Below, piece after piece: positions 1 to 36,642 of a stretch of 36,642 bases of DNA. The DNA comes from a virus. The stretch covers positions 1 through 36,642 of the IMG/VR virus record IMGVR_UViG_3300027763_000128; one strand, 5' to 3'. The notes below the pieces were generated by a model. It was not told where the DNA came from, searched no databases, and was given only the letters and a program-made list of their open reading frames with translations. The position numbers and the translations under genes are program-made. The number at the start of each line of letters is the position of its first letter. The first letter of the stretch is position 1.

Positions 1-290
1 GGATAGGGGGATACCCCCACCCTCTTTTTCTTTTTACGTTGAACTTTCATTAACTAATTATTAACAATAGAGTCCCATAACATACATTATGTTAAGTAGA
101 ATCGTTTAACGTCCTGTTTAGAAAGTCCCCCACCCTACCCCAAACGTATGATATCAGTATGTTTAAGGTAGTTTAAAATATTATATTTGATTTCCTTATA
201 AGGGTAGGGGTATGTATTTATATATATATATTAATACATTATTCAAAGCTAATATTATCTATCACTACGTTAGCATTCACATCTACCTGA
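1..290. repeat. Left copy of an imperfect terminal direct repeat
   Basis: Bases 1-99 are identical to 36322-36420, and 158-259 are identical to 36510-36611. Between these blocks the two copies differ in sequence and length (58 bp here, 89 bp at the right end). From 260 to 290 the copies differ at only a few positions, all third codon positions of the small terminase gene. The left copy holds a GGGGG-ATA-CCCCC hairpin at 6-18 and a CCCTACCC / GGGTAGGG inverted repeat (about 133-140 with 202-209). Together with 36149-36321 it forms the roughly 410-bp gap between terS and terL on the circle. No gene is seen in 1-238. Most likely a circular or permuted genome whose two contig ends come from different strains. 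Confidence 0.9.
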
Positions 291-556
291 GATCGTGTCA
301 ACTTAGGTTTATAGTATTCTATAATCGCATTGAAAGCTACTATTTTATCACGTGGGCTAAGTTCCTGCATAGCTTCTCTATAGTCATCAACTCCCTTCGT
401 CGTTAACCACTGCCCAAATTCCTCCCACTTAGATATACCTACCTTTTCAAGTACCTTAGTCTTGTGGTGCTTAGTTCCCTTTACCTTTAGTCCTTTGTGA
501 CCTGCTTTAAAGGACGTTGATACAGGCTCTCGCTTTCTTACTTTAGTCTCTGCCAT
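239..556 (-). CDS. terS: Putative terminase small subunit
   Basis: 105 residues. The N-terminal half is basic (Lys/Arg/His rich) and could contact DNA. The C-terminal half contains an ELSPRDKIVAFNAIIEYYKPKL stretch split around residue 75; a phrase of this form (ELSP-D--xAfxxixeyxxPKL) is characteristic of small terminase-like proteins in Bacteroidetes phages. Small subunits recognise the packaging site and recruit the large subunit. Position supports this: on the circular map it lies directly upstream of the large terminase in the same direction. It has its own promoter box at 580-587, just after a terminator at 603-628, so it is transcribed separately from the preceding early genes. The last 16 codons are present again, with synonymous changes only, at 36591-36642. 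Assignment rests on motif and position. Confidence 0.65.
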   Translation of the reverse strand: MAETKVRKREPVSTSFKAGHKGLKVKGTKHHKTKVLEKVGISKWEEFGQWLTTKGVDDYREAMQELSPRDKIVAFNAIIEYYKPKLTRSQVDVNANVVIDNISFE

Positions 557-579
557 TTTTTGTCATATTTGATATTACG

Positions 580-587
580 CAAAGGTA
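580..587 (-). promoter_or_regulatory. Promoter -7 box (TACCTTTG) of terS
   Basis: On the minus strand this reads TACCTTTG, an exact match to the Bacteroidetes -7 consensus TAnnTTTG. It lies 23 bp upstream of the terS start and immediately downstream of a terminator hairpin, so terS would have its own short leader. A T-run around 603-609 (minus strand) lies at roughly the -33 distance. Such boxes arise by chance about once per few kb, so position is the main support. Confidence 0.55.
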
Positions 588-602
588 ATCACATACAGGC
601 AT

Positions 603-628
603 AAAAAAAGACTCTATTAAAGAGTCTT
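603..628 (-). terminator. Rho-independent terminator ending the early operon
   Basis: On the minus strand an 8-bp perfect stem (AAGACTCT / AGAGTCTT, 609-616 with 621-628) with a TAAT loop is followed directly by a run of seven T. It follows the small membrane ORF at 655-753 and precedes the terS promoter box, so it separates early and late transcription. Confidence 0.8.
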
Positions 629-654
629 AAGTAGTTTGAAGGTATATGTATCGG

Positions 655-753
655 TTAACCTACGAGAGCTATCAGATAAGCCCCACAATAAAGGATAAAG
701 GCATACATTAGAACTTGAACGGCTATAATGCCAAATATAAGTACTTTACGCAT
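655..753 (-). CDS. Tiny single-span membrane peptide
   Basis: 32 residues, beginning MRKVLIFGIIAV, with one hydrophobic segment covering almost the entire peptide (about residues 4-31). The start codon overlaps the stop of the preceding gene by 8 nt, an arrangement repeated several times in this genome (for example at 8891, 10327, 12077). That coupling is the main argument that it is translated. It is the last ORF before the terminator at 603-628. No family recognised; it may be a membrane-acting small protein, but function is unknown. Confidence 0.5.
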   Translation of the reverse strand: MRKVLIFGIIAVQVLMYAFILYCGAYLIALVG

Positions 754-955
754 TGGTATGTTTGTTTTTGTTTGTGATTAATAAATTTAAAAAATGTTCC
801 CTCACTTCTAGATTGGTAACAGGAGCGGTAAAAATATGATGATCTAAGCATACACGACCTTCGTAAACTTTAGCCATTTGAATGAAGCCGTCCTGTGTGT
901 GTTTAATTGGTGAAATCGTGACGTGATAACTTCCGAATAGTTTCAATCGTTTCAT
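746..955 (-). CDS. Small hypothetical protein
   Basis: 69 residues beginning MKRLKLFG. An in-frame ATG 24 nt upstream (979) would sit inside the preceding gene. The ATG at 955 comes one base after that gene's TAA, so the shorter form is preferred. No recognised domain; the middle is rich in His, Val and aromatic residues, which suggests a small beta-rich fold, and the tail is Lys/Asn rich. Third gene of the Gp88 run. Confidence 0.6.
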   Translation of the reverse strand: MKRLKLFGSYHVTISPIKHTQDGFIQMAKVYEGRVCLDHHIFTAPVTNLEVREHFLNLLITNKNKHTNA

Positions 956-956
956 A

Positions 957-1664
957 TTATATAGATTTAGAGTTAACAACGAAGCCGCTTACATCTTTCT
1001 TAGCCTGTCCCTTAGCCTTCAAGCCTATAACAACATTCACACGATCGAAGTATCTTAGATCGGTTTCATCACCGTTTATAACTTTGTACCCATTCCATTC
1101 GATAGGCAAAGTATCACTAAATACTACGGCAATATTTCCGCCCATATGTAACACGTCAATCGCTTTCGTTTCATTGATTTCTGAGCGACTGAAAGTTAAC
1201 TTATAAGACGTGTTTAAGTACTTTTTGATATGATTTGGATTTTTTGTATAATCATAAAAAATAACATTCGGTAACTGTAGTAGTTCAATACCTGTATACT
1301 TTTTAGATAGTTCTATATGATCAATGTCGGAAGTTCCGTTCAAACGTATTGCTATAGTTCTATCTTGTTTTACAGCGATTGAAGATATATGAAGTATTTC
1401 GTCCACTAGGCGAATGTAGAAATTAGAACGCTCGTAAGCCCATAGTTTAGTCTTGTTTAATCTCGCATTTTGTACGTTTGAGAATGCTCCACGTCCTGCA
1501 GTATATAAGCAGGAACGTTTACAGCCCTCAGAGGCGAAAGGACAAAGGTTGAAACCTTCGAGTTGAGTTGATGGGGCTAAGTACAATATATACGTCTCTA
1601 TATTGTTCTTAATAGTCTTAGGGTTAGTGTTGCCTTTGCTTAGTAGTTTTGTGGTTTGTTTCAT
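957..1664 (-). CDS. Gp88-family protein (gene product 88)
   Basis: 235 residues matching the phage Gp88 family through a series of conserved blocks: LSKGNTNPKT near the N-terminus; a cysteine cluster C41-x6-C48-x3-C52 followed by LYTAGRG; RLNGTSD (107-113); YDYTK (137-141); TFSRSE (157-162); NGDETDLR (197-204); GLKAKG (214-219). The family is widespread in phages and plasmids, but its activity is, as far as I know, not established; the three close cysteines suggest a metal or iron-sulphur site (inference). The start is preceded by ACACAA, the leader motif shared by several early genes. It heads a run of small genes ending at the terminator at 603-628. Confidence 0.85.
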   Translation of the reverse strand: MKQTTKLLSKGNTNPKTIKNNIETYILYLAPSTQLEGFNLCPFASEGCKRSCLYTAGRGAFSNVQNARLNKTKLWAYERSNFYIRLVDEILHISSIAVKQDRTIAIRLNGTSDIDHIELSKKYTGIELLQLPNVIFYDYTKNPNHIKKYLNTSYKLTFSRSEINETKAIDVLHMGGNIAVVFSDTLPIEWNGYKVINGDETDLRYFDRVNVVIGLKAKGQAKKDVSGFVVNSKSI

Positions 1665-1683
1665 TTGTGTATATTTTATTTGT

Positions 1684-1860
1684 TTAAAGAATTGTGATTT
1701 GATAGCCTAATGATTTGATGATGTTTATATCGGTATGGCTGAAAGTTTTTTTATTTAATAAGTTAGCGAATTTCTGAGACGTTTCGCACACAGGGTACAT
1801 AAGATCGTTACCGTATACTGATTTCGTTTTTAATGTAATTTGTAGCATCTTGTTTGTCAT
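1684..1860 (-). CDS. Small hypothetical protein
   Basis: 58 residues beginning MTNKMLQITLKTKSVYGNDL, with YPVCE in the middle and IIKSLGYQITIL at the end. The pattern ( ...kSVYGNdLxYPV... KTfxxxDixxIKxLGyxI ) recalls a short conserved protein of Bacteroidetes phages and mobile elements whose function I do not know. The start has ACACA directly in front of the ATG, as in several other early genes. It lies 19 bp before the Gp88 gene and 10 bp after the 75-residue gene, so it is probably in one operon with both. Confidence 0.7.
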   Translation of the reverse strand: MTNKMLQITLKTKSVYGNDLMYPVCETSQKFANLLNKKTFSHTDINIIKSLGYQITIL

Positions 1861-1870
1861 TGTGTTTATT

Positions 1871-2098
1871 TTAGTTTTTAAATCCTTGGTTTTCGTTTAT
1901 TGCTTGTTTAAATCCTTTTAATACCTTGCACTCTTTTGCTTGTTTAGGTATGTAAACTATTTCGTTAAAAAAGTCAATATCAACGTGAGCTAAATAGAGT
2001 TTGCCTGTTTTTCTGTATAGCACTTTAGCGTTAAAATTTCTTTCAGAACTGTGTCCTAAATAGTTAACTAAGTCGATTGTTATTTTTTTATTTTTCAT
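1871..2098 (-). CDS. Small hypothetical protein
   Basis: 75 residues beginning MKNKKITIDLVNYLGHS, basic at both ends. The middle (VLYRKTGKLYLAHVDIDFFN) looks like a beta-hairpin, and the end is Lys-rich. No family recognised. It is the first gene of the Gp88 operon, divergent from the plus-strand gene at 2283-2495. No good TAnnTTTG box was found in front of it. Confidence 0.6.
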   Translation of the reverse strand: MKNKKITIDLVNYLGHSSERNFNAKVLYRKTGKLYLAHVDIDFFNEIVYIPKQAKECKVLKGFKQAINENQGFKN

Positions 2099-2265
2099 TA
2101 TATTAGTTTTTTATCGCTGCGGAATTGCTTTGATAGTGCAATGATACATACAGATGTAATACAATGTACACTATTCGTATATCATTAACATCACAATAAC
2201 AAAGTGATATATTTAACATTTAGTCAAACAATACCAACATATATATATAGTACTATGTAGCTATG
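2099..2265. promoter_or_regulatory. Divergent intergenic region with inverted repeats
   Basis: AT-rich spacer between the leftward Gp88 operon and the only rightward gene. It contains short inverted arms ATATCA (2179-2184) / TGATAT (2205-2210) with ATCAC / GTGAT just inside (2190-2194, 2204-2208). Placement between divergent genes, one a possible ribbon-helix-helix protein, makes it a plausible operator, but this is inference. Confidence 0.35.
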
Positions 2266-2273
2266 TACATTTG
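2266..2273 (+). promoter_or_regulatory. Promoter -7 box (TACATTTG), plus strand
   Basis: Exact TAnnTTTG match ending 9 nt before the ATG at 2283, so the transcript would have almost no leader. This also rules out translation from the TTG at 2271, which lies inside the box. Confidence 0.55.
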
Positions 2274-2282
2274 TATTCAGTT

Positions 2283-2495
2283 ATGGCGAAATATAAAACA
2301 GAGAGCAAACGTGTAAATATGGAAATCCCGATTTCACACATTGAACAGGTGAAAAAAGTAGTTCACGATTATTTAAGTATGCAAGGTTTAGCAGTTAAGC
2401 CGTCACGCCATAGACATATTAAGCGTGTTAACTGTTACCTGAGTAATGGATCAATTTTACTTTGCCCTCATTGTGAGAATGAGATCGAATTATGA
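2283..2495 (+). CDS. Small basic protein, possible ribbon-helix-helix regulator
   Basis: 70 residues beginning MAKYKTESKRVNMEIPIS; the only plus-strand gene in the window. A beta-strand-like KRVNMEIPIS followed by a helix-like HIEQVKKVVHDYLSMQG fits the ribbon-helix-helix pattern of small DNA-binding proteins. The C-terminus carries a single CPHC knuckle (C-x2-C), which could bind metal if the protein dimerises. A basic His/Arg patch lies in between. Start chosen at 2283 because an upstream in-frame TTG lies in the promoter box. Opposite orientation, own promoter and flanking repeat arrays suggest a regulator or a copy-control protein, but no homologue is recognised. Confidence 0.6.
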   Translation: MAKYKTESKRVNMEIPISHIEQVKKVVHDYLSMQGLAVKPSRHRHIKRVNCYLSNGSILLCPHCENEIEL

Positions 2496-2500
2496 CTTTT

Positions 2501-2570
2501 GTTAATGAATTGTTAATGTTAATGACTCGTTAATGACTCGTTAATGAATGGTTAACGTAATGTTAACGAT
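2501..2570. repeat. Cluster of GTTAATG / GTTAACG direct repeats
   Basis: About seven GTTAAT or GTTAAC units occur in 70 bp directly after the plus-strand gene, including two tandem copies of GTTAATGACTC. Density this high in noncoding DNA suggests a protein-binding array or slippage-derived repeat; function unknown. Confidence 0.6.
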
Positions 2571-2603
2571 AGTTGCTCAAAATCACATATTCTGCTACCT
2601 AAT

Positions 2604-2746
2604 TGCTCTTTCTGAAAAATTGCTCTTTGTGAAATGCTCTTTTAAGGCTCTAAATATCTTTCTAAGGTTATCTATTGCTCTTTGGTAGAAGTTGTCTTAA
2701 ATCGCCTTTAAATGCTCTTTACGATGCTATTTAGAGTTGCTATCTG
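2604..2746. repeat. Dispersed TGCTCTTT octamer array
   Basis: Five exact copies of TGCTCTTT (2604, 2621, 2635, 2676, 2713) and related forms (TGCTATTT 2725, TGCTATCT 2739), all in one orientation. The first three are 17 and 14 bp apart, the others about 40 bp apart. The region is noncoding on both strands. With the GTTAATG cluster, the hairpin at 2801 and the tandem repeats at 2952 it accounts for most of the 518-bp gap 2496-3013 between convergent genes. Confidence 0.6.
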
Positions 2747-2800
2747 ATATTACATCTCAAGTCTTTCTTTTTTAGTGGTTAGTTAGTGTTTAGAATGAGA

Positions 2801-2826
2801 AATGCCCCAACTATTATTGGGGCATT
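2801..2826. terminator. Bidirectional terminator hairpin
   Basis: Perfect 10-bp stem AATGCCCCAA / TTGGGGCATT with a 6-nt loop, between the convergent genes ending at 2495 (+) and 3014 (-). T-runs on either side are short (TTCTTG one way, TTTCTC the other), so it is probably a modest terminator in both directions. Confidence 0.65.
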
Positions 2827-2951
2827 CTTGTATATATCATCGAACTGCTTATTTGACTATTTTAACTTTGTGTAGAACTGAAGATTATAGATTTTGAGAA
2901 TTTTCACTTTTTTTACTTTTTTGGTATAGAATATTATTTCTGTAGATTTTC

Positions 2952-2987
2952 ACTTTTTCTACTTTTTCTACTTTTTCTACTATTTCT
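2952..2987. repeat. 9-bp tandem repeat (ACTTTTTCT)x4
   Basis: Three perfect copies of ACTTTTTCT and a fourth with one mismatch (ACTATTTCT); another ACTATTTCT lies at 3007-3015 across the stop codon of the next gene. The unit is nine bases, three codons long on the minus strand, directly after the TAG of the gene ending at 3014. Confidence 0.75.
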
Positions 2988-3013
2988 ATGTTTAGATATA
3001 GGATTCACTATTT

Positions 3014-3211
3014 CTACTTCACTTGTACTATTGACTTTAACTGTTCCATTATCTCATCAGCTTTATCTCCCCAAAACATTTCACATTTACCATCCTTAAT
3101 TGGCGATTCGGTGAAGTAATATTGATACATTGGGAAGTCAGGTTTATATGTGTACCTCTTACATTGTTCCTTTATTGGGCAGTTATTGCCCTTGCATAGT
3201 GTCTTATCCAT
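3014..3211 (-). CDS. Small cysteine-rich hypothetical protein
   Basis: 65 residues with four cysteines (C6, C11, C17, C43) arranged as C-x4-C-x5-C near the N-terminus (KGNNCPIKEQC) plus one in DGKC. The pattern looks like a small zinc or Fe-S knuckle protein often seen among Bacteroidetes phage early genes; function unknown. Ends with TAG, showing that TAG is a real stop here. The start overlaps the previous gene's stop by one base, so it is translationally linked to 3211-3393. Confidence 0.65.
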   Translation of the reverse strand: MDKTLCKGNNCPIKEQCKRYTYKPDFPMYQYYFTESPIKDGKCEMFWGDKADEIMEQLKSIVQVK

Positions 3212-3393
3212 TATCCGTATGTTTTGTTGTAGTATTGTTCTGCCGTCATATTACCATCACTTGTAACACCTGATGCCCAAGAGTTCATTATCTGATTCTT
3301 CTCCATTTGTTTAGCTTGTTCTAAAATATTGTTTGAAAATGCAAATCCAAATTCAATTCTTAATTTTTCTGTTAACCATTCTACTGCTGTCAT
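3211..3393 (-). CDS. Small hypothetical protein (EWL...AEQYYN type)
   Basis: 60 residues beginning MTAVEWLTEKLRIEFG and ending with TAEQYYNKTYG. This reads like a common short protein in Bacteroidetes phage genomes (amphipathic N-terminal helix, KQMEK motif, C-terminal EQYYN), of unknown function. The start overlaps the HNH gene's TGA by ATGA, and its stop overlaps the next start, so it is a compact three-gene unit. Confidence 0.65.
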   Translation of the reverse strand: MTAVEWLTEKLRIEFGFAFSNNILEQAKQMEKNQIMNSWASGVTSDGNMTAEQYYNKTYG

Positions 3394-4055
3394 AATTTTG
3401 TTTTTCGTATAAATAAGAATTTAAGCGTTGTTTTATTATTAAACCTACCTGTAAGCATATTAGACAAATGACTTCTTGATACCATATTATCTTTAGCTGC
3501 TTCTGTTACACTTTCATAAATTTTATTACTATTGATATCAATTACTTTTTTACAAGGTCTTGTAACCTTTTGTAATCCGTTTGCAAATGAATGCAATCCA
3601 TTTTCAGATTGAGTAACCCATTCAAGATTTTCTATTCTATTATCGTGCTTTACTCCATTTTTATGATTTACTTGTTTTTTATTTTTTGGATTATCAATAA
3701 ATTCTTGAGCAAGTAATCTATGTTGAAGCACGTTTTTTGGTTTTCCAGCAACCCAAATTTGTGTTTTCATATAACCATTATTGTCTTTTGTCCATTTTTT
3801 AAATTTATTTGTATTATGATTATACAATCTACCATCAATATATAATGTAATATTTGGTACTATATATTTCGCCGTTTGCTTTTCTTTAGCTTGAGTATTT
3901 GAATTTATTAGTACATCTTGTGAACTTGTAGTTTCCAATTTACCAAGAATCTGATTAAATTTTACTAAATGTTCGACTGTTGTTTGATTAGGATCTAACG
4001 CACCCTTCAAACTCATATAGTTTTTAGCTCTTTGTTTAGCTTCATCGTTACTCAT
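3390..4055 (-). CDS. HNH homing-type endonuclease fused to a small phage protein
   Basis: 221 residues. Residues about 1-50 (AKQRAKNYMSLKGALDPNQ...) resemble an independent short Bacteroidetes phage protein. From about 70 onward there is an HNH endonuclease: IDGRLYNHNTNKFKKW, HRLLAQEFIDNPKNKKQVNH, then NRIENLEWVTQSEN, the classic HNH_3 core, followed by a C-terminal DNA-binding module (KVIDINSNKIYESVTEAAKD...SRSHLSNMLTGR, NUMOD1-like). Such enzymes nick or cut DNA and spread by homing. Coding DNA from about 3400 to 3900 is visibly richer in A/T homopolymers than the flanking genes, consistent with recent acquisition. The fusion could be the result of insertion into the small gene. Confidence 0.85.
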   Translation of the reverse strand: MSNDEAKQRAKNYMSLKGALDPNQTTVEHLVKFNQILGKLETTSSQDVLINSNTQAKEKQTAKYIVPNITLYIDGRLYNHNTNKFKKWTKDNNGYMKTQIWVAGKPKNVLQHRLLAQEFIDNPKNKKQVNHKNGVKHDNRIENLEWVTQSENGLHSFANGLQKVTRPCKKVIDINSNKIYESVTEAAKDNMVSRSHLSNMLTGRFNNKTTLKFLFIRKTKL

Positions 4056-4070
4056 AATGTGTTATATATT

Positions 4071-4253
4071 TTACTTGTTTACGTTTACGTTGTGTCCTTT
4101 GCTACTCATATACTCCTTAATCTTACGCTTTGCATATTCATCAAAATCTTGCATCTTACTTGCTGGTATCGTATAACTCTTGCTCTTAGTTGATGGCTCG
4201 TTATACATTGGCTTTCGACCTGCGTTACGTTCGTTGTGTATTGGTTTACTCAT
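4071..4253 (-). CDS. Small basic protein, possible DNA-binding
   Basis: 60 residues beginning MSKPIHNERNAGRKPMYNE. An AGRKP hook-like N-terminus is followed by SYTIPASKMQDFDEYAKRKIKEY, which again fits a strand-plus-helix (ribbon-helix-helix-like) pattern. An upstream in-frame ATG at 4286 lies beyond the promoter box at 4274-4281, so the start at 4253 is preferred. It is the first gene of the short operon leading into the HNH gene. Candidate transcriptional regulator; not certain. Confidence 0.6.
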   Translation of the reverse strand: MSKPIHNERNAGRKPMYNEPSTKSKSYTIPASKMQDFDEYAKRKIKEYMSSKGHNVNVNK

Positions 4254-4273
4254 AGTATGTATGTTCTTATGTG

Positions 4274-4281
4274 CAAATATA
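4274..4281 (-). promoter_or_regulatory. Promoter -7 box (TATATTTG)
   Basis: Exact TAnnTTTG on the minus strand in the gap between the VRR-NUC gene and the 60-residue gene, 20 bp before the start at 4253. Predicted leader about 15 nt. Confidence 0.55.
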
Positions 4282-4295
4282 TGCAACTTAATTAA

Positions 4296-4805
4296 TTATT
4301 GATACTTATTTAATAGGTTATCATAGAACTTAAAAAACTCTTCCATCGAATGAACAATTACATACACACCACCTGATGCGGTGATACTTTCTTGATACTT
4401 CTTCTGCGCTTCTGATTGCTTGTCTTTCATCTTAATCTCAATCTTAACCGATATACCAACCTTATGCCCACCAATCACCACTCCGATGGTTGAATGGATA
4501 TCAGCCGTGCCTCGTGTTCCTTGACTTGGTGTAAAGGTAACACCTTGTGTACGATTGCCTATTTGTTGACCTGTTAAGCCATCTATGACCTTGTTAACCC
4601 TTGCTTGACCTTGATTGCTTACCCTCTCGGCTTGATGTCCTTCGTACTTGAGGTAATCGCATACACAAGCGGTTAGTCCGTTAGCTGTTGTGTCAGTTCT
4701 GCCGTAATGGTCAAAACTATCTTGTTGAGGTGTGATGCTTGGATACTTGGCTCGTGAGTATCGTTGCTTGGCTTGGATGATGCGTTGTTTTTCTTGTCTT
4801 GTCAT
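4296..4805 (-). CDS. VRR-NUC / PD-(D/E)xK nuclease
   Basis: 169 residues. The C-terminal half has the VRR-NUC nuclease layout: GTRGTADIH (D102), a strand KIEIK (E123, K125) giving the ExK metal-binding pair, then KQSEAQKKYQ (Q130, Q134) and the end motif ASGGVYVIVHSMEEF. These enzymes are structure-selective nucleases acting in replication or recombination (Holliday junction or flap processing). The N-terminal 60 residues are basic and may bind DNA. The ATG overlaps the stop of the gene at 4802-5017 by 4 nt. Location next to the candidate origin and primase-helicase fits a role in processing replication intermediates. Confidence 0.8.
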   Translation of the reverse strand: MTRQEKQRIIQAKQRYSRAKYPSITPQQDSFDHYGRTDTTANGLTACVCDYLKYEGHQAERVSNQGQARVNKVIDGLTGQQIGNRTQGVTFTPSQGTRGTADIHSTIGVVIGGHKVGISVKIEIKMKDKQSEAQKKYQESITASGGVYVIVHSMEEFFKFYDNLLNKYQ

Positions 4806-5017
4806 TGGTGTTCAAGTGTTAGTCCTAACTGGACTATTAGTTTTATAATGTTTTCGTTTCGTTGCGACATTGCGTTAAGTATTGTTGGTATCGTATACTC
4901 ACCTGTTCCCCTTCGAGGCGGTTCATCTTGTCGGTCTTGAGTAAGATTAAATCCTTGCGTTGTGATGAGGTCAAATGTTCTCGTACTTGTAAGGATAATC
5001 GGTTTGCTTGTTGACAT
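4802..5017 (-). CDS. Small hypothetical protein in a doubly open region
   Basis: 71 residues beginning MSTSKPIILTSTRTFD and ending LIVQLGLTLEHQ; no family recognised. Its stop overlaps the VRR-NUC start (ATGA), the coupling seen across this genome. A second frame (5040 to 4843, 65 residues, beginning MNSNILKLCQQ) is also open over the same DNA and starts after an ACAA-ATG context. By hand count, GC at codon positions 1/2/3 is about 48/41/31 percent in the 4802-5017 frame. The alternative frame would therefore have its highest GC at position 3, unlike the neighbouring nuclease gene. I therefore prefer this frame, but overlapping translation of both is possible. Confidence 0.5.
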   Translation of the reverse strand: MSTSKPIILTSTRTFDLITTQGFNLTQDRQDEPPRRGTGEYTIPTILNAMSQRNENIIKLIVQLGLTLEHQ

Positions 5018-5041
5018 AGTTTAAGGATGTTTGAGTTCATT

Positions 5042-5050
5042 TGTGGATAA
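5042..5050 (-). promoter_or_regulatory. Consensus DnaA box
   Basis: The minus strand reads TTATCCACA, the perfect consensus DnaA binding site. A weaker variant (TTATCAACT) follows at 5061-5069. Both abut the TGCGACAT array, and the phage encodes a protein with a DnaA domain IV (8533-8898). Confidence 0.7.
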
Positions 5051-5068
5051 GTTTATAAAGTTATCAAC

Positions 5069-5326
5069 TGCGACATAGGTGCGACATTTTTTAGACCAAT
5101 GTCGCAGTAAATGTCGCAGTAGTTTTTCAATGATACCAATGGTTTCAGAGCCTTACTGCGACATATGTCGCACTTTGCGTTTTCAAAATATTTTTTTAGA
5201 AATTTCATTTTCATAATCTTTTTAGTAGGTGCGACATTCAAAATGTCGCAGTTGGTGTTAAATCGTTGATATCATTGAGTTTGCAAGGAATATTAGGTGC
5301 GACATACTGCGACATTGGTGCGACAT
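5069..5326. repeat. TGCGACAT iteron array, candidate replication origin
   Basis: Eleven exact copies of the octamer occur in 258 bp. Forward starts are 5069, 5080, 5157, 5230, 5298, 5308, 5319; inverted copies (ATGTCGCA) are at 5099, 5111, 5165, 5243. Spacing is mostly 10-13 bp, about one helical turn, and 5157-5172 is the perfect palindrome TGCGACATATGTCGCA. An AT-rich stretch (about 5182-5226) lies inside the array. The last copy touches the stop codon of the primase-helicase. A small open frame (5053-5241) runs through the array but encodes only translated repeats. A DnaA box lies at one end. Iteron-type origin is the best reading; a multi-copy operator is the alternative. Confidence 0.8.
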
Positions 5327-7590
5327 TATTTGCTCAATTCAGCAATATATCTCTGAATTTGCTTCCTTGATACATTCAACAACTCGGCAACTTCACTTCT
5401 ATTCAACTCAGGGTTAAGTGTGTATAACTCTTTGAATTTATCCTTTGTATTCATACTTTTATTAGCTATCATAGACGTCTTCATTTCCTTCACTTCCATC
5501 GTGTTTACCTTAATCTTTTTAGCCATTGCTACAAAGTACTTTGATAACCGTTCAGCCTTTAACATAGATTCCTTAGATATAAGCAAGGATGCCTCAGTTG
5601 GCTTCTCGGTCATATAACAATCAAGACAATGGATTAACAATGCGAAACGTGGTATGTAAGACTTCTGCTTCGGCAACATTGACTTCATATATTCGTTCTC
5701 CTCATCAGAGTTCTGAACGGATGTAATCTCATTGAAGATACGCTTCCATTCGATACGAGCATCATTTGATAAACGTGCGATATAAGGGTCTATTTCCATA
5801 TCAAGGTTATAGTTTACCACCCTACGCTTATAATGGTCATAAAACGCTTGTATTGCATTCGTATACCACTCCACCGCATCATACGGCATCTCGTTATCGT
5901 TATAGTGTTCTACTTCTAACTCAGGGAAGGTAAGTAGCATCCTATCAACGAATCCATTATCCTTGTTCTCATCGGTATAGAAGGTATTAAGTATCGAAGG
6001 TTGTATACCACCAAGTACAGGAATCAATGGTCGTTCAACGAATGAACCAACCCTTGACATACGATTAAACGATACAGGCGAACCTGACCAAGTACTCAAC
6101 CAAAACTCCAAATCAGAACCCTCACGATACTTATTCATATCCTTAAACCACCCATTTAACTCATCCTTGAACACACCGACTGCATTCTTCGATTGCTCGT
6201 GTAAGTCAACAAGTGCCTCAAGAGTGATGTCATTAGCTATGAACTGCGTCTTAACTGGCTTGGGAACATCCTCTACTTGCTTCTTCTCTGCTTCACTTGA
6301 CTTAGAGTATACGGCATACTTCTCAGCGTGTTTGAGATAAGATTTAATCTCCTTTGAGTTAATCTTCATCAATGGATGGATGATGTTTTTAATACTCGGT
6401 GTCTTACCAAGTCCTGCCTTACCTACCACCGCTATCCATACGTTGGCAGTCTCAACCCATCCACGTTTAACTTCGATGTGTATAGAGTTACCAACTACAA
6501 TAGATGTCACCCATAACATAGAACAACCCATATAATCAATGCTACTATCAAGGGTGTTGTTGCACTCAATCATATAGTTCTGAATAGGTGCAGGGAAGAT
6601 GTCAATAGGGAACTTTAAGTCATCAGTATTGATACTTGTCTTAATGCGATTCTCAGGTAATGGTTTCACAATCCGAGAACCAAATCCCTTAGAGTATAAC
6701 TCCTTACCTGCAACACTCATATTACCATTGTAATACTTGTATGCGTATGCAATAAACGGAGTAATTAGTTTCTCATTCGGATAGATAGTCCCAGTTGAAA
6801 ATAGGAACATACAACCACTATCCTTGTACACATATCCTGATTGCGAAGATTCTGCTCCGTGTCTAAGTATAATATCGTGCTTAGATAACTTACGCACTAT
6901 CTTGAAGTCCTCACCAATGATATCATAGATAGAAGTCTTCTCGTTATAGTCTTGCCACGGAGTAATGTTACTTGCATCGTACTCCTTAGCTACCTTCTTA
7001 TCAGGTTGTAGTTGTTCGGATTGGTCAACGTAGTTGTAAGTACGGCAGATTGACCATAATATGCGTCTATCTCTCTCGCTAATAGTTTGGATTGATAGAT
7101 AGTCTAACTTAGAGATTTGATTGTCATAAACAACTACATAGCCACCAATACCACGAGATTCGATGATGCACTCTTTATGTCCTTTGAGTTTGGCTATCTT
7201 AGAGTTACCTTGAATAGTATCGCACTTGTAAAGAATGTGGTATCCTTGATTCTTAGTCTTGTAGATGACAAACTTGCGATGAAAGTCATCAATGTTATCT
7301 TTAAGGTAGGAATGTAGTTCGTGCCAAAATTCCTCTTGCTCAGGTAATGTTGGGAATACTTTTAAGTCAACATCTATAACTTCAAGGTTGTTGTATCCTG
7401 TAAGGATGCCTATTATCTCGGTCTTCGCTGATGTTGTTTCGCCATTATATGCTTTAGCCATCTCAGGTTTCGTGATAGGAGTTGTTTGATACTCCTTCCA
7501 AGTGTGCATATTAGGTTTCTTATTCGCAGATGCAGTTATAAGGCTAAACCCTGTGTCAAGTAATCGGTAACATCTATCTAATGTAATCAT
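5326..7590 (-). CDS. Primase-helicase (Prim-Pol plus DUF3987 AAA+ domain)
   Basis: 754 residues. Residues about 1-190 resemble a bifunctional primase/polymerase (AEP) domain, with the metal-binding pair D73-x-D75 in EVIDVDLK, H118 in GYHILYK, and ESRGIGGYVVVY at 144-155. Residues about 320-690 are a DUF3987-type ATPase: Walker A GKAGLGKT (390-397), Walker B FKDEL (D476, E477), and a putative arginine finger R550 in GFVDRML. The C-terminus (about 715-754) is a helix-turn-helix (LNRSEVAELLNVSRKQIQRY) that could recognise the repeats just downstream of the gene. Probably the replicative helicase-primase. The ATG is preceded by ACACAAT and a leader of about 80 nt from the box at 7678. Confidence 0.85.
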   Translation of the reverse strand: MITLDRCYRLLDTGFSLITASANKKPNMHTWKEYQTTPITKPEMAKAYNGETTSAKTEIIGILTGYNNLEVIDVDLKVFPTLPEQEEFWHELHSYLKDNIDDFHRKFVIYKTKNQGYHILYKCDTIQGNSKIAKLKGHKECIIESRGIGGYVVVYDNQISKLDYLSIQTISERDRRILWSICRTYNYVDQSEQLQPDKKVAKEYDASNITPWQDYNEKTSIYDIIGEDFKIVRKLSKHDIILRHGAESSQSGYVYKDSGCMFLFSTGTIYPNEKLITPFIAYAYKYYNGNMSVAGKELYSKGFGSRIVKPLPENRIKTSINTDDLKFPIDIFPAPIQNYMIECNNTLDSSIDYMGCSMLWVTSIVVGNSIHIEVKRGWVETANVWIAVVGKAGLGKTPSIKNIIHPLMKINSKEIKSYLKHAEKYAVYSKSSEAEKKQVEDVPKPVKTQFIANDITLEALVDLHEQSKNAVGVFKDELNGWFKDMNKYREGSDLEFWLSTWSGSPVSFNRMSRVGSFVERPLIPVLGGIQPSILNTFYTDENKDNGFVDRMLLTFPELEVEHYNDNEMPYDAVEWYTNAIQAFYDHYKRRVVNYNLDMEIDPYIARLSNDARIEWKRIFNEITSVQNSDEENEYMKSMLPKQKSYIPRFALLIHCLDCYMTEKPTEASLLISKESMLKAERLSKYFVAMAKKIKVNTMEVKEMKTSMIANKSMNTKDKFKELYTLNPELNRSEVAELLNVSRKQIQRYIAELSK

Positions 7591-7607
7591 ATTGTGTACG
7601 TTTTTTA

Positions 7608-7644
7608 TATACGTTAGTGAAAAAAATCAGGGAAGTAACGTATA
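7608..7644 (-). promoter_or_regulatory. Inverted repeat in the primase-helicase leader
   Basis: Arms TATACGTTA (7608-7616) and TAACGTATA (7636-7644) are perfectly complementary with a 19-nt spacer. It falls between the predicted transcription start (about 7672) and the ATG (7590), so it could be an mRNA hairpin or an operator. Confidence 0.45.
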
Positions 7645-7677
7645 ACTTTTACGGATTTGCCGTCCAACCTGATTGTG

Positions 7678-7685
7678 CAAATGTA
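7678..7685 (-). promoter_or_regulatory. Promoter -7 box (TACATTTG) of the primase-helicase
   Basis: Exact TAnnTTTG on the minus strand in the 106-bp gap between the SSB and primase-helicase genes. Predicted leader about 80 nt, long for this genome. Confidence 0.55.
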
Positions 7686-7696
7686 AGAGATTAATA

Positions 7697-8059
7697 TTAG
7701 AAAGGAAGAGAATCTCCTAATGGATCACTCGGATGCACCACTTCCGCTTGAACTGTCTCAATGTGTTGACCACTACCTTTCGCCTCAATCCTCCAAGCCT
7801 CAAGCGAATTGAAATACGATGTCTTACCATCCTTAGTCCATTCCTTACCACGAATATTGAAGTGGATGATAACCTGTTGCCCAGTTTGGAACTTGTCCAA
7901 CAAAGGACATTTGTCTTGCGTCAATTGGAATTGAAGATACTGCGGATACTCACCATCCGTTTGCAGGATGAACTCACGCTTTGTGAACTTGTCCGATACT
8001 TGTACGGCATCTCGTTTGATAAGCAGTCTGCCATCTGCTGTGTACTTTTCTGTACTCAT
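7697..8059 (-). CDS. DUF3127-type single-stranded DNA-binding protein
   Basis: 120 residues. Core blocks KREFILQTDGEYPQYLQFQ, FQTGQQVIIHFNIRGKEW and TSYFNSLEAWRIE match the DUF3127 OB-fold family found in Bacteroidetes and their phages. The end DPLGDSLPF mimics the acidic, Pro-Phe-terminated tip by which SSBs recruit partners. It would coat single-stranded DNA at the phage fork, alongside the primase-helicase just downstream. Its leader contains a 21-bp element (8071-8091) also found 11 nt before the next upstream gene, and ACACA directly precedes the ATG. Confidence 0.85.
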   Translation of the reverse strand: MSTEKYTADGRLLIKRDAVQVSDKFTKREFILQTDGEYPQYLQFQLTQDKCPLLDKFQTGQQVIIHFNIRGKEWTKDGKTSYFNSLEAWRIEAKGSGQHIETVQAEVVHPSDPLGDSLPF

Positions 8060-8070
8060 TGTGTATGTGT

Positions 8071-8091
8071 TGCTGAATCACAGCTTGTTTA
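8071..8091 (-). repeat. 21-bp leader repeat, copy 1 (before SSB)
   Basis: Identical over 21 bp to 8466-8486. On the minus strand it begins TAAACAAGCTG and ends ATTCAGCA, containing GCTG-TGATT-CAGC, a short stem-loop or an imperfect dyad. It ends exactly 11 nt before the SSB start codon, and its first three bases are the stop of the upstream gene. Confidence 0.75.
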
Positions 8092-8454
8092 ATCTTTGTT
8101 ATAACATAAATCCGTAACACTTTCTTTCATACTTAATGCCACTTCATAAGCAGCTTCATAAGATTCGTATTCTTGAATATATATCTCATCCGAAAAGGCT
8201 ACATCGAAAGAAAAATGGGTGTTTTTAATAATGTCTATAATGGTGTCATAATATTCAGTTACAAATATTAAATCTTTCTTGTTTACAATGTCATAAAAAG
8301 ACATTAAATAAACTCTTGGAGTAGATTCATTTGTTACGGCTAAATCCATTAGCCAATTACACATATCCATTACGGATGCAAATTTGTAAGTTGGAATGTC
8401 CTCTTTTGTGTAATCATCGCTTAATGAAGCGTAGTGCAATTTGTATTTTTTCAT
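8089..8454 (-). CDS. Hypothetical acidic protein
   Basis: 121 residues beginning MKKYKLHYASLSDDYTKED, rich in Asp, Glu and Tyr, with alternating predicted strands and helices (FVTEYYDTIIDIIKNTHFSFDVAF). No family recognised. The coding DNA is more AT-rich than its neighbours. The same 21-bp leader element sits 11 nt upstream of its ATG as upstream of the SSB ATG, which links the two genes in regulation. An acidic small protein next to SSB might be a protein-protein partner or a DNA mimic, but that is a guess. Confidence 0.65.
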   Translation of the reverse strand: MKKYKLHYASLSDDYTKEDIPTYKFASVMDMCNWLMDLAVTNESTPRVYLMSFYDIVNKKDLIFVTEYYDTIIDIIKNTHFSFDVAFSDEIYIQEYESYEAAYEVALSMKESVTDLCYNKD

Positions 8455-8465
8455 TTTATTTTTAG

Positions 8466-8486
8466 TGCTGAATCACAGCTTGTTTA
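8466..8486 (-). repeat. 21-bp leader repeat, copy 2
   Basis: Second perfect copy of the element at 8071-8091, again exactly 11 nt before a start codon (8454). No third copy was found by eye. Confidence 0.75.
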
Positions 8487-8532
8487 TATATTATGTTATG
8501 CTATGCGCTATAACGTAGCGTGTAGCGATGAG

Positions 8533-8898
8533 TTATCCGCACTTCACCACCTCAAACCTACTTATAATACACGCATCGCCACTATACCTCCTACGAGGCT
8601 CATACAACGATGTTTTCAAGTTAGGTGCATTATGTCTTAGCAAGGTAACAAATCTCTCGTAAAGAGCATCTTGTGTGTCTTTCATATTATTCACAACTTT
8701 AATCGAATTGATGATAGTTGTATGGTCACGATACGAAAGGAATCTGCCTATCTCGGAAAGGTTGTAACCATTCTCGTAGGCGATGAAACAAAACAAATGT
8801 CTTGCCGTTGCGATGTCCAAAGTTCCACGACCACTATCTTGAATTTTCTTGATGGGGATGTTTAATCCTGTTGCGATGTCTATTAGTATTCTATCCAT
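8533..8898 (-). CDS. DnaA domain IV-like DNA-binding protein
   Basis: 121 residues. Residues about 5-72 match the C-terminal DNA-binding domain of DnaA: IPIKKIQDSGRGTLDIATAR, a helix ending in FIAYENGYNLSEIGRFL, and the signature RDHTT (57-61) that reads the DnaA box. The ATPase domain of DnaA is absent, so it binds DNA without forming an ATP-driven filament. The C-terminal 45 residues are basic and unassigned. In context (SSB, primase-helicase, DnaA box at 5042) it probably marks the phage origin or redirects host DnaA. A one-mismatch DnaA box (TTATCCGCA) lies at its own 3' end (8533-8541). Confidence 0.85.
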   Translation of the reverse strand: MDRILIDIATGLNIPIKKIQDSGRGTLDIATARHLFCFIAYENGYNLSEIGRFLSYRDHTTIINSIKVVNNMKDTQDALYERFVTLLRHNAPNLKTSLYEPRRRYSGDACIISRFEVVKCG

Positions 8899-9319
8899 TT
8901 TGCGTATTTTTTAAACCTAATCCGTAATCGGCTAAAGTTGGATGCGCCCATTGGAAGTCTATCATATTAGGTGCAAGTGGTGTGTTATCAATCAACAATG
9001 CTTTATCCTTCTTTGCTTTAATTTTTGCACCAAATCCTGACTTTACTTTGATACCACGATATTGTATGTAATGCCTTATTTGATGTTCGGTTATCTTGTA
9101 ATAATCTGCCCATTCAAGTGCGGTTTTCTCCATTGCGTGTTCCATTATATATTCAAAAACTATTGGTGTTTTTCGATAACCCGAATCCTTACCTTTTAAT
9201 CCATTGCGGTAAAAGAACTGGTGCATTGTTCGATAGGTTACATTCGCAAGTTTCGCCCACTCTTTGTAGGTGTACTTGTTTGGTGTTGCTTTGATTTGTT
9301 TTACTATTTCTATGTCCAT
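8891..9319 (-). CDS. Putative DNA-binding protein with two HTH-like repeats
   Basis: 142 residues. Two similar helix-turn-helix-like segments are visible: YKEWAKLANVTYRTMHQFFY (about 21-40) and ALEWADYYKITEHQIRHYIQ (about 67-86). Each is followed by a short basic tail (RNGLKGK, RGIKVK), so the protein may be an internal duplication of a DNA-binding unit. The stop overlaps the DnaA-like gene's start by 8 nt, suggesting coupled synthesis and a shared replication or control role. ACACA directly precedes the ATG, and a promoter box lies at 9351-9358. Confidence 0.65.
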   Translation of the reverse strand: MDIEIVKQIKATPNKYTYKEWAKLANVTYRTMHQFFYRNGLKGKDSGYRKTPIVFEYIMEHAMEKTALEWADYYKITEHQIRHYIQYRGIKVKSGFGAKIKAKKDKALLIDNTPLAPNMIDFQWAHPTLADYGLGLKNTQNG

Positions 9320-9342
9320 TGTGTTTTGTTTTATGATTATTA

Positions 9343-9645
9343 TTAATCCAAATATATCACCAACTTATCTTCATTGCTTTCTTCCTCATCAATTTCAAAG
9401 ACTCCCAATGGTATATTCTGCGATATAGCAATATGAAACAACCGATGGTCACGAGATGACTTTGGAACGCATACTCTATATGTCTTCCCTTGATAATCAA
9501 TCGTTGGTCTTGTGATGGTCAGCACACCACCACGATACGATGTAATCACTTCAGTAGTATGCAAAAAGAACGGATGTTGAGATGCTACACGATAGCTATG
9601 TTGATTAGTGCTATACACTATCTTGATGCAGTTAGGAGGTGTCAT
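9343..9645 (-). CDS. Hypothetical protein
   Basis: 100 residues beginning MTPPNCIKIVYSTNQHSY and ending EESNEDKLVIYLD. Mostly short beta-type segments with a basic KSSRDHRLFH patch and an acidic tail. No family recognised. Its ATG overlaps the exonuclease stop by ATGA, so it belongs to the recombination operon. Confidence 0.65.
   Translation of the reverse strand: MTPPNCIKIVYSTNQHSYRVASQHPFFLHTTEVITSYRGGVLTITRPTIDYQGKTYRVCVPKSSRDHRLFHIAISQNIPLGVFEIDEEESNEDKLVIYLD
9351..9358 (-). promoter_or_regulatory. Promoter -7 box (TATATTTG)
   Basis: Exact TAnnTTTG on the minus strand inside the last codons of the preceding gene, 32 bp before the start at 9319. It would give a leader of about 27 nt ending in ACACA-ATG. 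Confidence 0.45.
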
Positions 9646-10334
9646 AGCGATAACGTATTATAGTATTCTCTTGCCTTGATAATCTTGCCTTGTAACTTCT
9701 CCATCAAGATAGCATCATAGTCAAAGTTAAATACCTTGATACGCTTCTCAATAGGTAGTTCAAGTATGATGTCATTGTTACGTTGGATTTGCTGACATTG
9801 TGCGATGTAATCTTCGTTCTCATAGTTGCGTCCAAACTTCCACGCAAGACGTTCACACTCGGCTATTATCATCTCCTTCGTGTTAGGCACAAGAGCATAA
9901 ATCAACCGATATTTATGAACTCCTGTTAGCTTCATATAACATTGCGCTTGAACTTCATACATTGTAGTAGGTTCGGCTTCAAAAAACGTGCGTAGTGACC
10001 AAGAAGTTTTGATGTCTTCTACCGCATCTGTTAAGATAATATCAGGTGTACCAATGATGAACTCATCTTGTAACTTCTCACGATTCTTGGTTCTAAACGC
10101 ACCGCCAAGCACATCTTGAACTAACTGCATCGAATCTTGTTCCATCGCAAGACCTTTGTCCATATATTCGTTGTTGACAAACTCACGATATCCGTATTCA
10201 CCTTGTAACCACATTGATTCGACCAATGTCTTAGCGGTTGCCGACAAGTTTCCTGCGTCTTTATCCGCTTTTAATTTAGGTTCAGTTAGTAATGCACCTG
10301 CACCACTACATCTGAAAAGTATTTGCTTATCCAT
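9642..10334 (-). CDS. YqaJ-like PD-(D/E)xK recombination exonuclease
   Basis: 230 residues. Catalytic layout of the lambda-exonuclease/YqaJ fold: KGLAMEQDSM (E65), GTPDIIL (D98), VEDIKTSW (D107-x-K109), and YEVQAQCYM (Q129) on the following helix. These enzymes resect double-stranded ends to give a single strand for annealing. The gene directly follows the annealing protein (10327-11013), with an 8-nt overlap, making a two-component recombinase. A GGAGG lies 9-10 nt before the start, though it also encodes Lys/Glu-rich residues of the preceding gene. Confidence 0.85.
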   Translation of the reverse strand: MDKQILFRCSGAGALLTEPKLKADKDAGNLSATAKTLVESMWLQGEYGYREFVNNEYMDKGLAMEQDSMQLVQDVLGGAFRTKNREKLQDEFIIGTPDIILTDAVEDIKTSWSLRTFFEAEPTTMYEVQAQCYMKLTGVHKYRLIYALVPNTKEMIIAECERLAWKFGRNYENEDYIAQCQQIQRNNDIILELPIEKRIKVFNFDYDAILMEKLQGKIIKAREYYNTLSL

Positions 10335-11013
10335 TGAGTAACGCCTCCTTCGTGTAATATTGTGATGTTAATCCAAGTGTTTGCGCCACATCCTTAACTG
10401 ATGCCAAGTCGCTAAGATTCAAGCATTGTTCAATAAATTTGGATACCCTTTCTTTCTCTTTGGCATCGTTAATCTTATCGTAAGATAACAACTCCGTATC
10501 GCCTGTGAAAGCTATGACATCTTTTCGGTTAAGGTTCGCACCAAACAAGTCTCCGAAGTGGTCACACGCATCCTTGATAGCGATGGTCTTAGCGATTGGT
10601 AGTGCCATCATTACCGCACCTTTACCTACGTTTGACATATCCATTTGAAGTGAACCGCTACCTGCTTTTGTTTGTAACTCCTGCGCCCCTACACCATCGT
10701 GAAATTCCATTGTGTTAGTAGCAGGATTCAAGTAGTGTACCCTAACTGTTACCTCAACCGCATTCATCAGCATCCCAGTCTTCAAGACTTCAATGGAATA
10801 CTTTTTAAAGCATCTTCGGAGTAAGTATTCAACCTTATCAATCGGCAGGTAATTATACCCTTTGATGAATGGATGTTGTTTAACCCAAGCACTCGGTGGC
10901 GGTGTAGCTAATACCACGTTGAGTTGCTCAAGTGGTATTGCTACGTCAAGTTGTTTGAATAGCGAAGTGATAGTCGGCTTTGTAGCCTTGACTAAGTTGG
11001 TATTATTACTCAT
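10327..11013 (-). CDS. Single-strand annealing protein (Rad52/RecT-like)
   Basis: 228 residues. Blocks WVKQHPFIKGYNYLPIDKVE, EVTVRVHYLNPATNTMEFHDG, GVGAQELQ and MALPIAKTIAIKDACDHFGD are typical of phage annealing proteins with the Rad52/Red-beta type fold. The C-terminal quarter (about 165-228) is more variable and probably mediates partner binding. It would anneal complementary strands made by the exonuclease encoded immediately downstream, for recombination-dependent replication and repair. A strong Shine-Dalgarno-like AGAAGGAGGT stands 5 nt before the ATG. Confidence 0.8.
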   Translation of the reverse strand: MSNNTNLVKATKPTITSLFKQLDVAIPLEQLNVVLATPPPSAWVKQHPFIKGYNYLPIDKVEYLLRRCFKKYSIEVLKTGMLMNAVEVTVRVHYLNPATNTMEFHDGVGAQELQTKAGSGSLQMDMSNVGKGAVMMALPIAKTIAIKDACDHFGDLFGANLNRKDVIAFTGDTELLSYDKINDAKEKERVSKFIEQCLNLSDLASVKDVAQTLGLTSQYYTKEALLNG

Positions 11014-11266
11014 TGTTACCTCCTTCTGCTAATGTGTCGGCATAGATTTCACTCCAAATAATGTCACGGAATATCATATCCTCAAGTCTAAATTGTTCGA
11101 TAAGATGCGTGATGTCTAATACAACAGTAATATTAAGCATTGTTCCTGTTTGCTGAAGTTCGGCAGATAATAATTCAACATCTCCGTTCTTGTCGTAATC
11201 AACGCTGATTGTTAAGAATTGCGGATTTTCTGCGGTGTCAATTTTGATAGTTTTTGTTAGTTTCAT
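11006..11266 (-). CDS. Hypothetical protein upstream of the annealing protein
   Basis: 86 residues beginning MKLTKTIKIDTAENPQFLTI; predicted beta-strands then a helix (THLIEQFRLEDMIFRDIIWSEI) with an acidic end. No family recognised. Its end overlaps the annealing protein start by 8 nt, and its 3' codons (GAAGGAGGT) provide that gene's Shine-Dalgarno-like sequence. ACACA directly precedes its ATG, and a 62-bp gap lies upstream. Confidence 0.65.
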   Translation of the reverse strand: MKLTKTIKIDTAENPQFLTISVDYDKNGDVELLSAELQQTGTMLNITVVLDITHLIEQFRLEDMIFRDIIWSEIYADTLAEGGNNE

Positions 11267-11328
11267 TGTGTATATAATTTTTGTAAAAGTAATTAATTTT
11301 TTAATACGAAATCATCGTTAACTAAATA

Positions 11329-11607
11329 TTAGCAAACATCAGTCGGTTGCGATTCGTGATATTCAAGGTCACCCTTAATGCCTTGCTCGTGATCCAATCG
11401 CACCCAGTCTTGAGATAGTGCCACCTTAGATGCCGTCCATTGGCGATGTCCGTTCTTCAACTTCCAATAAGCTACCAAGTCATCGTGTGTCTTCTCATCG
11501 GTAATGAGGCGGTTGATGATGAAGTCAATAACGGAATCCATTTGCTCGGTTGTGATGCAGGAATCTATCCACGCAGATACGATGTTGTAATGTGTTGATG
11601 GTATCAT
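11329..11607 (-). CDS. Hypothetical protein
   Basis: 92 residues beginning MIPSTHYNIVSAWIDSC, mostly helical in its first half (TEQMDSVIDFIINRLI), followed by KTHDDLVAYWKLKNGHRQW and an acidic end. No family recognised. Overlaps the next upstream gene by ATGA, part of a run of small early genes. Confidence 0.6.
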   Translation of the reverse strand: MIPSTHYNIVSAWIDSCITTEQMDSVIDFIINRLITDEKTHDDLVAYWKLKNGHRQWTASKVALSQDWVRLDHEQGIKGDLEYHESQPTDVC

Positions 11608-11831
11608 TTGTTTAGTGGTTTAAAGGTGTAAACTAAGGCTCGTTGAATGCTATCGGTATAGGTCATACTATCTGCCATATTCTTGTGGAACTCCTCCAAG
11701 TACATCTGCATCTCGTGATGTTGTACTCCGTTATCTTCTGCGGTTAGTTCAGCAATAGCTTCGATTCGTGATATGTCTTTGTTCTTAGCCATATCAATGA
11801 CAAGCGGATGGTTGATGTGTAGATTAGTCAT
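11604..11831 (-). CDS. Hypothetical helical protein
   Basis: 75 residues beginning MTNLHINHPLVIDMAKNKD. An ATG six codons upstream (11849) is possible, but the ATG at 11831 has AGGAGG six bases in front and the usual 8-nt overlap with the preceding stop, so it is preferred. Mostly helical with several His and Met; no family recognised. Confidence 0.6.
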   Translation of the reverse strand: MTNLHINHPLVIDMAKNKDISRIEAIAELTAEDNGVQHHEMQMYLEEFHKNMADSMTYTDSIQRALVYTFKPLNK

Positions 11832-12084
11832 TGCATACCTCCTCTTCAACTATGCCGTCATTAAAGTAACCGAGATAGGCAATACCATCTGATCTCATCT
11901 TGTTGTAAGCAAACATAAGGTCATATCCATCTCCATAATCTTTGCATATTAGTTCAACATTATCCCACCCAATAGAAGTTAAACGTGCAGGATGATTAGA
12001 GGTTGTGCCTATTGATTTTGCAAACTGAATAGGCTTCTTTTTTTGTATCGGTGTTTCATCTCCGATGATAGTTACTTTAGTCAT
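11824..12084 (-). CDS. Hypothetical protein
   Basis: 86 residues beginning MTKVTIIGDETPIQKKK. The later half (ELICKDYGDGYDLMFAYN...GIAYLGYFNDG) looks beta-rich and acidic. No family recognised. Overlaps both neighbours by 8 nt, so it is part of a tightly coupled operon. Confidence 0.6.
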   Translation of the reverse strand: MTKVTIIGDETPIQKKKPIQFAKSIGTTSNHPARLTSIGWDNVELICKDYGDGYDLMFAYNKMRSDGIAYLGYFNDGIVEEEVCND

Positions 12085-12220
12085 TTTTGATTAAATGTTT
12101 AGTTAATAATTCTTTTTCGGTCTTTCGGATAACTTTCTTATCCTTTTCGTTTGCCACTCGGACGAATACGCCCATAAGTGGTGTCTTGTACTTCGGCTTT
12201 GCGCCTGTCTTTTTTGCCAT
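12077..12220 (-). CDS. Very small basic protein
   Basis: 47 residues beginning MAKKTGAKPKYKTPLMGVFV, strongly Lys-rich (KDKKVIRKTEKELLTKH). Its stop overlaps the next start by the same 8-nt arrangement used by its neighbours, which supports translation. Possibly a nucleic-acid-binding peptide; no homologue recognised. Confidence 0.6.
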   Translation of the reverse strand: MAKKTGAKPKYKTPLMGVFVRVANEKDKKVIRKTEKELLTKHLIKND

Positions 12221-12263
12221 TGTATGTTGTGCGTGTAAGATGCGTCCCCTTTTGAGATGTTAT

Positions 12264-12425
12264 TTATATTAATTTAGTTAAAAAATCTCTTCTTTTTTTT
12301 AATTCATTTACCCAAATTAAATAATCAGCATCAGTAATATTATTCATTTTTATTACTTTATCAATTTGTGTAATTTTTAAATTTAAAGCTCTCCACTCTT
12401 CTCTTAATTTGTAATTTGTATTCAT
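12264..12425 (-). CDS. Very small hypothetical protein
   Basis: 53 residues beginning MNTNYKLREEWRALNLKITQ, two predicted amphipathic helices, likely a coiled coil (EELKKRRDFL-type end). ACACA precedes the ATG directly and a TATATTTG box lies 20 bp upstream, so it seems to be the first gene of the 12.4 to 11.3 kb operon. AT-rich compared with its neighbours. Function unknown. Confidence 0.6.
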   Translation of the reverse strand: MNTNYKLREEWRALNLKITQIDKVIKMNNITDADYLIWVNELKKRRDFLTKLI

Positions 12426-12444
12426 TGTGTAGTAGTTTAGAAAG

Positions 12445-12452
12445 CAAATATA
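12445..12452 (-). promoter_or_regulatory. Promoter -7 box (TATATTTG) of an early operon
   Basis: Exact TAnnTTTG on the minus strand, 20 bp before the ATG at 12425, in a gap of 243 bp (12426-12668) that otherwise holds only the terminator at 12614-12639 and AT-rich sequence. Same box and spacing as at 4274. Confidence 0.6.
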
Positions 12453-12613
12453 ATATTATATTCTCTATAATACCTAATCTTTTTTTCAAATTTCGATGAA
12501 ACTCAATGATACCAACGGAAGAAATTTTTTAAGAATGTATAAATAATCTGAAATTATTGGATTATCAGTCGCAAATATCACTACTATTCAAGTAAAGATA
12601 CACCCCAAAAGCA

Positions 12614-12639
12614 AGTCACCCCGTAGAAACGAGGTGGCT
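12614..12639 (-). terminator. Hairpin terminator after the metallophosphoesterase unit
   Basis: Nine-base arms AGTCACCCC / GAGGTGGCT with one wobble and one mismatch, 8-nt loop. On the minus strand it is followed after a few bases by CTTTT. It lies 30 bp beyond the last small ORF of the preceding operon and upstream of a new promoter box, a sensible boundary. Confidence 0.5.
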
Positions 12640-12668
12640 CTTAAAAATACACATATGAAAACAATCTT

Positions 12669-12773
12669 TTACCTACTTATCAACTCACGCATCAACTTGC
12701 GTAATCGTTCGGCTTCGGCTTCTATCAATAATAACTTCTTCATCACCTTTGCTCTTTTCTCTTCGTTAGTCAT
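12669..12773 (-). CDS. Very small coiled-coil peptide
   Basis: 34 residues beginning MTNEEKRAKVMKKLLLIEAE, continuing AERLRKLMRELISR: heptad-like leucines and alternating charges, a single coiled-coil helix. The start overlaps the preceding gene's TAA by 8 nt, like other coupled genes here, and a terminator follows. Plausible but short. Confidence 0.5.
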   Translation of the reverse strand: MTNEEKRAKVMKKLLLIEAEAERLRKLMRELISR

Positions 12774-13008
12774 CGGCACTTGGGTCAAATAGTTCACTAT
12801 ACATCTCATCTACACACATATCAATAATCTTAAAACAACGAGTTAAGATGCGGTTCTTCATTGCTCTACCATCTGCCGTCATTGGGTCAAGTTCTTGTAC
12901 TGCCGATATTGCCCAGTAACTATTGGTAATGTATTCACTATTCGTAGTGAACTCCACGATACCATCAGCAAATAATTCTTCTTCTTTTTCTATTTCTTCT
13001 TTTGCCAT
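12766..13008 (-). CDS. Hypothetical acidic protein
   Basis: 80 residues beginning MAKEEIEKEEELFADG. A start 78 nt upstream (13086) would lie deep in the metallophosphoesterase gene; the ATG at 13008 sits one base after that gene's TAA and is preferred. Strongly acidic N-terminus, then a helical domain (YWAISAVQELDPM, RCFKIIDMCVDEMYSELFD). No family recognised. Confidence 0.6.
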   Translation of the reverse strand: MAKEEIEKEEELFADGIVEFTTNSEYITNSYWAISAVQELDPMTADGRAMKNRILTRCFKIIDMCVDEMYSELFDPSADD

Positions 13009-13009
13009 A

Positions 13010-13984
13010 TTACAATACTTTGCCGTTATAGATTCTAAAGTTACGCAATGTATATTCCTTTTCATCGTGCAAATCAATGATTGCAAATCCGTGATTCCAT
13101 TTGTTGATGGGCAACCATTTCGGAGTTAATCCGCATAAACATCCAATTGACCAAGTTGTAATAATCTTACGGAAGATATCAGGCTCAGTATGTTCGCTTG
13201 TTGTGTGGCAATCACCTTTAACGCACGAATGTTTAGCTTGTAAAAACAATCCTCTCGCAGCGTTCACAGGATTGAATACACCCCTTCCAAATTCGTGTCC
13301 GTGAATGAAAGGCAATCCATTCATAACTACCAATCTCTTATCACGAATAATCTCTACATCAGGAATCCTTCGCTTAATAATTGCCTCAAGACTGAACTCT
13401 TCAACTCCTACTAACTCGTGCGCTTTTTGATACAAGAATGAATCGTATCTTTCCTCGTGGTTGCCAAACTTGAAGTATATCTTGCACTTAAACGTCTGAC
13501 GGATAACTTCAATAAACTCATTCAACATCTCCAATTCCTCGCTAAATCTTTTCTTGCGAGGGTCTTTCATAAAGTAGCTTAACTGATGAAAATCAAGCAA
13601 ATCACCATTGATGAAAACAAAGTCAGGTTTCTCTTTTACGGCATAATCAAAACAAGCGGTAATGGCTTCATTGTTCTGATAGGGAAGATGCACATCATTA
13701 ATAATTAATCCTTTCTTATGTCCTGTTAAGTGATACACCTCAAACGATTCCTCATCAGATGCAGGTAACTTATATGGATTCATTGGTCTTGCGCCTTCTA
13801 CTTTATGAGTAACTTTAATATTGGTACTATTCTTACCTTCAATTGCACGAAGTACACTTCTTGCATCTTCAACATCTCTAAAGGTTAGATTGTTGGCATT
13901 GTACATAATACGAGCAAGTTTGGTGGTTGGCATCTCCATTCCGTATTCGTCTCGGAACTTCCTTGCAATGTTTGCTTTTGTCAT
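13010..13984 (-). CDS. Calcineurin-like metallophosphoesterase
   Basis: 324 residues. The phosphoesterase domain (about 90-310) has all metal-binding motifs: NDVHLP (D97, H99), NGDLLDFH (D128), FGNHEERY (174-177 GNHE), IHGHEFG (228-230) and GDCH (257-260). The first 65 residues contain a basic helix-turn-helix-like segment (NIARKFRDEYGM...TTKLARIMYNANNLT) that may bring the enzyme to DNA. Phage members may act on nucleotides, DNA ends or nucleic acid phosphates; the substrate cannot be told from sequence. ACACAA precedes the start. It is the first gene after the late terminator. Confidence 0.85.
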   Translation of the reverse strand: MTKANIARKFRDEYGMEMPTTKLARIMYNANNLTFRDVEDARSVLRAIEGKNSTNIKVTHKVEGARPMNPYKLPASDEESFEVYHLTGHKKGLIINDVHLPYQNNEAITACFDYAVKEKPDFVFINGDLLDFHQLSYFMKDPRKKRFSEELEMLNEFIEVIRQTFKCKIYFKFGNHEERYDSFLYQKAHELVGVEEFSLEAIIKRRIPDVEIIRDKRLVVMNGLPFIHGHEFGRGVFNPVNAARGLFLQAKHSCVKGDCHTTSEHTEPDIFRKIITTWSIGCLCGLTPKWLPINKWNHGFAIIDLHDEKEYTLRNFRIYNGKVL

Positions 13985-14003
13985 TTGTGTATTTTAAAGT
14001 GAA

Positions 14004-14029
14004 AAGGGTGACGTATATACGCCACCCTT
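14004..14029 (-). terminator. Long hairpin terminator of the late operon
   Basis: AAGGGTG-a-CGTAT / ATACG-c-CACCCTT is a near-perfect 13-bp hairpin with one mismatch, followed on the minus strand by TTTTCACTTT. It lies just after the holin-like gene and just before the early metallophosphoesterase gene, so it divides the late (structural and lysis) operon from the early genes. Confidence 0.75.
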
Positions 14030-14040
14030 ATAAGTCATTA

Positions 14041-14256
14041 CTACTTGTTTCCGTAAGCCTTGTATGCTGGGTTTATCCAATTAATCAACACAGGTAAGTT
14101 TGCCACTATTCCTGCTGTCAATAATTTCTTAACCATAACCATATCAAAACTGAATAAATCGTGACCATTGGATAACTCAACAAGCCACAAAGATAGGATG
14201 ATTGTTGCGAATCCTTTTACGAATGTTCCAAACGGAGTTGTTAATGCTTTTTTCAT
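14041..14256 (-). CDS. Putative holin (two membrane segments)
   Basis: 71 residues with two hydrophobic segments (about 12-27, FVKGFATIILSLWLVEL, and about 43-60, KLLTAGIVANLPVLINWI), basic N-terminus (MKKA) and charged C-terminus (YKAYGNK): the class II holin layout. Placed two genes after the lysozyme and directly before the late terminator. It would form the membrane lesion that lets the lysozyme reach the wall. Its ATG overlaps the preceding small gene's TGA by ATGA. Confidence 0.65.
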   Translation of the reverse strand: MKKALTTPFGTFVKGFATIILSLWLVELSNGHDLFSFDMVMVKKLLTAGIVANLPVLINWINPAYKAYGNK

Positions 14257-14432
14257 TTTTTTGTTATTTTAATAAATGGCAATATTACCAAAAGTCCTTT
14301 CACAAGTCCTCTCCAAAGTTTACCTCCGAAGGTTCTTGATGGTGTTGATGCAAGTTGATTAGCGACTATCGAAGCCTCATTGACTATAATGTCTTTCCCT
14401 TCTTGCGTAATGTTTACTTTAATGTCTGACAT
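14253..14432 (-). CDS. Small lysis-region protein
   Basis: 59 residues beginning MSDIKVNITQEGKDIIVNEA. The end (LWRGLVKGLLVILPFIKITKK) is hydrophobic and flanked by Lys/Arg, a likely short membrane segment. Between lysozyme and putative holin, overlapping the latter, so probably part of the lysis cassette; exact role unknown. Confidence 0.6.
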   Translation of the reverse strand: MSDIKVNITQEGKDIIVNEASIVANQLASTPSRTFGGKLWRGLVKGLLVILPFIKITKK

Positions 14433-14451
14433 ATCGTTATGTTGTTGATGA

Positions 14452-14895
14452 CTATGAAAAATACATATCTGCTTCTGCCTTGCGCCTTCGTGTTAAGCCT
14501 TTTTCAAATGAACTACCCTTATTTACCCACTTCATAAACTCCGTACGGATCGTTGCATCTGATGGATTAGCGTTTACTTTCTTGAGTAGCGTTGACTTGT
14601 CAAGATTACCTAACCCAAGATTATAACTGAACGATACCAACGCATCAAACATACCTTGCGTCACCGATGCGCCAACTCGCTTGTTCACTCCATACTCAAA
14701 GCTAATTAATATCGTATCAAATAACTCATCAGCACGTTGCTGAGTAAGTACATCACCCTTCTTAACTCGGATGCCGTTCTCGTATTGCGTATTACCCCAA
14801 CCGATTGTCCAAATAGCCTTACTATCTTGATACGCTTGTAGACGGCAAGATTCAAAGGTTTGGATTAGTTTGATTCCGACTTGTGATACTTTCAT
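14452..14895 (-). CDS. Endolysin, GH24 lysozyme
   Basis: 147 residues, the usual size for a T4/P21-type lysozyme. The catalytic triad spacing is intact: E15 (IQTFES), D24 (AYQDS) and T30 (IWTIGWGNT), i.e. Glu-x8-Asp-x5-Thr as in T4. The later GMFDALVSFSYNLG and FMKWVNKGS...GLTRRRKAEADMY blocks are also typical. It cleaves the peptidoglycan glycan strand. No signal peptide, so it depends on a holin. Start overlaps the previous stop by one base; stop is TAG. Confidence 0.95.
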   Translation of the reverse strand: MKVSQVGIKLIQTFESCRLQAYQDSKAIWTIGWGNTQYENGIRVKKGDVLTQQRADELFDTILISFEYGVNKRVGASVTQGMFDALVSFSYNLGLGNLDKSTLLKKVNANPSDATIRTEFMKWVNKGSSFEKGLTRRRKAEADMYFS

Positions 14896-15236
14896 TACTT
14901 ACGGATTGATTTAACTCTTCTACCTAAATGTTCTTGATACAAATCACCTTCCTTAAAGTCTTTGATTTGCTCAATGATACACTCCATCACTTTAGCTGAC
15001 CTATCCATCATCAAAGATTGTCTATCAATGCTACGAGTATTGGTTTCAATGATGCCATACATCTTCACTCTATCTTCTTCCATAATACGCTTCACTTCAG
15101 CACGAAGTACATCGAGTTCATTCATTGTACGTTCGGTAAACTTATCGTATCTCTTCCATAGTATGTAACCACAAAATGCCAACACACCTACAAGTGTGCT
15201 TTGTTTTAACATCTCTTCTATCAGTTTAGTTTCCAT
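14895..15236 (-). CDS. Membrane-anchored coiled-coil protein of the lysis cassette
   Basis: 113 residues. One membrane span near the N-terminus (about 13-28, STLVGVLAFCGYILW), then a long charged helix with heptads (RTMNELDVLRAEVKRIMEED...). Position directly upstream of the lysozyme suggests a holin-like or spanin-like role; the single anchor and long coiled coil favour a periplasm- or cytoplasm-spanning helper. No specific family recognised. Confidence 0.65.
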   Translation of the reverse strand: METKLIEEMLKQSTLVGVLAFCGYILWKRYDKFTERTMNELDVLRAEVKRIMEEDRVKMYGIIETNTRSIDRQSLMMDRSAKVMECIIEQIKDFKEGDLYQEHLGRRVKSIRK

Positions 15237-15418
15237 TGCTTTATATCAACTTTTGCTTTTATTTTATTATTCAAGGTTAGGTGTTGAATCAATCCAAAGA
15301 CCATCTCCGCTTTACTTTCCACATCATCTCCAAGTATGGCATCGGCTTCGATATGAGCAATGTACAACTGCTTCAAATCTTCGTAAGTGCCAGTCCAAGT
15401 GATGGTGATTAGGTTCAT
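15221..15418 (-). CDS. Small hypothetical protein
   Basis: 65 residues beginning MNLITITWTGTYEDLKQLY; soluble, mixed alpha/beta. It begins 3 nt after the lectin gene's stop and overlaps the next gene by 16 nt. It lies at the boundary of fibre and lysis genes; function unknown. Confidence 0.6.
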   Translation of the reverse strand: MNLITITWTGTYEDLKQLYIAHIEADAILGDDVESKAEMVFGLIQHLTLNNKIKAKVDIKQWKLN

Positions 15419-15421
15419 CGG

Positions 15422-16153
15422 TTATCGTGCGCTTTGTTGAATTTTGTTATACTCCTCAACATATATGTTTTTAACTTCAGTCGGTGTCAAAGGTCTATTG
15501 TAAAGTTCAACAAATTTAATGTAACTATCATTTGATACTGTTGCTATACCCTTTCCTATTCTAAGAGTAGTATTAGCAGGATTTTGTAATGATATAGGTA
15601 TAGTTCCTGTCATTGAGCCATTTATATTAATTGCATTGACATACAACTTAATTCTATCTGACGCAGTTGCTTGTGTGCCATCATATACTCCTACAAAATG
15701 TCTCCAAATTGATGCACTTGAAAATCCAGTAGTTACCATAGATGTTGTTGTGACACCTGTAATTATTGCCATTTGAAAATTACCACCAGATGTATTTTGA
15801 ATATTCCAAACACCTAATGATGCTGAAATATCTAAAGCAGCTATTAAAGCTGCTGAAGTAATTGTATTTCTTTTTGCCCAAAATGATATTGTAAATTTAT
15901 TTGTTAAATTTTTAAAAGATAATTGATTTGTAGATTCATAAAATGTATTTAAATTATTACAATATGCCGAAGCGTTGACAATATATGGATTTCCTTGACC
16001 TACCAACTTATCACCTCCTTTCATATCAAGTAATACATTACCTGTTTGCTGTGTCATAGGATAATAAGCTACAAGCGAAGAACGATTTAGCATAGATACA
16101 CCAAACGAACTCAATACCAATACCATCAATACTACCGCAAATCCTCTTATCAT
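15422..16153 (-). CDS. LamG-type lectin with signal peptide
   Basis: 243 residues. The N-terminus MIRGFAVVLMVLVLSSFGVS is a signal peptide or anchor. Residues about 65-230 form a concanavalin-like LamG domain: FKNLTNKFTISFWAKRN, WRHFVGVYDGT, IKLYVNAININGS, TLRIGKG and the end motif YIKFVELYNRPLTPTEVKNIY. Such domains bind glycans and are common in phage tips for receptor contact. The odd point is the export signal on a gene in the tail-fibre cluster. It overlaps the preceding secreted-protein gene by ATGA. Confidence 0.8.
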   Translation of the reverse strand: MIRGFAVVLMVLVLSSFGVSMLNRSSLVAYYPMTQQTGNVLLDMKGGDKLVGQGNPYIVNASAYCNNLNTFYESTNQLSFKNLTNKFTISFWAKRNTITSAALIAALDISASLGVWNIQNTSGGNFQMAIITGVTTTSMVTTGFSSASIWRHFVGVYDGTQATASDRIKLYVNAININGSMTGTIPISLQNPANTTLRIGKGIATVSNDSYIKFVELYNRPLTPTEVKNIYVEEYNKIQQSAR

Positions 16154-16590
16154 AACGAATCTATTTTAGGTGAAAGTTGCCAAGTATTATTGATGTAAGA
16201 TTCTCCAATAGTAGAATCATAAACTTCTAAATTAGCTACGAATGTTGCCATCTTTGATGTTAAATCATTGAATCTATTTACCAACGCAGTTCTAATTTGA
16301 GTCTTAGTAGTTGTAGGCGCAATCGATTCTTCTTGTACAATGTACGCATATTTACTTCCTGCAATCGAATCAACTCTTGTTATGTTATACTTGTTAGCGT
16401 ATGACATTATAATACGATTACATTGAGCAGAACTCCCAAGTGGATTTGGGATGGCTATGCGATAACCTGCTCTTATAACACAATACCCTTGAGATTGGTA
16501 TCTATCAATAGACAATACTCTAATTGTCTCAACTTGTCCGAATGATGTAAATGAAGCCAACATCAAGGCTATGAATAATAGTTTTTTCAT
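16150..16590 (-). CDS. Secreted hypothetical protein in the fibre cluster
   Basis: 146 residues. A clear signal peptide MKKLLFIALMLASFTSFG followed by Q, the common Bacteroidetes cleavage context. The mature part is mixed, with two cysteines (CVIRAGYR, AQCNRIIM) that could form a disulphide. No family recognised. Between two other signal-bearing genes and coupled by one-base and ATGA overlaps. Confidence 0.65.
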   Translation of the reverse strand: MKKLLFIALMLASFTSFGQVETIRVLSIDRYQSQGYCVIRAGYRIAIPNPLGSSAQCNRIIMSYANKYNITRVDSIAGSKYAYIVQEESIAPTTTKTQIRTALVNRFNDLTSKMATFVANLEVYDSTIGESYINNTWQLSPKIDSL

Positions 16591-18488
16591 TATCGTTGTA
16601 CTTTGTTTATAGGTGAATAATTGACTACGTTACCACTTGCAGATACGGCTGCACCAGAAAAATTTACTATTATGATACTAAACCCATCAGGCATCACATT
16701 ACCAAAAGCATTACTTAGTAAAAAGTTATCTTGACAAACTTGATTCTGAGTAGTATAACTCAACACACCAAGCAATCGTAAGTTATTAGGTGATGCAATT
16801 GTACTTGCCCCTTGTGCGCCTGTTGGTAATGTTGTTGTACCTTGTGATGCTGCATACCAGTTCGTTCCATCAAAATAAAATGGACATATATATACATACA
16901 CCGCTTTGTCATTTGCAGGTGCTGTATTAGCCATTGTTAGTTTAACATTAATCTTGTAATCTACCGCTTTACGAACATTGTTACGAACCGAATCTGATTG
17001 CCATCCAACCGTTGCACTTGAAGCAAGACTATTCAAACTCGTAACTGTCATACTTGTTGATGACCACGTTGAATCAAAAATAGCAGTTGCACCTGCGGTA
17101 GCGGTTATACTACCTGATATTGCCACCGTATCCGTTGTAGATTTAAGTCTTGTGAATGACACCGCTTGTGTGGTTGGAAAGTTACTTACCTTAAATGTGC
17201 CTCGCTGTGTAGCACTATCTACCTGAACTGCAAAAGTACCTGCATTAGTTACTGCGTGACTACCAACTGTAAGAGTGCCTCCTAACTTACTATTGATACC
17301 TGCTATGTTAGTACTATCAGTTGCATCAAGATTTGCAATAAGTGTATCCGTTGATGATTTTAAACGAGTAAATGATACTGGTTGTGTAGTTTGCCAAAAT
17401 GTACCTGTAACTGGTGTAGATGGCATTGTAGCTATTGATACTGGTTGTGTTGCCTGATAAAATGTTCCACTTACCGCTTGTGTAGCAGGGAAGTTGCTAA
17501 TCTTTATAGTACCTCTTTGTGTTGTACTATCTAATGTTGTAGTAACACTACCACTTACTGCTTGAGTAGTTGGAAAATTGCTCACTTTAATAGTTGTTCT
17601 GCTTAACGATGCACTATCGTTGGTGATGGTTGGATTGACTAATAACTTAACACCAAGTCTACTATCCGTAGTACTATCGTGTCCGATTACTTTTATTGTA
17701 CTTCTTTGTGTAGCACTATCCAATGTAGCCTCAACCGTTAATGCGCCTGATGGGTTAACTTTAACGTCAACATATCCACCACCACCTCCTGTTGTCAAGC
17801 CGTGCATAACCGCATTCACAACTAATCCTGTATCTGCCGATACTACTTGTGTGCCTAATGTTTTCTTAGCCACACCTGATATGGTTGTGTTAACATTACC
17901 TGATAATGATACAGGTTGTGTAGCAGGGAAGTTGCTAACTTGAATTGTACCTCTATATTTAATTGAATCAGTAGCCGATGCTATAGTATTTACACTAAAA
18001 GCAGTATTATCTGATGCTATTGTTACTCGTTGTGAACCTGTACCTGTTACCCCATTGCCCATTAATGGAGTTATACCATTTATCTGAGATATATTACTAC
18101 TTGCATTAGATGGAGGTGTTGTAGTTATAGTTCCACTTATAGGTTGTGTTGTTTGCCAAAATGTACCGCTTACTGCTTGTGTAACAGGAAAGTTATTAAT
18201 CTTTATTGTACTACGTTGCGTTGTACTATCCAATGTTGTAGTAACACCTGTACCTAATTTGGCAAGGTTAACCGAATCTTGGTACATACGTCTGTAGATG
18301 CTATCTGACTTTAATTTCATAGCTGATAGGTAAACACGAGATGCACTATCTGATACTTTCAATGCAACGGAATCTACCATCACAGTTCCTGTAAGTCCGT
18401 TATTCTTCTTGCCAGTTATCTGACCTCCATTTTGTGCTATTGCACTTGTTGTTAGTAGCACTAATAGTGCCGTAATGATTCTCCTCAT
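16590..18488 (-). CDS. Repeat-rich tail fibre-like protein with signal peptide
   Basis: 632 residues. Signal peptide MRRIITALLVLLTTSAIAQ at the N-terminus. The central part is built from degenerate repeats: five NFPxTQ motifs (at about 99, 186, 304, 332, 436), usually in the context IKVSNFPATQAVSGTFWQTTQ and linked to LDSTTQRSTIK segments; the repeats are visible at DNA level too, which favours recombination. This beta-repeat style is typical of trimeric phage fibres. The C-terminal 170 residues are unique (GWQSDSVRN..., NFSGAAVSASGNVV) and likely the tip. Very Ser/Thr rich, few Cys. Receptor binding is inferred. Confidence 0.75.
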   Translation of the reverse strand: MRRIITALLVLLTTSAIAQNGGQITGKKNNGLTGTVMVDSVALKVSDSASRVYLSAMKLKSDSIYRRMYQDSVNLAKLGTGVTTTLDSTTQRSTIKINNFPVTQAVSGTFWQTTQPISGTITTTPPSNASSNISQINGITPLMGNGVTGTGSQRVTIASDNTAFSVNTIASATDSIKYRGTIQVSNFPATQPVSLSGNVNTTISGVAKKTLGTQVVSADTGLVVNAVMHGLTTGGGGGYVDVKVNPSGALTVEATLDSATQRSTIKVIGHDSTTDSRLGVKLLVNPTITNDSASLSRTTIKVSNFPTTQAVSGSVTTTLDSTTQRGTIKISNFPATQAVSGTFYQATQPVSIATMPSTPVTGTFWQTTQPVSFTRLKSSTDTLIANLDATDSTNIAGINSKLGGTLTVGSHAVTNAGTFAVQVDSATQRGTFKVSNFPTTQAVSFTRLKSTTDTVAISGSITATAGATAIFDSTWSSTSMTVTSLNSLASSATVGWQSDSVRNNVRKAVDYKINVKLTMANTAPANDKAVYVYICPFYFDGTNWYAASQGTTTLPTGAQGASTIASPNNLRLLGVLSYTTQNQVCQDNFLLSNAFGNVMPDGFSIIIVNFSGAAVSASGNVVNYSPINKVQR

Positions 18489-18489
18489 A

Positions 18490-19092
18490 TTATTGTGTTC
18501 TTATTAATTTACTTCCTATTTTAGTATATACAGTTGTCCATTGACCAAGTATTTCAGTTATTACGTTTGAACCACCTGAATCATATACAGTACCTCCTGT
18601 AAACGATAGATGCCAATCATCGTAATTCTCCTCAATGATGAACATTACTTGCGTTGTTATGCTACCTATGTTAACCAATCTATTGGCAGATAATGTGTGA
18701 GCAGGTAAGTAATACCTTCTATCGTTAACTGCCGTAAAATTAGCATCAGTTATAGTTACATCAGTCCAAGTTGAACCACCACTACCTCCTGACATTGTAA
18801 ATAAATATACCCAAGCCCCTGATTGTTGTTCGTACACATATCCGTTTGTTGTACGGATATAGTAATCGTGGTTATTGTATAATGTTGTTGGTGCAGCAGA
18901 ACCATTGTATATTCTCGATCCATCAATGGCAAGATATTGTAACGTAGTCCAATCATCAGTTGCGTTACCAATCTTCATCTTGGCAGCAGGTGAGGCATCC
19001 GTTTCTATACCCAACTCGCCATCGGCAAGTGTTGGATTAGCAGAAGTCCAATTAGCACCTAAGTCTCTTCGTATTTGTATTATGTTAGCCAT
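18490..19092 (-). CDS. Tail fibre protein with Mtd N-terminal-like domain
   Basis: 200 residues. The N-terminus (IQIRRDLGANWTSANPTLAD, then GELGIETD...KMKIGN) matches the major tropism determinant N-terminal / hyaluronidase-like module by which many phage fibres attach. The rest is a Gly/Thr-rich beta region (DYYIRTTNGYVYEQQSGAWV). It is probably a short fibre or an adaptor between the baseplate and the longer repeat fibre encoded next. A GGAGGT lies 8 nt before the ATG. Confidence 0.8.
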   Translation of the reverse strand: MANIIQIRRDLGANWTSANPTLADGELGIETDASPAAKMKIGNATDDWTTLQYLAIDGSRIYNGSAAPTTLYNNHDYYIRTTNGYVYEQQSGAWVYLFTMSGGSGGSTWTDVTITDANFTAVNDRRYYLPAHTLSANRLVNIGSITTQVMFIIEENYDDWHLSFTGGTVYDSGGSNVITEILGQWTTVYTKIGSKLIRTQ

Positions 19093-19313
19093 TATGCGTT
19101 ACCTCCATCTACTTTTTGTGTTATTAAATATCTGCTATTCGCATCGCCTCCATCAATATCGTTATTACTTACATAGGTCATAAAATCTTCTTTGCTTATA
19201 CTTATATCATCTCCGTTATTAGCTTTCATAAGTATGTTATACTCATCTTCAACGGTTGTTACTTGTAACCTATTGCTATAACGCTTTCTATTTCCTATTG
19301 GTAGTAGTGCCAT
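19092..19313 (-). CDS. Small tail-region hypothetical protein
   Basis: 73 residues beginning MALLPIGNRKRYSNRLQVTT. Acidic centre, no recognised domain. One-base overlaps with both neighbours (a distal tail gene and a fibre gene) suggest a small tail or connector component. Confidence 0.6.
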   Translation of the reverse strand: MALLPIGNRKRYSNRLQVTTVEDEYNILMKANNGDDISISKEDFMTYVSNNDIDGGDANSRYLITQKVDGGNA

Positions 19314-21004
19314 TAGTCGGTAGTTAAAGTTGTTATAAGTGATTTAATGGTAGACTTAAACAAGTTAATGCCCTGTGTATTACTTGGAGGTGCAGATGGT
19401 GTTTGACCATTCAAAAGTATTGTACAAGAGGAATGAAGCCTTGTCCTTGCATCGTATAGGTTCATTATGATACTATCTATCATAGATGAAGATAACTTCT
19501 GATATCGTAAATCAAATTCTCTAAGACCTGTCATATACTTAAACATACTTCCAATAGTATTAATACCTAATGAATTTGGTAACTTAAAATTTGTACATCC
19601 AATAGGTAAATCACCATCAATTTCGCTTATTGTTACATTTGTTGTAAGGTCCTCATAAGTCTTTGCGTTACTTGTAAATATAAACATATCCCTTGTTTTG
19701 TTTATTGCAAACGAAGTGGCTATTGGTGTAGTACTTGGTGTTGTTGCCAATGCAGTTTTGTTAACTGATGCCGTACCATCTGAATACGCAACTGCATAAA
19801 AGTTGCTACTTGCAGGTGCTGAAACATCAAACTCAAAATCTCCAGTTCCAACGCATCTAAATCTTATTCCGTAAGCTAACGTATTAGCTGTTGTAAGCGT
19901 TGTTGTACCTATGCTTGTAGTTATAGAGTTAAGTACAAACACAAGTTTATTGTTGTAATCTTCTGCCCAATAACCATAAGTAAGCAAGTACGTTGCGTTC
20001 AAGTAGTCTAAGAAATTACGCTTACCTTTGAACATACGTCTTACGTTAACTGATGCGTTATTAATTGTCATAGTCTCAATCCAAAAATAATTCGTCTGAG
20101 GCATAGCACCGACTACATACGATTTCTTTTGAACTATATCTAATGTTGCCGTATTATATCTTTCTCGCAACTTGATAGTATACATATTCAAAGGCTTACC
20201 TGCTTCTTTCTTAGATTCTAATTTAGCACCTTCTGCTCTTGTGTAAGCAATACCATCAATCATAAGAGTATCGGTCAACAAGGCACGTTCTATGATGTCT
20301 GCGTACCATTGTGGAATACCTTTACTACCACCAAGTGTTAACTCAAACGTGCGATACGGAATCCCTGATACCATCTCTACATTCATAGGTTGGTCTTCGT
20401 ATACATTGAACTTACTTTCGTTAGTTACATCAGTAATACATCCGTGAACTCGTATTTGTGGTATGTAAGCGGAAGTAGGGTATATAACCGATTGGTCATT
20501 GAATGAGTTGTAGTAATCTATTCTAACCGTCTTAATGTGAACTTGCTTAACGTAGAATGGCTCAAAGATAATATAAGTCCTATCGTTGGATGCAGGAAGA
20601 TGATACACCGATAAGAAGTACTTACCTTCGTTGATATTCCACAATGGAAGTGTAATGGTGTACAAGGTGTTACTACCGACTACCATAGAACCTACTGAAA
20701 TTGAAACACCTGTATCCGATCCATTGCTATCAAGCAACTTAATATGGTCATAAAAGCCTGATGTATTATCGCTACCTATCCATTGAACTCTGATTGTATC
20801 TGATTGCTGAAATGGTTGAACGTAAGGTTGTTTTTGCTCATATTCCTTTAAAGTTCGATAATACCAATCTGAATCTATGTTACGATAGTTATAAGAAGGA
20901 TTGAAGGCTTGATATAGTATAGTTCCTGCGTCTGAGTTCAGTTTATCACTTTGCCATATTGCCCTAAGTGGATTGAGTAAAGGTATTTCAAATATGTTTG
21001 CCAT
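19313..21004 (-). CDS. Distal tail/baseplate protein
   Basis: 563 residues beginning MANIFEIPLLNPLRAIWQSD. Mostly beta-rich: an Ig-like part (DTIRVQWIGSDNTSGFYDHI, YFLSVYHLPASNDRTYIIFE) in the first 160 residues, then a longer middle, then a Thr/Ser-rich C-terminal third with leucine-patterned TNFKLPNSLGINTIGSMFKY that looks like leucine-rich repeat turns. No named family is recognised. Between the two larger tail genes, it probably builds the tail tip. Confidence 0.65.
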   Translation of the reverse strand: MANIFEIPLLNPLRAIWQSDKLNSDAGTILYQAFNPSYNYRNIDSDWYYRTLKEYEQKQPYVQPFQQSDTIRVQWIGSDNTSGFYDHIKLLDSNGSDTGVSISVGSMVVGSNTLYTITLPLWNINEGKYFLSVYHLPASNDRTYIIFEPFYVKQVHIKTVRIDYYNSFNDQSVIYPTSAYIPQIRVHGCITDVTNESKFNVYEDQPMNVEMVSGIPYRTFELTLGGSKGIPQWYADIIERALLTDTLMIDGIAYTRAEGAKLESKKEAGKPLNMYTIKLRERYNTATLDIVQKKSYVVGAMPQTNYFWIETMTINNASVNVRRMFKGKRNFLDYLNATYLLTYGYWAEDYNNKLVFVLNSITTSIGTTTLTTANTLAYGIRFRCVGTGDFEFDVSAPASSNFYAVAYSDGTASVNKTALATTPSTTPIATSFAINKTRDMFIFTSNAKTYEDLTTNVTISEIDGDLPIGCTNFKLPNSLGINTIGSMFKYMTGLREFDLRYQKLSSSMIDSIIMNLYDARTRLHSSCTILLNGQTPSAPPSNTQGINLFKSTIKSLITTLTTD

Positions 21005-23245
21005 CTATCGTATTAAGTTCGTTAAATTTGTGTTTGGTGCTGCTAACAATTTGAACTGTGTTGTACCTCTTATTACTGGTTTACTTTTCGCTGATATTAT
21101 GAACCCTGCATATTGATTATCCAAGTATGTAAAGGTAACATAACTATAAGGATTATCTTCAATTAAATTGTACAAATTTATGACTTCCTTTGTTTCAAAT
21201 TCAAAGATTATAGGCTTGAATAACAAATCCTCATCAGCGCATAAGTCACTAATCTGAACTGCACCGCCTTCATTGAAGTCTAATGCTCCATTTGTATAGG
21301 TAATCATCTTCAAGTTACCAACATTATTCATCCCACTTAATTGGAAATTAAGAGAGTCGGCATCGTTTAGTTTCAACAATGAACGGAAGTAAGCACCATT
21401 ACGATACAATGAACGTAATGGGGAAAAAAGTATGTTGTATGCCGTTTCAGGTGAGAAGATATTTTGTATCTCCCAAGTACCTGCAACTATCGGTGTTCGG
21501 TATAAAAGGTAATAAGGTGTTGAAACTATTGCTCCTGTTGATTGGTTTACTAAACCAAAGTTACCGCTACTATCTTCATTTTTATGAATGGCAAATATAT
21601 CATTGTCTGTCGAAGAATCAGCTATTGTTTTGTTTGTATAATTAATACGAGCAAACTCAATACCATACATATCACAACGAATAGGGCTAATATAATCTGA
21701 TGTTTTATTTATTCTTACTAATGGACTAAGTCGTACAGTTTCAGTATTAAACTCATCTTTTCCATTTGTTATTTCAGTATCGCTATTTGTTTTTTTATCA
21801 TAAGATTGTTTTTGATTACCAATCTTTAAGTTTACAAATGCCTCAGATGTAAATGGAGTTATTTTTAGATTATTTACAATCCCAACATTCCCATATCCTG
21901 TACCTTGTGAATTTATAAACACATTTGATTTTTCTTGTAAATGACAAGTATTTGTAGTTTTATCGTAATAAAATGCTACTCCAAACTTTGTGTTTAGAAA
22001 TTTGAATAAATCAGAAAAAGATATTTTTAACTTGCTACCACCTAAATTTCTTAACCCATCACCTGATGTAATTACAATTTGATTTGGGAATTGAGATTCA
22101 ATAGTGTGGTCTTGAAAAGTAGGAGTTTGGTCAGGTTGTCCTAAATTATTTTTTCCTATTTCATCAATAAGGTATCGCATTACATCAACTGCTTTTAAAG
22201 TTGGTATATAAGATGGATCATATCTATTTTTAAAATAACCAGTCAAATTTAACGATAATACTGATGCTTGATATGCACTAACACTAACATACGCAGTAGG
22301 GTTTACCCACATAGCAATTGATAATACAAGACCATACCCATTATTTAATGTAATTGTTTGTGAATTTGATGAATTATAAGTAAAAGAACTTCCTTGTGAT
22401 TGTGGATTTGGAGAATAATAAACTTGATATTTTACACCAGTAAAAGTATGTGTAGATAAATTTACTTCTTCATAATTTACTCTAAAATAACTACTTGTAA
22501 GTGCGCTTAAACTAACAACTGAATAAATAGTAAAATCAATATTTAAAACTATATCTTGTGATGAACCAGAAGTATTTTGAATAAATTCAACATAGGTTGA
22601 TGAATTATCTACATCAAAAGTATGAAAAGAAAGATTTGTTCCTTCAGTATCCATATATTTTAATTGTGGATAATTTCTATAACCAGCAGGAATACAATCT
22701 AAAACCAAACCTAACCAAATTAATTTAGATTCAAGATTTAATCCATCATTATAAACATACTTTACATCAGGATTACCATCTATTCCAAACTCATAAGGTG
22801 TATCTTCTCTTGCTTTTAATTTTGCAGGGAAACCACTTTCCATTATTGGTACAACAACGTAATCAAACTCATCAGTAGCTTTAGACAAATCCAAATCTCC
22901 AATAAAGAATGTTTCGTAATCGAATACCGCAGTATCACTATTAAATTTTTCTACAAGCAATTCGCATTTAGCTTCGATGCCATAAGTATATTGTAAGTAA
23001 CGAAGTATTAATGCGCCATCCTTATGAAACTTTAAAGGTGTTGCGTATGATGTAAACATTCCGTAATAAGTAAAACCACGTTCCCAACCAACTTCATATT
23101 CTTGCCATCCTTCAGGCGCACGAGCAAGTTCAGTTTTACCACTTGTGGTATCTACTGTATTCCCTGTTACATAGTAATATTGGTATGTTGATGTAGATAT
23201 ATCATAGTACCTTAGATAATGTCTATATGGTTTAGGTTGAGCCAT
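21005..23245 (-). CDS. Large tail tip protein
   Basis: 746 residues, the second largest tail gene after the tape measure and directly downstream of it, where siphoviruses encode distal tail / tail-hub proteins. Beta-rich throughout, with a hub-like stretch LKISFSDLFKFLNTKFGVAFYYD in the centre. Some of the coding DNA (about 21.7-22.8 kb) is strongly AT-rich compared with both ends, suggesting a transferred module. Function inferred from position. Confidence 0.65.
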   Translation of the reverse strand: MAQPKPYRHYLRYYDISTSTYQYYYVTGNTVDTTSGKTELARAPEGWQEYEVGWERGFTYYGMFTSYATPLKFHKDGALILRYLQYTYGIEAKCELLVEKFNSDTAVFDYETFFIGDLDLSKATDEFDYVVVPIMESGFPAKLKAREDTPYEFGIDGNPDVKYVYNDGLNLESKLIWLGLVLDCIPAGYRNYPQLKYMDTEGTNLSFHTFDVDNSSTYVEFIQNTSGSSQDIVLNIDFTIYSVVSLSALTSSYFRVNYEEVNLSTHTFTGVKYQVYYSPNPQSQGSSFTYNSSNSQTITLNNGYGLVLSIAMWVNPTAYVSVSAYQASVLSLNLTGYFKNRYDPSYIPTLKAVDVMRYLIDEIGKNNLGQPDQTPTFQDHTIESQFPNQIVITSGDGLRNLGGSKLKISFSDLFKFLNTKFGVAFYYDKTTNTCHLQEKSNVFINSQGTGYGNVGIVNNLKITPFTSEAFVNLKIGNQKQSYDKKTNSDTEITNGKDEFNTETVRLSPLVRINKTSDYISPIRCDMYGIEFARINYTNKTIADSSTDNDIFAIHKNEDSSGNFGLVNQSTGAIVSTPYYLLYRTPIVAGTWEIQNIFSPETAYNILFSPLRSLYRNGAYFRSLLKLNDADSLNFQLSGMNNVGNLKMITYTNGALDFNEGGAVQISDLCADEDLLFKPIIFEFETKEVINLYNLIEDNPYSYVTFTYLDNQYAGFIISAKSKPVIRGTTQFKLLAAPNTNLTNLIR

Positions 23246-25779
23246 TATCTTATGTTTGCTTGTTTATATGATTCAAATGCACCCAATCCGTTATATGTTG
23301 CAGTTAGGTTCTTAGACTTCATTATCTCTTTGAGTTCTTTAATCTCATTAGTATTGCGTTCAAATTCATCTATCAATGCCATTTGTAATTTATCAGTAGT
23401 AACTACTCCTTGTCTTGCAAGTGCTACATATGCTGAGTTCTTTATCAATTCATTGTGAGGTATAACGTCTGCACCTTGTGGGATGTATGCAATACTTGGT
23501 GTTGATGGTGTAAGTGTTACCTTGCCATCAGTAGTTACGATTGCCTCTTGTCCTATCTCGCCCACGATAGCGTGTTCTGCCTTACCGCCTTTACGACCTT
23601 TAGCGTATTGCGGAAGTGGTGTTGCTGCTATTCTTGCTATTTGTGCTGCACCTGCTATTCCTACTGCAATGGCTTCTACATATGCTACCCACCCTTCTTG
23701 TTTAACTCTTGTCAATGCCCCAACAACAGCTAATGCCGTATTAGCTATTGCTTGGTTTATATCAATTGCTTTTTGTAATTTTGCTTGTTTTCTTAATGCA
23801 GTTATTCTATCTCTATCATTTTGCTTTTTTTGAGCTTCATTTTGAGCATCTAATTTAGCAATTGCTTTTGCTTTATTTGCTTCTGACATTCCTGATTGCT
23901 CAATAAACCTAAGTTCATTTTTATATGATTCAGCTAATGCTTTATCTTTTGCATCAAGCCTTTGCATTTCTTTTTCATTAATTGCATCTGATATTGTATT
24001 TGCAATATCAAATGTTGAATTTTGCATTGACTGAAGAGAATCCATAAGAGATTTTAAATCGTCTTCTCTTTTTTTCTTAGATTTTTCTTGTCTATCTTGC
24101 TGTTTTTTCCAAGCATCTTCACCTGCTTTATCTATATCGTCACAGGCTTTTTGTTCATCTTTTACTCTCTCATCATTATTTTTAATCTTAAGTTTTAATG
24201 CTTTATTATGTTGGTCAATATCATTTTTAATCTGCTTATTTATTTCAGCAGTTTGTTTTTCAACTATTGACTGAGTATCTTTAACTAATTGTTCTCCTAA
24301 TTGTTTGCTTGAGTGTTCTTCATCTTTATTTAAATTTTTAACTGCTACCAATTTTTCAGTAGCGTATTTTTTATAAATTTCTAAGATGTCTTGCCTTAAT
24401 TCATTTTCAGTTTTGTATTTTTCACTTGCCACAACTTTTGCAACGGCTATTTCATCATCCATTTGCTTTTTAAGTTCATCAATACGATTAACTTGTTTAG
24501 GAGCGGTTGTTCCCGTAGAGTCTTTAATAGGAGTAAAATTAAATTTATTTTTATTTGCTAATGCCGCCGCTTCTTCTTGTTTTTTTCTAAATAAAAGTGT
24601 AAATTCATCAATACTAACTCCAGTTTTAATTTTTAATCTATCTAAATATTCTGTTAAATCTTTTTCGGCTTCACTACCAAATAGTCTTTGAACTAAAGGA
24701 ACTAAAGAAATTTGTTGAGCCGTTTTTCCAAATCCACTCATTTTATTGAAATCACGCATATATCCTTCAATGCGAGATGTCATTTTATCAATAAAACTAA
24801 CTTCATTCCCAACTTGATTTAACTCAGAAGTTTTTTGTATAGCTTTATTAAGGGCTGCTTGTGCTTCTTCTTTTAAGGATACCATTTTTATATAATTTGG
24901 CAATCCATTAATTGATAAATCTTCTAATTGATTCCAAGTGCTTAAATGACCAGTAGTTTTACCTAATGTTTCATTATATTCTTTTAAAACTGAATCTTTA
25001 CTAATCAAACCTTTATTTGCAAGGTCTATATTTTCTTTTAAAGTATAAACATTTTCAATAGCTGATTTATATCCTGAACCACTAAATGCTTCTTTAAATA
25101 TTTCTTGCGATTTTGATATTTTACTATTAAATATATCTAATTTTTCAGCAACAAACATTATAGCCTCACCTGCCAAATTAAATATACCTGCAATACCAAG
25201 ACCAGGCAAGATGTACGCTATTTGTCTAATACCACCCCATACCTTAGATAACGCTGAACCATAGTTACCTACGTTACGTTGCATATTACCAAGTCCTGCA
25301 TCTAAATCTTTCAATGACTTATTTGCCATTGCAATATCGGCTTGTAACCCCTTACCAATTGCACCACTACGCATCTCAGCACTCAATGACTTGTACTTTG
25401 CAATAAGCAATGACATATTTGCTTGTAGTTCATTGTAACTACCTTTGGAGGCATTCGCTGATTGTGCATCTAACCTATTAGCAGCCGTTTGTTGCTTAGT
25501 TAGTTGTTGGAGTTGTATGTACTCCTTACCTGCATCTTCATTAGCCTTAATCAAAGCTTTAAGTGCCTTCTCTTGCTCATTAATAGCGGTTGTATTACTC
25601 TTGAGTCCACCACTACCACCACTACCTGCTTTATTCAAAGCATCATTCATTAAGTTAACCGCAGTAACTGATTCCTTGAAGGTAGTTAATAACGTACCCA
25701 TCTTAGCGGTAGCATCATCAATCTGCTTAATCGCTTCCTGCCCAATTATTTCATCTATACTGCCGTTAGCGTTTGCCAT
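23245..25779 (-). CDS. Tape measure protein
   Basis: 844 residues. Helical N-terminus with long coiled coils, a hydrophobic stretch (about 184-214, IAYILPGLGIAGIFNLAGEA), a Lys/Glu/Gln-rich central rod (about 430-640), and a second hydrophobic Ala-rich block (VVGALTRVKQEGWVAYVEAI) near 705-750, all typical. Its length sets tail length; at roughly 0.15 nm per residue this implies a tail near 125 nm (a rule of thumb, not a measurement). The central part (about 24.0-25.1 kb) is more AT-rich than the ends. Confidence 0.9.
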   Translation of the reverse strand: MANANGSIDEIIGQEAIKQIDDATAKMGTLLTTFKESVTAVNLMNDALNKAGSGGSGGLKSNTTAINEQEKALKALIKANEDAGKEYIQLQQLTKQQTAANRLDAQSANASKGSYNELQANMSLLIAKYKSLSAEMRSGAIGKGLQADIAMANKSLKDLDAGLGNMQRNVGNYGSALSKVWGGIRQIAYILPGLGIAGIFNLAGEAIMFVAEKLDIFNSKISKSQEIFKEAFSGSGYKSAIENVYTLKENIDLANKGLISKDSVLKEYNETLGKTTGHLSTWNQLEDLSINGLPNYIKMVSLKEEAQAALNKAIQKTSELNQVGNEVSFIDKMTSRIEGYMRDFNKMSGFGKTAQQISLVPLVQRLFGSEAEKDLTEYLDRLKIKTGVSIDEFTLLFRKKQEEAAALANKNKFNFTPIKDSTGTTAPKQVNRIDELKKQMDDEIAVAKVVASEKYKTENELRQDILEIYKKYATEKLVAVKNLNKDEEHSSKQLGEQLVKDTQSIVEKQTAEINKQIKNDIDQHNKALKLKIKNNDERVKDEQKACDDIDKAGEDAWKKQQDRQEKSKKKREDDLKSLMDSLQSMQNSTFDIANTISDAINEKEMQRLDAKDKALAESYKNELRFIEQSGMSEANKAKAIAKLDAQNEAQKKQNDRDRITALRKQAKLQKAIDINQAIANTALAVVGALTRVKQEGWVAYVEAIAVGIAGAAQIARIAATPLPQYAKGRKGGKAEHAIVGEIGQEAIVTTDGKVTLTPSTPSIAYIPQGADVIPHNELIKNSAYVALARQGVVTTDKLQMALIDEFERNTNEIKELKEIMKSKNLTATYNGLGAFESYKQANIR

Positions 25780-25918
25780 CTTCTTCTAATTGGTTAAAAT
25801 AGTCCGTTAAAAAGTCTTCATCTTCCTTCCTTTGCAAATATATGTCAAGCATCTTATTATACAACCAAGAGGTTGCAAATGTGCAAATAATACCACCTAT
25901 AAAACAAACTGCGTACAT
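25766..25918 (-). CDS. Small membrane-segment protein before the tape measure
   Basis: 50 residues: a hydrophobic start (MYAVCFIGGIICTFATSWLY) followed by a charged helix ending QLEEDGKR. Overlaps the tape measure start by 14 nt and the preceding stop by 1 nt, so it is embedded in the operon. The position is where tail assembly chaperone extensions occur, but no slippery site was seen. Confidence 0.55.
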   Translation of the reverse strand: MYAVCFIGGIICTFATSWLYNKMLDIYLQRKEDEDFLTDYFNQLEEDGKR

Positions 25919-26538
25919 CATATATTTTGCTTATTTAATTGTTCTGCGTATTGCTTGTATTTGACTACATAAGCACAATACATCCGTAAAGATATATCAT
26001 CCGTTACGGACATCTTGAATGCCGTTGAAATCTCAACCAACATTGAGTAAAAGTAATCTCTTGTGTAACTTCCTTTAGTCTTTGGTAATGCGTTTTGCAA
26101 AACTTGTAAGTCCACCGATTCTAACTTCAAATGTGGTTCAATCTGCATTATCAACTTCTCTATGTTCTCATCAGAAAACTCCAATGCTTGTGTAGGATAC
26201 TCAAATGACATAAGCAAGTCAAACATATCTTTGCTCCTTGTCATTAGTAACATCTCAATAGTCTTAGCGGTAACGATAACCCTTGAACGTAGAGTTACTA
26301 TCTCCTTGTTCTGATCCATTGATTGTTCTAACTGCCTACCACCAATAGATTCGCAAAACTCAATGTAAATATCTTCAAAGTTATCAATATCTTCGGTCTT
26401 ACCATCTACGATTGCATCAATGAATACTCGTAGTGGCATATCAATAGAGTTATAGAGGCGTGTAATATTCAACGGCTTTATAACCTCGCTTTTGCGCTGT
26501 TTCCAAATCCGTTGTATAATACTTTTTATCTTCCTCAT
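25918..26538 (-). CDS. Tail assembly-region protein
   Basis: 206 residues, helical. The segment NITRLYNSIDMPLRVFIDAIVDG (about 24-46) resembles a motif in proteins encoded before the tape measure in Bacteroidetes phages, so the longer start at 26538 is kept although it overlaps the previous gene by 89 nt. A shorter start at 26439 (M34) would remove the overlap. Position directly before the tape measure suggests a tail assembly chaperone; not proven by sequence. Confidence 0.6.
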   Translation of the reverse strand: MRKIKSIIQRIWKQRKSEVIKPLNITRLYNSIDMPLRVFIDAIVDGKTEDIDNFEDIYIEFCESIGGRQLEQSMDQNKEIVTLRSRVIVTAKTIEMLLMTRSKDMFDLLMSFEYPTQALEFSDENIEKLIMQIEPHLKLESVDLQVLQNALPKTKGSYTRDYFYSMLVEISTAFKMSVTDDISLRMYCAYVVKYKQYAEQLNKQNI

Positions 26539-26656
26539 CGAAATATACTACTATTGTTTTGTTTTCATTTCTTGCTCGTTGTTTGGCAAGAATACCATAC
26601 GTTGGTAACTTTGCTTTCTCTCTTTCACACGGCAAACATATCTTAACTTTAGCCAT
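26450..26656 (-). CDS. Small hypothetical protein
   Basis: 68 residues, Lys-rich, beginning MAKVKICLPCEREKAKLPTY with a C-x2-C pair (C7, C10), then TIVVYFDEEDKKYYTTD. It overlaps the preceding stop by 8 nt and runs into the following gene by 89 nt in another frame. Possibly a tail assembly accessory; unknown. Confidence 0.6.
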   Translation of the reverse strand: MAKVKICLPCEREKAKLPTYGILAKQRARNENKTIVVYFDEEDKKYYTTDLETAQKRGYKAVEYYTPL

Positions 26657-27083
26657 TTAGTTGCCGTCTTATTCTTTTCATAAAGGCATTAAAGAATGCA
26701 CTATTTCTATACTCATCCAAGTTATCCTTGTTCAATCCGAATGCGTTAGGATACCAACCAAGTAACTTTGCCGTCTTGCCATCCGTACTCTTGATGACGT
26801 AGTTCTTAGCCGTTATATCCATAAACATTCCTGCTTGAAAAGAACCAGTTAGGTACAAGTCAACATTACCATCTGCTCGTGGATTCATCTTAAACTTCAT
26901 ATCTGCATACCAAGGTAATGCGTATTCACCCATTGCTTGTCCATCATTGCCTTCACCACTTAACATCTGCTCCTTATTGTAATCCAAGAACTCTTTTTGA
27001 GTATCTCTCATAGAATCCATACCACATATATCAAGGTCTTTTTGCAACCCTTTAAATCGTTGGTATTTCTCTTGAATTGTCAT
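26649..27083 (-). CDS. Head-tail/tail completion-type protein
   Basis: 144 residues beginning MTIQEKYQRFKGLQKDLDIC. A helical first half, then YADMKFKMNPRADGNVDLYLTG, SFQAGMFMDI and a basic end MKRIRRQLNG. The layout is seen in Bacteroidetes phages between tail tube and tape measure; probably a tail completion or minor tail protein. Preceded by the structured leader at 27086-27117. Confidence 0.6.
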   Translation of the reverse strand: MTIQEKYQRFKGLQKDLDICGMDSMRDTQKEFLDYNKEQMLSGEGNDGQAMGEYALPWYADMKFKMNPRADGNVDLYLTGSFQAGMFMDITAKNYVIKSTDGKTAKLLGWYPNAFGLNKDNLDEYRNSAFFNAFMKRIRRQLNG

Positions 27084-27085
27084 AA

Positions 27086-27117
27086 GGTAATGGAGGGTAC
27101 GAATTACCGCACCCTCC
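27086..27117 (-). promoter_or_regulatory. Two mutually exclusive hairpins before a start codon
   Basis: On the minus strand the order is GGAGGGT, GGTAAT, ACCCTCC, ATTACC. The first pairs with the third (7 bp), the second with the fourth (6 bp). As there is no spacer between the third and fourth, both cannot form together. The last arm lies 2 nt before the ATG of the gene starting at 27083. No T-run follows, so this is not an ordinary terminator. Confidence 0.45.
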
Positions 27118-27124
27118 CTATTTG

Positions 27125-27310
27125 TTATTTGTTTTTACCTTTAGGCTTGTCCTCAGTTGAAGTTACAAGAAAATATACATTGTTAAGATATTCTTCGGTG
27201 AACCAATCGTATGTAGCGTGTGTTACAACAAACTCAGATACCGATGTGTACGACTTGACTACATCAGTATTCCAAGTGGTATTATCTATTGTTATTGTTA
27301 TATTATCCAT
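27125..27310 (-). CDS. Small hypothetical tail-region protein
   Basis: 61 residues beginning MDNITITIDNTTWNTDVVKS; beta-rich, with a Lys-rich end. Starts one base after the major tail protein's TAA. It may be a minor component linked to the tail tube. No family recognised. Confidence 0.6.
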   Translation of the reverse strand: MDNITITIDNTTWNTDVVKSYTSVSEFVVTHATYDWFTEEYLNNVYFLVTSTEDKPKGKNK

Positions 27311-27311
27311 A

Positions 27312-28289
27312 TTAAACTACTGTTGTTATTACTTGACCGTTACCGAATCCTGGCATAGAACCTGCGCTTAATTGAGCTGCCGTAGGAGTAGTTATAGTAA
27401 TCTCCTGACCTGCGGTAATTGCTGCTGACATTACAAAATTTAATGTTTTTGTAGCAGCCGTTGCAGTTATTGAAGTAATAGTCAATGTTGCACCACTATT
27501 ATTATTAACTACTGCCCAGTTAGCATTAAGACCTGCTAATGTAGCACCATAAGTGTCATACAAATCTACTGCACCACCATCGGTAGTAATTCTAATCTTA
27601 CCTGTTGTACCTGTAAATGATGTATGGATATTTAACTCCAAGTTACGCAACCCTACGATGTTATTAACCTTTTGTGAAGTAGGTAATACATAGTAAGCCA
27701 TTGATTGCATCAACTCGTTAGCATCAGAAAATATCAATCCAATCTTGTGTGTTGTAACACCATCGGCAGATAACTTAGGTAATGGGCAGATAATCAAGTC
27801 AAGGCTAAGACCTTGAAGGACATTGCCAAGAGCATTAGCATCAGGTGTAGTTCCGATTACCGCATTTGCAGTCTTATCGAATAACAATACATCATAGCTA
27901 TCTTGTGCGCCTTCAAAAGTAGTAAGCATAATATCGTAGTTCATACCACCATTCTTATACTCCCACTCAAAGTGAAACTTACCTTTCTTACCAAGAATCA
28001 TTGAGCCATATCCTGTTGAAGTAGTAGTCGTTTCCGTACTCTTATCTTCAATGTTTATGAACTTACCGATTGGGTAACCTCTTCCTGATTCAGGACTATA
28101 TTGCGCTGAACCTGCTACTGATGAACCATTCAAGACTGAGAATAAAGTCTGAACGTGCGTTTGTGTGAACTTAGTCCCTTTTGGGATAAGCATAAATTTT
28201 TCAATAGTTCCAAAGTCGAAGGAACATTGAGGAATCCCTGTATTACTATTCGCAGTATTACAAGCGATTATGTTTGTGTATGTTGCCAT
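27312..28289 (-). CDS. Major tail tube protein
   Basis: 325 residues. A beta-rich body with the features of Bacteroidetes siphovirus tail tube proteins (FDFGTIEKFMLIPKGTKF, GKFHFEWEYKNGGMNYDIML), followed by a C-terminal Ig-like/SwmB-type domain of about 90 residues (ATLTITSITATAATKTLNF, AITAGQEITITTP) as often seen decorating tail tubes. Position between connectors and tape measure fits. Confidence 0.75.
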   Translation of the reverse strand: MATYTNIIACNTANSNTGIPQCSFDFGTIEKFMLIPKGTKFTQTHVQTLFSVLNGSSVAGSAQYSPESGRGYPIGKFINIEDKSTETTTTSTGYGSMILGKKGKFHFEWEYKNGGMNYDIMLTTFEGAQDSYDVLLFDKTANAVIGTTPDANALGNVLQGLSLDLIICPLPKLSADGVTTHKIGLIFSDANELMQSMAYYVLPTSQKVNNIVGLRNLELNIHTSFTGTTGKIRITTDGGAVDLYDTYGATLAGLNANWAVVNNNSGATLTITSITATAATKTLNFVMSAAITAGQEITITTPTAAQLSAGSMPGFGNGQVITTVV

Positions 28290-28294
28290 AATTT

Positions 28295-29488
28295 TTAATT
28301 TGTTGTTTTATAATATGATTGTGATTCAAAATATTGTCCGTCAACCGTAACTGAGTATATTACTTGAGCAGGGTTGTTTGGTTTTTCTAATAAAAGTGTT
28401 GTTGTTATTGTTGTTGTATCTTGCACAAATGGTACATAAAGATTATCGTATTGTACATTACCTCCTTCGCTTAATAATATTATCTCTTGAATATCAGGAC
28501 TTGAATAGGCAAAGTTATGTACTACATCAAATGGATAATCCGTATACTCTTCTCCTGAAACTATAAAGTTTGTCAGTCTATACTTAACGTGCCTTGTATA
28601 CTTAACAGCTTGATTATTCTTAACGTAGAAAGTAAAGTATAAAGTACTTGTTGTTAATCCATCGTCACAATATATATATCCTTGATAATTACCATCATCA
28701 AAACCTTCTATCCCTATATTAAATGCTTCATCTTCAACAAATATTTCGTAATCAGTAGATGTACCCAACCCTGTTGGAACATTTATCCAATAAGTTGGAG
28801 TTGGATAAAGTCCAGTATTAATGTATTGCACATTATTAAGACGCACTCCAACATAATTATCCCCTGCCGTTAATGTTATTTCGCTGATATTATTTAAGTA
28901 AGCTAACTGAACTGAAGGGCCATAGTTAAACCCAACACAACGTGATGGTATGATACCTAACTTCAATCCGCTTATAATAATTCCATCAACGCAATCAGGA
29001 AGTAAATACTTAGTATTACCTTGCGTTCCATCAACTCCTAAGTGCATATTATCAGTCTTGGTATGCTCAATGGATATGCCATAACCTAAGAAGTAAGGTG
29101 ATTCAGCAATTACCGACATCAACTCAGCATATATAGGATATAGTATTGGTGTGTAATTATCTACTTCTCTGTCCTCACTCTCTTTTGTGGGTGTAGATGG
29201 AGTTACAATCACCAATGTCAATGATACTTCAACAAGATCGGTGTTAGCTTTATATTTCTCATCAAAGTTGCGTAATAATGCAACAAGAGGATACTTTTCG
29301 TGGCTAAATGAACTAACTTGAGATTCCTTAGTTAACCGTTCCATTAGCTTAATCCAAGTTTCACATTTAAATGATACTCTCGGAATTTCAAGCGTAGGTT
29401 CGTGCGTTAAGTTATATGCTACTTCACTAACAATTTCCTTCATAATTGAAGGTATAGATATAGGAAGTGAAGTATAGGTTGCTCCCAT
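28295..29488 (-). CDS. Tail terminator / neck-region protein
   Basis: 397 residues. The N-terminal part (about 1-200) contains ALLRNFDEKYKANTDLVEVS and YTPILYPIYAELMSVIAESP, typical of a protein found in this position in Bacteroidetes phages and possibly a tail terminator. The C-terminal half (about 210-397) is beta-rich with Ig-like character. No named family is recognised; role inferred from order. Confidence 0.55.
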   Translation of the reverse strand: MGATYTSLPISIPSIMKEIVSEVAYNLTHEPTLEIPRVSFKCETWIKLMERLTKESQVSSFSHEKYPLVALLRNFDEKYKANTDLVEVSLTLVIVTPSTPTKESEDREVDNYTPILYPIYAELMSVIAESPYFLGYGISIEHTKTDNMHLGVDGTQGNTKYLLPDCVDGIIISGLKLGIIPSRCVGFNYGPSVQLAYLNNISEITLTAGDNYVGVRLNNVQYINTGLYPTPTYWINVPTGLGTSTDYEIFVEDEAFNIGIEGFDDGNYQGYIYCDDGLTTSTLYFTFYVKNNQAVKYTRHVKYRLTNFIVSGEEYTDYPFDVVHNFAYSSPDIQEIILLSEGGNVQYDNLYVPFVQDTTTITTTLLLEKPNNPAQVIYSVTVDGQYFESQSYYKTTN

Positions 29489-30048
29489 TAGATTCCGAAT
29501 GTATTAATCTTTCTGAATAAGTTAACAAACTCTTCTGACCTTGCGTAATAATCATTTCCTATCCAAGATGGATATATGTCTTGATTAGCGTATAAGAATC
29601 CGTATAGCTTGATATTAAAATCAACCATCTCATTCCAAGCACTACACATTGGAATCTCAGGAGAGACACGAGTAGCGTTTTCCGCTACCGTGTTCACCTG
29701 ACCAATTCCTGTTGTTTGTTGTGCGTTGTTTTTTAACAACTGATAATAAATATAATTCGCTATTGGATTTGTACCAACCGATGTAAACCCATACCATTTC
29801 TCTGTACGACCAGTCCAAACATCAGTATAGGTAGCACCATCTCTGATATTCTTGTAAATAGTCGTATTAAGTAATAAACCATTCTCAAATAAATCATATA
29901 GTTCATAACCAAGAATATATTGCAAATACTCAGGTTCATATTTAATAATGAACGCAGTAGCTTTCGCACCTTCTATGGTAGCTTGTGAACTTACATTAGG
30001 CAAATAAATATTACCTGCAAAATAATTTAATTGAGTTATTTGGCTCAT
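29488..30048 (-). CDS. Head-tail connector-type protein
   Basis: 186 residues, helical: residues about 25-60 (ATIEGAKATAFIIKYEPEYL) and the end (YARSEEFVNLFRKINTFGI). The motif EYLQYILGYELYDLF recalls the short connector (DUF6712-like) proteins of Bacteroidetes phages that bind the portal ring. One-base overlaps with both neighbours. Confidence 0.65.
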   Translation of the reverse strand: MSQITQLNYFAGNIYLPNVSSQATIEGAKATAFIIKYEPEYLQYILGYELYDLFENGLLLNTTIYKNIRDGATYTDVWTGRTEKWYGFTSVGTNPIANYIYYQLLKNNAQQTTGIGQVNTVAENATRVSPEIPMCSAWNEMVDFNIKLYGFLYANQDIYPSWIGNDYYARSEEFVNLFRKINTFGI

Positions 30049-30539
30049 TAGTTAAACGAATATAGCTTTACAGATGAAATACGAGTTACTTGTGTTCCTG
30101 TTCCTATAAATCGAACTCTAACATATAATACACGACCTCCATCATTATAGAATTGAGTAGAGTATACATATTTACCACCGCCTGGTATGCTTGTCATTGT
30201 AAATTGAGCGGCAGTTGTAACACTTGTACATTGAAGTGTGTCAGTATTTCGACCATCAGTACCTGAATTACCTACCAACTTAAACCAAGTTGTACCATCC
30301 ATAGAACCTTCAAGAACTGCTTTAAAAGTTGATGTACCTGATACATTAGCAGCAGTAAATACAACTCTATAATTACCTGATACCAAACCATTTAAAGAAG
30401 CAGTTTTAAATGAACAAGCAGTTCCTGCATTCAAAATACTATCTAATGATGCAGTAGATGCCGTCATTGTCATTTGCGCTTGTGTGTTGTTGCAACTGAA
30501 GAGCGCAGCCATCAGTAATATGATTCCTAATTTTTTCAT
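30048..30539 (-). CDS. Exported or lipoprotein-like protein in the head module
   Basis: 163 residues. The N-terminus MKKLGIILLMAALFSCNNTQ is a signal peptide with a lipobox-like LFSC (C16); alternatively cleavage after AQA. The mature part is a beta-sandwich-like domain (YRVVFTAANVSGTSTFKAVL, GRVLYVRVRFIGTGTQVTRI). A similar architecture is used by virion decoration proteins, but the signal suggests export to the host envelope. Function unknown. Confidence 0.65.
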   Translation of the reverse strand: MKKLGIILLMAALFSCNNTQAQMTMTASTASLDSILNAGTACSFKTASLNGLVSGNYRVVFTAANVSGTSTFKAVLEGSMDGTTWFKLVGNSGTDGRNTDTLQCTSVTTAAQFTMTSIPGGGKYVYSTQFYNDGGRVLYVRVRFIGTGTQVTRISSVKLYSFN

Positions 30540-30782
30540 TTATTTGTTTTTTAAAGAGGCAAAACCTTTAGTAATTAAAATAGTAGCTATGTCGAATGAA
30601 ACCTTGTACTCCTTATCCTTTACAAGTCCACCTAAACCTAATCCGATGATTGTTTGGTCTCCTTTTAAAATAGGAAGTTCTGCGATTGGTTGTTGTTCTT
30701 CAACGACTGGTTGTTCTTCAACGATAGGAGTATCTAATACATCCAATTCTTCTATTACTTTATTTACTTTAGATTTTGCCAT
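30540..30782 (-). CDS. Small head-region protein
   Basis: 80 residues beginning MAKSKVNKVIEELDVLDTPI. Acidic, Pro/Glu/Gln-rich N-terminal half (EEQPVVEEQQPIAELP), then a compact GLGGLVKDKEYKVSFDIATI. Typical of short genes next to the capsid gene, possibly a head fibre or decoration component. One base from the next gene. Confidence 0.6.
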   Translation of the reverse strand: MAKSKVNKVIEELDVLDTPIVEEQPVVEEQQPIAELPILKGDQTIIGLGLGGLVKDKEYKVSFDIATILITKGFASLKNK

Positions 30783-30793
30783 TGTTATTTAAT

Positions 30794-32134
30794 TTATGCT
30801 AATGAGATTGAAGATAAAGCTGCGATAGCTGTTGCGAAATCACCATATACGATTGTACCTATATCGTTAGCAGATGCAAACTGAACAAGACGTGCCTCAA
30901 CGATAAGTGTCATCAAGTTATTGATTGGATCATCACCTGATGGAGTTAAACGGATATTTAAGTTTTCTCTGAACAATACGTTCAATGTTGTCATATCACC
31001 ACCTAAGTAATAACCTGTTGTAATGGCAGGAGTAGCATATACATTCATACCTGCAATGTTCAACGTACGGTTCATACCGCCAATAGACCAATCCATATAA
31101 TCTTTGTACAATGGTTCGCCTGTTGTTGATTTCAATCCGAAGATTTTGTTCAATGTATCAGGGTGAACAAAGATTGCGTTAGGTGTACCGAAAGCAAGAC
31201 CTGTTTGATTTGCTACTGCATTGATAACATCAATTTCGTTAGCGTAAGGAATGCTATTAGCTAAACCACCTGCTGCAAATGAACTTGCCCATTGTGTAGC
31301 ACCTTTTATTTGTGGAGTTGAACCTGTACCTGAGAATAATTGATTCTCAATAACAACACTAACACGCTTCAACATAGAGTTTTGGATAAAACTTGTCAAT
31401 TGAGGCAAGTCAGCCAACATTTCCGTAGAAACTTTAGAATAAACGGCAATTTTTTCTACCTTCTGAGTTTTCTCCAAATAGAGAACAGAAATCATAGTTT
31501 TTGTTGACGCTTCAGCAATCATTACAGGAACACCATCTTCAGTAGTTTCTTCAATCCACATTGCATAACGTGTATTGATTGTGCCTGTTGTAACAGATTG
31601 TAAATACTGCTCTGGTCTGCGTCTAATAGGACTAACAATACCAGTATTTTGCATCAAGCTACCATAAGTACCTGTTGATAAGATAGTAGTAGCTTCCGTG
31701 ATGTTAGTTGTAGAAACAGCACCTTTAACTTCAAACTCCAAGTCTTGACCTTTACGAAGACCGCCTTGAGAACGTACTTCTTCAAGTGTAGATGCTTGTG
31801 CTTCCAATGCTTGTTTCAAAGATTCTGCAAAGGTAGCAGGTTCTGCGTTAGGTACTAACTTACTTGCTTCGATACGGCTAATAGCCAATCCTTGCGCTTG
31901 TAATGTCTTAGCCATAGCTTTGATAGTCTCTTGCTCTTTAAGTTGTGCAAGGGCATCTTCTAAGGCTTTAGCGGTAGCTTCTTCGTTCTCCGAAGTTTGT
32001 TTAGCTAATGCTGAATCAATTTGAGACTTTACTGTTCTCATCAGGGTCTTTTCAGTTTCAGGCAAATCTTTAATGCTTTCTTCAAACTGGGCTAGTATAG
32101 CAGCGTCTTGTGCTGCCTTTTCTACTTTTGTCAT
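30794..32134 (-). CDS. Major capsid protein (HK97 fold)
   Basis: 446 residues. Residues about 1-125 form a charged coiled coil (EESIKDLPETEKTLMRTVKS, LAQLKEQETIKAMAKTLQAQ), a delta/scaffold domain that the protease would remove. The rest is HK97-type: N-arm (TTILSTGTYGSLMQNTGIVS), E-loop region, P-domain helix (QLTSFIQNSMLKRVSVVIEN) and A-domain (AIFVHPDTLNKIFGLKSTTG). Preceded by protease and portal, as usual. Confidence 0.85.
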   Translation of the reverse strand: MTKVEKAAQDAAILAQFEESIKDLPETEKTLMRTVKSQIDSALAKQTSENEEATAKALEDALAQLKEQETIKAMAKTLQAQGLAISRIEASKLVPNAEPATFAESLKQALEAQASTLEEVRSQGGLRKGQDLEFEVKGAVSTTNITEATTILSTGTYGSLMQNTGIVSPIRRRPEQYLQSVTTGTINTRYAMWIEETTEDGVPVMIAEASTKTMISVLYLEKTQKVEKIAVYSKVSTEMLADLPQLTSFIQNSMLKRVSVVIENQLFSGTGSTPQIKGATQWASSFAAGGLANSIPYANEIDVINAVANQTGLAFGTPNAIFVHPDTLNKIFGLKSTTGEPLYKDYMDWSIGGMNRTLNIAGMNVYATPAITTGYYLGGDMTTLNVLFRENLNIRLTPSGDDPINNLMTLIVEARLVQFASANDIGTIVYGDFATAIAALSSISLA

Positions 32135-32135
32135 T

Positions 32136-32963
32136 TTAAATGAATTTAATTTTTGAATAATCTTTGTTTCGTTCCGTTTGAGTGACCGTAGTCGGCTCTA
32201 TAATAGTCTGAGTGACTTTAGTCGGCTCAGTATATATTCGTGTTGCATCGTTACTGCCTCCTGCAATAACCATACTTCCTTCCTTGTGTATCTTCAACTC
32301 TTCTACACCAAAGAAGTATCCTTGTTCTTTAACTACATCGGCATTGGCTATCTCGCCTATACGACTATCGTAGTACTTCTTGTTCTCTGAATACATCTTA
32401 TCCGTTGAATCTATACCCATCTGCACCTTAACGTACTGCATACGGATACTATTCTCTAACTCAGGATCGGATTCAATCATATCCAATGCGGTCTTATTCG
32501 TAATCGTTGCCTTGTCTATCGCAAACACCAATGCTTCAGTCTTGCCTTGATAGTCTTTACCTACAATAGACCAATCAACAGGTTCAACCATCATCTCTAC
32601 GTTCTTCTTCGATGCAATGATGCCTGATAGTGATAGGTTATGGTCGGCACAATAGTAAACCTTGCCTTGTTGTTCCTTAACCGTCTTAGTGAAACAACCA
32701 TCAAAGTGAACGTCATCGTGGCTATCCATATACCTTGTAGTACTGATGATAGGATAGATATAGTTCTCCTTAGTAGCAAATCCTATGCCCTTAGTAGCTT
32801 CGTTAGTGTTGTGAGACTTACCAATCGTAGTAGACTTATCACAACCCTTGTATACGTTAGCCGTCTTAAACTCAATGATGTCCATCTCGGAATCCTTTAA
32901 TGCCTTAAACAACTCCTCTTTAGAAGTGAACGTGCGTGTTGGGAAATAGTGTGACTTAATCAT
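32136..32963 (-). CDS. Prohead maturation protease
   Basis: 275 residues. The protease core has MDSHDDVHFDGCFTKTV (78-94), the catalytic His in YYCADHNLSL (H108) and a probable catalytic Ser in ELENSIRMQYVKVQ (S172), as in U35-type phage proteases. It trims the capsid coiled coil during maturation. A longer C-terminal tail (Thr/Gln rich, KVTQTIIEPTTVTQTERNKD) holds a short repeated TTVTQT motif. The start overlaps the small gene at 32960-33145 by ATGA. Confidence 0.8.
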   Translation of the reverse strand: MIKSHYFPTRTFTSKEELFKALKDSEMDIIEFKTANVYKGCDKSTTIGKSHNTNEATKGIGFATKENYIYPIISTTRYMDSHDDVHFDGCFTKTVKEQQGKVYYCADHNLSLSGIIASKKNVEMMVEPVDWSIVGKDYQGKTEALVFAIDKATITNKTALDMIESDPELENSIRMQYVKVQMGIDSTDKMYSENKKYYDSRIGEIANADVVKEQGYFFGVEELKIHKEGSMVIAGGSNDATRIYTEPTKVTQTIIEPTTVTQTERNKDYSKIKFI

Positions 32964-33145
32964 TTTAATATCGTTTTATGCTCCTTGAGTGCTTTGAGTT
33001 TGAGTTCCGTTAGACGTTTGATTTCCTGTAACTGCTGCTTCGTTAGTGGTTGTTCCGCTACCTTGCGCTGTTGTTGTTGTGTTGCTTGTTCCATTGCTTG
33101 TATTATTAAAGAACTCAGGGTATTCTTGTCGTATCTGCCAAGCAT
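32960..33145 (-). CDS. Small helical protein overprinting the portal 3' end
   Basis: 61 residues beginning MLGRYDKNTLSSLIIQAMEQ, then a Gln/Lys/Leu-rich helix (KRLTELKLKALKEHKTILK). It is read in a different frame over the last 57 codons of the portal gene. Support: it reads as a sensible helical protein; its stop overlaps the protease start by ATGA; GC by codon position is about 54/26/41 percent by hand count, normal for a charged helical protein. The portal residues in the same DNA are low-complexity Asn/Thr/Gly/Ser/Gln. It may be a scaffold or protease cofactor. Confidence 0.6.
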   Translation of the reverse strand: MLGRYDKNTLSSLIIQAMEQATQQQQRKVAEQPLTKQQLQEIKRLTELKLKALKEHKTILK

Positions 33146-34463
33146 ACATATCGCTAAACGGCTCTGCTACTTCGTGATACCCTATACTTACTAAGAATTG
33201 ATTATACGTTGTACCATTGTTGTTGAACTCCAATGTTGCTGCTTCGATGTTTATCTTCCTTACCTCTGCTCTTGCCTTGATGTCATCTTGTAACGCTGCA
33301 ACGTGGTCGAAACAAGTCACATACTCAACACCATTGATATCACCATACAAACACTCGTTAAACTGAGTATCCATATTCTTACTCTCAGGGATGATGAAGT
33401 TCTGATACAACGTCTTACCTGCACTTGCACCATTAGTGAACGTAGTACCCTTATCCTTACCAAACAAGTCAAACGGATAACCCATACCATCGCATAGGAT
33501 GGCAGCGTTAGCGGTTCGTAACTCAACCATCTGCAACTCACTAACTGGATACATCATATGTTCCCACTTCAACGTGGCATCCGTGATGATAGTATCTTCT
33601 TGCCCATCACTTGTACCATAAGACTTGAACGCACGATGTAACTCTCTACGTTCCTTGCTGCCAATCGGTAACGTACTGATGGTATCTCTTGCTTGATTCG
33701 CTAAGATACCCAATGGTTTAGAGATGATACGACCTTCCGTCTTGTATGACTTGATAATGTTGTTAATAGGGAACTGCAACGATGATACCCTTGAGCAAGG
33801 TAGGTAACTATTATCTCTTAGAGGTGTTGTGTCCGTGAAGATATATACATCCTCCTTCTTGATGGTATACTTTACGTTATCTCTACGCAAGGTAACCGAT
33901 TCAATGAGGTTGCTGATGTTATCCGTGTACATCATATTACCCTTCTTGAACTTAATCTCCGTTGAATGTGGAGGAAGTACCCATAGTGCGCTTATCTCAG
34001 TACCAAACTCATATCCTTCAGGTATGATACGCAAGACAGGACAATAACCAAATGCCATTATGTAGAACTTCAACTGCGCCCTAAACGCTTCTCCGTTCTG
34101 CAATACATTAGGATGTTCCATCAAGGTTTGCCAACGCTTATCTTGACCTTTAACCTTGTTGCGTGTTGACTTAGATAACACTTCTACGATACCATTAACA
34201 TATGCGTTAGACTTGCTATGTAAGATTGCTCCGATTTGAGGACAATCCGTAACGGCTTTAATAATTTCTTGGTCTGATGATACGTTGAAGATGTTATCCG
34301 TAAGGTTCATATAGTCAGGGAAACTAAATTCGCCTGGTCTTGTACCTTCATCTAATCTTCCGTAGAACGGAGATAACCCTGTAACTGTCTTTAATGAAGA
34401 ATCACCTCCAAATAATGAAGGTGCTATACTCCTAATCTTTGTTAACAAACTTGACTTAGCCAA
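32976..34463 (-). CDS. Portal protein (HK97/SPP1-like)
   Basis: 495 residues. It forms the dodecameric ring through which DNA enters. Typical blocks include DCPQIGAILHSKSNAYVNGI near residue 75, LKFYIMAFGYCPVLRI, LWVLPPHST, ELQMVELRTANAAILCDGMG and PFDLFGKDKGTTFTNGASAG (the stem/wing region). From about residue 450 the tail is a low-complexity NTSNGTSNTTTTAQ-style region that carries a second gene in another frame. A promoter box is seen at 34510-34517. Confidence 0.85.
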   Translation of the reverse strand: MAKSSLLTKIRSIAPSLFGGDSSLKTVTGLSPFYGRLDEGTRPGEFSFPDYMNLTDNIFNVSSDQEIIKAVTDCPQIGAILHSKSNAYVNGIVEVLSKSTRNKVKGQDKRWQTLMEHPNVLQNGEAFRAQLKFYIMAFGYCPVLRIIPEGYEFGTEISALWVLPPHSTEIKFKKGNMMYTDNISNLIESVTLRRDNVKYTIKKEDVYIFTDTTPLRDNSYLPCSRVSSLQFPINNIIKSYKTEGRIISKPLGILANQARDTISTLPIGSKERRELHRAFKSYGTSDGQEDTIITDATLKWEHMMYPVSELQMVELRTANAAILCDGMGYPFDLFGKDKGTTFTNGASAGKTLYQNFIIPESKNMDTQFNECLYGDINGVEYVTCFDHVAALQDDIKARAEVRKINIEAATLEFNNNGTTYNQFLVSIGYHEVAEPFSDMYAWQIRQEYPEFFNNTSNGTSNTTTTAQGSGTTTNEAAVTGNQTSNGTQTQSTQGA

Positions 34464-34509
34464 CCTTTTGGTTTGAGGTTAATTTCTATGAGTTAGTCTC
34501 ATTTCCTTG

Positions 34510-34517
34510 CAAATATA
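34510..34517 (-). promoter_or_regulatory. Promoter -7 box (TATATTTG) before the portal gene
   Basis: Exact TAnnTTTG on the minus strand 46 bp before the portal start, in an AT-rich stretch. It may be an extra late promoter driving the portal-to-lysis genes. Confidence 0.5.
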
Positions 34518-34547
34518 ATAAATATTTACATTAACAAATCTTTTTTT

Positions 34548-34649
34548 TTATACTATTGACATAATACACCAAAATATAGTTAAAATTATCATAATTATAG
34601 TAATAATTACCATCAAATCCACCTTTGGTTCATCTAAGTTATATATCAT
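34548..34649 (-). CDS. Tiny membrane peptide between terL and portal
   Basis: 33 residues: MIYNLDEPKVDLM, then a single strongly hydrophobic segment (VIITIIMIILTIFWCIMSIV). It overlaps the end of the preceding small ORF. Because the DNA is very AT-rich, an Ile-rich reading frame could be accidental; the overlap with the upstream ORF is the only positive sign. Confidence 0.35.
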   Translation of the reverse strand: MIYNLDEPKVDLMVIITIIMIILTIFWCIMSIV

Positions 34650-34785
34650 CTTTCTCGTATTTACCACCAATAGTTAACTCATTAGTTAACTCATTATACT
34701 CAAACTCCTTCACTTCACGATTACCTTCACTACTGACGTAGTAACACTTCATCTCACCATTGGGTGCTTCTTCTATTGTATACAT
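34639..34785 (-). CDS. Small acidic hypothetical protein
   Basis: 48 residues beginning MYTIEEAPNGEMKCYYVSSE, acidic, with a partly repeated YNELTNELT. A start five codons upstream (34800) is also in frame. The ATG at 34785 comes four bases after a TATCTTTG box (34790-34797), the same layout as at terL, so I prefer it. Lies between terL and portal; unknown function. Confidence 0.5.
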   Translation of the reverse strand: MYTIEEAPNGEMKCYYVSSEGNREVKEFEYNELTNELTIGGKYEKDDI

Positions 34786-34789
34786 CCGC

Positions 34790-34797
34790 CAAAGATA
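34790..34797 (-). promoter_or_regulatory. Possible promoter -7 box (TATCTTTG)
   Basis: TAnnTTTG match on the minus strand four bases before the ATG at 34785. If used, the transcript starts at or near the start codon. It could equally be part of the longer reading frame from 34800. Confidence 0.35.
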
Positions 34798-34810
34798 CAT
34801 CAAACTTCCA

Positions 34811-36148
34811 TTAGAACCAATATCCGTGTACCTTGATGCAATATCTCATCGGATCGATTAGATGGTTATGAGCATCAATCGGCTTACCACTTGGCTTACC
34901 ATCCTTGTCCACCGCCCATACATACTGCGACAACTCAGCAATCAAGTTCGGTGAGTCATTCGTAACGTGAATCTTCATACTTAATAGCTTATCTATACCT
35001 GCCTTGATACTCTTATCAGGAGATGGTCTCATATTCCTAAACCCAAGCGATGCGTTCTCATACCTCTCCCTATCTTCCTCACTCAAGTACTTGGCTATAC
35101 CGAACCGCAACTCACGGATGGTATCAGGCTCGGCACAGTCAGCTACAATGAGTGTATCTTCCAACATACCCAAGTCCGATAGCTTCTTACCCAACTCTAC
35201 CAACGCAAGTGGCTCATAGTTCAACTCCTTAACGTAAACGTGGTCTCCTTTAACCTTCATCCATACGATACCAGCAGGTGATGCCGTACCGAAGTCCAAA
35301 CCATAGCACTCGGCATAGTCCAACTCCGCAAACTCTTCAGGTGTGATTATGTCATAGTTCTTGAATATCTGACCCTTCAAGCCTGTCGTAGAGTAACCCT
35401 TGATACTTGTCAAGTAGTGATGTAGGTTATACAAGTGCGACTCAGAGTCTCCATACGCTTCATACTGCCTAACGGTCTTATCAGGCAGGAACGTATTATC
35501 CTTGTAGTTACATTGTATCGTTACCAATCCGTGTACATCCTTCGGCACGAGCTTGAAGTACCCACTCCTTTCCGTATCTGTCAACTGAGGTTCATCCTCT
35601 TCGGTAATCGGTATAGCGTTGAAGTACCTACGCACGATCCAATGGTAGATGTCAGGTGTGTTCATAATAAAGATGATGTACGACCCACGCTTCCTGATAC
35701 TATCACTAAACGTGTTGAACTTATCTTCATCCCTTATATCTTCACCCTCCTCTATACACGCTATGTCTACGTTCGACACCGACTTCATATTCGCCTTCTT
35801 ATCTAACGTACTCGCCCTAAACCCCTTAGTGAACACCGCCATCTCGCCAGTCTTGTTGTTCTTGATACCATTCTCCAACCTTGAGAACTGCTTATCCAAC
35901 ACGGATTGCTTGTTAGCCGTATCCCATCTAAGTAGTACCTCGTTCAAGATACTCTCCTTAATGCCTTCCTTCTCATCACGCAACACTTGACAACGCTTAC
36001 CCTTGATGGCTGCGGAATAGGCTATAAACTTCGACACTTCATAAGTCTTACCGCCACCACGACCACCGATACAAACTACTATCTCAGTATCTTCAGCTAA
36101 CTCATACAAAGGTGCAAACTTGGGAGTTCTTTTAACTATTACGTCCAT
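34811..36148 (-). CDS. terL: Terminase large subunit (PBSX/Terminase_3 type)
   Basis: 445 residues. ATPase domain: Walker A GGRGGGKT (28-35), Walker B VDIACIEEGE (127-136), coupling motif MNTP (162-165). Nuclease domain of RNase H fold: GLDFGTAS (D285), LIVADCAE (D337) and HNHLIDPMRY (D432). It pumps and cuts concatemeric DNA at the portal. The start lies four bases after a TATATTTG promoter box, so its message may be leaderless. On the circle its upstream gene is terS, but about 410 bp away, an unusually long gap. Confidence 0.95.
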   Translation of the reverse strand: MDVIVKRTPKFAPLYELAEDTEIVVCIGGRGGGKTYEVSKFIAYSAAIKGKRCQVLRDEKEGIKESILNEVLLRWDTANKQSVLDKQFSRLENGIKNNKTGEMAVFTKGFRASTLDKKANMKSVSNVDIACIEEGEDIRDEDKFNTFSDSIRKRGSYIIFIMNTPDIYHWIVRRYFNAIPITEEDEPQLTDTERSGYFKLVPKDVHGLVTIQCNYKDNTFLPDKTVRQYEAYGDSESHLYNLHHYLTSIKGYSTTGLKGQIFKNYDIITPEEFAELDYAECYGLDFGTASPAGIVWMKVKGDHVYVKELNYEPLALVELGKKLSDLGMLEDTLIVADCAEPDTIRELRFGIAKYLSEEDRERYENASLGFRNMRPSPDKSIKAGIDKLLSMKIHVTNDSPNLIAELSQYVWAVDKDGKPSGKPIDAHNHLIDPMRYCIKVHGYWF

Positions 36149-36321
36149 AATGCAAATATACTATATTATGTAGTTATGTTGTTATATTAGAATGTTATGT
36201 ATGTGGTTATCTTATAAGACTCGTTATGTTACAAGGTACGTTACGTTATGTTATGTTATGTATGAGTGTTGTAAACATATTACGTTTTTTTATATATGTT
36301 CAAAATTTAGCACAAAAAGTA
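36149..36321. repeat. terL upstream region with GTTATG repeats, candidate packaging site
   Basis: Noncoding. GTTATGT/GTTATG occurs about seven times in 36173-36261, including three tandem overlapping copies at 36245-36260, mixed with GTTACG variants. It continues into the right terminal repeat, giving 36149-36590 with no gene. Direct repeats between terS and terL would suit a small-terminase binding (pac) site; this is inference. Confidence 0.5.
36153..36160 (-). promoter_or_regulatory. Promoter -7 box (TATATTTG) of terL
   Basis: Exact TAnnTTTG on the minus strand; four bases (CATT) separate it from the terL ATG at 36148. With the usual spacing the transcript would begin at the start codon itself. 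No clear -33 TTTG was found. Confidence 0.5.
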
Positions 36322-36642
36322 GGATAGGGGGATACCCCCACCCTCTTTTTCTTTTTACGTTGAACTTTCATTAACTAATTATTAACAATAGAGTCCCATA
36401 ACATACATTATGTTAAGTAGCATTTCAGCCTATGCGTTTTATCGTGATAGTATTACTATCATTCAAGATAGTACAACCACTCCCCTACCCTATCGACCTA
36501 TGCCATCACTATGTTTAAGGTAGTTTAAAATATTATATTTGATTTCCTTATAAGGGTAGGGGTATGTATTTATATATATATATTAATACATTATTCAAAG
36601 CTAATATTATCGATAACTACATTTGCGTTCACATCAACCTGA
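36322..36642. repeat. Right copy of the imperfect terminal direct repeat
   Basis: Matches 1-290 apart from a diverged block (36421-36509, 31 bp longer than at the left end) and synonymous changes in the terS end. Although the middle block differs, it still contains TCCCCTACCCT (36481-36491), which pairs with the downstream AGGGTAGGGG, so the inverted repeat is kept in both variants. Confidence 0.9.
36591..36642 (-). CDS. terS: Partial second copy of terS (C-terminal end)
   Basis: Encodes the last 16 residues and stop of the small terminase (QVDVNANVVIDNISFE), cut by the window edge. The protein sequence equals that at 239-289, but six of the codons differ, all synonymously. It is therefore the same gene from a related strain, not a functional duplicate. 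Confidence 0.85.
   Translation of the reverse strand, partial: QVDVNANVVIDNISFE

Follow-up and report, generated by a model that had tools for sequence, protein, structure and literature searches.

An iteron array beside a Prim-Pol/DUF3987 primase-helicase gene as the probable replication origin of a phage family

An array of exact octamers that ends at the stop codon of a Prim-Pol/DUF3987 primase-helicase gene (positions 5069-5326) is very likely a phage replication origin, with iterons bound by the Prim-Pol/DUF3987 protein itself. The array lies in IMG/VR virus record IMGVR_UViG_3300027763_000128, which was analyzed over its entire 36,642 bases (hereafter the window). No terminal repeats were found on this record, and its gene content (terminase, portal, major head, and tape-measure) is that of a tailed phage. 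Sequence comparison shows that recognition helix and iterons are matched, that the arrays share a scaffold with an AT-rich centre, and that the cassette is exchanged between phages; binding, ring assembly, melting, and the start of replication are inferred.

The octamer TGCGACAT/ATGTCGCA has 12 exact copies in the window, compared with 0.82 expected and a maximum of 5 in 100 shuffles, and 11 of these copies fall within the 258 bases of the array (Table 1). No variant with one or two mismatches was found in 5030-5340, so all 11 array copies are exact. Counted from the gene outward, the distances between octamer starts are 11, 10, 55, 13, 65, 8, 46, 12, 19, and 11. The last octamer (5319-5326) meets the stop codon, the end of the gene being the edge of the array. 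GC skew falls steadily across the window and, with nearly all genes on the same strand, is uninformative about the location of the origin. An initial annotation, made without database searches, had reported eleven exact copies in this region, a 16-bp palindrome at 5157-5172, a twelfth octamer at 4863-4870, and a primase-helicase gene "immediately upstream," and had proposed octamer enrichment and GC skew as checks. A recount upheld the eleven copies and the palindrome is perfect, the computed enrichment bears out the array, and "upstream" is correct in transcription order. The twelfth copy is present but stands alone and is within chance expectation, and the skew check gave no origin location.

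Table 1. Features of the proposed origin and its neighbourhood in the window
Feature	Position	Strand	Details and basis
Perfect DnaA box TTATCCACA	5042..5050	-	Probably incidental or a local addition
Outer iteron cluster, far from gene	5069..5118		TGCGACAT at 5069 (+), 5080 (+), 5099 (-), 5111 (-)
Inner iteron pair	5157..5172		Perfect 16-bp palindrome; 5157-5164 (+), 5165-5172 (-)
Central gap	5173..5229		AT-rich, 0.88 A+T over 40-bp core; proposed DNA unwinding element
Inner iteron pair	5230..5250		5230-5237 (+), 5243-5250 (-)
Outer iteron cluster, gene side	5298..5326	+	TGCGACAT starts at 5298, 5308, 5319, all +
Primase-helicase, 754 aa	5326..7590	-	Pfam, PHROGs, AlphaFold model
Primase-helicase domains			Prim-Pol residues 11-155; DUF3987/MCM-like AAA+ 350-692; C-terminal HTH
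Codons of C-terminal tri-helical HTH (residues 715-753)	5332..5448	-	Model helices; weak Pfam HTH matches
Codons of recognition helix (residues 742-753)	5332..5367	-	Sliding-window prediction and covariation
DUF3127 single-strand DNA-binding protein	7697..8059	-	Pfam PF11325 4.5e-24, phrog_4932

An AlphaFold model of the primase-helicase built from 51 relatives (mean pLDDT 83.7) predicts C-terminal helices at residues 715-725, 731-737, and 742-753, which together form a tri-helical HTH with 742-753 as its recognition helix. The N-terminus of the model matches the archaeal pRN1 primase-polymerase in Foldseek, and residues 330-699 align with MCM and CMG helicases (Z 15-17 over ~270 residues, VIA-align). 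The model thus predicts an MCM-like AAA+ ATPase fold for the DUF3987 domain, whose hexamer and helicase activity are inferred. DUF3987 had previously been predicted to be a helicase, with the suggestion that the C-terminal WH of such primases may read origins (Kazlauskas 2018, PMC5862659). No PDB chain matching the primase-helicase by sequence was found, nor any isolated phage or plasmid with a match spanning 80% of the protein. The DUF3127 gene lies just before the primase-helicase gene, in the same replication module, and 35 of 97 relatives carry it in their flanks.

Arrays of this kind accompany the gene throughout the family. Among 98 distinct related proteins, gathered from the first four of our scans (seven viral, one genome), an iteron array adjoins the Prim-Pol/DUF3987 gene in 96; loci L152 and L207, which lack a clear array, were excluded. 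The array lies behind the gene in 51 loci and before it in 45, having switched sides 4 times on the catalytic-domain tree. The commonest 8-mer usually has 5-15 copies within 350 bases (at most 3-6 in shuffles), and 18 different 7-mer cores occur among the 96 arrays. Relatives that keep the genes without the array had been set beforehand as a refuting case; they were sought and not found, the array being kept while its letters differ. Near-duplicate loci are present in this set, and weighting, leave-out thresholds, and independent pairs correct for them only in part. A reading of the array as twelve sites for two hexamers is not shown, with a median of 10 exact copies per array and 11 in the window. 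Among looser DUF3987 relatives (plasmids and one gut phage clone), two Bacteroidales plasmids (L265 and L266) have a few repeats behind the gene and the rest have no distinct repeats; the array design is not shown to extend to these relatives. One of the two plasmids, from Bacteroides xylanisolvens (L265), carries six AACTGAAA copies behind its DUF3987 gene (5325-5446), which might be the same design in simpler form, in a host that can be cultured.

The arrays share a geometry that is independent of their letters. Spacings between iterons of the same orientation have a helical period of 10.9 bp in 62 independent arrays (power 130 vs a null maximum of 10.4). Alignment of 52 independent arrays by site positions only yields a common layout of four clusters (outer, ~45-55 bp, inner pair, ~60-70 bp, inner pair, ~45-55 bp, outer), with a leave-one-out score of 0.082 vs at most 0.066 with permuted spacings. 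Along this frame A+T reaches 0.90-0.94 at the centre and is ~0.72 elsewhere, and the central gap exceeds both lateral gaps in 50 of the 52 arrays (means 0.91 vs 0.69 and 0.70; p = 4e-9). The arrays thus satisfy two criteria of an iteron origin, namely multiple short repeats next to the initiator gene and an AT-rich DNA unwinding element in a fixed place, though melting itself is inferred.

A referee might prefer to see an operator here, through which the HTH or a separate repressor controls the primase gene or the operon behind the array, without any origin function. In favour of this reading, the window array sits between two same-strand genes and also precedes the next operon, and the array comes before the gene in 45 of the 96 loci. 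Autoregulation through iterons is also common in plasmids. An operator, however, requires neither four helically phased clusters nor a fixed centre of 91% A+T and would not need the same geometry behind the gene as before it, and the probable reader of the array is the primase-helicase. We therefore regard a pure operator as unlikely: the scaffold and its AT-rich centre have the look of an origin with a DNA unwinding element and exceed what an operator needs. An operator role in addition to the origin is possible, and one point that weighs against the origin reading is that in the 45 loci with the array before the gene it could also be an operator there. A further alternative is that the HTH reads a partition site (centromere) or a packaging site. 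Iteron arrays are known to act as centromeres as well, though no direct evidence of this was found here. We consider this reading very unlikely, as the array accompanies the primase-helicase gene rather than ParA or terminase, the terminase lies ~29 kb off in the window, and an AT-rich centre would be unexpected.

Covariation strongly supports the C-terminal HTH of the primase-helicase as the reader of the iterons, which we consider very likely on comparative evidence alone. The iteron of each locus was predicted from the most similar other locus among those with <75% catalytic identity. When similarity was judged by the recognition helix, 0.98-1.04 of 8 bases were mismatched, compared with 1.83 for the catalytic domain, 2.14 for helices 1-2, and 2.44 for a random neighbour. 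The best 13 of 738 eight-residue segments all start at residues 735-747 (covering 735-754), with the next best at 1.76, and the same 13 lead when purely automatic frames are used. Over 41 distinct helices, the strongest links pair residue 742 with the third iteron base and residue 747 with the seventh. In all 92 loci whose frames were set automatically, the presence or absence of Arg742 matches that of G at iteron base 3. Both traits change along the same 9 branches of the tree, and all 8 independent pairs are concordant (p = 0.008). Contact between arginine and guanine provides a textbook basis for this link. The iteron frames of four loci (L009, L198, L032, and L190) were set by hand and excluded from these counts, and three Lys742 loci with hand-set frames would break the R/G rule in automatic frames. 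In a column-wise partial Mantel test, a few clades dominated the outcome and helix and catalytic columns were mixed at the top; prediction from neighbours, leaving out close relatives, and independent pairs were used in its place.

The R/G rule was fixed before three further scans, but after two of the loci concerned (L262 and L264) had been seen. Five held-out loci without Arg (L262, L335, L341, L371, and L401) have GTTTAAAA, and two with Arg have G3 (L264, TTGCGCAA; L343, GTGTAAAG). A further Arg locus (L339) fits the rule in one of two orientations, the orientation being ambiguous. Locus L394 is truncated where the contig ends; the copies still present belong to the TTTAAAA type, and its automatic call is a 15-bp tandem repeat (18 copies at 1375-1700, before the primase-helicase gene) that we consider unrelated to iterons because it is evenly spaced. 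Held-out loci with an array thus fit the rule or are compatible with it, though the test is only modest (~8 loci with flanks) because several are close to known loci.

Comparison of near-identical phages shows that the HTH-coding end and the array have been replaced together in two groups. The L009 protein differs from that of the window in 0.7% of 681 catalytic residues and, within the recognition helix, at residues 742, 743, 746, and 747. The iteron changes from CTGCGACAT in the window to CTATGCAAA in L009. DNA identity between the two is ~0.95 at first, drops to 0.2-0.5 across the array and the final tens of bases of the gene, and is 0.97 directly behind. A similar drop over the HTH end and array is seen for L173/L179, L184/L180, and L182/L173, and identity between the window and L007 remains at 0.9-1.0 across the array. 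Of the pairs with <5% catalytic divergence, 74 have the array behind the gene, and the iterons differ in 22 of these; they differ in none of the 29 pairs whose array precedes the gene. Exchange may be easier when the HTH end and the array are linked, but this is a hint and not a result because the 22 differing pairs come from two clades only.

Several observations concern the neighbouring genes. Two overlapping same-strand ORFs of 65 and 71 aa occupy 4802-5040 (-) in different frames with ~175 bp shared; both are open and ~77-85% identical in L171, L007, and L009, and dual coding is possible. The gene directly behind the small ORFs (window 4296-4805) is nuclease-like in the window and L171, and L007 and L009 have the starts of methyltransferase-like genes at the same place (judged by eye on the translations). 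This region behind the origin resembles an exchange hotspot. An HNH endonuclease is encoded at 3390-4055 (phrog_59, 1.7e-36) and may be a homing endonuclease.

Another rival holds that the origin is driven by host DnaA or by a phage DnaA-domain-IV protein, with the iterons as accessories. It draws on the perfect DnaA box beside the array and on a small phage protein consisting of DnaA domain IV alone (8533-8898; Pfam 2.4e-10). However, TTATNCACA has 4 copies in the window vs 3.1 expected, placing the DnaA box alone at chance level, and among the 96 loci a perfect box occurs near the array only in the window and its closest relatives (L171, L007, and L009). Only 10 of 97 relatives have the DnaA-domain-IV gene in their flanks, which are limited in extent. 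We thus consider this rival very unlikely. The box was rejected as a part of the design, being at chance level and kept in the closest relatives only; the protein was rejected as iteron reader, being found in few relatives with nothing that ties it to the iterons. DnaA boxes are common in iteron origins but are not required of all, and this criterion is not met by the array design. The protein might instead compete for or borrow host DnaA boxes. The initial annotation had read the region as an iteron origin that included the box at 5042-5050, and had named the primase-helicase HTH or the DnaA-domain-IV protein as candidate readers. Its origin reading is supported because the scaffold with its AT-rich centre is conserved across the 52 arrays and the array adjoins the primase-helicase gene in nearly all relatives, and its first candidate reader is strongly supported by covariation. 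The sequence of the box was confirmed, but its role in the origin and the second candidate reader are not supported.

For the origin reading we propose the following mechanism. Many copies of the Prim-Pol/DUF3987 protein would bind the iterons, each through its own C-terminal HTH, whose recognition helix would enter the major groove of a single 8-9-bp iteron and read it there (Arg742 at the base-3 G, residue 747 at base 7). The four helically phased clusters would align the protein, and MCM-like AAA+ rings, probably two, would flank the AT-rich centre, melt it, and unwind outwards. The fused Prim-Pol would then prime synthesis, with phage SSB and a host or phage polymerase following.

A bolder reading, towards which we lean slightly on the side of doubt, is that the origin and the adjoining end of the initiator gene are exchanged as a single specificity cassette, in which geometry is fixed and letters change fast through a simple helix-to-base code, giving separate origin types. 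If true, co-infecting phages, satellites, and origin-directed nucleases could not use or cut each other's origin, and origin types would be comparable with plasmid incompatibility types. Sequence analysis by itself yields an initiator whose protein-DNA code can be read, a fixed origin architecture, and one enzyme scaffold with ~18 natural specificities, among them near-identical phages with different cassettes. These results allow origins of uncultured phages to be predicted from the last residues of one gene, and allow direct tests of how the geometry positions a self-loading MCM-like helicase and of why origin specificity diversifies.

The principle is already known from satellite (PICI/SaPI) rep-ori replicons, which work alike. 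Every PICI origin has an AT-rich region with a set of iterons on each side, and pri-rep-ori drives the replication of a plasmid (PMC6092414). In these Staphylococcus and E. coli islands, Rep likewise combines a helicase and an AEP primase with an iteron-reading C-terminal domain (PMC6092414, PMC7581432), and the origin lies directly beside rep with two iteron sets around an AT-rich stretch (PMC6092414). Of the corresponding criteria, flanking iteron sets are present in the window-family arrays, and origin specificity set by the C-terminal domain is met by covariation and natural swaps only. The criterion of a satellite without full capsid and packaging genes is not met, given the window's terminase, portal, major head, and tape-measure genes. 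Here, by contrast, the carriers are full phages with capsid, terminase, and tail genes, a DUF3987 (MCM-like) helicase is fused to the Prim-Pol, four phased clusters are paired with a small tri-helical HTH with a readable code, and the array can lie on either side of the gene. Because the carrier is a phage with structural genes of its own, the replicon does not qualify as a member of the PICI family.

Other systems share parts of the design. The C-terminal domain of SCCmec Cch/Cch2 binds short repeats behind the gene, and these proteins form hexamers and dodecamers and are self-loading helicases; for Cch2, however, only three 5-nt iterons were found, and its primase is a separate, unrelated enzyme (PMC7581432). 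No covariation is reported for Cch/Cch2 in the relevant sections of that study. Phage P4 alpha with ori/crr unites primase, helicase, and origin binder in one chain, with iterons on a phage-like element, but differs in helicase family and DNA-binding fold and has two separate sites. In the PLE satellites of Vibrio cholerae, RepA initiators and iterons covary, only cognate pairs replicate, and modules are swapped (PMC8263062, PMC7145576), possibly driven by an origin-directed phage nuclease (PMC8263062). RepA, in contrast, is a RepA_N dimer that binds ~30-bp iterons through an N-terminal domain, with no primase or helicase in the chain. The PrimPol-PV1 primases (PrimQH and All3500) have the same order of Prim-Pol and DUF3987, a predicted helicase, and a C-terminal WH predicted to read origins (PMC5862659). 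That was a prediction without origins, whereas origins, code, and geometry are provided here, and we found no earlier report of origins for this Prim-Pol/DUF3987 family in the open-access literature searched. What is new relative to these systems is thus the family's origins, their readable code, the helically phased four-cluster geometry, and cassette exchange in phages.
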